Below the pieces are notes generated by a model that was given only the letters and a program-made list of their open reading frames with translations, was not told where the DNA came from and searched no databases. Of a stretch of DNA of 64,000 bases, positions 1 through 64,000 are shown one piece after another. Source of the stretch: Nitrospira sp. MA-1 (lineage in GTDB: Bacteria > Nitrospirota > Nitrospiria > Nitrospirales > UBA8639); contig JAQJDB010000006.1 in the NCBI GenBank assembly GCA_032139905.1, forward strand, positions 682,001 to 746,000. Reading direction: 5' to 3'. Made by a program: the position numbers and the translations under genes. The first letter of the stretch is position 1, and each line of letters opens with the position of its first letter.

Positions 1-2
1 TG

Positions 3-995
3 ATCAGTCTACGGGAATGGCAAAAAGTTGTGGCACAGTTTGCGGTTTTCTATGGAACCTGTTTGATTGTGCAGGAACAACGAAATGATTATTTATTAAA
101 AAAAGTTCTCCCCGTCGTCCTCTTGGGGGCCATTGCTTGTTACACCTATTCCCTTCTGGATTTTTTTGACCGAGGAGGGAATCTTTTAGATCGCACAATT
201 CGTGCGGGTTTTCCAAAAATAGACGGTGCAGACTTTACCTGGTTGAGTACCAATGTGTTGATGGTTTTTCCTCTGTTTATCACGGGATTTTTAGCGGTGA
301 CTCATCCATGGAAACGGGTGATGTTGGTCTGTGGCATACTCCTCTCTTTCTTGGCCCTCCTGCTTTCCTATAGTCGTGGTGTCTGGTTAGCAGCCCTGGC
401 GCAAATAATTGTCGGAGGATATCTAGTTCATAAACGGCATACGCTCCGATTGCTGATCATAGGAATAGCGGTATTCCTTTCAATTGGAGTCGTCCTTAGT
501 CAATTGGGGCTACATCGTGAAACCTTCAATTCCTGGACTATTAAGGCTCGGTTAGCGGTATGGAATCTTAGTGTTTCAGATGTTTTGAACCATCCCATTG
601 TTGGAGTCGGTTATGGCGTACCTATTTTAGAAAAACGTCATGGGCAAAATATTGTTGACTTGGAAGCAATGAATCTAGGAATTCCTGATATTCCGGAAAA
701 ACCGCATAACTGGTATCTCATGGTGGTCACGGGGACGGGATTACCAGGGCTGGCCTTGTTTCTTTGGTTGCTCGCCAAAGTGGGATCGGCCATTTATGAG
801 GAATGGACAAAAGCTAAAACTTCCGCACATCGGTGGTTACAGATGGGAGTATTTCTGATGGTTCTTGGATTTTCCATTCGTATTTTTTTTGAGGACAGCT
901 TCGGCGGGAGCCATTCCTATCTGTTTTGGATACTTGTCGGTACAAGTGCGGTGCTTGTGGAAATTAGGAGTGGAGAGCAAAAGCCAATTGGGTGA
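3..995 (+). CDS. O-antigen ligase / polymerase (WaaL/Wzy_C-type), 5' partial
   Basis: An integral membrane protein of the Wzy_C superfamily, which either ligates undecaprenyl-linked O-chains to lipid A-core or polymerises repeat units at the periplasmic face. The frame is open from base 3 with no stop, so the true start lies left of the window; the GTG at 30 is probably internal. Several hydrophobic segments are followed by the SRG motif (SYSRGVWLAALAQ). A long hydrophilic loop then carries VGVGYG and PHNWYLMVVTGTGLPGL, the H-x-x-YL...G-x-x-GL pattern typical of the family. The short tail is basic. Stop TGA is at 993-995. Ligase versus polymerase cannot be decided from sequence alone. A second family member lies at 44250-45743. 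Confidence 0.85.
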   Translation: MSLREWQKVVAQFAVFYGTCLIVQEQRNDYLLKKVLPVVLLGAIACYTYSLLDFFDRGGNLLDRTIRAGFPKIDGADFTWLSTNVLMVFPLFITGFLAVTHPWKRVMLVCGILLSFLALLLSYSRGVWLAALAQIIVGGYLVHKRHTLRLLIIGIAVFLSIGVVLSQLGLHRETFNSWTIKARLAVWNLSVSDVLNHPIVGVGYGVPILEKRHGQNIVDLEAMNLGIPDIPEKPHNWYLMVVTGTGLPGLALFLWLLAKVGSAIYEEWTKAKTSAHRWLQMGVFLMVLGFSIRIFFEDSFGGSHSYLFWILVGTSAVLVEIRSGEQKPIG

Positions 996-2603
996 GCTGA
1001 GAAGTTCCTAGCCGAAAAATGTATGGAGATGGTTAGGGGTATTTCAGAGGCAGTAATCCATCATTTCTTTAGCTGATCGGCAATTCCCCACATTTTTCCG
1101 AGCCGTACGCTGAAAAGTGATGTGTGACCTCATCCGGGTATATGGTAAGTGAGCCTTGCTTACTCCACATTTGGGAGCGCGCAAAGAGTCCATCGCTTTA
1201 GGAGGTCAGTAGTTCTATAGATCACGGGCGTCAGGACGTAAGCAGGGTCCGGGCTATCGGAAAGGACGGTGACCGTTTGTTGAAAACCAACGGTAGGAGA
1301 GGAGCGTACCCTGTCCAGCCATCCATTTGAGCGGGGGGCTGGGTTTAACCCCACTTTCTAAATGAAGTGGAAAATGTGGTCCAGACACATGGGAGATATG
1401 GAGTAGTGAGATTCTTTCGAGGATCCCTGTTCTTTCATCTTTGCCGCAATGGCCGCGGAAGCTTTAATGATTGTGTGTCATTTCGGCACACGAGCTTTCC
1501 ACCCCAACACAGCTTTCATTGACCTCCACAGGACCAACCAGTCGGTCTCTTTCAGGACGCCCCCTTTTTCATGGGAGTTCGTGGAGCCATGGCTAAAAGG
1601 TAAAGTAACTGGCCAAGCCAAGGACTCGTTGCAATCGACGAGCTTTCGCGCTGTATTTCTGACTCGTCAAATTCCAGATGGTGCACAGTCGAAAGTGCTT
1701 CTGGATTCCCTCAAATATTATTCCCCCAATCGCACCTGTTTCCCACAGAGTTGGCGCGACCTTTTATGGGGGAAGAAACCAAATAAATCCTCCAAGGTGG
1801 GCGAATAGACGCTCAATTTAGCCCAAATTGCTGTCGGGACTCCCGGGCCATAAAGTTATTATGAATTCCCCATAATTGGAATTAGGAGTAGAAAAGACCG
1901 TCATCCAGAAATATTCAACGGAAAGATTTAGAAATGATTTGAAATTCTTTAAATAGTTAAAGAATTAATCATCTGACTCGGAATACCAGGTAAAGAGGAT
2001 TTCCTCATCGTCGGAAAATTTGTCTAAGTCAGAAATATATTGTCTCACCTGTTGGAAGTTGTTCCTTGTTTTTTAGCCCTGGAACGATTGGGTACCCTAT
2101 TCTGTCAAAGATTTTTTCGACTTTAGAAAAACATCTGGCTTCCTATCTACTAGATTCGAACACTGATTTCACAAAACATACTCGGATCGAAGGAATCTAG
2201 AGAAATAATCGTGGAGATGACAAAGGTGGCAGAAGTTTTGCTGTACTAAGCCGGAAGAAAGATATTCATCATTTTCTATCAAATAACCAGTATGGACTTA
2301 TGGAAAACTGAGACTTGTTCCGGGATTATCAGGCAGGAAAAATAACTCAATTTCTGTAGAAATACAAAGGAGGTGGTACCAGGTAGAACACTTGAAAAGA
2401 ACTGCGAATTCGGATGGTTTGAAAATTTATCCCCACTTTCAATCCGTTTGAGAGGGAAACAGCCAATTCAGCATGCGGTCATATTCATATTTTATAGGTG
2501 TGTTAACCATTGCCCGGGAAAGATTTTTTGTGGAGATTTATTGAAAGGATAGGCTTCCATGAAAGATTTGGTCTTATTCCTGGAAAAAAGGAAAGGCGGA
2601 TTT
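996..2603. other. intergenic stretch, no convincing gene
   Basis: About 1.6 kb separates the ligase-type gene from the next secreted protein. A 119-codon open frame (1449-1808, +) shows no recognisable motif and no good ribosome site. Bases 1108-1340 are GC-rich and hairpin-prone but could not be assigned to an RNA family. A sigma54-type element is at 2227-2242. Otherwise I see nothing. Confidence 0.5.
2227..2242 (+). promoter_or_regulatory. candidate sigma54 (-24/-12) promoter
   Basis: TGGCAGAAGTTTTGCT has the GG-N10-GC spacing of sigma54 promoters and matches the consensus TGGCACG-N4-TTGCT at TGGCA and TTGCT. It lies about 360 bp upstream of the secreted FG-GAP protein at 2604, on the same strand. 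A second, better match stands upstream of the gene at 5394. Function is inferred from the motif only. Confidence 0.4.
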
Positions 2604-4247
2604 ATGAAAAGGAATACATGTCGGTCTTCAGGGTGGGTAGCGGGTTCACTAGCGACTGCTATGTTGGTTATGGGGACGGCGTCTATGGCCGCTGCGGCGG
2701 GTTTTACCGCATATAACGATTTGGCCTGGGGTACCGGTCAGCTCGAAACGAATATCACGAAGTACACCTCGCCAGATGGCGGTTCTGGCTTGCCCAGTAC
2801 CGGCTTACTTAAAGATTTTGCCACTGGTGTCGATACCGGCGTCACCCTAGCCGTTACGGGGGGCTCATATCTCGGTGCTCCCCAGGCCACTCAAGGGGCA
2901 GATCCAACCACAGGAGATGCCTTTATGATCTTTGATGGCAAGGTCAGCGGCCAGGGCGCGCTTTCCTATGTCGATGCTGTTGGCAGTTCCCTCGTGTTGA
3001 CCTTTAGCGGGCTCAATCCAAACAGGACGTACGATTTGGCCTATTTCGCTCATCGAAATGCGAACGGGTGGGATCGGGCTTCCCTTGTGACCATTTCCGG
3101 AACGGCTGGGCGAACGAATACGAGTTCGGTGGCAACTGATAATCCCAGTGAGCCTGGGGGTGTGATTTTCTCTGGTCCTGGGGATAGCTCAACTCGGTTA
3201 CCGGCCGACAATGACAATGGCTATGTGGCGCGGTGGAGTGAGGTGAGTCCCGGCAGCGATGGTATCGTGGTGCTGACTATTAGTTTTGATGGAAGTGCGG
3301 GTGAGCAATACAAGGGAAAGTATGGCAGTGCAGTCCGATTGATTGAGTCATCTGGTTCTGTTGGCCATGATTTGGATGGGGATGGCAAAGCCGACCTTGT
3401 CTGGCGACATACAAATGGTAATGCTGCGGTATGGTTGCTGAATGGGACAGCGGTTCCCTCCTCCATGGGCTCTCTAGGAGGCGTGAGCTCTGCATGGCAG
3501 GTTGCGGGAGTGGGTGATACGGATGCTGATGGCAAGGCGGATATCATTTGGCGCAATACCACGAGCGGCGCAGTGGCTGTATGGCTGATGAACGGGGTGA
3601 CCATGACTTCCGCTGGTTTTCCCGGCACAGCATCCACGGCCTGGCAAATTCAGGGAGTGGGGGATCTAAATGGTGACGGCAAAGCCGACCTTGTTTGGCG
3701 ACACACGAATGGGAGTGCTGCGGTATGGTTGCTGAATGGGACAGCGGCTCCTTCCTCCATGGGCTCATTGGGTGTGGTGAGTTCGGCGTATCAAATTTCG
3801 GGAGTTGGTGATACGGATGCCGATGGTAAGGCGGATATCATTTGGCGCAATACCACGAGCGGCCTTGTGGCCGTGTGGCTGATGGATGGGGTGACCATGA
3901 CTTCCGCTGGCTTCCCCGGCACTGCGTCGACAGTTTGGTCCATCCAGGGAGTCGGGGACCTGAACGGTGATGACAAGGCCGACCTTGTCTGGCGGCACAC
4001 GAATGGAAGTGCTGCGGTATGGTTGCTGAATGGGACAGCGGCTCCCTCCTCCACCGGCTCATTAGGTGTGGTGAGCTCTGCCTGGGAAATTAGACAGGTG
4101 GGTGATACCGATGCCGATGGCAACGCGGATATCATCTGGCGAAATACCACGAGTGGGGCAGTGTCTGTGTGGCTGATGAACGGGACGACTCTGACCTCCG
4201 CTGGTTTCCCCGGCAGCGCATCGACCTCCTGGGAAATTCAACCTTAG
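2604..4247 (+). CDS. secreted protein: beta-rich N-terminal domain plus six FG-GAP/VCBS-type repeats
   Basis: A predicted exported 547-residue protein. I chose ATG 2604 because a purine-rich ribosome site (aaaggaaaggcgga) precedes it and a clean signal peptide follows (about residues 1-32, ending ASMAAAA). An ATG at 2559 in the same frame would add 15 residues. Residues ~33-255 form a domain beginning GFTAYNDLAWGTGQLETN, also present once in the 1423-residue protein encoded at 9101-13372. Residues ~258-547 are six ~49-residue units with D-x-(D/N)-x-D-G loops (DLNGDGKADLVW), typical calcium-binding FG-GAP/VCBS beta-propeller blades. Two unit types (RHTNG and RNTTSG) alternate, giving a 98-residue higher-order period. 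The gene stops exactly at the end of a blade (TSWEIQP). The substrate is unknown. A surface adhesion or binding role is inferred. No PEP-CTERM or LPXTG sorting tail is seen. Confidence 0.85.
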   Translation: MKRNTCRSSGWVAGSLATAMLVMGTASMAAAAGFTAYNDLAWGTGQLETNITKYTSPDGGSGLPSTGLLKDFATGVDTGVTLAVTGGSYLGAPQATQGADPTTGDAFMIFDGKVSGQGALSYVDAVGSSLVLTFSGLNPNRTYDLAYFAHRNANGWDRASLVTISGTAGRTNTSSVATDNPSEPGGVIFSGPGDSSTRLPADNDNGYVARWSEVSPGSDGIVVLTISFDGSAGEQYKGKYGSAVRLIESSGSVGHDLDGDGKADLVWRHTNGNAAVWLLNGTAVPSSMGSLGGVSSAWQVAGVGDTDADGKADIIWRNTTSGAVAVWLMNGVTMTSAGFPGTASTAWQIQGVGDLNGDGKADLVWRHTNGSAAVWLLNGTAAPSSMGSLGVVSSAYQISGVGDTDADGKADIIWRNTTSGLVAVWLMDGVTMTSAGFPGTASTVWSIQGVGDLNGDDKADLVWRHTNGSAAVWLLNGTAAPSSTGSLGVVSSAWEIRQVGDTDADGNADIIWRNTTSGAVSVWLMNGTTLTSAGFPGSASTSWEIQP

Positions 4248-4280
4248 CCTGAAGCACTTTTTGAAAAGAGAGTTCTGCTA

Positions 4281-4314
4281 AGTGTGATTCCCGTTTCTTG
4301 CTAGAAACGGGGGT
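4281..4314 (+). terminator. strong hairpin after the FG-GAP gene
   Basis: GTGATTCCCGTTTCT (4281-4295) pairs with AGAAACGGGGGTCAC (4300-4314) across a TGCT loop: 15 base pairs, two of them G-U. It starts 34 bp past the stop codon at 4247. The stem is right for a transcription terminator but no T-run follows, so it could instead be an mRNA 3'-end stabiliser. Confidence 0.55.
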
Positions 4315-4389
4315 CACGTCAAGCTGGAGCCCAACGCTTTAGGGAATTGTTGAGTAGGCCAGGGAAGAGCGGAATCTCATCTAAGAGCT

Positions 4390-4446
4390 GGGGGGCATGA
4401 CGGAATAAAGAGGATAAGATTTATACCTCTTCCGGCATTGCCCCCC
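4390..4446. other. long bulged hairpin
   Basis: GGGGGGCA (4390-4397) pairs perfectly with TGCCCCCC (4439-4446). Inside it CGGAA pairs with TTCCG and AGAGG with CCTCT, with one asymmetric bulge and a short AT-rich loop. No gene overlaps it. It may be a second terminator, part of a small RNA, or a remnant of a mobile repeat. Confidence 0.4.
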
Positions 4447-5128
4447 ACTTGCTTTATGCGAGCTAATGAAGAAAGCCCAAAAGGCCTCACGTTTGAAAGG
4501 CACAGAGAAGGCTTAGAATAGTTTATACTTGGGGAAATTGGGCTCTCCTGCTGCAGATAAGCTACGTGTGGGAGGCGTCTCTAGATCACCTGAAAGGCAT
4601 GATGAGAATTTAATACCATGATGAAGTAGTCCATAAGACATCATCGGATTGGAGTATGTGAATGGAAATGCAGGAGAAACCTTTGCTCCTTTCTTGGAAG
4701 CTCCTGATGCTAAGAGACCAGGGGAGTATAAAGATTCATTCAAAAATTTATAAATTCAGGAGGTGTCTCCAAGTTTTATTTGAATTGTAAGGAAATGGGT
4801 TAACTTCCTTTGTGTCAGAGAGAGCTTAAGCAAATTTTAAATCTGAAATATTCGAAAAGTCCTTAAAAAGAAAATTAACTGAGGTCTATCTGGGAAGGAA
4901 GCATTGGACGAGTGGGAGTGTGGGGTTATTCCCATATGAAGTATTGATTAATCTTCAATTTGTAGGGTGTTGGGGATCCCAATAAAAAAACTCTATGATT
5001 ATTATGTCCAAAGGACGCAGGTTTTTCTACAGTGTTTATTCGTTTTAAAGAAAAATGACCTTTTAAAAACAAGATTCCAGCTATTTTGATCATTTTCTCG
5101 ACCGCCTATCCGCCAGTTGACATTTGCT

Positions 5129-5144
5129 GGGCACGAGATATGCT
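5129..5144 (+). promoter_or_regulatory. candidate sigma54 (-24/-12) promoter
   Basis: GGGCACGAGATATGCT matches the consensus TGGCACG-N4-TTGCT at all but two conserved positions and has the GG-N10-GC spacing. It is 250 bp upstream of the phosphatase/FG-GAP gene on the same strand. Sigma54 promoters need an enhancer-binding activator, and none is encoded in this window. Confidence 0.5.
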
Positions 5145-5393
5145 GGAGTTTTGACAGTCTTAATTTGGTATTAGCCTTATATTGGTATTTTTATAGGAAT
5201 GAATATTTGTATATATTCATACCGTAGGTTATGTATCAAGGTTTGAAGATCTGATTTTTTTGGATTTGCTCAGGCATTCTCTTACATGTTTGTGATGCCT
5301 CAATATAACCAGTAAAGTTTCCTTCGCATTTTATTCTAAAAAATTTGGGGATGACTTTTTCCCCCCAACATTAGGACATTAGGGATCGTAAAT

Positions 5394-7670
5394 ATGAAGA
5401 AAATTGGTGTGGTGAGTTTTGGCTGTGCGCTATTTTTACTGGTGGCCTCTGTGGCGCCAGCGACCGCTGCTGTGGTGCGGCAACCCTATCTACAACTCGT
5501 CACTCCCACCTCCGTTACGGTGGTGTGGCGCACGGACCTGAATTCAGCAGACAATAGCCAAGTGAAATATGGCACAGTGGCCGGCTCTCTGAGCCAAACG
5601 GCGACCGGTACGGCGGTCACACGCTCAGGACTCAACGTCAAGGATCACATTGTTACGATTACCGGGCTAACCGCTGCCACCAAATATTTCTATAACGTCG
5701 GCACCGTGACGAACGGTGTGCAAGTTACCGGCACTACTCAGCACTTTTTTGTCACGGCGCCCCCCGTCGGGTCGGCCACACCCGTTCGGGCGTGGGTGCT
5801 GGGGGATTCGGGCGACGCCAGTAACAACCAAAGGAATGTGCGGGATACGATGCTGACTGAGACCGCGCTGAATCCGCCAGCTCCCAACTTGATCTTGCAC
5901 ATGGGGGACATTGCGTATCAAAGCGGCACCGACGCACAATTTACCAACAACCATTTTAAGATTTACGAAGATATTCTCCGCCAGACACCTCTTTGGCCGA
6001 CGCTGGGTAATCATGAGGTTCCGAACAGCTCCAGTTCCCTGGGCATTGGGCCTTACTACGAAGCCCATGTCCTGCCGAGCAGCGGCCAAGCGGGAGGGGT
6101 GGCCTCCGGCACCGAAGCCTACTATGCCTTTGATTACGCCAATGTGCATTTCATTGTGCTCGACTCCATGGACAGTAGTCGGGCTCCGGGCTCGCCGATG
6201 TTGACCTGGTTACAGAATGATCTGGCTGCCACCGGGCAAGAGTGGGTGATCGCCTTCTGGCATCATCCGCCTTATTCGAAAGGCCACGACTCGGACAATG
6301 CCGCCGACTCCGGTGGACGATTGGTCAATATGCGGGAGACGGTGCTACCCATTCTGGAGGCCGGCGGAGTGGATTTGGTCCTTGCGGGGCATTCTCATGC
6401 CTATGAGCGGTCTTACCTCCTGGATGGCGCCTACGGCTATGGCACCTCACCTAACTTTGCTACACCGTCCTTCAATACCCTATTGGCCGATGGCCATATT
6501 CTGGATGCGGGCAATGGCCAGCCCTCGGGCACCGGAGCGTATCAGAAAAGTGCCGGAGGTGTGTCGCACGAGGGAACCGTGTATGTCGTGGCCGGCCATG
6601 GGGGGCATGATCTTGATTCCACCCATCCCGTGCATCCGGTCATGGCGGTGTTTGATGTGGCCTATGGCTCGGTGCTCCTCGACATCACGGGCAGCAGCCT
6701 CACCCTCCGAAATCTGCGGGCAGGAGGCGCTATCACCGACACCATGAGCATTATCAAAAATTCCACTTATCCACCTGGTCCAATTGCTTCGACTGACTTT
6801 AATAAGGACGGAAAATCCGATATTGTTTGGCGGAATACCAGTACTGGGGCCTCGGCCATTTGGCTCATGAACGGTGTTAATATCGCCTCTAACGGGTTTC
6901 CAGGCGTGGTGTCTTTAGCATGGCAGATCGCTGGAGGCGGCGATGTTAATGGAGACGGGAAGTCGGACTTTGTCTGGCGAAATACGAGCAGTGGTGCAGT
7001 GTCGGTGTGGTTCATGAATGGATCAACCGTCACGTCGACGGGTTTTTTACCCGGGGCCCCTTTAGTGTGGCAGATTGCGGGCGTGGGAGATCTCAATGGC
7101 GATGGGAGGGCTGACCTCATCTGGCGAAATACTAGCAGTGGCGCAGTGGCGGTGTGGACTATGAATGGGACGACTGTAACCTCGACAGGATTTCCAGGTA
7201 GTGTCTCGTTGGATTGGGTGATCCGGCAAGTAGGCGATCTCAATGGCGATGGGAAAGCCGACCTCGTCTGGCGTAAAAACAGCACAGGGGCTGTGGCTGT
7301 GTGGCTAATGAATGGGGCAACTATTACGTCGACGGGTTTTCCGTCAGGTGGATCCTTAGCGTGGCAGATTGCAGGAGTGGGAGATTTGAATGGGAATGGC
7401 ACGGACGACATTGTTTGGCGCCATGCGAGCTCAGGTGCGGTAGCTGTGTGGTTTATGAATGGGGCGACCATCGCATCGACAGGCTTTCCGGGGAGTGTTT
7501 CGTTAAATTGGGTGAATCGGCAGGTGGGCGATCTCAATGGTGATGGGAAGGCCGACCTCGTCTGGCATAATACAGTTAGTGGTACAGTAGCGATATGGTT
7601 AATGAATGGGGCGGCCATAACCTCAACAGGCTATCCCGCTACTACGTCCCTAGATTGGCAAATTCAATAG
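5394..7670 (+). CDS. secreted purple acid phosphatase-like metallophosphoesterase with FG-GAP repeat tail
   Basis: A predicted exported 758-residue protein that would hydrolyse phosphomonoesters outside the cytoplasm. The signal peptide is residues 1-26 (ending APATAA). Residues ~27-125 are a fibronectin-like PAP N-terminal domain. Residues ~130-455 are the metallophosphoesterase core, with all five PAP metal motifs in order: GDSG (137), GDIAY (171), GNHE (205), HH (290-291) and GHSHAYER (332). Residues ~467-758 are six ~48-residue FG-GAP units with D-x-N-x-DG loops, again with a 98-residue (294-bp) two-unit period, ending flush at LDWQIQ. ATG 5394 is preceded by taggga. Bases 5421-6746 are nearly identical, in inverted orientation, to 11999-13324, so the catalytic domain is shared and only the tail differs. 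Phosphate acquisition is inferred; the real substrate is unknown. Confidence 0.88.
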   Translation: MKKIGVVSFGCALFLLVASVAPATAAVVRQPYLQLVTPTSVTVVWRTDLNSADNSQVKYGTVAGSLSQTATGTAVTRSGLNVKDHIVTITGLTAATKYFYNVGTVTNGVQVTGTTQHFFVTAPPVGSATPVRAWVLGDSGDASNNQRNVRDTMLTETALNPPAPNLILHMGDIAYQSGTDAQFTNNHFKIYEDILRQTPLWPTLGNHEVPNSSSSLGIGPYYEAHVLPSSGQAGGVASGTEAYYAFDYANVHFIVLDSMDSSRAPGSPMLTWLQNDLAATGQEWVIAFWHHPPYSKGHDSDNAADSGGRLVNMRETVLPILEAGGVDLVLAGHSHAYERSYLLDGAYGYGTSPNFATPSFNTLLADGHILDAGNGQPSGTGAYQKSAGGVSHEGTVYVVAGHGGHDLDSTHPVHPVMAVFDVAYGSVLLDITGSSLTLRNLRAGGAITDTMSIIKNSTYPPGPIASTDFNKDGKSDIVWRNTSTGASAIWLMNGVNIASNGFPGVVSLAWQIAGGGDVNGDGKSDFVWRNTSSGAVSVWFMNGSTVTSTGFLPGAPLVWQIAGVGDLNGDGRADLIWRNTSSGAVAVWTMNGTTVTSTGFPGSVSLDWVIRQVGDLNGDGKADLVWRKNSTGAVAVWLMNGATITSTGFPSGGSLAWQIAGVGDLNGNGTDDIVWRHASSGAVAVWFMNGATIASTGFPGSVSLNWVNRQVGDLNGDGKADLVWHNTVSGTVAIWLMNGAAITSTGYPATTSLDWQIQ
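5421..6746 (+). repeat. inverted repeat, left arm (1326 bp)
   Basis: Nearly identical to the reverse complement of 11999-13324, with equal arm length, so no net indel. Coordinates map as x to 18745-x. Only scattered substitutions were seen by eye, for instance near the signal peptide and at the third-to-last codon. The arm covers the end of the signal peptide and the whole phosphatase domain, and starts and ends in coding phase with the host gene. Confidence 0.9.
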
Positions 7671-9100
7671 TCGGAGAATTAAGGGTTTTTTTGTATTCGA
7701 AAGCTTCCTTTTTTGCAGAAGCGAAGCTCCTTCCCTAACTTTGAACAAAGCGGATACGAAGGCGGCAAGAATGATATTGGCAATATGGTCGTAATTAAAT
7801 TCTACATTCAAGCTGTACGAACATTTCTTGTTGTTTTCAATGAGCAGCGTGTAAAATCCTCATGGTTTGTTTTACCGATTAACGGAAGATGTCTACACCT
7901 GATTTGTTACCCACCGTTCACTCCTAGACAAAATATAGACCCTGATTGAAGCTCGGCGTTATCAACAAATGATCGTCTTGGTTTCCCATTTTGACGGAGT
8001 ATCTGGCGTCCGAGAGAGGTGTTAACAATAAACTCTTTGAAAAATCCTGAGCGACGCCCATGGTTGTTTTACGCCAATTTCGTCGTCGAAGGGCTTTGCG
8101 GGTTTGATTCCTCCATGGTCTTCATGACCTGAGCATTATCTGCAAAGCCATTCATACGGTTAAATTGCTTCTCGCAGTACAGCAACACTGGCCCCAGTCA
8201 ATGCTGGAGCCTCGCGCTGCCTCGGGTGCATTTGATTTTTCGCTCGTTTTGGCGAACCAGTGGAAACATGGTCGCAGGGTTGGTCGACATCAGTGTCTTG
8301 TGCAGTTGTGCCAGAACCTTCACATGATGAAACGTCGACATTCTTTGAAGGCTTCCAGAACCGAATTCGCCGTCAATCACATGATTTTCGATGGAACCTT
8401 CCCAAAGCCCTTGGCCATCTTCTGGTCGCTCAAGTCCATGTCCAGTGAGATGAGGCTTAGCGGCCCGGATGGGGCGGGCCGAAGAGGATCGTAAAAGCCA
8501 TGAATGCCATAAGGGACCGCTCTTGGAATACCTTTAGGTCCTGGGCCGTCAGCGTCACCATTTTCTTGAGGCGGGTTAGGGCGAGAAATGAAAAGCTTGC
8601 GTCGTTGCCTTAAATATGATCATTTCGTATTGGTCACGTCGCGGAGCCGTGGGTGCGTCATCTTGACCTTTTGGTCGTCCATGGAAGATCGCCCCATTCT
8701 CGAGCACCCAATTCGGGAAAGCTCGGTCGGTAGGAGGTCCCGTCAATTTTTCTGGCTCGATCAACATGCCGCTATCCGTGAACATCCAGCCCATATCCAT
8801 CATCACTGCGTTAAGCGTTTACTTGCCCGCTAGAGCACGCGGGTTGCTAGATCCCTCGAGAGCCTTTAGTGGCCTTTTTGCATCGCCTCCTGTCTGTTCT
8901 CATCAGTGGCTCCTTTCGTTCCCGTCGGGAGTATTTCACTGACTGAGGAACCACTCGTCCCAAATACAACTGACTTTAAAGAAAACCATCACAAGAGATG
9001 GGGATATGCTTTCACTTGGATGATTGCGGAGTGGGATCAGCAGACCCAGTGATGGCCCCATTCTTTGGTATTACGTTGTAAGGCTTGGAAAAAGGCCCGT
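7671..9100. other. intergenic region with possible decayed minus-strand gene
   Basis: About 1.4 kb between convergent genes. Minus-strand frames at 8576-8806 and 8198-8380, with a connecting stretch around 8460-8560 (GIPRAVPYGIHGF), look like pieces of one broken reading frame, but I could not assign a family. Plus-strand frames at 8165-8494 and 8588-8833 lie opposite and are probably shadows. No terminator was seen between the convergent genes. Confidence 0.35.
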
Positions 9101-12100
9101 TTACAGAGGAGGACTCTGGGGTTGAACGATGACGGAATACATGCTGAATCCTCCTCCGCTCGCATTGCCCCCGAGGGTAATGGTCCCGGCGGGGAAGGAC
9201 CGCACAAACAGGCTAAAGGTCGCATCCGAGGTCACCAGATTCGCGCCGGTATCCGAAAAGGTGCTCAACCATGAGGGTTTCGAAGTAATACGATCTCCAT
9301 GGGCGACATAGACCGATACTGGTTGATTGACCGTGAAACTAAGGAAGTCGGCATTCGTCGCGGCTTTATCATTGTTGGCGGTTCGGATATAGGTGGCGCC
9401 CTGCACACTGGAGGGGACGGTAGTAAAGGTATAGGCACGGTCGATATAGACGGTGCCGCCGGCTTGGAGGCCTGAGGCGGGCACCACATATGTTTGCCCA
9501 CTGGCGACGGTCAGATTCGAGAGGGTTAATGATGAGGGTGGAGGTGTGCTAGATACTGTTACTTGAATGGTTGCGGGGGTAGGATCGGCTAGCCCAAGGG
9601 CATCCGTCACCGTATAGGTCACGGTGAATACGCCGGCGGTATTAAAGGTGACGGAGCCGGGGTCCTCCACGGTGCGATCGGCCAGGCCCGAGCCCGAGCC
9701 AAAGGTCCACCGATGGGTGAATGGCGTATTGTTGTCTGGATCCGTGCCGGTGCCGGTAAAGGTGAGGGCTTGGCCTACCAGGATGCTCTGTGCCCCACTC
9801 GGCGTGTTGATGACCCCATTGGGGGCTTGATTGACAGGTCCTCCGCCACTCTGGGGTTGAACGATGACGGAATACATGCTGAATCCTCCTCCGCTCGCAT
9901 TGCCCCCGAGGGTAATGGTCCCGGCGGGGAAGGACCGCACAAACAGGCTAAAGGTCGCATCCGAGGTCACCAGATTCGCGCCGGTATCCGAAAAGGTGCT
10001 CAACCATGAGGGTTTCGAAGTAATACGATCTCCATGGGCGACATAGACCGATACTGGTTGATTGACCGTGAAACTAAGGAAGTCGGCATTCGTCGCGGCT
10101 TTATCATTGTTGGCGGTTCGGATATAGGTGGCGCCCTGCACACTGGAGGGGACGGTAGTAAAGGTATAGGCACGGTCGATATAGACGGTGCCGCCGGCTT
10201 GGAGGCCTGAGGCGGGCACCACATATGTTTGCCCACTGGCGACGGTCAGATTCGAGAGGGTTAATGATGAGGGTGGAGGTGTGCTAGATACTGTTACTTG
10301 AATGGTTGCGGGGGTAGGATCGGCTAGCCCAAGGGCATCCGTCACCGTATAGGTCACGGTGAATACGCCGGCGGTATTAAAGGTGACGGAGCCGGGGTCC
10401 TCCACGGTGCGATCGGCCAGGCCCGAGCCCGAGCCAAAGGTCCACCGATGGGTGAATGGCGTATTGTTGTCTGGATCCGTGCCGGTGCCGGTAAAGGTGA
10501 GGGCCTGGCCTACCAGGATGCTCTGCGCCCCACTCGGCGTGTTGATGACCCCATTGGGGGCTTGATTAACTGGTCCTCCGCCGTTACCGGACTCCATCAG
10601 CCGGATTGCACTGCCATACTTCCCTGTGTATTGGCTGGCGACGTTTCCATCAAAGCTAATGGTGAGCAGGATCTTCCCATCGCTTCCGGACTGAATGTTG
10701 CTAAATCGCGCCACATAACCCTTATCATTATCTGCTGGTAGCCGAGTCGAGGTATCTGACGACCCGGAGAAGATTACCCCGCCGACCTCACTGGGATTAT
10801 CGGTGGCGGCGGAACTCGCATTGATAAATGCGTCCTGTCCGGAAAGAGTTACGAGGGAGGCCCGATCCCAACCGTAAAAGTCTCGATGGGCAAAGAAGGC
10901 CAAATCGTAGGTCTTGCTCGGATTGAGCCCATTGAAGGTCAATAGGAGCGAGTTAGTGTCTTGATTGACATAGGAAATGACGCCAAGGGTACTGACTTTT
11001 CCATTAAAGATGGTGAAGGCGTCTCCCATGGTCGGGTTTGCGCCCTGAGTGGCTTGGCCACTACCGATAAACTCGCCGCCAGTGACCGTCAGGGTCACTC
11101 CGGTATCGAGGCCGGTGGTGAAATCTTTGAGCATGCCACTGCTGGGTAAGCCTGAGCCTCCGACGGGAGAGGTGAACTTCGTGATATTCGTTTCGAGTTG
11201 CCCTGATCCCCAGGCTAGGTCATTGTAAGCAGTAAAGCCTGTGCCTTGTGGCTGGACTGTTACTTGAATGGTCGCAGGGGTGGGATCGGCTAGCCCAAGG
11301 GCATCCGTCACCGTATAGGTTACGGTGAATACGCCAGCGGTATTAAAGGTGCCGGAGCCGGGGTCCTCCACGGTGCGATCGGCCAGGCCCGAGCCCGAGC
11401 CAAAGGTCCACCGATGGGTGAATGGCGTATTGTTGTCTGGATCCGTGCCGGTGCCGGTAAAGGTGAGGGCTTGGCCCACCTGGATGCTCTGCGCCCCACT
11501 CGGCGTGTTGATGACCCCATTGGGAGCTTGATTGGCAGGTCCTCCGCCACTCTGTGGTTGAACGATGACGGAATACATGCTGCTGTTCCCACCGCTAGCA
11601 TTGCCCCCGAGGGTAATGGTGCCGGCGGGGAAGGACCGAGCAAAGAGACGGAGGGTGGTATCCGAGGTCACCAGATTCACGCCGGTATCAGTAAAAGTGC
11701 TCAACCACGTAGGTTTCGGGGTGATACGCAGGTCATGAGCGACCGATACGGAGACGGGTTGAGTGACTGTAAAGCTGAGAAAGTCAGCATTCGTCGCGGC
11801 TTTATCATTGTTGGCGGTTCGGATATAGGTGGCGCCCTGCACACTGGAGGGGACGGTAGTAAAGGTATAGGCACGGTCGATATAGACGGTGCCGCCGGCT
11901 TGGAGGCCTGAGGCGGGCACCACATATGTTTGCCCACTGGCGACGGTCAGATTCGAAAGGGTTAATGGGTTTGGTTGCGACCCACTCTTCTGAATAGCCA
12001 TGGTGTCGGTGATGGCGCCTCCTGCCCGCAGATTTCGGAGGGTGAGGCTGCTGCCCGTGATGTCGAGGAGCACCGAGCCATAGGCCACATCAAACACCGC

Positions 12101-13372
12101 CATGACCGGATGCACGGGATGGGTGGAATCAAGATCATGCCCCCCATGGCCGGCCACGACATACACGGTTCCCTCGTGCGACACACCTCCGGCACTTTTC
12201 TGATACGCTCCGGTGCCCGAGGGCTGGCCATTGCCCGCATCCAGAATATGGCCATCGGCCAATAGGGTATTGAAGGACGGTGTAGCAAAGTTAGGTGAGG
12301 TGCCATAGCCGTAGGCGCCATCCAGGAGGTAAGACCGCTCATAGGCATGAGAATGCCCCGCAAGGACCAAATCCACTCCGCCGGCCTCCAGAATGGGTAG
12401 CACCGTCTCCCGCATATTGACCAATCGTCCACCGGAGTCGGCGGCATTGTCCGAGTCGTGGCCTTTCGAATAAGGCGGATGATGCCAGAAGGCGATCACC
12501 CACTCTTGCCCGGTGGCAGCCAGATCATTCTGTAACCAGGTCAACATCGGCGAGCCCGGAGCCCGACTACTGTCCATGGAGTCGAGCACAATGAAATGCA
12601 CATTGGCGTAATCAAAGGCATAGTAGGCTTCGGTGCCGGAGGCCACCCCTCCCGCTTGGCCGCTGCTCGGCAGGACATGGGCTTCGTAGTAAGGCCCAAT
12701 GCCCAGGGAACTGGAGCTGTTCGGAACCTCATGATTACCCAGCGTCGGCCAAAGAGGTGTCTGGCGGAGAATATCTTCGTAAATCTTAAAATGGTTGTTG
12801 GTAAATTGTGCGTCGGTGCCGCTTTGATACGCAATGTCCCCCATGTGCAAGATCAAGTTGGGAGCTGGCGGATTCAGCGCGGTCTCAGTCAGCATCGTAT
12901 CCCGCACATTCCTTTGGTTGTTACTGGCGTCGCCCGAATCCCCCAGCACCCACGCCCGAACGGGTGTGGCCGACCCGACGGGGGGCGCCGTGACAAAAAA
13001 GTGCTGAGTAGTGCCGGTAACTTGCACACCGTTCGTCACGGTGCCGACGTTATAGAAATATTTGGTGGCAGCGGTTAGCCCGGTAATCGTAACAATGTGA
13101 TCCTTGACGTTGAGTCCTGAGCGTGTGACCGCCGTACCGGTCGCCGTTTGGCTCAGAGAGCCGGCCACTGTGCCATATTTCACTTGGCTATTGTCTGCCG
13201 AATTCAGGTCCGTGCGCCACACCACCGTGACGGAGGTGGGAGTGACGAGTTGTAGATAGGGTTGCCGCACCACAGCGGCGGTCGCTGGCGTCACAAAAGT
13301 CACCAGCACAAATAGCGCACAGCCCAGCGCCACCATAATCCATTGTGATTTATTTAATTTTTCCAAGTGCAC
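9101..13372 (-). CDS. secreted 1423-residue phosphatase with PKD domains and repeated beta modules
   Basis: The same PAP-like catalytic half as the gene at 5394, with a different tail. The signal peptide is residues ~1-33 (ending TPATAA) and the phosphatase domain ~34-470 has all five PAP motifs intact. Then come a ~138-residue module (TLSNLTVASGQ...YIDRAYTF...SVIVQPQ), a PKD domain (NQAPNGVINTPSGAQS...), one copy of the GFTAYNDLAWG domain also found at 2604, and two further PKD + module pairs to the C-terminus. The last two pairs are a near-perfect 735-bp tandem DNA repeat. The protein ends abruptly (QSPPL) just after the last module. The start is GTG at 13372, 32 bp after the TPR gene; ATG 13336 is an alternative but lacks a ribosome site. 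The pair is probably co-transcribed. PKD and beta modules usually bind glycans or proteins, so attachment to the cell's own polysaccharide is a reasonable guess. Confidence 0.85.
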   Translation of the reverse strand: MHLEKLNKSQWIMVALGCALFVLVTFVTPATAAVVRQPYLQLVTPTSVTVVWRTDLNSADNSQVKYGTVAGSLSQTATGTAVTRSGLNVKDHIVTITGLTAATKYFYNVGTVTNGVQVTGTTQHFFVTAPPVGSATPVRAWVLGDSGDASNNQRNVRDTMLTETALNPPAPNLILHMGDIAYQSGTDAQFTNNHFKIYEDILRQTPLWPTLGNHEVPNSSSSLGIGPYYEAHVLPSSGQAGGVASGTEAYYAFDYANVHFIVLDSMDSSRAPGSPMLTWLQNDLAATGQEWVIAFWHHPPYSKGHDSDNAADSGGRLVNMRETVLPILEAGGVDLVLAGHSHAYERSYLLDGAYGYGTSPNFATPSFNTLLADGHILDAGNGQPSGTGAYQKSAGGVSHEGTVYVVAGHGGHDLDSTHPVHPVMAVFDVAYGSVLLDITGSSLTLRNLRAGGAITDTMAIQKSGSQPNPLTLSNLTVASGQTYVVPASGLQAGGTVYIDRAYTFTTVPSSVQGATYIRTANNDKAATNADFLSFTVTQPVSVSVAHDLRITPKPTWLSTFTDTGVNLVTSDTTLRLFARSFPAGTITLGGNASGGNSSMYSVIVQPQSGGGPANQAPNGVINTPSGAQSIQVGQALTFTGTGTDPDNNTPFTHRWTFGSGSGLADRTVEDPGSGTFNTAGVFTVTYTVTDALGLADPTPATIQVTVQPQGTGFTAYNDLAWGSGQLETNITKFTSPVGGSGLPSSGMLKDFTTGLDTGVTLTVTGGEFIGSGQATQGANPTMGDAFTIFNGKVSTLGVISYVNQDTNSLLLTFNGLNPSKTYDLAFFAHRDFYGWDRASLVTLSGQDAFINASSAATDNPSEVGGVIFSGSSDTSTRLPADNDKGYVARFSNIQSGSDGKILLTISFDGNVASQYTGKYGSAIRLMESGNGGGPVNQAPNGVINTPSGAQSILVGQALTFTGTGTDPDNNTPFTHRWTFGSGSGLADRTVEDPGSVTFNTAGVFTVTYTVTDALGLADPTPATIQVTVSSTPPPSSLTLSNLTVASGQTYVVPASGLQAGGTVYIDRAYTFTTVPSSVQGATYIRTANNDKAATNADFLSFTVNQPVSVYVAHGDRITSKPSWLSTFSDTGANLVTSDATFSLFVRSFPAGTITLGGNASGGGFSMYSVIVQPQSGGGPVNQAPNGVINTPSGAQSILVGQALTFTGTGTDPDNNTPFTHRWTFGSGSGLADRTVEDPGSVTFNTAGVFTVTYTVTDALGLADPTPATIQVTVSSTPPPSSLTLSNLTVASGQTYVVPASGLQAGGTVYIDRAYTFTTVPSSVQGATYIRTANNDKAATNADFLSFTVNQPVSVYVAHGDRITSKPSWLSTFSDTGANLVTSDATFSLFVRSFPAGTITLGGNASGGGFSMYSVIVQPQSPPL
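9113..9847 (-). repeat. 735-bp tandem repeat, C-terminal copy
   Basis: Direct repeat of 9848-10582 with a 735-bp offset (245 codons, in frame). Each unit encodes one PKD domain plus one YIDRAYTF-type module. Only a handful of differences were seen, for example near 9771 and 9833. Such identity implies recent duplication or gene conversion. Confidence 0.9.
9848..10582 (-). repeat. 735-bp tandem repeat, second copy
   Basis: Partner of 9113-9847. A more diverged third occurrence of the PKD part is at ~11255-11545 and of the beta module at ~11555-11970, separated from this copy by the GFTAYNDLAWG domain. Confidence 0.9.
11999..13324 (-). repeat. inverted repeat, right arm (1326 bp)
   Basis: Reverse complement of 5421-6746. 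It encodes the phosphatase domain of the minus-strand gene in the same codon phase as the left arm does for its gene. The arms enclose 5252 bp (6747-11998). Confidence 0.9.
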
Positions 13373-13404
13373 TTGCTGTTATGTAAGGGGCTGATGGCTA
13401 GTAT

Positions 13405-14364
13405 TTATTGGTTCTCTAATTTTCTTAAGAGGTCATCGGCCTCGGAAAAGTGCGGAGTCTTTTGAATAGCCACACGGAGATCTTGTTTGGCTTCTTCCAT
13501 CCGACCCATCGCTTGATAAACTTCCGCGCGGGCAAGTAGTTGCATGGCAGTCTGGCGTTTTCCCAGTACACGATTGGCTTCAGCTAATGCCTGTTCATAT
13601 GCGAGGCTGGCTGCTTCCGATCGACCCATATTATCTAGGATTTCCGCCCGTTTGAGGTGCCAGGATGTCTTTACTGACGAGCCAGCTATCTCTTTGTCTA
13701 CCAAGGCTAGGGCTTCACCGTATTGTTTTTGAACCATCCGTACACGGATGAGGCCATTTTTTAGTAAGATGGCATTTCCCAGCTTGGCAAGACCATCCTT
13801 ATATCCTTCTGCCGCATCCTCAAGCTTTCCCAAAGATTCCTGGAGTTTTCCTCGAACAAGGTATAGCTCAATGGTAGGTTGCAACTGAATGGCTGACGTA
13901 AAGTCTGTAATGGCCAGTTCAGATTGACCAGTTCGTAAATAAATGCTCCCGCGTTCGGCCAAAGCAAAGACTCGTTTCGGGTCGGATTCATCCTCAAGAA
14001 AATAATCCAATGCGGTCTTAGCTTCCTTGTCACGGCCTAGGGCAGAGAGAGTCAAAGCGCGTTGTAAAGCGACAGTGCGGTTCTCGCGATTCAGCAGCCA
14101 GGCCCGTTCTAAGTCAAGCAAGGATTCGATGTATTTTCCATTGGACCGATAGACCTGCCCACGCTGGACTAGCAGATCCACATTATCTGGATCCTTGATC
14201 AATTCCTCGGTGATTTCATGAATTTCTGGATCAAGCCCAGAATGGGCAGTGGCCAGCTGGACGAGGCCAAAGCATCCGAGTGCCAGTGCCAAAGAGGCTA
14301 TTGCCAGGACGGAAGATCTGTGTCGAGATCTGACTTGCTGGTCAATTTTAATGGAAACAGACAT
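13405..14364 (-). CDS. exported or membrane-anchored TPR protein
   Basis: A 319-residue protein with an N-terminal hydrophobic segment (VLAIASLALALGCFGLVQLATA, roughly residues 20-40) followed by about seven tetratricopeptide-like helical pairs (for example RGSIYLRTGQSELAITDFTS and RAEVYQAMGRMEEAKQDLRV). TPR arrays mediate protein contacts; no catalytic motif is seen. I start it at ATG 14364, which has a good ribosome site (aaaggaaag); ATG 14409 in frame would add 15 residues. It lies 32 bp upstream of the 1423-residue phosphatase on the same strand and is probably co-transcribed. A role in assembling or presenting that protein is inference from context. Confidence 0.8.
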   Translation of the reverse strand: MSVSIKIDQQVRSRHRSSVLAIASLALALGCFGLVQLATAHSGLDPEIHEITEELIKDPDNVDLLVQRGQVYRSNGKYIESLLDLERAWLLNRENRTVALQRALTLSALGRDKEAKTALDYFLEDESDPKRVFALAERGSIYLRTGQSELAITDFTSAIQLQPTIELYLVRGKLQESLGKLEDAAEGYKDGLAKLGNAILLKNGLIRVRMVQKQYGEALALVDKEIAGSSVKTSWHLKRAEILDNMGRSEAASLAYEQALAEANRVLGKRQTAMQLLARAEVYQAMGRMEEAKQDLRVAIQKTPHFSEADDLLRKLENQ

Positions 14365-14409
14365 GAGTCTTTCCTTTTCATTATTGGGAAATAGGGGCAT
14401 CTTGCTCAT

Positions 14410-15851
14410 CCGTGCGCCTCTCTATAAGGGGGTACTGCTTTAGATTGATGCATCTTCGATTTGAAAATAGTTGTCATGTTGGTCTGGTCGACGATAAATT
14501 TTTCCTGGTTTTCGCGAGCCTTTTGTACAGGCGGTAACTTCTTTGATTAAGAGAAACATAATTGTAGACAGTTTATTATGAAATTGTAAAAGAAGCCAAT
14601 TTCCGAAGCTAAATTTTCAGGGATATATAAACCCCTGGGCAATGCCTCTTTTAACCTATCGGTTTTTTTATCTCCGAAAGTACGGTATGTTCAGCGAGGC
14701 ACTCGACTTGGTGTTTGAGTCCTCGGCCGACCCCCTTACTCCCACTCCCACTCCCACCTGGTAAGAGGGTCTGGCCTATTTGCTGCCTTACACTTTTTTA
14801 GCGCCAATGGGAGGACATAAGGATCTGTGTCACGTCATGACCGTCCAGTCCAGGAAGTTACATAAGGTCAGGCCATCTTCAGTGTCGACCGAATTAGTGA
14901 ACAATTCCTGGTTCAGACTTGGGAAACTATGCTGAAGAGGTTTTTTTGGCGATCGTAGGTGTCTCCTCAAATCGCCGTCTGGATATATCCAGAAATTGGT
15001 TGTGGAACTCCCGAAAATCTAGGCATTGTGATTACCTAATCCAGGGCCCGACTAGTCTATGTCAACGATTTTTGCCTAAAGCAAGAACACTTATCTGGTG
15101 CAAAACATCATGGTTTCTTTTGGAACCTGCAGTCGTACGTCCTAACGGTCAATAACGGTAATGAGGATTCTCTGGTTCTCTCCCTCAATAATACCCTCCA
15201 TCAGCCTTGTTCTTTCCCTGACCTGATTGTTAACAGCAAGGGTAGAGGTGAAAACACTAGCTTTTCTACGTTTACTCCCTAGCAGTGATAGGCAACTATG
15301 GCCCAAACGCCACCTAGATCAGTCAGTTGACGGCATCCCTATCGCGCTCTTGTTGTGTGGTGTGGTCGTAGAAGCTGCATTGCAGCAGTCCTGAATGGGA
15401 GCGCATAGCAGTTTGTTTAGCCTGGTCTGAGGCAGGGATCGTCAAAAACTCCCAATAGACAATTGGGGACCAAAAAACCTGGAAGAAAATTAACGTGGAG
15501 GGAGTCTTTTTCTATTTCATCGTTCCTCCTGAATGAGTACTGCCGAGTATTCTGCCACAGATCTAAAACAATATTACAGATTTCGTTGCCTGGAACCAAA
15601 TACAGGATGGCTTAAGAAATTAGGGCCTCAAGCTCCGTTGATTTATCCACTTCAATATGGTTGGAGGTTGAACCAACTAAAAGGTCGGGGCAATTGTTAT
15701 TGGAGCAGAAAAATGCCTATGAGGTTAAAGGAGAAGTGTTGAATGAGAAATACATTCATGTTTATTTAAGAAATGCTAACGAAAAAATTGGAGTAAAGCG
15801 TTGAGTTAATTGAATTTTCTGATATGCTCTAATGAAGATGGAGACAATATA
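14410..15851. other. intergenic region, probably decayed sequence
   Basis: About 1.4 kb with no intact gene. A short ACTCCC repeat (three units) lies near 14741-14757. Short open frames at 14919-15155 and 15533-15742 have no recognised motif. Since the next 2.3 kb clearly contain broken genes, this stretch may be older decay of the same locus, but nothing identifiable remains. Confidence 0.4.
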
Positions 15852-16361
15852 ATGTCGGATTCTCGGTGGGATCTGGTTCATAGTAAAGCTCGTCAGGAAG
15901 ACGTGGCGGAGGCCAACTTACAGTTATTGGGTGTTTATATCTTCTGTCCAAGTTAAGAGGAAAGAGATTAAAATCGACTCGAAATAAGGCGAAAAGTGAT
16001 GGAGAGGTATTATTCCCAGGGTATATCTTTATATGAGTTGACATGAAGACCGATATCGGAAAGTGACTTATGCTCATGGGGTTCTGAGGGATGGTCAAGT
16101 TTGGTGCCGCACCAGCAATAGTGGAAGAAGAAATCATTGACTCAATTAGGAAGAGAGTTCACAATGGAGCTGTTTTCCTTCCCCCCTTTAGCTTCCTTTG
16201 AATCTGGACAAATTATTCGTATTAATCACGGGCCTTTTCATGGCCTTGAAGCAATTTTCGAACAGAACAGAACGGAATGGGACCCAACGAGTTTCACTTC
16301 CTATGAAACCGTGGCGTTTCAAGGCCGTATGGTTATTGGTTGCAAGTGCGTGGTGTTGTAA
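15852..16361 (+). pseudogene. decayed RfaH/NusG-like transcription antiterminator
   Basis: A full-length but broken homologue of the NusG/RfaH family, about 169 codons, the normal family size. It starts ATG TCG GAT (MSDSRWDLVHSKARQEDVAE), the conserved beginning of the NGN domain, then FCP. Frameshifts follow, and in other frames one reads LFPGYIFI, VKFGAAPAIVEEEIIDSIRK and finally ESGQIIRINHGPFHGLEAIF, the KOW motif of the C-terminal domain. In-frame stops and at least three frame changes make it non-functional. RfaH relatives are often the first gene of polysaccharide operons and let RNA polymerase read through long ones. A 6-bp hairpin (16373-16389) follows the stop. Confidence 0.85.
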
Positions 16362-17045
16362 TGAGAATTGATACGGCCCATTTGGCCGTTACGCGGAAAA
16401 TTGGGTCGAAGGCAAATTTAGTCAATAGGGTTTATTAACTCATTAATTATATTGAGCGACTATCCCTACTTTTTTCTTCATACATGAATAAGCATTCAAG
16501 TATAATAGCCTAAGTTACGACAAGGACAATTCAAAAATGGTAAGAAACAATTTGCCATTACATGCCATAGTTTCTTGATCATTTTGAATAATGGAATCAG
16601 AAGGGTAGGTGCCGTGAGTTCTAAAGTGCTCCCATTAGTCTTCATCTTGTCGGGCTGAGTAATTTTGGTATTTGTTTGAGCGGGAAAATTTGACCACAAG
16701 GTTGTTAACGCAGTTAGCTAGGTATGGCGGCAGCTTGGCAATTTTTGTCACAGGGAGGAATTGCCATCACCTCAAGGCAAAACGTGAAGTCATGATTTTT
16801 TTCGGGTAGAAGGACGTAAATCGGCGGTCAGATGAAATGCCGACTGTATTTTTCTTGATTTCCCACACGTAGGAATGAATCGTCCATGTAGTGGCCTGTT
16901 TCAATGTGTACGAATTTTTCTCCTTGTTTAATAGATGGATAATCTTAGTAATTTTGTGAGGATGTCATTGACAAAGTTCTCAAGGTTGATTCTGTCAGGG
17001 GTTTAGGGCTTAAAATTTCTTCTCGAGTCTGTTCTAGACAAATAA
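16362..17045. other. intergenic region between two pseudogenes
   Basis: About 680 bp, AT-rich, with no frame or motif I can support. It may hold a further decayed gene, but no family signature survives. Confidence 0.4.
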
Positions 17046-18160
17046 ATGATAACCTAAGATTTTCTGGTTATTGGTGCTGGAATCATCGGTATTAATGTCC
17101 CCCCGACAACTGAAACGGCAGTTTTACGATGAGACGGGGACTGTTATTGAAAACGGAAATCACTGTGATACTCGCGCCAGTTGTCGGAATAGCGGGGTGT
17201 TGCACGTTGGTTTTTATTAATTCACCGGAAAGTCAAATTTACACGCATAGGAAGTAAACGGCTAATGGGATGGTGTGAATCCAAGCAGATTTCGATGAAT
17301 AGGCTTGGAAAGCTCATTGTTACCAAAGATGGTGGCGAACATTTGGCTCAAGAAGAACTTCTCAGGTGAGGAAAATAATAAACGACATTGATATACAGGC
17401 TATTAATACCGTGGAAGAAGCAAACCCATTGAGCCTAGTGTGAAACTTACCAACAAGCTCTGTTTTTTTAACAATATCAATAATCGATCCAATTGAAGAT
17501 ATGCAATCAATGCCTAGGGATGCCATTGATGAATGGGTACAGGTTCGTTGCGCAAATTAGTATCTCAGGATAAGGAAGGAATGTCTTTACCTCAGGCGGT
17601 GCCTTTATATGTAGGGTATTTCATTTTTGAGCCTAGACTTTATGCAGACAAAATTGAAAAGGATTTCGGTTTTTTCGAGAATTATAAAAATTTGCCATTT
17701 TTTAAAGGACTCTCCTACTCGGATGAGCCAAGAGGAGGCATCCGAACAAATTTTCATCCATCTCCAAATTTGCGAAATCCTTTTCTCAGAGCTCGGGTCA
17801 CAGTCAACTCGGAGGGAAAGCGAAGATTAGACCAACCGCGATTCCGGCCTTTTGGCGGGAACAATTTTTCTGAATCGAGAAATTTAGCCTTCAAGAGTTG
17901 AGGAAATACTCCTGCGTTCATCTGATTACTTTGGCTTCGGCTTTACTAGATGGGGTGCAGCCAGGGAACTAGACGTCCTGGGGAGAGACCAGCGATAAGA
18001 GGGCAACTGGTCAATGTGAAGGCTTAGAGGTTTTTAATGGACTTTGTCCTTGAAGGAGAGGACAAATCCATTTAAATTTTAATGCAGTCTTCCTGGGTTT
18101 ATATGCTCTACCCCTTTTTCAGAGTTAGTCTGTGAGGATTTAGCCGAAATGGAAAGTTGA
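17046..18160 (+). pseudogene. lhgO: decayed L-2-hydroxyglutarate oxidase (LhgO-like FAD enzyme)
   Basis: Traces run the whole length of an LhgO-like FAD-dependent oxidase, about 371 codons. It starts ATG ATA ACC TAA: a stop at codon 4, then DFLVIGAGIIGIN, the FAD-binding GxGxxG loop. Further on are SGVLHVGFYYSPES, NRLGKLIVTKDG, YADKIEKDFGF, GLSYSDEPRGGIRTN, PTAIPAFWRE, LITLASALLDGVQP, MDFVLEGEDKSI and a C-terminal PFSELVCEDLAEMES ending in TGA at 18158-18160. These lie in different frames separated by frameshifts and stops. LhgO relatives are found in some polysaccharide loci, but the enzyme's role there is unclear. This copy cannot be functional. Confidence 0.85.
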
Positions 18161-18482
18161 TTAAGTTTAGTTGGTTCAATTGGGCCATCAAGGGTTATCA
18201 ATGTGGGTAGGGAATACTGAGTCTGAATGTGGGCATGTAGATGAGACCTCCTGCTTAAAGCCATGGTTTAATGGCCCGCTGCAAAAAACCAAGTCGAAGA
18301 GCTGTGGATATAGTGGGAAATTTTCTGATCGCATCAGATCCATGCCCCTCAAAAAATTAGGTGGTCACATACGGACTAGTAGGTTTTCGGAATTGGGTTG
18401 TTGACTGTTTTTCTTTTAGCTCTGGGTGCGTCCTTGGCCTGGGTATTATAATTGACGAGCAAATAAGAAAAGGGACAGGATT
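18161..18482. other. leader of the polysaccharide operon
   Basis: About 320 bp before the cytidylyltransferase gene. TATTATAAT near 18446 could be a -10 box, but no matching -35 is obvious. No JUMPstart/ops element was seen. An apparent 77-codon frame (18171-18404) has no motif. Confidence 0.35.
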
Positions 18483-19256
18483 ATGAAAGCCGTTATTCTC
18501 GCTGGTGGATTGGGAACTCGATTTTCTGAGGAAACCGCCTTAAGACCAAAGCCCATGATAGAGATCGGAGGGAAACCAATCCTTTGGCATATCATGAAAG
18601 TGTATGCGGCTTATAATGTTACCGAGTTCATCGTGGCATTAGGGTACAAGGCTGAGGTCATTAAGGAATACTTTTTGAACTTCTATGCTATCAATAATGA
18701 TCTTACGATCGATTTAGCGAATGGAAAAACCACGATACATGATGGCAAACAGCCAAACTGGAAAATCCATCTAGTGGATACTGGAATGCATACGCAAACA
18801 GGTGGAAGGCTCAAACGCCTTAAAAGATGGTTAGGTGATGATGAAACTTTTTTGTTTACGTATGGTGATGGAGTGGCGGACCTTGATATTGAATCGGTGA
18901 TTAAATTTCATCATTCACATGGGAAATTGGCAACCGTAACCACTGTACGTTCACCTGCCCGGTTTGGACGAATCGGGTTTGAAGGAGATAGGATCTGTAA
19001 CTTTCATGAAAAACCTGAATCAGGGGAAGGATGGATAAATGGTGGATTTTTTGTGTTAAATGGTAAGGCCATTGATTACATCCGTGATGATGAAACATCC
19101 TGGGAGAAAGAGCCGTTGGAAGGTCTGACCAAAGATGGACAAATGATGGGATATCGGCATTTTGGGTTTTGGTCCTGCATGGATACCTTAAAAGAGAAAA
19201 ATTATTTGGATGAATTGTGGAATTCCGGGCAAGCCCCTTGGAAGGTATGGAAATGA
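18483..19256 (+). CDS. rfbF: glucose-1-phosphate cytidylyltransferase
   Basis: Converts glucose 1-phosphate and CTP to CDP-glucose, the entry step for CDP-6-deoxysugars. The 257-residue length is normal. Visible motifs are the nucleotide loop AGGLGTRFSEET (7-18), RPKPMIEIGGKP (21-32), metal-binding YGDGVADLD (127-135), EKP (176-178) and WINGGFFV (184-191). The ribosome site (aaaaggga) precedes ATG 18483. The stop overlaps the start of the dehydratase gene (ATGA), so the two are translationally coupled. This opens a tight cluster running to 23504. Confidence 0.95.
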   Translation: MKAVILAGGLGTRFSEETALRPKPMIEIGGKPILWHIMKVYAAYNVTEFIVALGYKAEVIKEYFLNFYAINNDLTIDLANGKTTIHDGKQPNWKIHLVDTGMHTQTGGRLKRLKRWLGDDETFLFTYGDGVADLDIESVIKFHHSHGKLATVTTVRSPARFGRIGFEGDRICNFHEKPESGEGWINGGFFVLNGKAIDYIRDDETSWEKEPLEGLTKDGQMMGYRHFGFWSCMDTLKEKNYLDELWNSGQAPWKVWK

Positions 19257-20248
19257 GTATATTGTGGAGTGAAAGCCGGGTTTTAGTAACTGGCGCAACC
19301 GGCATTGTCGGTTCCTGGCTGGTGAAAAGCCTGCTTGAAAAAGGTGCCTTCGTGGCTACCCTAATTAGAGATTGGAATCCTCAGAGCGAGCTCATTCGAA
19401 GTGGTGATGTTAAAAGAACAACGGTGGTTTCAGGAGAACTGGAAAATTATCAGGCTCTGGAGCGTGCCATCAGCGAGAATGAAATAGACACGGTGTTTCA
19501 TCTGGCCGCCCAGCCGTTGGTGGGGATTGCTTTGCGAAGCCCGCTGCCAACGTTCGAAGCGAATATTCGTGGCTCATATCATGTACTGGAAGCTTGCCGG
19601 ATTCATAAAAACCTGGTCAAACAAATTGTCGTGGCCAGCAGTGATAAAGCCTATGGTGATGTTGAGGTCTTGCCTTATACGGAAGATATGCCGCCTTTGG
19701 GACGGTTTCCCTATGATGTGAGTAAAAGTTGTACCGATTTGCTCGCGCGCTCGTATAGCCAGACATATGATTTGCCTGTCACAATTGCAAGGTGTGGAAA
19801 CATTTTTGGAGGAGGCGATCTAAATTGGAGTCGCATCGTTCCGGGCACGATTCGAAGCTTCCTGAGGCAGGAATGCCCCATCATTCGGAGCGATGGAAAA
19901 TTTACACGGGATTACATCTTCGTCCTTGATGTTGTGCAAGCCTATCTTCTTCTGGCCTTACACGCACGGGAGGAGGGAGTTCGTGGCGAGGCGTTTAATT
20001 TTAGCGGAGAACAGCCGTGGACGGTCTTGGATGTTGTGCGCGAAATTCAAATACAGATGGAGTGCCATCAGTTAGCCCCAATCGTAATGAACCAGGCCAA
20101 TGCCGAGATCCGGGATCAATATCTCGACTCCAGCAAAGCTAAACGGATGCTCAAGTGGGCTCCCTTGTATAGTTTGGAAAAAGGGCTGGCTGAGACAATT
20201 ACATGGTATAAAGAATTTCTCGAGCAAAAAAGTATGACGAAGTGTTAA
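19253..20248 (+). CDS. rfbG: CDP-glucose 4,6-dehydratase
   Basis: An extended short-chain dehydrogenase that would convert CDP-glucose to CDP-4-keto-6-deoxyglucose. It has 331 residues from ATG 19253, chosen for the ATGA overlap with the preceding stop and the upstream ggaagg; earlier in-frame ATGs lie at 19247 and 19217. The Rossmann loop is GATGIVG (14-20), the catalytic region SSDKAYG (129-135), and the Y-x3-K pair Tyr154/Lys158 lies within YDVSK. CGNIFGGGDLNWSRIVP is characteristic of the CDP-glucose dehydratase branch. The neighbouring cytidylyltransferase supports the CDP assignment. Confidence 0.9.
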   Translation: MSILWSESRVLVTGATGIVGSWLVKSLLEKGAFVATLIRDWNPQSELIRSGDVKRTTVVSGELENYQALERAISENEIDTVFHLAAQPLVGIALRSPLPTFEANIRGSYHVLEACRIHKNLVKQIVVASSDKAYGDVEVLPYTEDMPPLGRFPYDVSKSCTDLLARSYSQTYDLPVTIARCGNIFGGGDLNWSRIVPGTIRSFLRQECPIIRSDGKFTRDYIFVLDVVQAYLLLALHAREEGVRGEAFNFSGEQPWTVLDVVREIQIQMECHQLAPIVMNQANAEIRDQYLDSSKAKRMLKWAPLYSLEKGLAETITWYKEFLEQKSMTKC

Positions 20249-20410
20249 AGAAGAAGGCCCCTCACATTGGGCCCTGTTAAAAATATTCCTCCCAATACAC
20301 AATACGTGACTGGTAGATCGTCGAAATGTTTCGTTTTTGGCGTGGATTGCAGCCGGCCCCATAATCCCCGATTTCCGGAGTGAAGGCGGTCGACTCAAGA
20401 GGGGAAAACT

Positions 20411-21649
20411 ATGAAAAATTCACAGTCTTGTCGGTTTTGCCGTACGGTACTAGAGCATACGTTTCTTGATCTAGGGACTTCCCCTTTTTCAAATTCCTAT
20501 GTGAAAGCCGAATGCTTGGGGGAGATGGAACCGTTTTTCCCATTGTATGCCTTTGTCTGTAGCCGGTGTCTTCTGGTGCAGTTAAAGGACTGTTCAACTC
20601 CTGAGAGAATCTTTAGCGATTATGCCTATTTTTCTTCCTATTCTGATTTGTGGCTTCAACATGCGCGCGCGTATACAGACATGATTCAGGAACGGATAAA
20701 ACTGGATGAACGGAGTCTTGTGGTTGAAGTCGCCAGTAATGACGGCTACTTACTTCAATATTTCGTCAAAAAGGGCATTCCCGTTTTGGGAATCGAACCG
20801 GCGGAAAATGTGGCCAAAGTGGCTACCGAAAAAGGGATACCTACACGGGTATCGTTTTTTGGGGAACGATCGGCTCAAATTTTGGTTGAAGAAGGAAAGC
20901 AGGCAGATTTGTTGATTGGCAATAACGTCTTAGCTCACGTCCCGGACTTGAATGATTTTGTCCGTGGGCTTCAAACGCTGCTCAAACCTCAGGGTGTCAT
21001 CACCATGGAATTTCCCCATGTGATGCGCCTCATGGATGAAAATCAATTTGACACGATTTACCACGAACATTTCTCGTATTTCTCATTTGGCACCGTAGAA
21101 CAGGTATTCCGGAAGCACGGGTTAATTCTTTTCGATGTCGAAGAGCTCCCCACCCATGGCGGGTCTCTTCGAATCTATGCTCGCCATGAAGCCGATCACT
21201 CAAAGCCAGTGGAGTCCAGAGTTGCGGCCTTGCAGGATCGGGAGAAAAAGGCAGGCTTACAAACCTTAGATCATTATCTTTCTTTTGCCGAAAAAGTCCA
21301 TCATACCAAGAGGCAACTCCTGTCCTTCTTGATTGAGGCGAAGGAAAAGGGGAAGACTATCGTAGGGTATGGTGCTCCGGCTAAAGGGAATACCCTCTTG
21401 AATTATTGTGGGATTCGTACGGATTTCATTGATTACACAGTTGATCGTAGCCCCCACAAGCAAGGGCTTTACCTGCCAGGGACGCATATTCCAATCCATG
21501 ACCCCGATTCGATCAGGAGAACGAAGCCTGATTACGTCTTGATCCTTCCCTGGAATTTGAAAGATGAAATTATGCAGCAAATGGCCTATATCCGCGAATG
21601 GGGCGGGGCATTCGTGGTGCCAATTCCGGAAGTCCGGGTGTATCCGTGA
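20411..21649 (+). CDS. SAM-dependent sugar C-methyltransferase
   Basis: A 412-residue protein of the NDP-hexose C-methyltransferase family (TylC3/CloU/NovU-like), which methylates a carbon of a keto-sugar nucleotide. The N-terminal zinc site is Cys7-x2-Cys10 and Cys50-x2-Cys53. SAM motif I is VVEVASNDG (104-112), with an acidic ribose contact at Glu129 (GIEP). The C-terminal domain carries the conserved GYGAPAKGN, ending LPWNLKDEI. A good ribosome site (gaggggaa) precedes ATG 20411. The last codon and stop overlap the GTG start of the epimerase. Substrate is presumably CDP-4-keto-6-deoxyhexose; C3 versus C5 specificity cannot be read from sequence. Confidence 0.88.
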   Translation: MKNSQSCRFCRTVLEHTFLDLGTSPFSNSYVKAECLGEMEPFFPLYAFVCSRCLLVQLKDCSTPERIFSDYAYFSSYSDLWLQHARAYTDMIQERIKLDERSLVVEVASNDGYLLQYFVKKGIPVLGIEPAENVAKVATEKGIPTRVSFFGERSAQILVEEGKQADLLIGNNVLAHVPDLNDFVRGLQTLLKPQGVITMEFPHVMRLMDENQFDTIYHEHFSYFSFGTVEQVFRKHGLILFDVEELPTHGGSLRIYARHEADHSKPVESRVAALQDREKKAGLQTLDHYLSFAEKVHHTKRQLLSFLIEAKEKGKTIVGYGAPAKGNTLLNYCGIRTDFIDYTVDRSPHKQGLYLPGTHIPIHDPDSIRRTKPDYVLILPWNLKDEIMQQMAYIREWGGAFVVPIPEVRVYP

Positions 21650-22185
21650 TTTTTACCGAATCAACAATCAAGGGAGCCTTCTTAATTGATCCGGAGCGTA
21701 TTGAAGACAGTCGGGGGTTCTTTGCACGAACGATGTGTCAACGAGAGTTTGAGGCCCATGGAATCACATTCAGACAGGTGCAATGCAACCTTTCTTTTAA
21801 TAAAAGGAAAGGGATCCTTCGGGGGATGCACTACCAATGTGCTCCGTATGAAGAAGCCAAGCTCGTCTCGTGCATCAAGGGCGCAATCTACGATGTGCTG
21901 ATCGATCTGCGGCCTTTATCTCAAACGTATACTCAGCATGCGGCGGTCGTTCTCACCGCGGAAAACCGGCGGATGCATTATATCCCTGAAGGATGTGCCC
22001 ATGGATTTCAGACTCTTGAAGAAAATACGGAGATTTTTTACCAAATATCGGCATTCTACGATCCTCGATGTGCTAAAGGGGTGCGGTGGGACGATCCTGC
22101 GTTTGGGATTCAATGGCCAGCCGATGAACGCCTCATATCTGACCGCGACCTAAGTTACCCCGATTTTATCGAACCCCAACATTGA
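21646..22185 (+). CDS. rfbC: NDP-4-keto-6-deoxyhexose 3,5-epimerase (RmlC family)
   Basis: A cupin enzyme that epimerises C3 and/or C5 of a 4-keto-6-deoxy sugar nucleotide. The start is GTG 21646, overlapping the TGA of the methyltransferase (GTGA), which gives 179 residues, normal for RmlC. The catalytic His lies in RGMHYQ (His62). The general-acid Tyr region is EIFYQIS (Tyr132). VPEGCAHGFQTLEE-type sequence (IPEGCAHGFQTLEE, 113-126) is a family signature. In RmlC the nucleotide is dTDP, but this cluster makes CDP-glucose, so a CDP-linked substrate is likely here. Confidence 0.9.
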   Translation: MIFTESTIKGAFLIDPERIEDSRGFFARTMCQREFEAHGITFRQVQCNLSFNKRKGILRGMHYQCAPYEEAKLVSCIKGAIYDVLIDLRPLSQTYTQHAAVVLTAENRRMHYIPEGCAHGFQTLEENTEIFYQISAFYDPRCAKGVRWDDPAFGIQWPADERLISDRDLSYPDFIEPQH

Positions 22186-22208
22186 ACACGATAAGGCTGC
22201 GTGGCCGT

Positions 22209-23504
22209 ATGGATAACAAAGTTTCAAATCAAATCGGGCATGAGATCTATCAGTTTCTTGCTGAACTGTATCCCATCTGTCGGAGTATTACAGGTCATGG
22301 CGTTCGGGAGACACTAAAAGGAATTGCACGCCATGTCCCCGTGAAGATGCATGAGATTCCAAGCGGAACCGAGGTGTTTGATTGGGTAGTGCCACAGGAG
22401 TGGAACATTCAGGATGCGTATATTAAAAATAAAAAGGGAGAACGGGTTGTCGATTTTAAGCAATCGAACCTGCATGTTGTCAGTTATAGTCAGCCCATTC
22501 ACACCACGATGACGCTTGAAGAATTAAAACCCCATCTGTATTCATTGCCCGAGAATCCTGATTGGATTCCATACCGAACCTCCTACTACAAGGAAAGCTG
22601 GGGATTCTGTCTGACTCATCGGCAATTGATGGCGATGAAAGATGAGGAATATGAGATATGTATCAATTCAACCTTAGAATCCGGGCATTTGACCTACGGG
22701 GAATACATCATAAAAGGGGAAACTGAAGAAGAGATCTTGATCTCCTGTCACACCTGCCATCCATCCTTGTGCAATGACAACCTGTCCGGAATTGCCGTTA
22801 CGACGTTTCTGGCCAAGACGTTGAGCGGGCGCTCATTACGGTATTCTTACCGCTTTCTCTTTATTCCAGGGACGATTGGGTCTATTACCTGGCTGGCGTT
22901 GCATGAAACCCAAGCGTTCACAATCACCAATGGCATGGTGGTGACCGGGGTGGGAGATCCCGGACCATTAACGTATAAAAAGAGCCGGCAAGGCAATGCC
23001 GGGATTGATCGGGCCTTCACGCATATCCTGAAAACCTCGGGGTTGGAGCATGACATCATCGATTTCTTCCCCTATGGGTATGATGAAAGGCAATATTGTT
23101 CCCCGGGCTTCAATTTGCCAGTGGGCTGTTTCATGAGGACACCTCACGGAGAATATCCCGAATATCATACGTCAGGCGACAATTTAACGTTTGTCCAGCC
23201 TCAGTCGTTGGAAGAGTCCTTGATCTGCTGTGAAAGGGCGTTAAATATTTTGGAAAGGAACAAAACATTTCTCAGTCAAAATCCCAAGTGCGAACCCCGT
23301 TTAGGAAAAAGGGGCCTCTACCGGGCCATTGGTGGTCAATCGGAAGGCGCGAAAAGGGAGATGGCGATGTTGTGGGTGTTAAATTTTTCTGATGGAATGC
23401 ATTCGCTCTTAGACATTGCCGAACGATCTGGATTGGAGTTTGAGTCCATTGACAAAGCCGCTGAATCCCTGGAAGAGCACGGACTTCTAAAGGAAGTATC
23501 ATGA
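22209..23504 (+). CDS. DUF4910 (M28-aminopeptidase-like) protein with C-terminal winged helix
   Basis: A 431-residue protein of the DUF4910/DUF2172 family, which shares a fold with M28 zinc aminopeptidases and recurs in glycan clusters. Its reaction is not established. Candidate metal and active-site residues cluster in SCHTCHPSLCNDNLSG, FFPYGYDERQYCSPG and EYPEYHTSGDNL. The last ~80 residues (MLWVLNFSDGMHSLLDIAERSG...) resemble a winged-helix domain. I prefer ATG 22209; a TTG at 22182 overlapping the epimerase stop is an alternative. The gene is packed between sugar-nucleotide enzymes, so a role in making or transferring the branched sugar, possibly an amide or ester step, is inferred. Confidence 0.8.
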   Translation: MDNKVSNQIGHEIYQFLAELYPICRSITGHGVRETLKGIARHVPVKMHEIPSGTEVFDWVVPQEWNIQDAYIKNKKGERVVDFKQSNLHVVSYSQPIHTTMTLEELKPHLYSLPENPDWIPYRTSYYKESWGFCLTHRQLMAMKDEEYEICINSTLESGHLTYGEYIIKGETEEEILISCHTCHPSLCNDNLSGIAVTTFLAKTLSGRSLRYSYRFLFIPGTIGSITWLALHETQAFTITNGMVVTGVGDPGPLTYKKSRQGNAGIDRAFTHILKTSGLEHDIIDFFPYGYDERQYCSPGFNLPVGCFMRTPHGEYPEYHTSGDNLTFVQPQSLEESLICCERALNILERNKTFLSQNPKCEPRLGKRGLYRAIGGQSEGAKREMAMLWVLNFSDGMHSLLDIAERSGLEFESIDKAAESLEEHGLLKEVS

Positions 23505-23670
23505 GTGCCACGCCCAATGAATTCTCATGGCGGACACCATGGACATCAAGGTGAGTGAGGCTGCAGTGGAGAGGAAAGACGACTTGTGCGATGGTTCAAG
23601 AGAAAATTACTACGGCAGGCTCCTCGATCAGGCGAATGATGATCTTTTCCATGTGGTCGGGAGGTGAAAA
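23505..23670 (+). other. short gap that may be a scar of a lost gene
   Basis: The upstream stop overlaps an ATG (23501) that opens 17 codons and then stops. Just before the next gene, a frame reads YYGRLLDQANDDLFHVVGR and ends immediately upstream of the next ribosome site. This is compatible with the two ends of a deleted gene, but no family is recognised. Confidence 0.25.
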
Positions 23671-24651
23671 ATGACCTCTCCTAATGGGAACCCCCTGGTG
23701 GAAACGACCTCTTCATGGAAAGCTCGCACAGTTATGGTCACCGGTGCCAGCGGGTTTTTGGGATCGCATTTGTGCCGTCACCTAGGCATGCGCGGTGTGG
23801 AAGTACATGCGATATCCCGATCTCAACGAGACCGTCAGAAAGGTGGACCCATCTGGTGGAAATCGAACCTGGAGGATTTCGGAGCGGTCCGCAGGTTATT
23901 CGAATCCATAAAGCCCGACGTCATTTTTCATCTGTCCGGGTTAGTCTCAGGAATTCAGAACAGAGAACTAGTTCTGCCGTCATTCCACAGCCTGCTCACC
24001 AGCACGGTGAATCTTTTAACGGTTGCGGCGGAAATGGGATGCCACCGCATCGTGCTGGCCGGATCCCTCAATGAACCATCGGATGATGGAGAGAGTATTC
24101 CCAGTTCACCCTATGCGGCTGCCAAGTGGGCGAGTAGCGGCTATGGGCGTATGTTTCATGCGCTCTATGGTACGCCCGTGGTCATTGTCAGGACCTTTAT
24201 GACATATGGACCAGGACAGGAAACCCGCAAGCTGATTCCCACCGTCGTACATTCTCTGTTGAAAGGAGAATCGCCTAAACTTTCCAGCGGGCAGTGGAAG
24301 GCGGACTGGATTTATGTCGATGACGTTATCGAGGGGTTTCTTGCCGCTGCTCAAGTGCCACAAATTGAAGGGACCACGGTGGATTTGGGATCGGGGACAC
24401 TGGTGACCGTTCGTGAATTGGTTGAACGGTTGGTTGAGGTAATGGGGAGTGGGGCTCAACCTCTATTCGGCGTCCTCCCTGATCGAGTATTGGAACCAGC
24501 GCGAACCGCCGAGGTATTGAAGACATTCGAGAAACTCGGGTGGAAACCAAGAGTTTCGCTTGAAAGTGGGCTGAAGCAAACCGTGGAATGGTATAAAGCT
24601 CAACTTTCTGCCTCCAAAAAATCTCAACTCCCAGGGCATTCGAATGAATGA
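23671..24651 (+). CDS. NAD-dependent epimerase/dehydratase (extended SDR), putative 4-ketoreductase
   Basis: A 326-residue extended SDR. The Rossmann loop is GASGFLG (25-31). The catalytic Tyr-x3-Lys lies in SPYAAAKWA. WIYVDDVIEGFL and VDLGSG are family features. A ribosome site (gggaggtg) lies directly before ATG 23671. It ends the CDP-sugar cluster, so it probably reduces the C4 keto group of the methylated sugar, or epimerises it, as CDP-paratose/abequose synthases do. The precise product is not predictable. Confidence 0.8.
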   Translation: MTSPNGNPLVETTSSWKARTVMVTGASGFLGSHLCRHLGMRGVEVHAISRSQRDRQKGGPIWWKSNLEDFGAVRRLFESIKPDVIFHLSGLVSGIQNRELVLPSFHSLLTSTVNLLTVAAEMGCHRIVLAGSLNEPSDDGESIPSSPYAAAKWASSGYGRMFHALYGTPVVIVRTFMTYGPGQETRKLIPTVVHSLLKGESPKLSSGQWKADWIYVDDVIEGFLAAAQVPQIEGTTVDLGSGTLVTVRELVERLVEVMGSGAQPLFGVLPDRVLEPARTAEVLKTFEKLGWKPRVSLESGLKQTVEWYKAQLSASKKSQLPGHSNE

Positions 24652-24781
24652 GGTGTTTTCCATGGTATGGGGTTGGGAGTTCCAGATTTGCAGCTTCTTA
24701 TTCAACTAATCTTTGCCAGAGGGTTCTTGTCCTCTGTAGTCATAGCTTCCAAATCCAAATGAGAAGAAGGCGCTTTTTCTA

Positions 24782-25984
24782 ATGAAGATTGTTCGTAGTT
24801 ATGGGAAACAAATACTTAAGTTTTCCCATGCAGCACTCGGGAGTATTCTTGAGGAATTCAATTCGCCTTTTAATAGAAAGGTGATATCCCTTAAGCCTGA
24901 GGGACCGCCTCGAGGTCATGTGCTTCTCTCCTATAGAATTGAACTTTTTTCAACCAAACCGGGACAACCAATCCCTTATTATCACTATAACCGTCAATTG
25001 TCCGTCGTAATGGCAAGAACTTTTACCGATCTCGGTTTTGCTGTTGATGTCATTAGCAATCAGAATAAGAGTTTTCTTCCTAAAAAGAAATATGATTTTT
25101 TTATCGATACCCGGATGAACTTTGAAAGACTCGCCCCTCACCTTAATAAGGACTGTATTAAGATACTTCATGCGACTACGGCCCATCCGCATTTTAATAA
25201 TTTCGCCGAAACGAAACGACTTTTGGCCTTACAGGAAAGAAGAAATGTAACTCTACGTTCCAGAAGATTCATGGAGCCAAGCTTTGCCATGGCAATTGAG
25301 TATGCGGATTCCGTGGTCGTTCATTGTGCATTCGGTGTCAAAAATTTCAATTATGCTAATAAGCCAATTTATCTGGTTCCGAATGCGGTTCCCTATAGGT
25401 ATCCCTGGTCGGATTCAAAGGATTTCGAATCCTGTCGATTCCGATTTTTATGGTTGGGGAGTGAGGGAATGGTGCATAAAGGTCTTGATTTGGTTTTAGA
25501 GGCATTCGCAGGAATGCCGGAATATCATCTGACGGTTTGCGGCCCGGTCGCGAGAGAAAAGGATTTTGAGCAGGCCTATTTTAAGGAGTTGTATCATACT
25601 CCCAATATTCATACTCGTGGATGGATTGACGTTGAAAGCGCTGAGTTTATGGACCTGACCAATCGCTGTCTCGGATTGGTCTATCCATCATGCTCTGAAA
25701 CGAATGCCGGTTCGGTGTTGACATCACTGCATGCTGGCCTTATCCCAATCATAAGCTATGAGTCCGGTGTGGATGTGAGTAAGGAGGAAGGTGTTGTCCT
25801 TGAGGATTGCTCAATCGAGGCGATTCGGGAGGCGGTTCGTCAAACTTCGTCTCGTTCTACTCAGGAACTCAGGCGTATGTCCAGAAAATCATGGGAATTT
25901 GCTCAAGAAAATCATATGGTGAACAATTTCGAAAAGAAATATCGAGACGTGATAGAAAAATTGATTAGTGAATATAAAAAATAA
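24782..25984 (+). CDS. glycosyltransferase, GT4 type
   Basis: A 400-residue cytoplasmic retaining glycosyltransferase with GT-B fold. The C-terminal nucleotide-sugar domain shows FLWLGSEGMVHKGLDLVLEAF, then CSETNAGSVLTSLHAGLIPI, the E-x7-E-like region of GT4. The N-terminal half is divergent and lacks the usual glycine-rich loop. A ribosome site (gaagg) precedes ATG 24782. Donor and acceptor are unknown. It is the first transferase after the sugar-nucleotide genes. Confidence 0.8.
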   Translation: MKIVRSYGKQILKFSHAALGSILEEFNSPFNRKVISLKPEGPPRGHVLLSYRIELFSTKPGQPIPYYHYNRQLSVVMARTFTDLGFAVDVISNQNKSFLPKKKYDFFIDTRMNFERLAPHLNKDCIKILHATTAHPHFNNFAETKRLLALQERRNVTLRSRRFMEPSFAMAIEYADSVVVHCAFGVKNFNYANKPIYLVPNAVPYRYPWSDSKDFESCRFRFLWLGSEGMVHKGLDLVLEAFAGMPEYHLTVCGPVAREKDFEQAYFKELYHTPNIHTRGWIDVESAEFMDLTNRCLGLVYPSCSETNAGSVLTSLHAGLIPIISYESGVDVSKEEGVVLEDCSIEAIREAVRQTSSRSTQELRRMSRKSWEFAQENHMVNNFEKKYRDVIEKLISEYKK

Positions 25985-26088
25985 TATTCAGGATTTTGTT
26001 GTGGTTATTAGTCCGAGTTTAAACGCGAAATAGCCAATTGCTAAAAGACCGTCTAGAGAATTAAAAAAGGATTTTAACGATATTAGAG

Positions 26089-26841
26089 ATGGTATTAAAA
26101 TTGAAACAATTGATAAAAAAAATTCCGGGTGCCTATCCTGCCTACCAATGGATTGTGAAAATTTGCAAAGAAGTGGCTTCACGTCTGAAATCCACGGAGG
26201 CTATATTCACTGAAATATACAAGGAAAATTATTGGAGGGGTAAAAATAGTGTATCCGGGCAAGGTTCAGATCTTGATCAAACACAGACGATTGTGAAAGA
26301 ACTGCCAATTCTCTTTGATAATTTGAAAATTTCCACAATGCTTGATATCCCTTGTGGCGATTTTTTCTGGATGAAAAGGGTGGATTTAAGAGGAATTCAT
26401 TATACAGGAGCAGATATAGTTGGAGAATTAGTTGAGCGGAATCGATACTTATATCAGACAAATAATATCATTTTTACGAAGCTAAATCTTTTACGAAATG
26501 ACTTACCTCAAGTTGATCTTATTTTTTGTCGGGATTGTTTAGGGCATTTTTCCTTTTCGGATATTTTTATGGCCTTGCAGAACATGAGTAGGAGTAGATC
26601 GACCTATTTGCTCACAACAACATTTCCTGAACGACAAGCAAACCGCGACATAAAAACCGGCCAATGGAGGGCCCTGAATCTTGAAGCGGTCCCTTTCCAA
26701 TTTCCTCCCCCCCAATCACTTCTTGTAGAACATTGCACTCAAAAGACTAGTAGGGGGGAGTACAAGGACAAATCTTTGGGGCTCTGGAAAATTAGTGATA
26801 TTGAAAGCATTTTAAAACGACTGCCCTCCTCTTATTTATGA
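26089..26841 (+). CDS. class I SAM-dependent methyltransferase
   Basis: A 250-residue protein. SAM motif I is MLDIPCGDFFWM and motif II-like GADIVGELVERN follows; LIFCRDCLGHFSFSDI is the post-motif region. The pre-core stretch YKENYWRG...SGQGSDLDQT is common to a family of such enzymes in glycan loci. The ribosome site is weak. It probably O-methylates a sugar or capping residue; the substrate is unknown. AT-richer than its neighbours by eye. Confidence 0.75.
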   Translation: MVLKLKQLIKKIPGAYPAYQWIVKICKEVASRLKSTEAIFTEIYKENYWRGKNSVSGQGSDLDQTQTIVKELPILFDNLKISTMLDIPCGDFFWMKRVDLRGIHYTGADIVGELVERNRYLYQTNNIIFTKLNLLRNDLPQVDLIFCRDCLGHFSFSDIFMALQNMSRSRSTYLLTTTFPERQANRDIKTGQWRALNLEAVPFQFPPPQSLLVEHCTQKTSRGEYKDKSLGLWKISDIESILKRLPSSYL

Positions 26842-27001
26842 GGGAGAAATTTGTGGACACAGATTTCCTGACGAATGTTGGTGGCAGTTTTAGGTTTTTA
26901 CTCTGAGTGGAAAAAATGAAAATTTTCATGCTCCTGGACGGACAGGGAAGATTGCTGTACGCCTTCTCTCTAGGCACTGACTAATTGGAAGTAAGCCATT
27001 A

Positions 27002-28021
27002 ATGAAGAAATTTACAATATCCCCACTTGTCCTTTCTGGAGTAATCATCATTAGCCTGGTAATAGGGGCATTGATCTGGAGGGTGAGTTCTCCGTACTTT
27101 GGGGTTGTACGAGGCTTTTTAAGTCCGCAGTTAGAGAACGTTGGTTCCGGTCCCTGGTCGATTGGAATTTACAAGGGTGAATCTCCATTTGAATTACATG
27201 ATCCTGAAGACATCTCGAATCCCGTTCTTACGGCAAAGGATGTTAAAGATGTCGATGCCAAATTTGTAGCCGATCCCTTTATGACAACCAAAGATGGTCG
27301 TTTTTATCTGTTTTTCGAAGTGTTGAATCAGGCCAATAATCAGGGAGATATTGGATATGCCGAAAGCGAGGATGGTAAAAAATGGGAATACAAGAATATT
27401 CTTATCAATGAACCGTTCCACCTATCCTATCCTTACGTGTTTGAATGGGAAAGCAATGATTACCTAATACTGGAGAGTCACGAGGATCTCTCGATCAGAC
27501 TATATCGGGCCAAGTCATTTCCTGCGGAATGGCAATTCGTGAAAAGCATTTTCAATGGAGAGCACTATGTGGACCCCTCAATTTTTCGATATGAGAATAT
27601 CTGGTGGTTGTTTTATACAAACCCACAAAATGACGCATTAAATCTCTATTATGCTGACGAGTTAATGGGGGATTGGAAGCCTCATCCGATGAATCCGATC
27701 GTGAAATTAAATAAGCATATTGCCAGGCCGGGCGGAAGGGTTCTTGTTCATGATGGGCGGATTTACCGGTTCACTCAAGATACTGAGCCACGTTATGGTA
27801 TTCAGGTGTTCGCCTTTGAAATAGAAAAATTATCAAAAACCGTCTATAAAGAAAAAATCGTTTCAGAAAAACCTGTCGTCACGATGTCAGGAGAAGGTTG
27901 GAATGCGTATGGCATGCACCATGTCGACCCGCATTTCATCAATGGGCAATGGATAGCCGCGGTTGATGGAAGATGCGGGCCCAGTTCAATCCCTTGTAAA
28001 ACATATTCAAAAAGAAAATAG
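27002..28021 (+). CDS. membrane-anchored five-bladed beta-propeller protein (GH43/GIPC-transferase N-terminal-like)
   Basis: A 339-residue protein with one N-terminal membrane segment (about residues 8-27). A propeller-like domain follows, with repeated blades such as FVADPFMTTKDGRFYLFFEV, IGYAESEDGKKWEY, PYVFEWESNDYLILES, YVDPSIFRYENIWWLFYT and HVDPHFINGQWIAAVDG. The spaced Asp residues in DPF/DPS/DPH-type turns resemble GH43-like folds and the N-terminal domain of glucosamine inositolphosphorylceramide transferases. Whether it is catalytic is uncertain. A good ribosome site (ggaag) precedes ATG 27002. In this context it may bind or trim the glycan at the membrane. Confidence 0.7.
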   Translation: MKKFTISPLVLSGVIIISLVIGALIWRVSSPYFGVVRGFLSPQLENVGSGPWSIGIYKGESPFELHDPEDISNPVLTAKDVKDVDAKFVADPFMTTKDGRFYLFFEVLNQANNQGDIGYAESEDGKKWEYKNILINEPFHLSYPYVFEWESNDYLILESHEDLSIRLYRAKSFPAEWQFVKSIFNGEHYVDPSIFRYENIWWLFYTNPQNDALNLYYADELMGDWKPHPMNPIVKLNKHIARPGGRVLVHDGRIYRFTQDTEPRYGIQVFAFEIEKLSKTVYKEKIVSEKPVVTMSGEGWNAYGMHHVDPHFINGQWIAAVDGRCGPSSIPCKTYSKRK

Positions 28022-28714
28022 GCGGCTCAATAATTATGTTGTCGGTAGAAGCCTGTCGGAAAATTTCACATAAAACGCCCCCATTGATTTGGAATTTGGT
28101 TACCCCAACCTCAACCTCTTATCCTAAACCCTTATTCAAGTACCGCCGGGATGGGTGACAGTTGCTGATCGGTTGGTGAACCAGCTCTGTCAAGCTGTCC
28201 CTTCTTTGTCGGAGCCCATGATGGGATCCAAATTGAAGGGACCCTCAACCTCCTAGCCGAGGATGTTTGGGAATGGCAGTAAGACAGGCAGCAAAAATCA
28301 TAAGAGGAAATCTTAAAAGCCTAAGGCTGGGAGCATTTCGGGACGATAGATAAAAGGAGTCTGAATGGGCTGTTTCTGAAATGGGTGCAATTATTCTCCA
28401 GTCGGCAATATGTCATCCAGCGGATTGAAACTCTGAGTGAGTAATTCGTTACTTCTCATATAATCTGAGAAAAGGTTTCGTCTATTGATGGTTTAACCCG
28501 GAGTTGAATGAAGGTTTTCCCATGCAAATTTGCTGTAGATGGTTATTCGGTCATGGGTTCAACCCCCAAATTAATAGAAATGCCAGCAATATCTATGAAC
28601 TATCTACTACCTTGCTCAACGTAAAGAAAGGAATGAGTTTTGCTTTCATTGTAATCTCGGTTGAGTAGCTAGGTCCCTCACCCAAGTTATAAGTTGAATT
28701 AGGATAGGGCAATT
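28022..28714. other. intergenic region, possible ABC-ATPase (LolD-like) remnant
   Basis: About 690 bp with no intact gene. Near 28555-28665 the + strand reads NRNASNIYEL...LNVKKGMSFAFIV, which recalls the stretch after Walker B in LolD-type ATPases (RNA-x2-I-x2-L...LN-x3-GT-x-F). No Walker motifs survive. The identification is tentative. Confidence 0.25.
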
Positions 28715-29821
28715 TTGAAAAATTGGATTAAAATTTTTCTCATTAATATTGGCGTGGTGATCCTAATTTTTGTCCTCGCCGAAATCGGGTTGAGGGCCTA
28801 TTCTACCCTCAAATCTTGTCTGATGGAGCAATGTGACGGATCCTTATTCACGAGGTTCAATCTCTTCCATGAAAATAAGATGATTGGCCTTTCCACCCTC
28901 GATCCCCTCCTGGGGTATAAGCCCAATCCGGGTTTTAGGGGGTTCATTCATCATCCACCGTATTGGGATAACGTGTATGTCTCTATTGACCGCCACGGAT
29001 TTCGTCAACATAGCGATGACAACACAATGAGTGATCATTCCGGAACAAAAGTGTTAACCGTGGGTGATAGTTTCACTTTTGGCGACCAAGTGAATAACTC
29101 TCAAACCTGGCCGGCTTGTCTCGCACAAAAAACAGGTCATAAGGTTTTAAATGGCGGAGTGGGTGGTTATGGAGTTCTTCAATCGGTCTTGAGAGCTGAA
29201 CAGGAAGTCGCCAAGCATGGACCTTTTGACACCATTATCTGGTCGATTACAGTGGGAGCAGATTCTCGTCGCGCTCGATTAATGGTTCGGTCGAATTTCC
29301 CTAAGCCCCATATCGCCACGGTGGAAGGAAAGACGAGGATGGTGCCGCCAATGGATTTTAATCCTTCTCCGGATTTCATGTGGTTGCTTGGATATTCGGT
29401 GATCCTTCAGAGGCATTTGTTGCCGATACTTCAGAAAAGATGGAATTTTGAATATGACGGACGATATGAAATTCCAGGGAGGAATGCTGCAGAAATAGAG
29501 GATATCATTGATTTTACCTTTCAACAATATGCCAAGCTTACGGGGACGAAAAGAAAGGTAATCTTACTACAGTATGGTCAGGGAATTTTTCTGGACGAGG
29601 GCTTTGAAAGAAGAAATAATGAACGAGAGCTGATTAGAAAATATGGGGAAAAATATGATCTTGAAATAATTGATTCATTTGATGAGATTTATGTTCCTGA
29701 AAAGAGGGAGGAGCTTTGGTTTGGATATAGGGACCATGGTCATCACACCCCTTATGGGAATAGAGTGGTCTGCGATGTTGTTTTTAATTGGCTCACAAAG
29801 GACACTTCCAAAGTATTTTAG
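28715..29821 (+). CDS. membrane-anchored SGNH/GDSL hydrolase-family protein
   Basis: A 368-residue protein starting at TTG 28715, supported by aggatagg just upstream. A single N-terminal membrane segment (~7-25) leaves the rest outside the cytoplasm. SGNH blocks are seen: VGDSFTFGD (block I, Ser119), NGGVGGYG (146-153, block II/III glycine and Asn) and the terminal D-x2-H in YRDHGHHTPYGN (Asp340/His343). Relatives act as sugar O-acetyltransferases or esterases in exopolysaccharide loci (AlgX-like folds). The direction of the reaction here cannot be told from sequence. Confidence 0.8.
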   Translation: MKNWIKIFLINIGVVILIFVLAEIGLRAYSTLKSCLMEQCDGSLFTRFNLFHENKMIGLSTLDPLLGYKPNPGFRGFIHHPPYWDNVYVSIDRHGFRQHSDDNTMSDHSGTKVLTVGDSFTFGDQVNNSQTWPACLAQKTGHKVLNGGVGGYGVLQSVLRAEQEVAKHGPFDTIIWSITVGADSRRARLMVRSNFPKPHIATVEGKTRMVPPMDFNPSPDFMWLLGYSVILQRHLLPILQKRWNFEYDGRYEIPGRNAAEIEDIIDFTFQQYAKLTGTKRKVILLQYGQGIFLDEGFERRNNERELIRKYGEKYDLEIIDSFDEIYVPEKREELWFGYRDHGHHTPYGNRVVCDVVFNWLTKDTSKVF

Positions 29822-30143
29822 TTGTCCAACTCAAACGCATTCTAGTATTTCGATATTCTCCTATGAAATATTTGAGCTATGAAAGAAGGTGTTTAACAAA
29901 AAATCTCTCCTTTTTCAATAGACGAGTTGTAGCCGTGATAGGTAAAAGTGGCCTGCCAAAACCATTCATAATGCGGGCGTATATGGCATAAATATACATG
30001 GATAGTAGTGGGTAACGAAAAGTCCAAAGCCGTCAAATCCGTAATAATACGCTGACGTAAATGGTAGAGAGTAGTTGGACAGAGAGTGCAGGGTCTGTAA
30101 TAGTCACACTTTTCCGAATTCGTGACAAAACTTAAGGATTAAT
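29822..30143. other. intergenic region
   Basis: About 320 bp. Only short frames without motifs; no hairpin or promoter stands out. Confidence 0.4.
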
Positions 30144-31010
30144 ATGTTTGGAAGCAAAATGAAGAATACAGAAGAAACTGGGTGCTCTAGTGCAGATGTG
30201 GTAACCATTATTCAACCTGATTCCGGCTGGAAAATTATTAATTTTAAAGAGCTGAATGATTATCGAGATCTGTTTTACTTCCTCACTTGGCGGGATATTA
30301 AGGCGTTATATGCGCAAACCGTTTTGGGATTTTCATGGGCAATCATTCAACCCCTTGTGCAGATCATAATTTTCACGGTTATTTTTGGAAAAGTTGCGGA
30401 ACTGCCAACGGAGGGAATTCCCTATATTTTATTTTCAAGTGTGGCAGTGATCCCCTGGACGTATATGTCACAGGCGCTCACGCAATCGAGTCAAAGCCTC
30501 CTTCAGGGATCGAATATATTGGGAAAGATTTATTTTCCTCGAATAATTTTTCCCATTACTCCAGTTTTGGCGAAGCTGGTTGATTTTGGAATTTCCCTGT
30601 TCATTGTCCTCTGTATCATGTTGTATTATCGAGTGTCGCCCACATGGAATCTCCTGCTTTTCCCCGTGCTGGTAGTCATGATGATGGCTGTCCCGTTGGG
30701 TATAGGATTGTGGCTATCTTCACTGGCCATTCGATTTCGTGATATCAAACAAGCCATGCCATTTTTTATTCAAATGCTCATGTATACTGCCCCAATCGTC
30801 TATTCGGCATCATCAATCCCTGAGGGGTATCGGTTGCTGTACTCGCTAAATCCTCTCGTAGGCGTCATAGAGGGTTTCAGAGCGTGTTTGCTAGGTACGC
30901 CCATTCCCTGGCTGTACATCTGGCCTGGAGCACTGACAGCGGTCCTGTTGGTCATCAGTGGAGCGGTGTATTTTAAGCGGATGGAGCGTATCATTGTGGA
31001 TGTGATTTAA
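30144..31010 (+). CDS. wzm: polysaccharide ABC exporter, permease subunit (Wzm)
   Basis: A 288-residue inner-membrane protein of the ABC-2 family. The cytoplasmic N-terminus contains the conserved [20 protein letters not shown] coupling region, followed by about six membrane segments and the conserved [16 protein letters not shown] near the C-terminus. A ribosome site (aagga) supports ATG 30144. With the ATPase 26 bp downstream it would export a completed lipid-linked polysaccharide across the inner membrane. Confidence 0.92.
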
Positions 31011-31036
31011 GAAACCAGATCATTATCAGGAAAACC

Positions 31037-32380
31037 ATGAAAAACCGAAATTTTGCCATCAAAATAGAAAATATCAGTAAATGCTATCGGATCGGATTGA
31101 AAGAGACCATCCAGGATAATTTATTTAACACCGTATGGAATTTCATCAAAAATCCTCTCAAGAATTACCGTGTCTATCGCTCCCTCTATAATTTCGACGA
31201 TGTGAATCCCAATCAAGATACCAATCCTCCCGATGTCATCTGGGCTGTCAAAAATGTCTCGTTTGACGTGAAAGAAGGGGAAGTTATCGGCATTATCGGG
31301 AGCAATGGCGCTGGCAAATCCACCCTCCTGAAAATTCTGTCGAAAATTACCTATCCAACCAGTGGGCAGGTCACGATCCGTGGAAGGCTTTCAAGTCTTC
31401 TCGAGGTTGGAACCGGATTTCATCCGGAGCTGACAGGGAGAGAAAATGTCTACCTGAATGGGACCATTTTAGGCATGCGGAAGAAAGAAATCGACAGAAA
31501 ATTTGATGAAATTGTGGATTTTTCAGGAGTAGAAAAATTTATCGATACTCCTGTGAAACGGTATTCGAGTGGCATGAAAGTGCGTCTGGCATTTGCCGTC
31601 GCCGCTCATCTTGAGCCGGAGATTTTGATTGTTGATGAGGTGTTGGCGGTCGGCGACGCACGTTTCCAACAGAAATGTCTGGATAAAATGAAAGAGGTTG
31701 GCCAACATGGGCGCACCGTACTGTTCGTCTCGCATAATATGCCGGCCGTCACTCGACTATGTTCCAGGTCGATTTTGCTTGACGGGGGAAGAGTACAACA
31801 GGATGGTCCAACCCATGAAGTCATAACAAGTTATATGAACTCAGATAAATGTACCAAAGCTGAGCGTAGATGGACTAATGTTATGGAGGCACCTGGAGAC
31901 GAAGTCGTTCGATTATGCGGAGTAAGAGTGCGGACACAGGATGGCCTGGTGTCGGATGTTGCAGATATTAGCCAACCTATTCGAATTGAAATAGAATACG
32001 AAATACTTCAACCGGGCTATGTGCTGCGGATCTATTACCATGTTTTCAATGAAGAGGGTATTGAAGCTTTTTTACCGATCGAAAATGATATGGCCTGGAG
32101 GCAGAAACCGCGCCCCATTGGGCGATACGTGAGTACGTCCGTGATTCCTGAAAATTTGCTTTCCGAGGGGAGGTATTTTATTTCGCCGACGATAGGCACC
32201 GAAAATCCCTGGGTGAAGCGCTTGAGAGTTAATGAGGTGGTGGCATTTCATGTGATTGACAGTATGGATGGTAATGGGGCTCGTGTTGATTCCGTCGGAC
32301 ATATCCCGGGAGTGGTCCGGCCGCTCTTAAAGTGGGAAACGCAATTTAACCCAAAAGAAGCATACGTAGAAAAGACCTAA
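31037..32380 (+). CDS. wzt: polysaccharide ABC exporter, ATPase subunit with C-terminal glycan-binding domain (Wzt)
   Basis: A 447-residue ATPase. Walker A is GSNGAGKST (88-96), the signature is YSSGMKVR, Walker B/D-loop is [12 protein letters not shown], and the switch His lies in FVSHNM. Residues ~285-430 form a beta-sandwich extension ([13 protein letters not shown]...[12 protein letters not shown]...) like the Wzt C-terminal domain, which in characterised systems recognises the capped end of the O-chain. That extension implies a chain with a specific terminal modification, matching the methyltransferases nearby. Confidence 0.93.
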
Positions 32381-32587
32381 GTGTAATCTGAGGAATATAA
32401 CATTTTTATTTTCTCCAGAGGATTCGCTCTTTCTCCAATATCTCACTGCGCAACTTTCCCTTCAACTTACTCCAGAAAATACTGTAATCCACAAAATTTC
32501 AAAAGTGAATCACACACATGGTGGTGTGACTGAAGCACCAGCTTGATTTTACCTATCCCAAATAAAAAAGATTCGGATAATTCATAG

Positions 32588-33766
32588 ATGAGCTCTCATC
32601 AGTCAGTAGTCTTTCAATATATAAAGACCCCAAATGAGAATAAACGGTTTTTTTGTTTACAGCAAAACATTCTTGTTTTAGCTTGGATGTTGTTTTTCAT
32701 AAAGGACTCCTTAACCCCTATTGTCCGCCCTGACTCCCAAATTTCTCGTGTGGGGTTGTTGATAAAGCAGATGCATAGTTATCTGGGATTTGTGAAAAGA
32801 AATGTTAGCTGTCTTAGCTTTTTTTGGGGTTATAAGCTTCAATTGTTAAGCAGGCAAGGGGTCGTTGAATTGCCATGCTATGGTCAAATATGTGTGCCTA
32901 TTCATAAGGGGTATAAAGTATTCGATTTCCATCGGGGGATCGCTATTAAGGTGTTTGATCATGATGTGAATGCTTCCGCTATCCGTGATGAAATTGAAAA
33001 ATTGAAGGTGGTCTCCAAGATCGAATTTGCCTCTTCTATAAAAAAATGGAGTATTGAAGAACGATGGTACGAGGAAGAATATGTGAATGGAGCATTGGAT
33101 TCCTCATATAAGCCTTTAGATTCCGCCGCGTTATTAGAGAAGTTTTTTAATGAGATCATTCAGTGTTTAACACATTTAATACTGTTTCAAAAGCCAATAT
33201 CCAAAAATGCTGTAGAACATGCTCTTGATAGGAACAGGGAATTAAGATCAAAGCTATCGTCAAAGCCGACGTTCACTGGATCAGAGCATCAAAGAATTAC
33301 ATTATTTATTGATTCCATTATGAATCGGCTCCAAACGGAAGGAAATTGCCCAATATTCTTGGTGTTTGCCCATGGTGATTTTGTTCCAGCCAATATGCTC
33401 AATACGCAACATGGAATGAAAATTATTGATTGGGAGGGTGCTGGATATTGGAGTGCATTATTTGATTTTTACAGTTATTTTTTTTATCGACCTGCTTGTA
33501 GGGAAGTGCCGGTGAGCATGTTAGGTTCAGAAGTAATGAAAGCCCTGCCGATGTTTATTTCAAAATTAACCGAACACGCTCCCGAAGTTTCAAGTAGTCT
33601 AAAGGCGCAGGAGAAAACCTATCGATGGATATTTTATATTGAGATGATCTATAGATTAGTGGATCGGCAAATGACAGATACAAATCTGGATGTTATGCAT
33701 TATATCCAAGAATACATTAAGGCTTTTAATCTTTACGAAGAACTGGCTATCGGTAAAAACGTATGA
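32588..33766 (+). CDS. APH/choline-kinase-like phosphotransferase
   Basis: A 392-residue protein whose C-terminal half has the kinase catalytic loop HGDFVPANM (Brenner motif H-G-D-x2-P-x-N) and metal-binding IIDWEGAG. These are hallmarks of aminoglycoside-phosphotransferase/choline-kinase-type enzymes. The N-terminal ~120 residues are not recognisable and the start is uncertain (weak ribosome site). In this locus it may phosphorylate a sugar, an alcohol cap or a lipid intermediate. Antibiotic resistance is unlikely given the context. Confidence 0.7.
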   Translation: MSSHQSVVFQYIKTPNENKRFFCLQQNILVLAWMLFFIKDSLTPIVRPDSQISRVGLLIKQMHSYLGFVKRNVSCLSFFWGYKLQLLSRQGVVELPCYGQICVPIHKGYKVFDFHRGIAIKVFDHDVNASAIRDEIEKLKVVSKIEFASSIKKWSIEERWYEEEYVNGALDSSYKPLDSAALLEKFFNEIIQCLTHLILFQKPISKNAVEHALDRNRELRSKLSSKPTFTGSEHQRITLFIDSIMNRLQTEGNCPIFLVFAHGDFVPANMLNTQHGMKIIDWEGAGYWSALFDFYSYFFYRPACREVPVSMLGSEVMKALPMFISKLTEHAPEVSSSLKAQEKTYRWIFYIEMIYRLVDRQMTDTNLDVMHYIQEYIKAFNLYEELAIGKNV

Positions 33767-33851
33767 CGTTTCAGAAATCTAAGCCAGACAATATAGCGGC
33801 ATCGCCGATATTCATCTTGAAGTTTTGTTGAATTGAGGGGAAAAATAGAAC

Positions 33852-35693
33852 ATGTGCGGGATAGCTGGAGAATTGCGATTCAATCAGGCGGTGGAGTCGA
33901 AAGCCGATTGGGAAAAGATTAGTGCATTGATGGCACGTCGGGGACCCAATGACCAGGGAATTTGGACCGACCATAAAGCCTGTACCTTGGTCTTCCGCCG
34001 TTTGGCCATCATTGATTTAAGTATGAATGCGCACCAACCTATGACGGCTCATAATGGTCGCTATACACTCGTTTTTAATGGGGAGATTTATAATTTTCAG
34101 GACTTGCGGAAAAAATTAGAAGGCCGTGGAGTACGATTCCGGTCAACTAGTGACACCGAAGTTGTGCTGTATGCCCTAATGGAATGGGGAACGACTGCGT
34201 TAGAACGTTTTAACGGGATGTTTGCCTTGGGTTTTTTTGATTCTGTAGAAAAGCGATTGCTATTGGCTCGCGACCATGCTGGGATGAAACCGCTATATTT
34301 TCTAAAGAAGGCCGAAGGGATGGTATTCGCATCACAATATAATCAAATATTGGCGCATCCCTTGAGCCACAATCTTGAAGTTTCACCAGAAGCACTTGGC
34401 CTCTATTTGCGGTTGGCATACATTCCTGCGCCTTATGCTCTTATGCAGGATTCCCAGATGCTTGAGCCGGGAACCTGGGTCCAATTCACGGGGAATGGAC
34501 AAATAGAAAAGGGACAGTACTTTAAATTTCCACAGTACGAAATACCAAAATTAAAAGGGCAAGAGGCTCTGGAGGCGGTGGATGCGGCAATCACAGGGGC
34601 TGTGAAACGGCATCTAATTAGTGATGTCCCGGTGGGAGCATTCCTTTCCGGTGGCATCGACTCACCTCTGGTCGTCGCGAAAATGAGATCGGTGAGTGCA
34701 GCGCCCATTGAAGTTTTCACAATCGGAACCGGAGAAGAAGCTACTGACGAAACACAGGATGCCATGGCATATGCCAGGGATTTTGGAGTCCAGCATAGGA
34801 TTGAATGTATGGATCCTGCCAAAGCGCTGGATTTTTTGGAGGATGTGATCGAAAGCTGTGGAGAGCCGTTTGGAGATTATTCTCTCTTTCCCACCATGAT
34901 GGTATCCCGCCTGGCCAGTCAAAATTACAAAGTCATGCTTTCCGGTGATGGCGGTGATGAATTGTTTTGGGGCTATACGGGCCGCTTTGGTTCCTTGGTG
35001 AGGAATGCCGGTGATTTCCGGTACCCATTCTGGTGTCGTTGGGTCTGGCGAGGATTTAAAAGAGTTCTGCAATATGGAAATTATAACCATCTAAATCAAC
35101 GCTCCCTCGGAAACTATCATCGTCTCATGCTCACCCATCTTTCCGAACAATGGTTGAAACAAATTTTTCCTTCGCTGCCATCCTGGCCAAATGCCTATAA
35201 AGCATTTGAATACCATAGTTGCGATCCAGATCGTGCGGCACAATATTCCCGGATAAGCGAATTTGAATGTCATTTGCCCTATGTGTTGATGAAAGTGGAC
35301 CGGGCAAGTATGTTTCATTCATTAGAAGTTCGGGTCCCCCTCCTGGATAGGGAGGTTATTGAGGTAGCGGCACAAACGGACTGGCATCAGTGCCTTAATG
35401 TGGAACAAAAGACAGGAAAGATAATATTACGTCAGATCTTATCCAAATATACCAAACAACAGACTCAAGGGAAGCGGGGTTTTGAGGTGCCTATGGGTGA
35501 ATGGTTGCGTACCTCACTCCGTGAAATGGTTGAGGAAAGCCTCATGAAACGGGATGAAATGTTGGGGTTGGAAGTAAACAAGAAAGCTCTCCGACAGCTG
35601 TATGATCAGCATCTCAATGGTCGGAGCGATTATTCATGGGCGCTATGGCCTCTGCTCAGTTTATCCCTCTGGATTAATAAACATTATCATTAG
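33852..35693 (+). CDS. asnB: asparagine synthase-like amidotransferase (AsnB family)
   Basis: A 613-residue glutamine-hydrolysing amidotransferase. The start at MCGIAGE is fixed by the need for Cys as residue 2, the N-terminal nucleophile, and gagggg lies upstream. Glutaminase-domain motifs are RRGPND, FNGEIYN and SDTE. The synthetase domain has the PP-loop SGGIDSP and LSGDGGDELFWGY. The ARDHAGMKPLYF motif departs from the usual ARDRFGIKP. In polysaccharide loci such enzymes are thought to amidate uronic acids or other carboxylates rather than make free asparagine. A second copy is at 42055. Confidence 0.88.
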   Translation: MCGIAGELRFNQAVESKADWEKISALMARRGPNDQGIWTDHKACTLVFRRLAIIDLSMNAHQPMTAHNGRYTLVFNGEIYNFQDLRKKLEGRGVRFRSTSDTEVVLYALMEWGTTALERFNGMFALGFFDSVEKRLLLARDHAGMKPLYFLKKAEGMVFASQYNQILAHPLSHNLEVSPEALGLYLRLAYIPAPYALMQDSQMLEPGTWVQFTGNGQIEKGQYFKFPQYEIPKLKGQEALEAVDAAITGAVKRHLISDVPVGAFLSGGIDSPLVVAKMRSVSAAPIEVFTIGTGEEATDETQDAMAYARDFGVQHRIECMDPAKALDFLEDVIESCGEPFGDYSLFPTMMVSRLASQNYKVMLSGDGGDELFWGYTGRFGSLVRNAGDFRYPFWCRWVWRGFKRVLQYGNYNHLNQRSLGNYHRLMLTHLSEQWLKQIFPSLPSWPNAYKAFEYHSCDPDRAAQYSRISEFECHLPYVLMKVDRASMFHSLEVRVPLLDREVIEVAAQTDWHQCLNVEQKTGKIILRQILSKYTKQQTQGKRGFEVPMGEWLRTSLREMVEESLMKRDEMLGLEVNKKALRQLYDQHLNGRSDYSWALWPLLSLSLWINKHYH

Positions 35694-35999
35694 CTGTGAA
35701 AGAGTTCATGAAAAAGCAAAAAAACTAATAGTTGAACGATAATGTTGCGCAAGCCTGGCAGCCTGAGTCATTGGGGGAGAATCTCTGTTTACCCGAAAAT
35801 TTCAGGATTCAGCGGGATCCTTCCTTGTTAATCAGGATGATATTCTGAAAGACAGTTTAATCCAAATTTTCGGATGCATTTCCGCCGCAATCCATGGGCA
35901 TGGCGAGTGAGGCGTTTTCGCCTAAGATTGCATCCCAAATGGCATTTGAGCCTATCTTTAGCTGGGATATAAGTTTTTATTTCTTTGAAGAGGTTTAAT
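35694..35999. other. intergenic region
   Basis: About 300 bp. Nothing recognised beyond the ribosome site gaagagg directly before 36000. Confidence 0.4.
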
Positions 36000-36971
36000 A
36001 TGTTTAATCCGGAAAAGCCATTAGTCACGATTGCTATTCCGACCTACAATCGAGCAGACACTTACCTGAAGCACACTCTTCAAAGCGCGAAAGATCAATC
36101 CTATCAAAATGTAGAAATTATCGTTTCAGATAATTGTTCGATTGATCAAACCGAAAAAGTGGTAAAAGAATTTGATGATCCTCGCATTCGATATGTAAAG
36201 CACAGTCAAAATATCGGGCATTACAATAATTTTAAATTTTGTATAGAACAAGCACGGGGGGATTATTTTTTACTATTACAGGATGATGATCTTATTGATG
36301 AGGATTTTGTGGATGTGTGCTTGGAAACGATTAACTATTCATTCATGGATATTGGAGTTATCCGAACAGGAACTCGCTATATTGGCCCAGATGGGCAGCA
36401 AATAGGGGAGTGGCTCAATACGGTTGGTGGACTTTCCACGGAAGAATTTTTTTTGGCGTATTTATCCTTTGAGACGGGTATTTATCTCTGTAGTACCTTA
36501 TTGAATACTAAAAGGTTGAGAGAGATCGGTGGCATGCATTCAAAACACAATTTACTCTTGGATGTCATGGCAATAGCCAAATTATCCTCCCACTATGGCC
36601 GAAAGGATATTCGAGAAAGTAAGGCAAGTAATCGGAAACATCCCAATGAATTGACCGTATCTGTGAAAACTAAAGAGTGGTGTGAAGAGTCATTATTATT
36701 GGTAGATACGATGTGTCAGTTAGTTTCTGAAAAGAATATGGTGGTAAAAATAAGAAAGACAGGGAATAATTATATCTTTAGGCATAATTATAATCTGGTT
36801 AAAAAAGAGAAGGTCGTGAGTGTCCGTTTAAAGGCCTTGTTCCTGCTTTTCAGGAAATGTGGGTATTTATTTTCTATTAGCCGGTTTTTGAAATATGCCA
36901 TTCTTGATGAATGGAAAGCAGGTAAAAGGAAAATAAAACAACTGATAGGCTCTTTTGGGTATGAGGCTTAG
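36000..36971 (+). CDS. glycosyltransferase, GT2 family
   Basis: A 323-residue inverting GT-A enzyme. The start motif VTIAIPTYNRADTYLKHTL is followed by NVEIIVSDNCSIDQT and the metal-binding LLLQDDDLID (DXD). GMHSKHNLLLD is in the acceptor region. ATG 36000 has gaagagg at ideal spacing; an upstream in-frame TTG (35985) is less likely. The C-terminus is basic and may contact the membrane. Donor unknown. Confidence 0.85.
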   Translation: MFNPEKPLVTIAIPTYNRADTYLKHTLQSAKDQSYQNVEIIVSDNCSIDQTEKVVKEFDDPRIRYVKHSQNIGHYNNFKFCIEQARGDYFLLLQDDDLIDEDFVDVCLETINYSFMDIGVIRTGTRYIGPDGQQIGEWLNTVGGLSTEEFFLAYLSFETGIYLCSTLLNTKRLREIGGMHSKHNLLLDVMAIAKLSSHYGRKDIRESKASNRKHPNELTVSVKTKEWCEESLLLVDTMCQLVSEKNMVVKIRKTGNNYIFRHNYNLVKKEKVVSVRLKALFLLFRKCGYLFSISRFLKYAILDEWKAGKRKIKQLIGSFGYEA

Positions 36972-37030
36972 CGGTGGGACCAACGTGGCTGGTTCCTACC
37001 TCTCGAGTCTCCCATTGAGCAAGGAGTACC

Positions 37031-38710
37031 ATGAATTCAAAAAGTAAAGTTTATTCAACAGATATACTATTTGGAAAGGCAACAGGGGAGCGGATTTTCG
37101 CTTCTAATGGCTTTGAACGTGTTGAGTATGCATTTGATGAATTTTGTTCCCAATTGGTGGATGTTCATGTGAAGCGGGGGGTGAGGATCCACAGCCTTCG
37201 TGTCTGTTCAGAGGAGGGGGCTTCCCACATAAGATTTTCAAGCGCAGCCACGGTCTTGAATGTTTTACATGGGAATGAATTTGGAATGCTGTTAACCGTT
37301 CAATATGAACAAAAAATATATACGGTTTGGCTGCCTGCTGCTTGTGCGAAATTGCATTTTGACCAATCCCAACGAATTTCAGAGCCAGAGGACACGTTCC
37401 TCCCCTGCCATTGGGAAGTAAATTCAGGTATTCAATTGCACCTATTCCTTTCAGGAATCCCAGGAGAGCAAGCTATTGTCCCGTTTATGATTATCGAAGA
37501 TGCCTGTGGGGAGTTTATTGGGGAAATCAAATCTTTAAATATGACTGAACGATGTTTGTATCGAAAAACAGATTGGTTTTTTGCTAGCAAGCCATCAGAT
37601 ATCTGGAGGTATTTGATCAACGGAAGTATCTATGATCCTCGTGGACATAAAGACCTTAAGAAGCGATTTAAATGTCAGCAATGTGCATTTGCCTGGTGGA
37701 GTTACTTTGGGTTTTTATATCAAGAGACCGGTAAAAAACTGTATGACATCATGCAAAATGTCATTGCATATTCTGTTTTTTTAGACTTGTCGCCAAAAGG
37801 GGAGTGGGGGCATGGTTTTTGGACCGATGAAATTGAAACGCATGCCCGATTCCATCTTGACGGAATTCATTTACTCATTTCGCAACATGAAAAAACGGGT
37901 GAGTCATTATGGGTAGAAGCCGCAGAGCGTGCAATGTCATTTGTGACCGAGCACCTGATGGAACAGCTTGATGATGGGAGTCTTTGGTTCTTACACGATA
38001 CCAATGAACACAAGGACAAACATGCACATTTTCATTCTTCCCTTTTTGGCAAATCTCCCGGCAATTCGCTCTGTATCAATACGCATGTGCAGGCATTGAC
38101 GGTATTGAATCGCCTTAGTCATGTGATTCCACAAAAAACCTTGTATTCCGAATTGTCCGAAAAAGGGTTACGTGCGCTACAAAGAGTATTAGCGCATCAA
38201 CCGGCCGAGGCACTGTATAGAATGTTTATAGTGATGTGGATGAAATCACGAAAAAAGCCCCGTTCCAAGGTTGAAGTAGTGGCCCATGCCGTGAAGGTAA
38301 GAAGCATACGAAAGGTTTTTTGGGTTCTGAGACAGCATTATCCCCGGCTTGTTTATCCCGGCGGATGGATTGATCGGGATTTAACCATCAGTTGTTTTTC
38401 TGAAGAATATCAAATTACCAATCTTAAAGATTTCCTCTCCTTGTATCAGCAAATGCCACTTTCGTGGTTAGTCCCTTACATAAAAAACAATTTTAATTTT
38501 CTCAGGAAATTTCTCTTTCAATTCGGTTTAACCAATGCCCTTGAGTCCAGCCCCTATTACATTGAATTTATGGATGTCCTCTATATGTACGATAGATATA
38601 TTGAAAAAATAGATCATGAAGAAATAGAACGTGTAAAAGAAGCTATCCGTCAGAAAACTGGAGGGTATTCAGTTGATTATTATGCGTCGGAACTTGTGCG
38701 AGAAAAATAG
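37031..38710 (+). CDS. uncharacterised 559-residue protein, predicted alpha/alpha-toroid glycan enzyme
   Basis: No family recognised. The N-terminal ~180 residues are beta-rich. From about residue 190 the protein is helical, with paired helices rich in aromatic and acidic residues (CAFAWWSYFGFLYQETGKKLYDIM, GEWGHGFWTDEIETHARFHLDGIHLL, DGSLWFLHDTNEHKDKHAHFH). This is reminiscent of (alpha/alpha)-barrel glycoside hydrolases, lyases or C5-epimerases. No signal peptide or membrane segment, so it is probably cytoplasmic. An excellent ribosome site (aaggag) precedes ATG 37031. It sits between glycosyltransferases, so a glycan substrate is likely. Confidence 0.6.
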   Translation: MNSKSKVYSTDILFGKATGERIFASNGFERVEYAFDEFCSQLVDVHVKRGVRIHSLRVCSEEGASHIRFSSAATVLNVLHGNEFGMLLTVQYEQKIYTVWLPAACAKLHFDQSQRISEPEDTFLPCHWEVNSGIQLHLFLSGIPGEQAIVPFMIIEDACGEFIGEIKSLNMTERCLYRKTDWFFASKPSDIWRYLINGSIYDPRGHKDLKKRFKCQQCAFAWWSYFGFLYQETGKKLYDIMQNVIAYSVFLDLSPKGEWGHGFWTDEIETHARFHLDGIHLLISQHEKTGESLWVEAAERAMSFVTEHLMEQLDDGSLWFLHDTNEHKDKHAHFHSSLFGKSPGNSLCINTHVQALTVLNRLSHVIPQKTLYSELSEKGLRALQRVLAHQPAEALYRMFIVMWMKSRKKPRSKVEVVAHAVKVRSIRKVFWVLRQHYPRLVYPGGWIDRDLTISCFSEEYQITNLKDFLSLYQQMPLSWLVPYIKNNFNFLRKFLFQFGLTNALESSPYYIEFMDVLYMYDRYIEKIDHEEIERVKEAIRQKTGGYSVDYYASELVREK

Positions 38711-39022
38711 GATGTGCAAAGGAAACATTTATTTACATAATCCGATCTCTCCTTAAGTAAAATTGAAAACTGCTATAAGGACCTACTGGATATTTCCTCC
38801 TGTCAATCTGGGGTTTTATGCAAGACGTTGAGCAAGGGATTGGGAAAGTTCTATCAGGTATTGCCAAGAGGGAGAATCGTCTTTATTTGGTGCGAGAGCC
38901 TCGAAGAAGGTCAAATAAGCGTTAAAGCGATGCTGTATTGGATGGCCAGGGTCCGCAAATTGATTGGGATTCCCAACTTGGTTTTTTGCAAGACGTAACC
39001 GAAAAAAGGTAGAGGATGAAGG
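38711..39022. other. intergenic region
   Basis: About 310 bp. A 36-codon frame from 38818 (MQDVEQGIGKVLSG...) has no recognised family and may be decay. TGCAAGACGT occurs twice (about 38819 and 38988). Confidence 0.3.
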
Positions 39023-40252
39023 ATGAAAATTGCCTATATAGTGAGCCAGTTTCCCTCTGCCACTGAAACATTTGTGCAAAGTCAAATTGTAGGAATGATA
39101 GAAGCTGGTCTTGAGGTAAACATTTTTGCCGCGAAACCAAGGGATGATCTTCCAAGTCCAGAAAGCCTGAGAAAATATAAATTGCGGGAACGTACGATCT
39201 ATCAAGTTATACCGAAAAATAAAACTCGAAGATTCGCCAGGGGATTGTATCTTATCCTTAAATATATCCTAAGACATCCCGTCCCAATAGTGCGATCCTT
39301 AAATGTTTTTCGATATGGAAGGGCAGCTTCATCATTAACGCTTCTATATAAAATTATCCCATTTTTAGGAAAAGGACCCTATGACATTATCCATTGTCAA
39401 TTTGGGACGGATGGCCTGCAAGGATTATATATTAAGCAGGTGGCTGCCCCGACGGCTAAAGTGGTGACTTCTTTTCGAGGATTTGATGCATCAAAAATGG
39501 TCTTTGAATGCCCCGATTTGTATAAAACATTATTCAGGGAAGGGGACCTCTTTTTGCCGGTGAGCCAATCTCTGAAAAATCTCATTGTCCAGCAAGGATG
39601 TGATGAGGGGAAGATTGTCGTTTTGCCCTCTGGTATTAATTGCCAAAACCTCACAGGCTCCCCCAAGAAAGTTCTCCAGAGTGAACGGGTACACGTAATG
39701 ACCATTGCCCGGTTGATTGAGAAAAAGGGCATTGTCTATGCGATTGAAGCAGTCAATAAAATAGTCAAATCCGGAAAATCTATCTGCTATTCCATAATCG
39801 GAGAAGGCGAATTACGAGGGGATCTGGAGGAATTGATACAGGAGCGAGATCTCAAGGAACATGTGCAGTTACTAGGGTGGAAAAGCCATGAGGAAGTCAT
39901 TCGATTATTGCAAGATGCGCATATACTGATCGCTCCAAGTGTGACAGCCAAAGACGGTGATCAGGAAGGCATTCCCAATGCGATTAAAGAGGCTATGGCG
40001 ATGGGATTGCCGGTTATTGCCACTCAGCATAGCGGCATTCCGGAACTGGTGGAAGATGGTGTGTCAGGTTATCTGGTACGAGAGCGAGATGCGGATGCCC
40101 TGGCCGATCGATTGTCCTACCTGCTTGACCATCCTGGGAAATGGGCGGATATGGGAAGAGCCGGGCGTGGGCGAGTGGAAAAGGACTATGACATGAAGAC
40201 TTTAAATAATCGGCTGGTGGAATTATATGGCCAAGTATGTGCCAAAACGTGA
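39023..40252 (+). CDS. glycosyltransferase, GT4 family
   Basis: A 409-residue GT-B enzyme. The N-terminus MKIAYIVSQFPSATETFVQ and the DIIHCQFGTDG block resemble WcaL/AmsK-like colanic acid transferases. The donor-binding half has IARLIEKKGIVYAIEAV, YSIIGEGELR and EGIPNAIKEAMAMGLPVIAT (E-x7-E). Ribosome site agagga precedes ATG 39023. Followed after 30 bp by another GT4. Confidence 0.88.
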   Translation: MKIAYIVSQFPSATETFVQSQIVGMIEAGLEVNIFAAKPRDDLPSPESLRKYKLRERTIYQVIPKNKTRRFARGLYLILKYILRHPVPIVRSLNVFRYGRAASSLTLLYKIIPFLGKGPYDIIHCQFGTDGLQGLYIKQVAAPTAKVVTSFRGFDASKMVFECPDLYKTLFREGDLFLPVSQSLKNLIVQQGCDEGKIVVLPSGINCQNLTGSPKKVLQSERVHVMTIARLIEKKGIVYAIEAVNKIVKSGKSICYSIIGEGELRGDLEELIQERDLKEHVQLLGWKSHEEVIRLLQDAHILIAPSVTAKDGDQEGIPNAIKEAMAMGLPVIATQHSGIPELVEDGVSGYLVRERDADALADRLSYLLDHPGKWADMGRAGRGRVEKDYDMKTLNNRLVELYGQVCAKT

Positions 40253-40282
40253 TATTCGCCAATGAGTGAAAAGGATAGAATA

Positions 40283-41551
40283 ATGCCTCCCAAAAAACCC
40301 AAAGTCTTGTTTCTTGCATATTATTTTCCCCCGCTTAATGCCGGTGCATGTGTCCGAACCTGGAATATTGCCAAATATCTCTCCAGGTTAGGTTGGGATG
40401 TCACGGTGGTAACACCCGATCCTCACCTGTGGCGATTAGGGGACCCCAGTCAAATTGAGAAGGTCAATATTGAGCTCAATGAAAACGGAATCAAGTGCCT
40501 CCTTACAGGGCATGACTGGCGGTTTCTTTCACCCGGATGCTTGAATTTTGAGAATTCGGGAATCAAATGGTTTTTGGGAGGGTTAGGTCGACGGATCGCA
40601 CGCAAGTGGAGGATTGAACGGGAAATTGGCTGGATCAAAGAAGCCAAACGAACATGTTCAACGTTAGCCAAAGAGGATGTAGATATCATTTTTGCTAGTG
40701 GTTCACCTTTTTGCTCTTTTGGATTAGCAAAGTGGCTGGCAGATAAACTAAGCCGGCCTTATGTGCTTGATTATCGTGATCCTTGGACCGGTAATCCTCA
40801 CGCAAGGTATCCGAAACCTCAGCGAATCATTAATGAAGAGCAAGAGCTGCTCAAAAAATGCGCTGCTGTGACTATCGTTTCCCCCTCGTGGGCATTGGAT
40901 TTAACTCGACGATATGGCCTTAAGGAAAAGATCCATGTCCTTTCGAATGGCTTTGATCCGGATGAAATGAGTCAAGTCCAGCCTACTCAGTTCCCACATT
41001 TCGCTATAGTGTACACGGGGGATTTCTATCCCCCTAAACGGGTGATTACGCCGTTTATGGAAGCTCTGAAGCATTTAAAAGAATTAAGAGGGAAAGAAAA
41101 TGGAAAGTGGCGTCTTCATTATTATGGGCAGATGGGAGAGCATGTCAGAGAAGAAGCTGGGCGATTGGGGATGATTGATGAAGTGGAACTTCATGGGAAA
41201 GTCCCGCGCAATGTCGTGTTATCCGCGGTCGCTGGTGCCAATATATCTATTGTAATTACCTCTATACCTGACGACGTCACAATTGCCGATCAGGGAATGA
41301 TCACATGCAAAGTCTTTGAATCTTTAGGATTGGGGACTCCAATTCTGCTAATTTGCCCATTGGGTAGTGATGTCGCGATATTAGATCAGTGTAAAGGGGT
41401 ACGCTCGTTCCAAAAAAATAATATCCTTGAAATGGCTGCATATCTTAATGAACGTATTGAGAGTCAAGGGGAGAGAATTGAGGGGGAAGGTCCGTATTCA
41501 TGGGTTAATTTAAGTAGACAGTTGAATGATATTCTTCTCAAAAGTCGTTAG
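40283..41551 (+). CDS. glycosyltransferase, GT4 family
   Basis: A 422-residue GT-B enzyme. It opens KVLFLAYYFPPLNAGACVRTW, typical of WbuB-like GT4 enzymes, with a DYRDPWTGNP block mid-protein, VYTGDFYPPKRV at the domain hinge and a C-terminal KVFESLGLGTPILLI. I prefer ATG 40283 because aagga stands seven bases upstream; ATG 40262 would add seven residues. The Glu pair of GT4 is less clear than in neighbours. Confidence 0.82.
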   Translation: MPPKKPKVLFLAYYFPPLNAGACVRTWNIAKYLSRLGWDVTVVTPDPHLWRLGDPSQIEKVNIELNENGIKCLLTGHDWRFLSPGCLNFENSGIKWFLGGLGRRIARKWRIEREIGWIKEAKRTCSTLAKEDVDIIFASGSPFCSFGLAKWLADKLSRPYVLDYRDPWTGNPHARYPKPQRIINEEQELLKKCAAVTIVSPSWALDLTRRYGLKEKIHVLSNGFDPDEMSQVQPTQFPHFAIVYTGDFYPPKRVITPFMEALKHLKELRGKENGKWRLHYYGQMGEHVREEAGRLGMIDEVELHGKVPRNVVLSAVAGANISIVITSIPDDVTIADQGMITCKVFESLGLGTPILLICPLGSDVAILDQCKGVRSFQKNNILEMAAYLNERIESQGERIEGEGPYSWVNLSRQLNDILLKSR

Positions 41552-42054
41552 TTGAATGGGCATTCCCTTTCTGTATTCATTCTCTAGGTAAAAGGAAAAG
41601 GGTGTCTCGGGAAAGCCCCTGGGGTATTGTGAAACACAGAACGGAATTACAGGAATGCCAGAGATCTTAACTAGGCCTTAAATGCCGTCGTGTTAGGGCT
41701 CTAAGGTCGGAAAAGCCCACGGGAGTCGTTTCCGGATTTTGGGCGGGAGCGATGTTAAATTTTTTTCAATATTACCATCTCAATAACCGCTGCCATGCCA
41801 AAATGAAACCAAGACCGTCTGATAATTAAGCCGAGTCAGATTCGGGATGGGCTCCCGTTCATGCGCTACTTAGGGTCTGATTCCCAGCATTCCCTCCCTG
41901 AGGTCAAAACGTTTCGGTTGTTCCCTAATATTTTATGCAATCCGGCGTGATGTAAGGTCTAACAGAGCAGGTCTTAAATTTTACAACGATATTGGCTTAT
42001 GGGTTTAACCAAAGCTGATTGCTAGTCTCCAGTGCGAGAGGGAGTGATAGTTTT
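41552..42054. other. intergenic region
   Basis: About 500 bp without a coding frame. A ribosome site (gagaggga) lies just before 42055. No terminator or promoter is clear. Confidence 0.4.
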
Positions 42055-43959
42055 ATGTGTGGAATTGCGGGTTGGTTGGGTCATCTCACTGATAGCGAGT
42101 CTTACGCAGCACGGGTAGCCAAGGCTCTCCATCACCGGGGTCCTGATGCACATGGTATCCAAAACTGGCCTGAAGCAACTCTCATTCATACACGGTTAAG
42201 TGTTATCGATCTGTCACCTGGTGGTGCGCAACCGATGGCGAATGAAGATGGGAGGATCTGGGTTGTTTTTAATGGGGAGATTTATAACCACCGGGAACTC
42301 CGGCATGATCTTGAGGCCCGCGGACATATATTCAAAGGACGCTCAGACACTGAGGTCATTGTTCATCTTTTTGAGGAAAATGGCGCAGCATTCCTGAATA
42401 GATTGCGTGGCATGTTTGCCTTAGCGGTTTATGATACAAAAACTGACACCCTTCTATTAGCCAGAGACCGATTCGGTATCAAGCCACTATTTTACGCGCC
42501 AGGAACCAACCGGCTATCGTTTGCCAGCGAAATCAGGGCTCTCCGTGAATTGTCTGAAATCAACCTTCAGCCGGATAGGCAGGCGATCTCCGATTTCGCT
42601 GCCTTATTTTACATTCCTGCGCCTGAGACGTTTTTTGTCGGAATCCGGGCTCTCCAACCGGGAGAGGTCTTGTTTGCCCAATTGGATGCCCACAAGATCT
42701 CTTGGAATATTCAGACCTATCATCATTGGGCCATTGCTCCCGATTTTGAAATGTCTTTGGAACAGGCTAAAGCACAAGCTGATTTTTTGATAACGAGGGC
42801 CGTCCGACAGCAGTTGGAAAGCGACGTCCCGCTTGGTGCCCTTCTCAGCGGTGGGATCGATTCCTCTTTGGTTAGTGTTGCGGCGCAGGAAGCTCTCAAA
42901 GTAAGGCTTCAAACCTATAACGCGCAATTTTCAGAGGAGGAATATGATGAGACATGGGCAGCAGTGGCAGTAGCAAAGCACATTGGAAGCCACCATAAGA
43001 CATTACAAGTGGGAAATAGCCGAGGGACATGGGACCATATTACGGATCTTCTTCTTCATGCCGGGCAACCTTTTGCCGATACCTCCTTTTTTGCTGTGAA
43101 TGCGGTCAGTCGATTAATGCGTGAGCATGTAACCGTTGCGCTTTCTGGAGACGGCGGGGATGAAGGTTTCGGGGGCTATGACCATTTTTTGAGAATTGGT
43201 GAAATCGCTCGCTATCAACGTTTGCCTGCATGGTTGTGGCGGACAGCTGGAGCCATTTCGCATCCATTAGCTCGACTTGGTGTCTTGCGTAATTCATTCC
43301 CGGATAGGATCCGGGATCTTACTGGTGCTGACGACACAATGATTTTACAAACGTTGTTTTGTTGGATTCGCGATGAAGAACATAAAAACCTTTGCCTGGA
43401 CACAAATCTTCTTCCAGTCCGTCGCCTGTTTGAATCACAGTGGGAATATCATTCATCGCGTGGGGTTTCTCGATTGGAACGGTTGTCTGCTCATGTCACC
43501 GAAGTCGACGTTCGGTTGCGAATGTCCAATGATTTTCTGTTTAAGGTAGATATGGCAAGCATGAAAGAGAGTTTGGAAATCCGTGTCCCCTTATTAGATG
43601 AAGAGCTGTTTGCGTTTGGCCTAACCCTTCCACATCGTCTGAAAGTGAGCGGAGGAATGTGTAAGAAGGTGTTGCGTGCAGTGGCCGAAAATAAATTGCC
43701 TAAAGCCGTTGCTGATAAACCCAAACTAGGCTTTGTCATCCCCGTGGATAAATGGGTTGATAGGGAATTTAAATCCCGGTTGTCAGAAGTTCTACTCGGA
43801 CCTTCCAGCCGACTTCCCGAATTTTTCAGACCTGAAACGTACCGCCCGGTAGTAGAATCTTTTTGTACGGGACGCCCTCATCACGCTATTTCTCGGGCAG
43901 GGTTGTATCAACGGGCCATTATGTTACTAGCCGTCCAATTAGCCCTATGCGATAGGTAG
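42055..43959 (+). CDS. asnB: asparagine synthase-like amidotransferase (AsnB family), second copy
   Basis: A 634-residue enzyme. ATG 42055 gives MCGIAGWL with the catalytic Cys2; an earlier in-frame ATG at 42019 would bury it. Motifs are canonical: HHRGPDAHG, FNGEIYNHREL, GRSDTEV, ARDRFGIKPLFY, LLSGGIDSSLV and LSGDGGDEGFGGY. It is only distantly similar to the copy at 33852 and closer to the amidotransferases found in exosortase-type EPS loci. Probably amidates a carboxylate on a sugar or an attached amino acid. The next gene is a ligase/polymerase. Confidence 0.88.
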   Translation: MCGIAGWLGHLTDSESYAARVAKALHHRGPDAHGIQNWPEATLIHTRLSVIDLSPGGAQPMANEDGRIWVVFNGEIYNHRELRHDLEARGHIFKGRSDTEVIVHLFEENGAAFLNRLRGMFALAVYDTKTDTLLLARDRFGIKPLFYAPGTNRLSFASEIRALRELSEINLQPDRQAISDFAALFYIPAPETFFVGIRALQPGEVLFAQLDAHKISWNIQTYHHWAIAPDFEMSLEQAKAQADFLITRAVRQQLESDVPLGALLSGGIDSSLVSVAAQEALKVRLQTYNAQFSEEEYDETWAAVAVAKHIGSHHKTLQVGNSRGTWDHITDLLLHAGQPFADTSFFAVNAVSRLMREHVTVALSGDGGDEGFGGYDHFLRIGEIARYQRLPAWLWRTAGAISHPLARLGVLRNSFPDRIRDLTGADDTMILQTLFCWIRDEEHKNLCLDTNLLPVRRLFESQWEYHSSRGVSRLERLSAHVTEVDVRLRMSNDFLFKVDMASMKESLEIRVPLLDEELFAFGLTLPHRLKVSGGMCKKVLRAVAENKLPKAVADKPKLGFVIPVDKWVDREFKSRLSEVLLGPSSRLPEFFRPETYRPVVESFCTGRPHHAISRAGLYQRAIMLLAVQLALCDR

Positions 43960-44249
43960 GGCGGGTTCGGTATTCAGTCGTCTTGCTGATGAGGTGGGAA
44001 TCTCCTTCATGGAAAGCCTTTTGCTGGCCACTGAACAGTCTTCAATGTTTGATTCCGTAGTGGCTGACTGATAACCCACGGCCTCTACCTCACCTATCCT
44101 CTCCTTACAAAGGAGCGGATTTTGAAGCCGATTTATGTCGAAAGAGGAGCACGAAAATGGGAGTGATCTACGGAAAATCATGATGAATCAATTTTTTAGG
44201 TCAGAGTATTTGTGGATTTCGGTTGCTCTCGAAGTTTAAGGAAAAATGT

Positions 44250-45743
44250 ATGGCTAAGATAAGTCCACCTACTTCACCCTCAATCCGAAAACCGGGAAGT
44301 TCGGGTTCCGCCAAAGAGGCTGAACTGAAGGCCAAAGAAAAGAATGGCCAACTGATTTGGCCTATCCTCATAAAAGTAATGATTTGTGTAATCCCCGCCA
44401 TGGGGTTGGTTGGAATGGGGAAATTATTTGCCGGTGGAAAAATTTTCTTCGTTTTTTTATTACTGTTTCTTGCGTATTATGTGGTGTCTGGAAAACCGTT
44501 AAGTTTTTTTGCCTTGTCCATATCAGTCCTCCCTGTTTTGGCGTTTTTACGTGATGGTTTGTTCTACAACTCGGTAATAGCTATTTTGGGGGTGGGACTT
44601 GCTCTCAGACTTTTTAAAAGCCCTCAGAAATTTTTTCGATTATGGAATAATCTTCCCTTGCGATGGCTTCTGATTGTTGGGGTATTGTATTGGGGGTTGG
44701 CCTTCGTGCTGACGGGAAAATATTCCTCTGGCATTTTAATTTTGGAGCTAGGTTTCAGTGCAGGAATCGTGTATCTACTTGCAGAGCAACCAAGATACCT
44801 GTCCACGGCATTTATTGGTGCGGGCATCTCCCTGTTCGCAATTGGGTTGGCCTTATTGGGATATGGTTCGCCACGCTTGGTCGAAGCTAAGATTGAAGGT
44901 GTGACCTTCGGAAATCCTATCAACTTTGGGGTACCAGCCGCGTTTATCCTGCTGTATTCAATTGTGGACGACGGAAAATGGCTGTTTTTGCACAATTCTC
45001 CCACTGTTCGTCGAGTAGTTGGTGGAACGGCTCTTTTGTTTTTGCTCCTCTCAACATCGAGAGGCAGTTGGGCTGTTACCTGTGTGGGTGTATTCATCAT
45101 GCTACTATTTTCCAAGGTCAGAATGAAAATGAGAATACTCATGTCCTTGATGGTCATGGTTGTTCTCCTGCTCGGTTTCCTTTTGACGGAAAAAGGGGCA
45201 ACAATAAACGAATGGTTTGACAAGGCTACGAGCGACGAGAGAAGTCTGGGGGAAAAAACTTCGGGGCGTTTCGACATGTGGATCCTATTTCCGAAAGTTC
45301 TGCAAGATTCACCGATTTGGGGTTTTGGCCCTGGCTTAGGGCCAAAGGTATTTGGTGCCTATGCTATCTTTGATCCTAATGTAGGATACGAACCAGGCCG
45401 GGAAATGGCCTGGCATTCCCTGTATCTCCATGTGGGTGTCGAAACAGGGCTTATCGGCCTCACTCTATTAATGGTTTTCCTTGCCACCCTAGTGAGCAGG
45501 GGACTTGTCCATCGGCGTATGACGGGTGAGGTAGGCCCGCTGTTGGGCGTACCGTGTTTCATGACGATCGGTCTCTCCGTTTCTGCCCTTGACCCATTGT
45601 CTGGCCTTTTCTTAGGAATGGCGTTGCTGGGGAACAGGCGGGTGGAAAAGGTACAACGACAAAAATGGTTGAAACCCCGAGCAGATGGAGTAAAAACGGA
45701 TAGCCCCACAAATTCCTCAAACCACAGGGTTGTCAGTCACTGA
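44250..45743 (+). CDS. O-antigen ligase / polymerase (WaaL/Wzy_C-type)
   Basis: A 497-residue polytopic membrane protein with about a dozen hydrophobic segments. The cytoplasmic N-terminus is short, polar and proline/serine-rich (PPTSPSIRKPGSS). The family pattern is present: STSRGSWAVTCV, a periplasmic loop with IWGFGPGLG, and AWHSLYLHVGVETGLIGL. ATG 44250 is supported by aaggaaaa. Together with the partial gene at the left edge the window has two such proteins. An ABC-exported chain needs a ligase but no Wzy polymerase, so one may serve a different polymer. Confidence 0.85.
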   Translation: MAKISPPTSPSIRKPGSSGSAKEAELKAKEKNGQLIWPILIKVMICVIPAMGLVGMGKLFAGGKIFFVFLLLFLAYYVVSGKPLSFFALSISVLPVLAFLRDGLFYNSVIAILGVGLALRLFKSPQKFFRLWNNLPLRWLLIVGVLYWGLAFVLTGKYSSGILILELGFSAGIVYLLAEQPRYLSTAFIGAGISLFAIGLALLGYGSPRLVEAKIEGVTFGNPINFGVPAAFILLYSIVDDGKWLFLHNSPTVRRVVGGTALLFLLLSTSRGSWAVTCVGVFIMLLFSKVRMKMRILMSLMVMVVLLLGFLLTEKGATINEWFDKATSDERSLGEKTSGRFDMWILFPKVLQDSPIWGFGPGLGPKVFGAYAIFDPNVGYEPGREMAWHSLYLHVGVETGLIGLTLLMVFLATLVSRGLVHRRMTGEVGPLLGVPCFMTIGLSVSALDPLSGLFLGMALLGNRRVEKVQRQKWLKPRADGVKTDSPTNSSNHRVVSH

Positions 45744-46087
45744 TTTTCTGGATGTATTCAATATGAAGCCCAACCGGTAAAGTATTGAATCTGTTTCCCG
45801 GTTAAATCAGTTACCGGTTCTTACAGCGACGACTTGGGAGGCTAAGGGAACAGGGCACCCATAACCATTACTAGGCCAGTCAATTTCATAAGAATAGGAC
45901 ACATGATCATGTGTGTTGATGGCTGGCAGAGAGCCTTCCGCATCTGTTTGTGCCATTAGAAGAAGGATTCCCCTGGAAATTGGAATGACAGGGTTCATCA
46001 AGGAAGAATGCGAACAAATATCCCTGGACCGCATAAGTGGCATTGATGATTGGATCTTGAACGGTTAATTCAGAAGGAAGTTTAAAC
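45744..46087. other. intergenic region with dyad
   Basis: About 340 bp. AACCGGTAA (45772-45780) and TTACCGGTT (45811-45819) form a perfect inverted repeat with a 30-bp spacer, possibly a protein-binding dyad. No other signal. Confidence 0.35.
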
Positions 46088-47278
46088 ATGGCATTACAGG
46101 ATGCAAATAAGAAATTGGTGGTCATCACAAACGTTCGGCATTATGAAGTTGCGGGGCAGTTTTACGCGTCCGGTCCCTATACTCTACAGATTCAGCCTTT
46201 GGCTGATCTGTTTGAGAAAGTATTGATCGCAGCTCCATTTCAGAAAGGCCTCCCTCCTCGCGATTGTCTCTCTTTCGCCAACCGTAATATTTCTATTTTG
46301 CCCCAAAAAGAAACCGGTGGGAGAACCTTTAAGGAAAAGTTTTCCCTTTTTATTAATGTGCCGAGGCATGTGATGGAATTGTGTAGGGCAATGCAAAAAG
46401 GCGAGGTCATCCAGGTTCGATGCCCATGTAATCTGGGCCTATTGGGAACTATCCTTGCCCCACTGTTTTCCAAGTATATAATAGCCAACTATGCTGGGCA
46501 GTGGATTAGGTTTGCCGGAGAACCTTTTTCTTATCGCCTGCAGAGATTTATCTTACGATCCTGGTGGTGGCGAAATGGGTTAGTACTGGTATATGGCGGA
46601 GAGCCTAACCAACCTAAACAGGTTATTCCCATTTTTGCTTCTACGATGACGGCCAGTCAAGTGCAGCGTGGACGGGAGGCTGCGGGGCAAAAGCAATTGA
46701 CTTTACCTGTCCAGATCCTGTTTGTAGGGAGATTGGTCCCTGCCAAGGGAGTTGATGTCCTGCTACGGGCAGCCTCTGTTCTTTTAAAACAAAAGAGTTC
46801 GTTCAAGTTATCGATTGTGGGGGAGGGACATGATCGAGCCCGCCTTGAAACGATGACGAAACAGCTCGCTTTAGGAGATAATGTCACGTTTGTTGGGCCT
46901 CTTCCTTATGAGGAGGTGATGAGTTGGTATGAAAGGGCGCATGTGTTGGTCTTACCTACTAGAAGTGAGGGCTTTCCAAAGGTACTCGTAGAAGCGATGT
47001 GCTATGGGGTTGTATGTGTAGCCACTGATATCGGATTGATCCCTTGGATGCTGAAGGAGAGAGGATTCGTCTTTCCCTATGGGGACGTAGAAGCCTTAGC
47101 AAATCAGCTGCGAAATATTGTAGAAAATTCAGCCGATATTCAACGGTTATCTAAAGAGGCGAGTGCTTGGGCACAAAACTATTCTATTGAAGGAGTTCGA
47201 GAGACTTTAAGTCGTTTATTTCTGGAGCGTTGGAATTACAGTTTCTTGAATGAGAAGGATAAAGACAATTTGGAATGA
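46088..47278 (+). CDS. glycosyltransferase, GT4 family
   Basis: A 396-residue GT-B enzyme. The donor half has ILFVGRLVPAKGVDVLLRA, SIVGEGHDRARLE, VTFVGPLPYEEV and TRSEGFPKVLVEAMCYGVVCVAT (E-x7-E), all canonical. Ribosome site agaagga precedes ATG 46088. The N-terminal acceptor half is divergent. Donor and acceptor unknown. Confidence 0.9.
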   Translation: MALQDANKKLVVITNVRHYEVAGQFYASGPYTLQIQPLADLFEKVLIAAPFQKGLPPRDCLSFANRNISILPQKETGGRTFKEKFSLFINVPRHVMELCRAMQKGEVIQVRCPCNLGLLGTILAPLFSKYIIANYAGQWIRFAGEPFSYRLQRFILRSWWWRNGLVLVYGGEPNQPKQVIPIFASTMTASQVQRGREAAGQKQLTLPVQILFVGRLVPAKGVDVLLRAASVLLKQKSSFKLSIVGEGHDRARLETMTKQLALGDNVTFVGPLPYEEVMSWYERAHVLVLPTRSEGFPKVLVEAMCYGVVCVATDIGLIPWMLKERGFVFPYGDVEALANQLRNIVENSADIQRLSKEASAWAQNYSIEGVRETLSRLFLERWNYSFLNEKDKDNLE

Positions 47279-47629
47279 GGCCTTATGTTGTGTGCTAATG
47301 TAGTTGGTTTTGTAGTCTTACTGATTCCGTGGTTGCCGGGGTTTAGTAAATGGTGCTGAATTTTTCGAATAATTTGGGCAAAAATTAATTTGTGACGAAT
47401 GCCTGAAAGCACCTACGCCAGTAAAAGAACTTTCTGAATGGTCGTATTCTCCTTTGAGAATATTAATCCACTCTGACACTGGAACAGTTGGGCCGTACAT
47501 GCGGTGGGTTTCCAAATTGTCATTGCAAAGTCTTCGGGTTTCCGGTAGTGGTGGGAATTTTGCGTTGAATGTGAAGTTTGGGTTCTACAATTTAAAATAT
47601 CAATGCGTTTGTACCAATAGGTTTCGGTA
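47279..47629. other. intergenic region
   Basis: About 350 bp. No motif, promoter or hairpin that I can support. Confidence 0.4.
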
Positions 47630-48757
47630 ATGCAAAAACCCTGTGGTGTCTTACACCTTACAGATACTCTTGTGGCAGGTGGTAAAGAGCGGGTAGTTGT
47701 CAATTTGGTGAATTATCTCCCGAGAGATTGGTATCAACCATTGTTGTGTACAACACGGCGGGATGGTCCCTTATCGAGAGAACTAGCGGACGATGTCATT
47801 ACTCTTCATTTGAGGCGTCGACACCTGCTGGATTTGAAAGCACTAATGCTCCTGGTTTTGTTTATTCGTAAGCATAATATCCAGATTCTTCATGCGCACG
47901 GTCCATCCGTATTCGTAGCGACGCTCGCGGGGTTTTTCCCACCTTTCCCCGCGGTAGTGTGGCATATTCATGACGGAGGCATGGCAGATTCAGGCACGCC
48001 CTCATTGGCTTATAGATTAATGGCAAGACGTGCAAAGGGAATAATTACCGTTAATCAGGCTTTAGCCGATTGGGTCTGCCAATCATTGCTTATGCCTTCA
48101 GATCAAGTCAGATATATTCCCAACTTTATTGGAACATATAATGGAATAGGATCAAAGGCAACCCTTCCCGGCCATGAGGGTTATAGAATAGTTTGTCTGG
48201 CAAATCTTCTCCCGGTAAAGGATCACGCAACTCTCCTTTGCGCAATGTCACATGTCATTCAGGAGAATTCCAAGGCCCATCTGGTTCTGGTCGGCTCTAC
48301 TGGCGATTTAGATTGTCTCAGGTCCATTGAAAATGAAATTTCAATGGGCGGGTTGACCCAACACATTTCTATTCTAGGATATCGAAAGGATGTATTGAGC
48401 ATACTCAGAGCTTGTGACATTGGGGTGCTCAGTTCGAAGGCGGAAGGATTCCCCATGGCGCTTCTTGAATATGGTATGGCAGAACTTCCAACTGTCGCCA
48501 CTCAGGTGGGGCAATGTCCGGAGGTTTTAGATTACGGGCGAGCGGGCATGTTAGTCCCACCAGGTTCGCCAAATGAGTTGGCTCAAGCGCTGACGAAATT
48601 GTTGCGGTCACCTGAGCGGCGTCACGAGCTGGGAAAACAATTGAACCTTCATGTTCAAGAAACGTATAACCAACAACGTATTCTTGGAAATTTCTGTCAA
48701 TTTTATAAAATGGTATTAAGCGGATCAGAGGATACCGCTTCTTCTTCAGGGCGTTGA
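47630..48757 (+). CDS. glycosyltransferase, GT4 family
   Basis: A 375-residue GT-B enzyme. VLHLTDTLVAGGKERVVVNL is the glycine-rich acceptor-side loop and ILHAHGPSVFVATLAG follows. The donor half has IVCLANLLPVKDHATLL, LVLVGSTGDL and SSKAEGFPMALLEYGMAELPTVAT. The ribosome site is weak. One of six GT4-type enzymes complete in the window. Confidence 0.9.
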   Translation: MQKPCGVLHLTDTLVAGGKERVVVNLVNYLPRDWYQPLLCTTRRDGPLSRELADDVITLHLRRRHLLDLKALMLLVLFIRKHNIQILHAHGPSVFVATLAGFFPPFPAVVWHIHDGGMADSGTPSLAYRLMARRAKGIITVNQALADWVCQSLLMPSDQVRYIPNFIGTYNGIGSKATLPGHEGYRIVCLANLLPVKDHATLLCAMSHVIQENSKAHLVLVGSTGDLDCLRSIENEISMGGLTQHISILGYRKDVLSILRACDIGVLSSKAEGFPMALLEYGMAELPTVATQVGQCPEVLDYGRAGMLVPPGSPNELAQALTKLLRSPERRHELGKQLNLHVQETYNQQRILGNFCQFYKMVLSGSEDTASSSGR

Positions 48758-49470
48758 TGCAATTAAAGGTTTTCGGATAAAAATATGGTCTTAATTTTCC
48801 TGTAATCTTCGCTGGTTTTCCACCTAATTTCCGATTTTAGGATTAAAGGGTTGATTATGAAACGTGTATTTGACATTCTTCCTGTGAGAAAACCTGCATC
48901 ATTTTGTTCATGATGTGATCGCTGCTACTGAGCCCAAAGCCATCCCCAGATCTCGTATTGCGTGATCTATCTGGATCCCCCAAATCGCTTGTGCGCACAG
49001 TCCTGACAGCCAGACTGTAGTTATGCCTGACGGCTATGTCCAAAAACATCGGCTTCGTTCGGCGTTCGATCTCCTAATCTTTTAATCAACGGCATTCTTT
49101 CCTGCATATTGGAATCCAATTTAGTTCGAGAATTTGACTCAGATATGTTGCATTTTTTCTGTCATGGATTTTGTCTCATGTGACACTAGGCAATATTTTC
49201 CGTAGGAGAATTCTGAAATTTTTTTTTCAGGTGAAGGCTATCTCCTACAACTATTACATTGGAAAATATTGTACAAAAGTTAATTTAAAAGAAATAATTT
49301 GTATATAAACAAGGGTGTTGACATTTTTAAGAGGTAGGGAATTAATTTGGGAATACTTATTGCTGACTCCATCTCCGGTTCCTAAATTGGCTCGCAATGG
49401 TTGATCGATATCATTGCCCTCATTTAGCGGCAAGATGATCGGTCTCTTTTTTTGTTCAGGAGGATCAGTA
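48758..49470. other. intergenic region before the first beta-helix gene
   Basis: About 710 bp. An ATG at 48857 opens MKRVFDIL, the way polyprenyl-phosphate sugar transferases begin, but similarity stops at once. A sigma70-type promoter candidate lies at 49318-49346. Confidence 0.4.
49318..49346 (+). promoter_or_regulatory. candidate sigma70 promoter
   Basis: TTGACA (49318-49323), a 17-bp spacer, then ATTAAT (49341-49346; four of six matches to TATAAT). It lies about 125 bp upstream of the beta-helix gene at 49471, whose ribosome site is a consensus AGGAGG. Confidence 0.4.
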
Positions 49471-51702
49471 ATGAGTATTTCAAGCAATCGATGGGTTATG
49501 AAAATTTTTCTTTTTTGTGTCTTGGTCATGGGTAGCCATGTAAGCGAAGCCAAGGCAACAAATTATTATGTGGCTGCAAGCAATGGAAACGACGGAAATA
49601 GAGGAACACTACAGGAACCGTTTAAAACTCTTGAACGGGGAGTCAGCGTTTTAATCCCAGGAGACACGTTGTTTGTGCGAGGTGGGACGTATCTGGGAAC
49701 CCACAACCTTTCTGACATTCCAAATGGGAATTCTTGGAACCAACCCATTTCTATTAAAAAATATGCAAATGAAAAGGTTATAATTAAGGCGGAGAGCTTC
49801 CGTTCTGCCCTGTATTTTAACAATGGGAGCCATTACATTATTATCGACGGATTTGTTTTTGATGCCAAAGGTGGCGCAAATGGACTGCAATTTGGGCCCC
49901 AAAGTAATCATATACGTATTCTCAATAGTGAAATTATGAATTCTCTTCAACAGGGAATTCTTGCGACAGAGCCATCAAATAATCTTGAGTTTATTAACTT
50001 AAAAATACATGATAATGGAACCCACGCAGGCCAAGATCATGGGATTTACATAGCAGGTTCAAACCATCTAATAGAAGGTTGTGATATCTATCGAAATGCC
50101 GCGCGGGGGATACAGATATTCAGTACTGCCTATACGCCAAACAAATTGGTTGTGAGAAATAATCGAGTCTATGACAATGGGCGGTTAGGTGTATCCGGAT
50201 TTGGAATTGGGGTTTATAAGGGATCGGATCATCAGGTTTACAATAACCTTGTTTGGGGAAATAATATGGGCATAGTGGTATGGGAAGGGGCATCAAATGC
50301 CAAAGTTTTTAACAACACGGTATATGCTAATTCTCTATATGGAATATGGTTGGCAAGTGGGAGTCGAAACTCCCAGGTTAAGAACAACATTGCCAGTTTA
50401 AATGGGGGGAATGGGATATTAATTACCAACGGAAGTAAAAATGCTCAAATTTTTAATAACCTGGTGGCCGCAACGAATTCAGGTACCGGGTTGAAAAGTT
50501 GGGATGGGAGCGCAACCCTTAAAGAAAATTTGGCCGGATCCATCAATGACATAAAATTTGCCAATCACCAAAGCCGGGACTTTCACATTAAACAAGGAAG
50601 TCTTGCCATTGCCGCCGGTGTGGTTCTTTCTGAAGTCAAAAAAGATTTTGATTATGCTTCAAGGAACTCCAATGCATATGATATTGGAGCTTTTGCTTTC
50701 AATGGGACACCACCACCAGCTAACTCCACCCCACCACCATCAACTAGTACCCCACCACCATCAACTAGTACCCCGCCACCATCGACTAGTACCCCGCCAC
50801 CGTCCTCCCCTCCCTCCTCTTCCTCCCTCAGTATTTCGAATGTGACGGTTGCCAGTGGGCAAGCCTACGCGGTGTCCTCCTCTGGACTCCAAACCGGGGC
50901 CAGGGCCTATATTGATCGTAGCTATACCTATAAAACGGTCCCCTCCATCGTGCAGGGAGCCAGGTATATCCAAACGGCCAACAATGATAAAGCGGCGACC
51001 AGTTCCACCTTCCTCAGGTTTACGGTCAATCAGCCGGTATCGGTATATGTCGCCCATGGCGATCGTATTACCTCAAAACCCTCATGGTTAAGCAGCTTTA
51101 CTAATACTGGCACGAAACTTGTGACATCGGATGCGACCTTCAGCCTTTTTGTTCGGTCCTTTCCTGCCGGCACCATTACCCTTGGGGGCAATAATAGCGG
51201 TGGATGTTGCAGCATGTATTCCGTCGTCATCACTCCACAGAGCGGTAGTGGTACGGTCACCCCTCCGCCACCGGCTTCTGCCTCCTCTTCCTCATCTCTC
51301 GGTATTTCAAACCTGTCGGTCGCTAGTGGGCAAGCGTATATGGCCGCCTCTAGCCTCCAAGCCGGATCCAAGGTCTATATTGACCGTGCCTATACGTTTA
51401 GGACTGTCCCTTCCAATCTGCAGGGAGCCGCCTATATCCAAACCGCCAACAATGATAAGACGGCCACTACTGCTGCCTTCCTCAGCTTTCGGGTCACTCA
51501 ACCGGTGTCCGTCTATGTGGCCCATGATGAGCGTCATCCCCGTCCCTTGTGGTTGAACGCGTTTGCGAACACCGGCACGAATTTGGTGACCTCGGATACG
51601 ACCCTAAGTCTTTTTGTGCGGACTTTTCCCGCCGGGACGATTACCCTCGGGGGTAATGCCAGCAGTGGCGGCAGCATGTATTCGGTCATTGTTAGGCCCT
51701 AA
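49471..51702 (+). CDS. secreted parallel beta-helix protein with Pro-rich linker and two C-terminal beta modules
   Basis: A 743-residue exported protein. ATG 49471 follows CAGGAGG; the signal peptide ends near SEAKA (about residue 29). Residues ~32-405 are a right-handed parallel beta-helix (YYVAASNGNDGNRGTLQEPF, then many N-N/G-I-x turns), a fold shared by pectate and alginate lyases and C5-epimerases. A proline/serine/threonine linker encoded by 21-bp repeats joins it to two ~130-residue modules (SNVTVASGQAYAV...YIDRSYTYKTVP...SMYSVVITPQ). These modules are closely related to those in the protein at 9101-13372. The first module has an unusual CC pair. Likely cleaves, epimerises or binds the exported glycan; catalytic residues were not identified. 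Confidence 0.85.
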   Translation: MSISSNRWVMKIFLFCVLVMGSHVSEAKATNYYVAASNGNDGNRGTLQEPFKTLERGVSVLIPGDTLFVRGGTYLGTHNLSDIPNGNSWNQPISIKKYANEKVIIKAESFRSALYFNNGSHYIIIDGFVFDAKGGANGLQFGPQSNHIRILNSEIMNSLQQGILATEPSNNLEFINLKIHDNGTHAGQDHGIYIAGSNHLIEGCDIYRNAARGIQIFSTAYTPNKLVVRNNRVYDNGRLGVSGFGIGVYKGSDHQVYNNLVWGNNMGIVVWEGASNAKVFNNTVYANSLYGIWLASGSRNSQVKNNIASLNGGNGILITNGSKNAQIFNNLVAATNSGTGLKSWDGSATLKENLAGSINDIKFANHQSRDFHIKQGSLAIAAGVVLSEVKKDFDYASRNSNAYDIGAFAFNGTPPPANSTPPPSTSTPPPSTSTPPPSTSTPPPSSPPSSSSLSISNVTVASGQAYAVSSSGLQTGARAYIDRSYTYKTVPSIVQGARYIQTANNDKAATSSTFLRFTVNQPVSVYVAHGDRITSKPSWLSSFTNTGTKLVTSDATFSLFVRSFPAGTITLGGNNSGGCCSMYSVVITPQSGSGTVTPPPPASASSSSSLGISNLSVASGQAYMAASSLQAGSKVYIDRAYTFRTVPSNLQGAAYIQTANNDKTATTAAFLSFRVTQPVSVYVAHDERHPRPLWLNAFANTGTNLVTSDTTLSLFVRTFPAGTITLGGNASSGGSMYSVIVRP
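50731..50793 (+). repeat. 21-bp tandem repeat encoding PPPSTST linker
   Basis: Three direct copies at 50731-50751, 50752-50772 and 50773-50793. The first two are identical and the third has two substitutions; a partial fourth follows. The length is a multiple of three, so copy-number change would keep frame and only alter linker length. Confidence 0.9.
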
Positions 51703-52629
51703 GAAGTCCACCGGTAGCACCAGCGGGCTTTCTAGCCACTAACGCTCGCCTGGAGCAGAAGCCAGTAAAATACGAAGATCACCCCCTCCCGTCGATCGGG
51801 AGGGGGACTTGACGAGTCCCGACTTTTAAGAGATTTCGACTCCTGCCTCGATTCCGGCGTAACCCTGGTCGGGAGAGGAAAAGCAAGCCTTGGACCATGT
51901 GGACGTGAGCCTGAGACTAACTGGACCGCGTGACCCTTTCCCAAAGTACACTTGGAGCGGAGCCTGTAGTCGTCATACCACTGGGTGCACCTGACCAGAC
52001 CAAATCCTTCTGTGGGAGGTTGATAGGCAGCTTGGCTCATGGTTCTCCTGAGCTGTCTCCTCTACTCAGCTAACTAATAAAACTCAATCATGTTTACCAC
52101 GTAATACGTCAATGAAGATTTCAATGGTTAATATGTAATACCATTAAGGGGGCGATTTACCTATTTGGTAGTTGAGGTTTCTTGTTTCTTCTCTGCTAAT
52201 GTTTTATTGTTGAGCCCAATAAATTGGAATTCTCTAGGGCTTCTCTCGTCATACACGTTATGAATCTTGGACACCGGTTCAGGTATTGTTCAGGTTGTTC
52301 AAAGAAGCGGAAAAACTATCACATAATAGAGGGCTATCCGGAAAAGTCTCGCTAAACCAAATCGGCGAAAAACTGATGGGGGTTTTTCGGCTGAAATATA
52401 TCGGCGACAAACGGTTTATCTCTCTTGCCTGAAGTTTGCATGGCCATCAAAAATTATCCGTTTCGATTTAACAAAGACTTTAATATCCGTTCAGAATAAG
52501 TTTGGCCCAGCGTCTTGTGAGGACAGCTTTGTTGATACCGGCTCAAAAACATACCATTTTTCGAAGCACATATTCTTAGAAAGTGACATGTGGCATTAAT
52601 TTATCTTAAGTTGAGTAAATAAAATTATT
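51703..52629. other. intergenic region
   Basis: About 930 bp, including the hairpin at 51782-51806. A 102-codon minus-strand frame (51732-52040) has a plausible ribosome site (gtagaggag further upstream) but no recognisable motif. The right part is AT-rich and empty. Confidence 0.4.
51782..51806 (+). terminator. GC-rich hairpin after the beta-helix gene
   Basis: CCCCCTCCCG (51782-51791) pairs perfectly with CGGGAGGGGG (51797-51806) across TCGAT, 80 bp past the stop at 51702. A 10-bp GC-rich stem without a T-run; likely a terminator or mRNA stabiliser. Confidence 0.5.
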
Positions 52630-53571
52630 ATGAAAAATTTTTGGAAGTTATCCCCCATTCTTAAAGGAAGTTTAACTTGGGTGCCCCAACTAAATGAGGT
52701 ACGGATACAACGTGCTGGAACTGGAGGCTCCACCTCTCCGCGTTACTGTTATTCGGTTTGGCTCAGACACTTGGTTTCACTTAGCAAATTCGATTTTAAA
52801 ATAAAAGGTTCCTGTATAGGTGAACTGGGTCCTGGTGATAGCATAGGTACTGGACTAGCCGGGTTACTTTCTGGAGCGATTCAATATGTAGGTTTGGATA
52901 TTTTTCCCTTTTCTAAAAAGGCAGATCTGAATAGGATCTTTGATGATTTGGTGGGGTTGTACAACCAGAGAGAGTCAATCCCTGACCAAAATGAATTTCC
53001 AGGGGTTCTCCCACCGTTGGATTCTTATCATTTCCCAGACCAACTGATTGATTGGACAAGCTTCAATGAAAAGGTTGAAGTGATTCGCACTGAGTTAAAG
53101 AAAGATGAGCTTGGTGGTCAATATGTTATGTATCAAGCTCCTTGGATGTCCTCGAGGGTAATCCGGGAATCGAGTCTTGACCTCATTATTTCACAGGCAG
53201 TCTTTGAACACATTGATCCTCTTAGGGAAACTTACAAGGCCATGTTTCTATGGCTCAAACCAGGTGGATATGCAAGTAATGTCATCGACTTTGGATCTCA
53301 TGGGCTGTCTCCTTTCTGGAATGGGCATTTCGCGTATTCTGATTGGGAATGGAAATTAGTTAAGGGGAAGCGGGAATTTCTTCTGAATCGGCAACCACTC
53401 AGTGTCCATCTGGCTTATGCGAAGGAAGTTGGATTTGAGGTGGTACATGTCGAGAAGTACTATGATGAATCCGGATTAAAGTCTAATGACTTGGCTCCTC
53501 GGTTTCAAAATATCAGCTCAGAGGATTCCAAAACTCGCAGTGCGTTAGTTGTATTGCGGAAATTTTCATGA
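52630..53571 (+). CDS. class I SAM-dependent methyltransferase
   Basis: A 313-residue protein. Motif I is GELGPGDSIGTGLAGLL, motif II YVGLDIFPF, then SLDLIISQAVFEHIDPLRET and LKPGGYASNVIDFGSHG, the usual order for class I enzymes. An insertion of ~80 residues separates motif II from the VFEHI block. No ribosome site is obvious before ATG 52630. Probably methylates a sugar. Lies between two beta-helix genes. Confidence 0.82.
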   Translation: MKNFWKLSPILKGSLTWVPQLNEVRIQRAGTGGSTSPRYCYSVWLRHLVSLSKFDFKIKGSCIGELGPGDSIGTGLAGLLSGAIQYVGLDIFPFSKKADLNRIFDDLVGLYNQRESIPDQNEFPGVLPPLDSYHFPDQLIDWTSFNEKVEVIRTELKKDELGGQYVMYQAPWMSSRVIRESSLDLIISQAVFEHIDPLRETYKAMFLWLKPGGYASNVIDFGSHGLSPFWNGHFAYSDWEWKLVKGKREFLLNRQPLSVHLAYAKEVGFEVVHVEKYYDESGLKSNDLAPRFQNISSEDSKTRSALVVLRKFS

Positions 53572-54378
53572 GGAATTATTTAAGTAAATAAGGGCATAAT
53601 GGAACGACGAACTGCTTGAACGCAATCAATAACGTGGGCTGACTCTGTCCACAAATTTTGAAGTACAATCGTCATTCCGTAGAGAAGTGGAAATCTATGA
53701 ATTCCAACTTTGAGATTCGACGACTCAAAGAGTAATTGAAGGATGGAAATACGGGAGACATCATTTTGGGAATTTTCCTTCAAAAGCCGTCCTCTTGAAA
53801 GGCTTCGGTTTCTTTGTTGCTTCAACAAATCTCAATAGTGTTTGTCACCGTCAGAAATAAGGTAATAAAAACCGCAGATCTCTTTCCTGGCCAGTATCTT
53901 TCCCACTTAAGAACTTCCAGGAGTGGGCTTTATTTCAATCCTCATGACGATTTCTTGGGACTCTCATTAGCCGAGAAAGCCAGGGCTAGGCTCCCAATCG
54001 CACCTGGCTCGGTTTTCCGCTGAGGAAGTGCCACTTTGTAACCAGATTGTATGACGACAAGCGCAGCGGCACCAAGAGTTCATCTGATTCCGCAAAATGA
54101 TCGAAGCGGAGGAAAGGCCTCATCTCTATCTGCCTTTGGTCGTAGATTATGAGGGGACTCGCAACCACTCGTGAGTCACAGGCTGGCTGCGACGGTATGC
54201 CCTCTTCCAACCGCACTTCACCTCGACTTCAAATCCTCAAATTCTTTAAAATAGAGACAGGTTTTCCTAATTTTTTCATGATTTCACCAGAAGAATTATT
54301 CTAAAGTTTTTTCCGATTCTGTCGAATCTTCATTAGGAAGAATGCGAACTCTTTAACTATTGAATCTGGAGAAGAGAA
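53572..54378. other. intergenic region
   Basis: About 800 bp. A 76-codon minus-strand frame (53986-54216) has fairly protein-like composition but no recognised family; it may be a fragment. The ribosome site ggagaagag precedes 54379. Confidence 0.35.
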
Positions 54379-55680
54379 ATGGAATATTTGAATGGTCACC
54401 GAAGAGTCATAAATTTTTTTCTCTCCTATATATTTGTTTTAAGTGGGATTTTTGGCCTTGCCGGATTAAGCGAAGCTATTGCCAAAGAATATTTTGTGGC
54501 AGCGAGTAATGGAAATGACAAAAACAACGGCACTAATGAGGCGCCATTTCTTACGCTCGAGAAGGGAGTGAGTGTCCTATCGCCAGGGGATACTCTCAAT
54601 GTCAGAGGAGGAACATATCAAAGAAATCAACAGCTGTGGAGTCCACCCAGCGGGATTTCTTGGGGAAGCCCGATCACTATAAGGGCTTATCAAAAAGAAA
54701 AAGTAGTCATTAAACCGCTTCCAGGATATACCGTCTTTGAGTTTAGAAATAATAGTCAATACATTATCATGGATGGATTTATTATGGATGCGACCGACGG
54801 ACATGATGGCATTCGTATGGGTACAAATGGTCATCATATACGCATCTCTAATAGTGAGATCAAAAATGCACCACATCAAGGTATAATGACCAGTAACGGG
54901 TCTTTCCATGAATTTCTCAGGTTGAGGATTCACCATAACGGAATAACATCAAATACTCCCGGCCAGTCTCACGGTATATATATGCCGGGTTCCAATAATC
55001 TTATTGAGGGTTGTGAAATTTTTAATAATGGTACGCGGGGTGTGCAGATATATAGTACGGCCTATACGCCGAGTAGCAACATTGTGAGAAATAATCGCAT
55101 TTATAATAATGGAGTTGCAGGTGCATCAGGGCATGGCATTGTAATGTGGAAGGGAAAGAATAACCAGGCATATAATAACCTTGTTTGGGGAAATCTGCAT
55201 GATGGGATCAATACTCAACATGGGGTTGGAGCAAGGATATATAATAATACTCTATATGAGAATGGGGCGTATGGGATAGCGTTATTGGATAAAAGTGATA
55301 AGTCATTAGTCAAGAACAATTTGGTTTACCAAAAAAATGGAAATGCTGGTTTGTATATAGCTAACGGTAGTGGCGCGTCTGTAATTGAAAACAATCTTGT
55401 CATTGCACCTGATCCGATAAAGCAAATGGATAAGAGCGCAATATTAGGGGAGAATTTTCTTGGCATGAGTTATGATCCGAAATTTCAGGACGTAGACAAA
55501 TATGACTTCCATCTTACCAAAGGAAGCTTTGCCATAGGGAGGGGGCTAGTTATTCAAGAAGTTGAAACCGATTTCGACGGAGCCATAAGGAGTTTTGGTT
55601 TGCCATTTGATATTGGTGCGTATGCTTTTGGTGCAGCATTAGCACCACCAACTAATCTTTCAATAATTTCGAAAAACTAG
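54379..55680 (+). CDS. secreted parallel beta-helix protein
   Basis: A 433-residue paralogue of the protein at 49471, without linker or C-terminal modules. The signal peptide spans about residues 12-36 (LSEAIAKEYFVAAS marks the junction). The beta-helix has the same opening block (KEYFVAASNGNDKNNGT) and numerous N-N/G-I turns (VRNNRIYNNG, YNNLVWGN, IENNLVIAP), ending FDIGAYAFG. A strong ribosome site precedes ATG 54379. Probably exported and acting on, or binding, the glycan. Catalytic residues not identified. Confidence 0.85.
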   Translation: MEYLNGHRRVINFFLSYIFVLSGIFGLAGLSEAIAKEYFVAASNGNDKNNGTNEAPFLTLEKGVSVLSPGDTLNVRGGTYQRNQQLWSPPSGISWGSPITIRAYQKEKVVIKPLPGYTVFEFRNNSQYIIMDGFIMDATDGHDGIRMGTNGHHIRISNSEIKNAPHQGIMTSNGSFHEFLRLRIHHNGITSNTPGQSHGIYMPGSNNLIEGCEIFNNGTRGVQIYSTAYTPSSNIVRNNRIYNNGVAGASGHGIVMWKGKNNQAYNNLVWGNLHDGINTQHGVGARIYNNTLYENGAYGIALLDKSDKSLVKNNLVYQKNGNAGLYIANGSGASVIENNLVIAPDPIKQMDKSAILGENFLGMSYDPKFQDVDKYDFHLTKGSFAIGRGLVIQEVETDFDGAIRSFGLPFDIGAYAFGAALAPPTNLSIISKN

Positions 55681-55879
55681 TATAACTCAAAAAAGAAGTT
55701 AGTAAGGTTCCTGGTGCTGGCTTCCTAGGAATTAAGAGAAAAAACGCCAAAAAAAATTGCTTCTTGCTCATATCCATTGGCCAGTGTCATGCTAGGGTTC
55801 CTGGATCGGGGACTTGTCCAAAATGTTTGACCGGAGATTAATGAGAACCATTTCACGCTTGGTGGGTTGAGATTTCCCA

Positions 55880-56525
55880 AAAAACTATTCCTTGCAACCT
55901 GGAAATGCGATGCCTTCTCCAGCTCGGGTTGACTCCCGAGTTCTGCAAACTCGTGAGGCGTGAAATTTCCGAAGTGACTTATGCCGCCGAGGCCATTTTA
56001 ATCGATTGGCTACGCTGCAATATTCTATCAAGCCTCCTGAAGGGAGAGAAGCACATTGTTCTTAAGGCATTCGTCCAGTAAGCGTCCGTTGAACTTCCCA
56101 TTCACACTATTATTCATGGGTTAATCTGGCGGTATGAAATCGAGTGTGACCCTATGCGAATGGGCCCAGACATCCAATCTCTTCTATGCTAATTCTGTCC
56201 CATTATCCACCTTTTTTATTTTCGGATATCCACCTCGTTTCCCCACATGTTCCAAAGACGCGCTGACCTTAGTCCTCGTTAGAGTGAAATCGACCCCATT
56301 TAATGAACGGTGCCGACTTCGGTTACCCACCACGGTGTCCGTGCGTACTCGCCGCCCATTCAGCAGTAATGTGTCGGTCAGAAAATCCATGCTCCACCGT
56401 TCCTTGACCTGGCTAGGGAAGCGTTTCGTGACCTGCAGATGACTCGTTCGTTTTCCACGGTGCGTGAGTCGTACGATCAGACCTTCCTTCCTAAAGGGAT
56501 GATGGACATGATTCCGGGGGAGCAT
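55880..56525 (-). pseudogene. decayed IS3-family transposase (OrfB fragment)
   Basis: On the minus strand one reads GKRTSHLQVTKRFPSQVKERWSMDFLTDTLL, NRSRHRSL, GYPKIKKVDNGTELA, and in shifted frames VWAHSHRVTLDFI, GKFNGRLLDECLKNN and FGNFTPHEFAEL. This is the DDE half of an IS3-type OrfB. Two catalytic Asp positions survive (WSMDF, VDNGTE), but the FIESFNG Glu region reads VNGKFNG. Stops and frameshifts are many, and the N-terminal half and OrfA are missing. Inactive. Confidence 0.85.
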
Positions 56526-56671
56526 TACACCCCAGCCTTCCCCAGTCGCAGCAGGAAATGGAGCAACATTGTACAGAAAAATTTCTCTATTACCTTAAAT
56601 TCTCAAGGGAAACCACATTTCTTAATCTCAGATTGAAATCTGCAGATAGAACATTAAAAGGTTTATAGGCT

Positions 56672-57679
56672 ATGGACCAATCTAAAAACTTACGAGTTCT
56701 AGCGGTGACCAATCTCTTTCCTTCTCAGAAATTTCCTGCTTCCGGTACCTTTGTTGAGCAACAGGTCAAAGGACTCAGGCAAGTGGGTATTAATGTTGAA
56801 GTACTCTTTGTAAATCGTGCTGAGGGAGGTATGAAGGAATATATAAATTTGGGGGAAGGGATTCGCACTCGATGTGAAGAGTTTCGTCCTGATATCGTTC
56901 ACTCCATGTATGGGGGAGTCATGGCAAATGTAATGACTCGTGTTGTTCGTGACAGACCTACAGTTGTTTCATTTTGTGGTTCGGATCTACTTGGGGAACT
57001 TTTGTCTGGGTCTGTAAGGAAGATAATTTCTCGTATCGGTGTCAGGGCCTCTTGGAGAGCTGCAAGACGGGCCTCAGGGGTCATAGTCAAATCTAGAAAT
57101 CTTTTGGATTCCTTACCCAAAGATATTAATCGATCTAAGATTAGAATCATTCCTAATGGTATCGATCTGACACGATTTAAACCTCTTGGTCAAAGTGAAA
57201 GCCGAGAGCAACTTGGCTGGAATGATAATTGTTTTCACGTCCTCTTTCCTACTAACCAAGGTGATCCTCGTAAGCGTTTCAACTTGGCGAAAGCTGCTGT
57301 GGAAATTCTTAACAATTCATCCAAAAATTTGGTTGAAATACATCAGCTTCGTGGTGTTCCCCATGAATTGGTTCCCATATGGCTCAATGCCAGTGATGTC
57401 GTCCTTCTTACTTCATTGCATGAGGGATCTCCCAATATTATTAAGGAGGCTCTCGCGTGCGATGTCCCGGTTGTTTCTGTAGATGTAGGTGATGTCAGAG
57501 AGCGTATAAAGGAAATCGACGGGTGCTACATTGCGTTGGCAGATCCTGTGGACTTGGCCGAAAAACTGCAGTTGGTTCAGGCTGGCATGCAGAGAATATC
57601 GGGGCGACTTGGCATGCAAGAACTTTCCCTGGAACAAGTTGCAATTCGTATAGGGAATTTTTACGAAGAACTATTGTAA
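56672..57679 (+). CDS. glycosyltransferase, GT4 family
   Basis: A 335-residue GT-B enzyme, shorter than its neighbours. It opens LRVLAVTNLFPSQKFPASGTFVEQQ, with DIVHSMYGGV mid-domain. The donor half has IPNGIDLTRFKP, FHVLFPTNQGDPRKRFNLA and TSLHEGSPNIIKEALACDVPVVS (E-x7-E). Likely adds a sugar to the same polymer. The broken IS3 fragment lies immediately upstream. Confidence 0.88.
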   Translation: MDQSKNLRVLAVTNLFPSQKFPASGTFVEQQVKGLRQVGINVEVLFVNRAEGGMKEYINLGEGIRTRCEEFRPDIVHSMYGGVMANVMTRVVRDRPTVVSFCGSDLLGELLSGSVRKIISRIGVRASWRAARRASGVIVKSRNLLDSLPKDINRSKIRIIPNGIDLTRFKPLGQSESREQLGWNDNCFHVLFPTNQGDPRKRFNLAKAAVEILNNSSKNLVEIHQLRGVPHELVPIWLNASDVVLLTSLHEGSPNIIKEALACDVPVVSVDVGDVRERIKEIDGCYIALADPVDLAEKLQLVQAGMQRISGRLGMQELSLEQVAIRIGNFYEELL

Positions 57680-58113
57680 TTTTCATGTTTTCATCCTGTG
57701 GTTCGAGCACTACAGGTGCAAGTTTCGGCGATATATCTTTATTTTCTCCTGTCGGGTCCCTTTGTTTGCTCGTCTCCTGGATATCGGACACCGAATTAGG
57801 AATCATATATTTATTCGAAATGAGGTGTTATATGAAAAAAGGCCAGGTTGACATCCTAGCCATTTAAGCAAAAAAGCGTTTGTGTTGGGGGGTATTTGAA
57901 AATAGTGTCTATAGGAAGGTTGAAAATACGTGGATCCTTGAAATGAAATGGTTTCGGGAGATATTCACATTCAACCACAAAGCAGATGTCACGCTGAAGA
58001 AGTGTCCCAAACCGGCGGAGAAAGATCCTGGCGAGCGTGATGCCTGTGTAAGCCTTTCCATAACCTGGAAAGGCGAAAAGTAGAGCTTTTGGCATTCTGC
58101 ACCCAGGAGGTTC
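57680..58113. other. intergenic region
   Basis: About 430 bp between the glycosyltransferase and the IS3 remnant. An 8-bp stem (57695-57702 with 57709-57716, one G-U) lies 16 bp past the stop but has no T-run. Otherwise nothing. Confidence 0.35.
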
Positions 58114-59225
58114 CTGAAAACCAGTCGATTCAGCGAAACGCAAAGTGTCGCGATCTTGAACAAGGCGATGGCGGCATCAAAGTCAAAGACCTCTGTCGGG
58201 AGCATGGGAGCAGTGAGTGGTGCGACCTACTACAACTGAAAAGCGAAGTATGGAGGGCTGGAAGCATCAGATCTCAAGCGCCGCAAGGAAATCGAGAGTG
58301 AACTGGCGAAACTCAAATGCATATCCCGATCTTGCCTTAGAGAATCGGGCTCTCAAGGATCTGCTCAAAAAATGCTCTAACGTCGCCTGAGAAACGGGCG
58401 GCGGTGCAGACCATGAAAGAAGTCCATGGCGGCTCAGTGGTGCGGAGTTGTGCTGCAGTGGGACTGGCTCGGGCGGCGTACGATCGAGCCCCAATCGATA
58501 GGGAGATTCGTGATGCGCCGGTCATTGAAGCGTTCAACGAATGAGTTGAGGCCCATCCTCGCTGGGGTGTGTGGAAATAGATCAAACGTTTGCAGGCCCT
58601 CGGACAGCTCTGGAAGCACATGCGGATTTATCGGGTCTCTCGTCAATTGGGCCTCAATCATCTGCGCCGAACGACACGCCGACTACCCGCTCGGCCTTCT
58701 ATTCCCGTCTTTGTGCCCGAAGGCCCGAACGAGGTGTGGTCGGCCGATTTCATGAGCGATGCCCTCTATCACGGCACCCGCTTTCGCACCTTCAATCTTC
58801 TCGACGACTTCAATCGGGAAGTGTTGGCCATTAAGGTTGATACCTCCCTCAGAGCGGAGCGGATCATTCGAGTCCGGGATCGACTCAAGGCGAATCGGGA
58901 GTTACCGCACATGATCCGAGTCGATCACGGCCAAGAATTTCTCTCGCAGCAGCTTCACGAGTGGGGCAAGAACAACCGAGTGCTGATCTATATCCAGTCG
59001 GGTCGTCCCACCCAGAAGGCCTTTATTGAACGATTTCATCGGACGTATCGCCATGAGGTCTTAGACTTCTATCTCTTCCGCAGTTGGCAACAGGTGCGGG
59101 AGCTGACGGCTCAATGGCTAACGATCTACAACGAGCAGCGCCCTCATGATTCCCTACAGGACAGTACACCTTGCACGTATACACGATCACTGCCCAGAAA
59201 CTCTATTTATAAACTGGCTCCATGA
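58114..59225 (+). pseudogene. decayed IS3-family insertion element (OrfA and OrfB)
   Basis: OrfA traces begin after a consensus aggagg (58105-58110) with CTG in place of ATG: LKTSRFSETQSVAIL, then KVKDLCREHG, ATYYN and EASDLKRRKEIE in changing frames. OrfB follows: CAAVGLARAAYDRAPIDREI, a stop in FNE-stop-VEAHPRWGVWK, then an open frame from 58590. That frame carries an intact DDE triad region: WSADFMSDALYHG, IRVDHGQEFLSQQL and FIERFHRTYRHEVLD. The element is younger or less decayed than the fragment at 55880, and belongs to a different IS3 subgroup by its WSADFMSDAL block. Terminal inverted repeats were not resolved. Confidence 0.88.
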
Positions 59226-59462
59226 CGGGGAAGCTTACACCTTGACCATGTTGAATCGAGCTGGGGCACTGTAGCTGTTGGACCAAGCCGTAAACCGAAG
59301 TGACTAAATGGGAGTTGTAGAAAAATAATGTATTTTTATTCTGTAACATGCTGGGGAGATCTTTTCAATAATCTTTAAAAGGACCGCAGACTCCAGAATT
59401 TTGGACGATTTTGTCGATTTGCCTGGATAACAGAGTCAGGAATGTGAATCCTGGAGGAAAAA

Positions 59463-60766
59463 ATGAAACGATGGAATGAATTTCCAAAAATTTATTTTGT
59501 CTATGCTTTGCTTTTGAGTGGAATTTTTGGCCTTGCAGGAATAAGCGAAGCTAATGCCAAAGAATATTTTGTGGCAGCTAACAATGGAAAAGATGAAAAT
59601 AACGGTACCAAAAAGGCTCCCTTTCTTACGCTCGAGAAGGGAGTGAGAAGTCTTTCCCCTGGGGATATTCTCTATGTCAGAGGAGGAACATATCAAAGAA
59701 ATGAACAATTGTGGAGCCCGCCGAGTGGCACATCCTGGACACACGCCATTATGGTTAAGGCCTATCAGAAAGAAAAAGTAATTATCAAACCGTTGCCCAG
59801 TAAAAATTTCCCTGGCAATTCTGTTTTTTATTTTAAGGATAAAAGTCAATATATCATCATGGAAGGTTTGGTGTTGGACGGGACAAATGGTGCGTTCGGG
59901 TATGTCATGGGAACTGGCAGTCATCATATTCGGATAAGAAATGGCGAAATTAAAAATACCCCAAATAGCGCGATTCAAGGTAGTGGGGCTGACTTTATTG
60001 AGATCATCAATCTTAAGATTCATGACAGTTGGCTAGGGATCGAAGGATATGCCGGGCGCACGAGGTCCTACGGGTTTTACCTGAATGGGAGCTACAATCT
60101 TGTTCAAGATTGCGAGATTTACAACAACCATGGAAATGGCATTCATATTTTTAGTACGAGTTTTACACCTAGCCACAATCGCATTATTAATAATCGCATC
60201 TATAACAATGGTAGAGCTGGGGTTATTGTGACCACAGGAACTAACAACCAAGTCATCAATAATGTAATCTGGGGTAACGAAGTGGGGGTACACGTTGATT
60301 ATCGGGCAACCAACACGGCCATATACCACAATGCCATTTATGGGAGCGAGAAATATGAAATCCGACTTGGAGTCGATAGTGATAAGTCATTTGTGAGAAA
60401 TAACATACTCTTTGGGAAGAGTTCCAAGGCTGCAATTTTGATAGCCAATGGCACTAGCGCATCCAAAATCGAAAATAATCTTATTTTAGAGATTTCAATG
60501 AACCCAAGCTATTAATTAAAACTCGTGGATGGGTCCGCAATTGCTAATGGCAATCTAGGAGGTTCTTAAAGATATAGTTTAAACAAATTAGAAAATTTTT
60601 ATTTCCATATAACCGAGGCTAATTCGGCGATTGGTGCCGGATTAGTACTAGCCAATGTGAAGGCCGATATGGATTGGGTTTCATAAATTCAACTACTGGT
60701 TAAGAATTAGGGGCATATCAATTTAATGAAGGCGTCCTTTCTCTGAAAAATCCAATTTCTCTGTGA
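59463..60766 (+). pseudogene. third secreted beta-helix gene, broken near its 3' end
   Basis: Open for 350 codons from ATG 59463 (ribosome site ggagg), with signal peptide and the same KEYFVAANNGKDENNGT beta-helix opening as the gene at 54379. It stops at TAA 60513, but homology continues in frame: LVDGSAIANGNLGGS, then FYFHITEANSAIGAGLVLANVKADMDW, with further stops at 60567 and 60684. After a frameshift GAYQFNEG ends at TGA 60764-60766. The intact paralogue ends DFDGAIRSFGLPFDIGAYAFG, so about 80 C-terminal residues are lost. A truncated helix might still fold and be secreted. Confidence 0.85.
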
Positions 60767-61629
60767 ATCGGGAATAAATAGCAAAAGGTGAATTGGAGAT
60801 TCTGACACTTTTGGGTATGGATGTATTCTTGCTCGCTTATTTGCCGACTTCGAAATCGAAGCAACTATGCAAAATGACGTGACCGTCTATTTTCAAATTC
60901 TATGACCATAAAGGTCGGTTTAATGCGGAGAAACCGGCAAATGCCCAATATCCTTTCATCTGGAGATCCCAAGGTAAGTAGACAATGTACCTGGTCCAAA
61001 AGAATACCGATGAAATTGTCGGAAATCCGGCACGAACTTCTGGGTGCTTTCAACTTATTAATCACGAGAAGAATTGTTACCCAAGAGGAAACAGATTTTA
61101 TCCAAATTTATGGATCCCCGAAAGAAAATTAAAGACCCTGCTTTGATGTTGATTATCGTTTGAAGCGATTTGGCATGTCCGTGAGGGCAGGGCATCAAGA
61201 GCACGCAATAATACCACTGTCTGGATCAATGCAGAATATAGTGGTTATATGAGAATGCTTTGACTTCTCCAATTCCACTCAGACTGTGGGATAGGTTAAT
61301 TGACTGAATCTCGCAATTGGTACAGGAAGTGGGGAAAAGTTCAGGCGGAGGTACCAGGAAGTATGTCTTAACTCTGTTCTCCTTTTTTTCATGGCTTTCG
61401 CGCCAGAATTCGATTGCAGGGGATCTGCAGGAAACTCCACAACCTGTTTTCCATTAGTCCGTGTGATACAACGGCGTACCTGGGGTTATCGGAATAAAGA
61501 GTTAATACGGCTTAAGATTCTTACAACCTTCTCGTATAAGAAATGAACAAACTTCACCCATAAGAGAATCTGCTTTGAACCTGTTTTCGCATAACAATCT
61601 CATTGTGAAAATCAAGAAGTAGCCATTTT
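60767..61629. other. intergenic region
   Basis: About 860 bp. A 76-codon frame at 60902-61132 and its minus-strand counterpart have no motif. No hairpin or promoter that I can support. Confidence 0.4.
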
Positions 61630-63027
61630 ATGAAAGAAAAATTACTACAAATTTATCATCGTCTTCCTACTCCAGTTCGTTCAGTCGCGGCTAGTCTGCA
61701 TGGATATTATTTACGCTCATGGCGTTACGGTCCGGAAACCGATCAATTGGTTTCTGAAGCCTTAGAACGAGAAAATTGGAGTTCGGAGACTTGGAAGGTA
61801 TTCCGGGAAGAGAGATTAGCTTTTCTGTTACATCGGGCTGCCACACAGGTGCCCTATTATCGCGAATATTGGACGGAGCGTCGCCGTAAGGGGGATCGGG
61901 CTTCGTGGGAATATCTTGAAAGTTGGCCAATTTTGCAAAAAAAGGCTTTAAGGGAGAATGCTTCAGCATTTGTCGCCGATGACTGCAAAATTCAGAATAT
62001 GTATCGTCTCCACACCAGCGGTACATCGGGTACTCCACTTAGCATATGGTGGAGTCTTAAGACTGCACGTGCCTGGCACGCTTTATTTGAAGCGCGTTGG
62101 CGCAATTGGTATGGAGTATCCCGACATGATCGATGGGCAATTTTAGGCGGCCAAGCAGTTGTGCCCCCTAATACATCTAAGCCACCATTTTGGGTATGGA
62201 ATGCTCCAATGAACCAGTTGTATATGTCTGCAAATCACATAAGTTCCAAAGCAGCTCCAGCCTATATGGATGCTCTGCGTAACTATAAAATAACGCATAT
62301 GATAGTCTATCCATCTTCAGCTTCAGTATTAGCCCGGGAAGCTTACGGACAGAAATTACTGACTCAGGGAATTAAAGTGATTATTACAAATGCCGAACCC
62401 CTTCTGCCTTGGCAACGCGATTGTATAGGGCAAGGATTTGGGAGTGTGGTGCGAGAAACTTATGGGATGGCCGAGATTGTAGCTGCGGCATCTGAATGTC
62501 AGGATGGAAAATTGCACTCTTGGCCTGAAGTGGGATGGCTTGAATGCTTGAGTGATGAAATGAACGAGCCCGCGCTATCAGGTTCCTCTGGTCGGCTAAT
62601 TTGCACTGGATTGCTGAACACAGATATGCCTTTAATTCGATATGAGGTTGGTGACCGTATGAGCTCCATTACCGAACATGCATCGTGCAAATGTGGGCGT
62701 ACGCTTCCGATCTTATCCGGCATCGAGGGTAGGACTAATGACATGTTAATTGCGTCGGATGGACGACGAGTCTTTTGGGTCAACCCGGTTTTTTATGGCC
62801 TCCCTGTGCAAGAGGCGCAAATTATCCAAGAAAGTTTGGACCGTATGTGTGTAAAATATGTACCGGCATCCACCTTTACAGTTGAAACTGAGCGTGCCAT
62901 TATCGGACGCCTACAGGAGAGAGTGGGGCAGGTAAAAATAACCATGGAGCAAGTGAGTAATATACCTCGTGGAGCAAATGGAAAATTTCGTGCCGTGGTT
63001 TGTAATCTGCCTAGCGAAAACTTATAG
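61630..63027 (+). CDS. phenylacetate-CoA ligase-like adenylate-forming enzyme (CapK family)
   Basis: A 465-residue member of the PaaK/CapK branch of adenylate-forming enzymes. Motif A3 is LHTSGTSGTPL, A5-like ETYGMAE, A7-like IRYEVGDR, and SCKCGRTLP is the cysteine-rich turn common in PaaK relatives. IPRGANGKFRAV near the end holds the A10 lysine. Relatives occur widely in capsule and EPS loci, where they are thought to activate an acid for attachment to the glycan. The true substrate is unknown. The ribosome site is weak. Confidence 0.85.
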   Translation: MKEKLLQIYHRLPTPVRSVAASLHGYYLRSWRYGPETDQLVSEALERENWSSETWKVFREERLAFLLHRAATQVPYYREYWTERRRKGDRASWEYLESWPILQKKALRENASAFVADDCKIQNMYRLHTSGTSGTPLSIWWSLKTARAWHALFEARWRNWYGVSRHDRWAILGGQAVVPPNTSKPPFWVWNAPMNQLYMSANHISSKAAPAYMDALRNYKITHMIVYPSSASVLAREAYGQKLLTQGIKVIITNAEPLLPWQRDCIGQGFGSVVRETYGMAEIVAAASECQDGKLHSWPEVGWLECLSDEMNEPALSGSSGRLICTGLLNTDMPLIRYEVGDRMSSITEHASCKCGRTLPILSGIEGRTNDMLIASDGRRVFWVNPVFYGLPVQEAQIIQESLDRMCVKYVPASTFTVETERAIIGRLQERVGQVKITMEQVSNIPRGANGKFRAVVCNLPSENL

Positions 63028-63644
63028 TTGCATTGAACAAATGCCAGTTGCATCTTAACAAATTATTTCGGGTACATTCTAAATGGGGAATTTTCAGTCT
63101 GTTAGAGTTAAGTTGAAGATATTCAGATAACGATACACCCCCAAAGTTAAAAGCTAAGAAAGTTCTACTGACAGCCTAAAAAATCCGGTACCATTTTCCG
63201 TTGCTGCCGGGATCAATCGGGAATTTTCTCGGTAAGGGTGACGAATCTCTTTGGATGAAATACGAGCAGCCTGCCAATACTTTCCAATTGGCCTTCAACC
63301 GAGATTGCTCCAGAGAAAGATTCCGTGGATTTTTTTTAATCATACCCCTCAAAAGCAATGTTCGTTCCGTGGACCGCACAGCGAAGATTACTGCCGATCC
63401 GATACTTTATGGGCACAATAAATTATTGGCAAAAAGGGAGTCGGGCTCATATTGAAATCTGATAAAAGTAAAATATTGTGTCTAGGGTGAAGGTTAATGA
63501 AGTTAGCAGACCATACAAAGACTAGAGGACACAGACCCAGGATAGGTTGAACTTTTTGAAAATTGTCACGGGTGTAAACCCGTGGCGGTTATTTTTTTCC
63601 TAACATAAACAAAGTTTCCAGGCGCTTCGTTAAAAAAACATTAT
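63028..63644. other. intergenic region ending in a terminator
   Basis: About 620 bp. The only clear element is the terminator-like hairpin at 63561-63598. An 84-codon frame (63201-63455) has no motif. Confidence 0.4.
63561..63598 (+). terminator. Rho-independent terminator or attenuator
   Basis: AATTGTCACGGGT (63561-63573) pairs with ACCCGTGGCGGTT (63578-63590) across GTAA, a 13-bp stem with three G-U pairs. Seven Ts follow (63592-63598). It lies 47 bp before the next start codon, so it either ends the upstream transcript or sits in the leader of the glycosyltransferase. Confidence 0.75.
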
Positions 63645-64000
63645 ATGCGGCTTGCTGTTTTCACTAGTCAGTTTCCAGGGCGGGTTAATACGTTTTTTGC
63701 CCGGGACATGCGACCCCTTTTGGAGGCTGGTATCGAAATTGATGTGTTTCCAATCTATCCTCTTGATCCATTGCTGTGGAAGTTTGTTCCCGACATTCTT
63801 GGAGAGGAGTTTTTGCCTCGGAACAGGATTCATCACCTTAATCTTCCTTACGACCTTCGATTGACTATTTTCACCTCGTTCCTTAAATTCCGGACGTTTC
63901 TAAATGATACCTTTCGGATTACTGCCTCAGGTCTCAAATTCGGTGTCACCCCCGTATCAAAAAGTGCTTACGTATTTCTGAAAGCACTTGCTTGGGTTCA
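63645..64000 (+). CDS. glycosyltransferase, N-terminal part (runs off the window)
   Basis: An open frame of at least 118 codons to the window edge with no stop. It begins MRLAVFTSQFPGRVNTFFAR and continues LLEAGIEIDVFPIYPLDP. This is the N-terminal acceptor-side start of a GT4-type enzyme (compare IVSQFPSATETFVQ at 39023). The ribosome site is poor; ATG 63645 follows an A-rich stretch. The donor-binding half is outside the window. Confidence 0.75.
   Translation, partial: MRLAVFTSQFPGRVNTFFARDMRPLLEAGIEIDVFPIYPLDPLLWKFVPDILGEEFLPRNRIHHLNLPYDLRLTIFTSFLKFRTFLNDTFRITASGLKFGVTPVSKSAYVFLKALAWV

Follow-up and report, generated by a model that had tools for sequence, protein, structure and literature searches.

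Gene Conversion and Inversion Systems of Duplicated Bacterial Genes

Duplicated bacterial genes can evolve in concert through gene conversion, as exemplified by the tuf genes. In Campylobacter fetus, the sapA genes undergo RecA-dependent inversion, and the genes are expressed one at a time from a single mobile promoter. A related arrangement is the slpA/slpB S-layer system of Lactobacillus acidophilus, for which the account in PMC7858073, citing Boot 1996, describes a chromosomal inversion that exchanges the active and the silent gene. Pneumococcal hsdS (spnIII) switching, by comparison, is RecA-independent and depends in part on a site-specific recombinase whose gene lies within the locus (PMC6620402).

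The locus described here lies in a 64,000-nucleotide stretch of Nitrospira sp. MA-1 (the window), whose genome comprises 4.76 Mb in 7 contigs (G000). Two convergent, inverted genes encode predicted secreted phosphatases with a shared catalytic half and different tails. As in gene-converted paralogues such as tuf, these ancient copies are closest within a genome, carry mosaic tracts, and cease to be homogenised where homology stops; unlike the tuf-type case, only the catalytic half is common to both, with unrelated tails behind it, and the copies lie next to each other in inverted orientation. The pair resembles sapA in having variable tails behind a conserved 5' coding region, and in an intervening segment similar in size to the one inverted in that RecA-dependent system, but each phosphatase gene has its own upstream region in place of a single mobile promoter. 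Long, near-identical, in-frame inverted arms inside coding sequence, as in slp/sap-type switches, are present at this locus. The slpA/slpB system likewise consists of two paralogues, with inversion exchanging which gene is expressed in the description given by PMC7858073; there, however, inversion is demonstrated and one gene is silent, whereas both phosphatase genes look expressible from their upstream regions. An earlier note on this DNA had likened it to hsdS switches as homologous-recombination systems. That likeness is inexact, spnIII being RecA-independent and recombinase-assisted (PMC6620402): in spnIII, inverted repeats within coding sequences also swap protein parts, but no recombinase is encoded near the phosphatase pair. 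The slpA/slpB system is the nearer analogue.

The Phosphatase Genes, Their Tails and Their Upstream Regions

The FG-type gene (5394..7670, + strand) encodes a protein of 758 aa with an FG-GAP tail, and the PKD-type gene (9101..13372, − strand) one of 1423 aa with a PKD/module-array tail, for which GTG 13372 and ATG 13336 are both possible starts. The shared half of both proteins contains PF16656 (Pur_ac_phosph_N) and PF00149 (Metallophos) above the cut-off and resembles solved purple acid phosphatases in a PDB search (6git, E 9e-20). The motif set tested for purple acid phosphatase-like metallophosphoesterases (GDxG, GDxxY, GNHE, H and GHxH) was found in full, as GDSG 137, GDIAY 171, GNHE 205, HHP 290 and GHSH 332. 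By domains, metal-binding motifs and PDB similarity, the shared half is a purple acid phosphatase-like metallophosphoesterase and thus a predicted phosphatase. The contrast of an FG-GAP tail with a PKD/beta-module tail, drawn in the earlier note, agrees with the domain search, which gave several FG-GAP matches on one side and three PKD matches with other modules on the other. FG-GAP tails like this one occur frequently in these genomes, with 29 matching stretches in the window's own.

Much of the PKD tail consists of repeated PKD/beta modules (9113..11848, − strand) built on a 735-bp tandem unit with 99.5% identity. These modules, together with those of the PKD tails at L023 and L025, are 98–99.9% identical inside any one genome, compared with about 81% for whole PKD tails between G000 and the two related genomes G001 and G002, indicating that the tail repeats have been homogenised too; their copy number may vary. 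In addition, the N-terminal module of the FG-GAP gene upstream of the FG-type gene (2700–2975) recurs inverted in the middle of the PKD tail (10964–11239) with 73% identity, pointing to module exchange among the secreted proteins of the locus. The degenerate intergenic DNA between the convergent tails (7671..9100, 1.4 kb) contains neither a recombinase nor any other recognisable Pfam domain. Its matches in G005 (75–96%) cover short translated stretches in several, broken frames, and it is possibly a decayed gene. No DNA similar to the locus was found in plasmid records, and no mention of phosphatases was found in the main text of some Nitrospira papers.

The two genes differ in what precedes them. 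Upstream of the FG-type gene lies a sigma54-like promoter, GGCACGAGATATGCT (5130..5144, + strand), a motif with 1 match in the window against 0.01 expected. It also precedes the FG-type gene in four relatives (G001, G002, G009 and G019), so that the site is kept in five genomes, at about 250 bp from the start codon in the window and about 400 bp in the relatives; RpoN is encoded in the genome. A putative sigma54 site is well supported by these observations, as the earlier note had proposed from the window itself. Farther out on the same side, a gene for an FG-GAP protein (2559..4247, + strand), which contributes the N-terminal module mentioned above, serves as an outer marker of orientation. 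The PKD-type gene directly follows a conserved partner, a TPR gene (13405..14409, − strand), again in line with the earlier description. The two phosphatase genes probably respond to different signals, so that a tail swap would matter if it occurred.

Inverted Arms

The inverted arms, 5421..6746 (+ strand) and 11999..13324 (− strand), comprise the end of the signal peptide and the catalytic domain. Each is 1326 bp long, and they differ at 10 sites (99.25% identity). This identity is uneven: 9 of the 10 mismatches fall within the first 126 bp, which encode signal peptide and the start of the mature protein and are about 93% identical. Six of the 10 change amino acids, in four signal-peptide codons, and the other four are synonymous. 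The longest mismatch-free run extends over 1184 bp (5547–6730) and is followed by a mismatch at 6731 and then 15 matching bp. Each arm keeps the reading frame of its ORF, and 5252 bp separate the two, so that a crossover would invert the segment 6747..11998, which contains both tails and the intergenic DNA. When the inversion was performed in silico between the arm midpoints, the tails were exchanged and both ORFs stayed intact, at 1416 and 765 codons. Proper alignment thus upholds what had been claimed earlier from the letters alone, namely near-identical arms of equal length in codon phase, whose recombination would join each start in frame to the other tail.

Age of the Pair and Concerted Evolution of the Catalytic Halves

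Two single-contig genomes of the same genus, G001 and G002, carry the same layout as the window, with a TPR gene followed by the PKD-type phosphatase gene facing the FG-type phosphatase gene and its upstream FG-GAP gene; in G001, the outer flank beyond the FG-GAP gene is also collinear. Tails and TPR gene are 81–86% identical in nucleotides between G000 and these genomes (third positions 60–77%), and the tails alone are 60–71% identical at third codon positions between species. Since the tails and the TPR gene are orthologous and normally diverged across the three genomes, the pair predates the species, and the recurrence of this inverted pair, with matching tails, in both relatives indicates that the duplication is old.

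A recent duplication, in which the phosphatase domain was placed before a different tail in this lineage alone, would account for nearly identical arms, and for that feature only. It was rejected as highly improbable, because the inverted layout, with the two genes and their two tails, recurs in G001 and G002, and a further relative, G020, carries the two genes separately.

The arms follow a different course from the tails. Over the mature phosphatase, the FG and PKD copies are 99.8% identical within G000, 91.8% within G001 and 89.4% within G002, whereas the G000 arms are 81–84% identical to those of G001 and G002. At third positions, the G000 mature phosphatase is 99.3% identical within the genome, compared with 61–65% to the arms of the two relatives. 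The FG arms of G001 and G002 are 85.4% identical to each other, below the identity of each to its own PKD partner. In the arm tree, the two G000 arms group together (100/100), as do the FG and PKD arms of G001 (100/99), and grouping of the PKD arms of the three genomes as orthologues is rejected (p-AU 7.6e-8). Although the duplication preceded the split of the species, the two copies in one genome thus resemble each other more closely than orthologues from different genomes do; this excess of within-genome likeness indicates concerted evolution of the arms through gene conversion.

The traces of this process are mosaic. The arms of G001 and G002 (89–92%) cluster only partly by genome, the FG arm sharing 119 states with its own PKD arm and 39 with the other genome's FG arm in G001, and 90 against 38 in G002. 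The longest shared tract was improbable by chance in G001 (31/2000 shuffles) and not significant in G002 (272/2000), which leaves a significant tract in G001 beside the 1184-bp tract of G000. Furthermore, the FG arm of G000 begins with a PKD-type string, GGCTGTGCGCTATTT, which is found on the TPR side of relatives and implies at least one copying event in the PKD-to-FG direction. The assembly of G009 is fragmented, and its FG-side and TPR-side contigs terminate in one shared 141-bp sequence, which is what collapse of near-identical arms during assembly would produce. In G005 and G010, too, short contigs stop within the arm. The outgroup G020 has its FG-type and PKD-type genes on two separate large contigs, each gene at least about 85 kb from a contig end, and the phosphatase domains of these unlinked genes are only 68% identical. 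This fits a dependence of homogenisation on linkage, as a single comparison with a genome that is also more distant.

Orientation and Competing Explanations

The TPR gene is paired with a PKD-type tail in G000, G001, G002 and G020, as well as in G043 from another genus and in a MAG labelled Desulfuromonadales (L049). On the other side, the upstream FG-GAP gene is paired with the FG tail in seven genomes (G000, G001, G002, G003, G015, G019 and G020), and the sigma54 site with that same tail in each of the four genomes in which the two can be read (G000, G001, G002 and G019). No swapped pairing was found in any relative in which upstream gene and tail share one DNA piece, and the comparison of orientation suggested by the earlier note gave the same unswapped state in G001 and G002. 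The inverted linked pair is resolved in G000, G001 and G002 only, each assembly showing at best the majority state, and the agreement of all three has a chance of 1 in 8 under free flipping. The pairing in relatives therefore speaks against inversions fixed over evolution and bears weakly on inversion inside populations. Frequent flipping is unsupported by the three resolved pairs, though tail switching by inversion is mechanically possible; judging by the conserved pairing, swapped forms may be rare or have been lost or reverted.

The explanation considered probable is an old pair of paralogues with gene-converted catalytic halves, in which one enzyme has two tails and two inputs, rather than a programmed switch. 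Ancient convergent paralogues, which encode secreted purple-acid-phosphatase-like enzymes and differ in their tails and in their upstream control, would have had their catalytic halves homogenised through ordinary homologous recombination, that is, gene conversion between the inverted arms. RecA-type recombination would be the presumable agent, nothing beyond general recombination being needed for arms of 1.3 kb, and RecA is encoded in the genome. Gene conversion and reciprocal crossover share intermediates, so homogenisation itself implies some inversion; some events may thus have been crossovers that invert the segment at low frequency, rare inversions being a by-product, with the ancestral pairing kept by selection or chance. 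The likely outcome would be one enzyme placed under two regulatory inputs and fitted with two tails predicted to bind substrates or surfaces.

An active switch, in which crossovers swap the tails between the sigma54-controlled and TPR-linked sites and produce mixed populations, appears unlikely. It draws on the nearly identical inverted arms of 1.3 kb, which share 1184 unbroken bp and lie 5.25 kb apart, on the intact in-frame swapped ORFs, on differing control on the two sides, on an inverted layout kept in three species, and on the presence of RecA. Against these stand the relatives, which lack swapped pairings and keep the sigma54 site with the FG tail wherever this is readable, and the arms of G001 and G002, whose decay to 89–92% indicates that near-identity is not strictly kept. 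A dedicated recombinase is also missing: a search of this contig for tyrosine and serine recombinases gave none closer than about 250 kb, the nearest PF00589 matches lying about 250–275 kb away and the sole PF00239 match about 255 kb away. The earlier note, which saw none inside the segment, was correct for a far larger region, and the linked recombinase that marks shufflon/hsdS site-specific systems is absent here. Improbable to the same degree is a recombinase-free tail-swapping switch of free-living Nitrospirales in which gene conversion keeps the arms recombination-competent. A single gene or misjoined pair produced by assembly is very unlikely; near-identical repeats collapse easily, apparently so in G009, but the arms differ at 10 sites, and pairing and gene order agree with two other single-contig genomes. 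For the earlier reading of switchable arms, the anatomy, the reading frames and the mechanical possibility of a swap stand, while gene conversion accounts for the identity of the arms and the relatives showed no swapped arrangement.

As gene-converted paralogues, these phosphatase genes would be a clear example from nature of bacterial concerted evolution confined to one domain, with linked inverted copies homogenised and unlinked outgroup copies far apart, and they illustrate that near-identical inverted arms alone do not imply a switch. If population reads showed both orientations, the range of recombination-based tail swapping would grow to include a secreted enzyme from an environmental bacterium.

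A family-wide search found a close relative outside the genus only in G043, where it occurs with a TPR gene and PKD-like modules. The TPR–phosphatase–PKD-like gene order (L049, L066) is seen in another genus of the family and in the MAG labelled Desulfuromonadales, suggesting that this unit is old or has been transferred.
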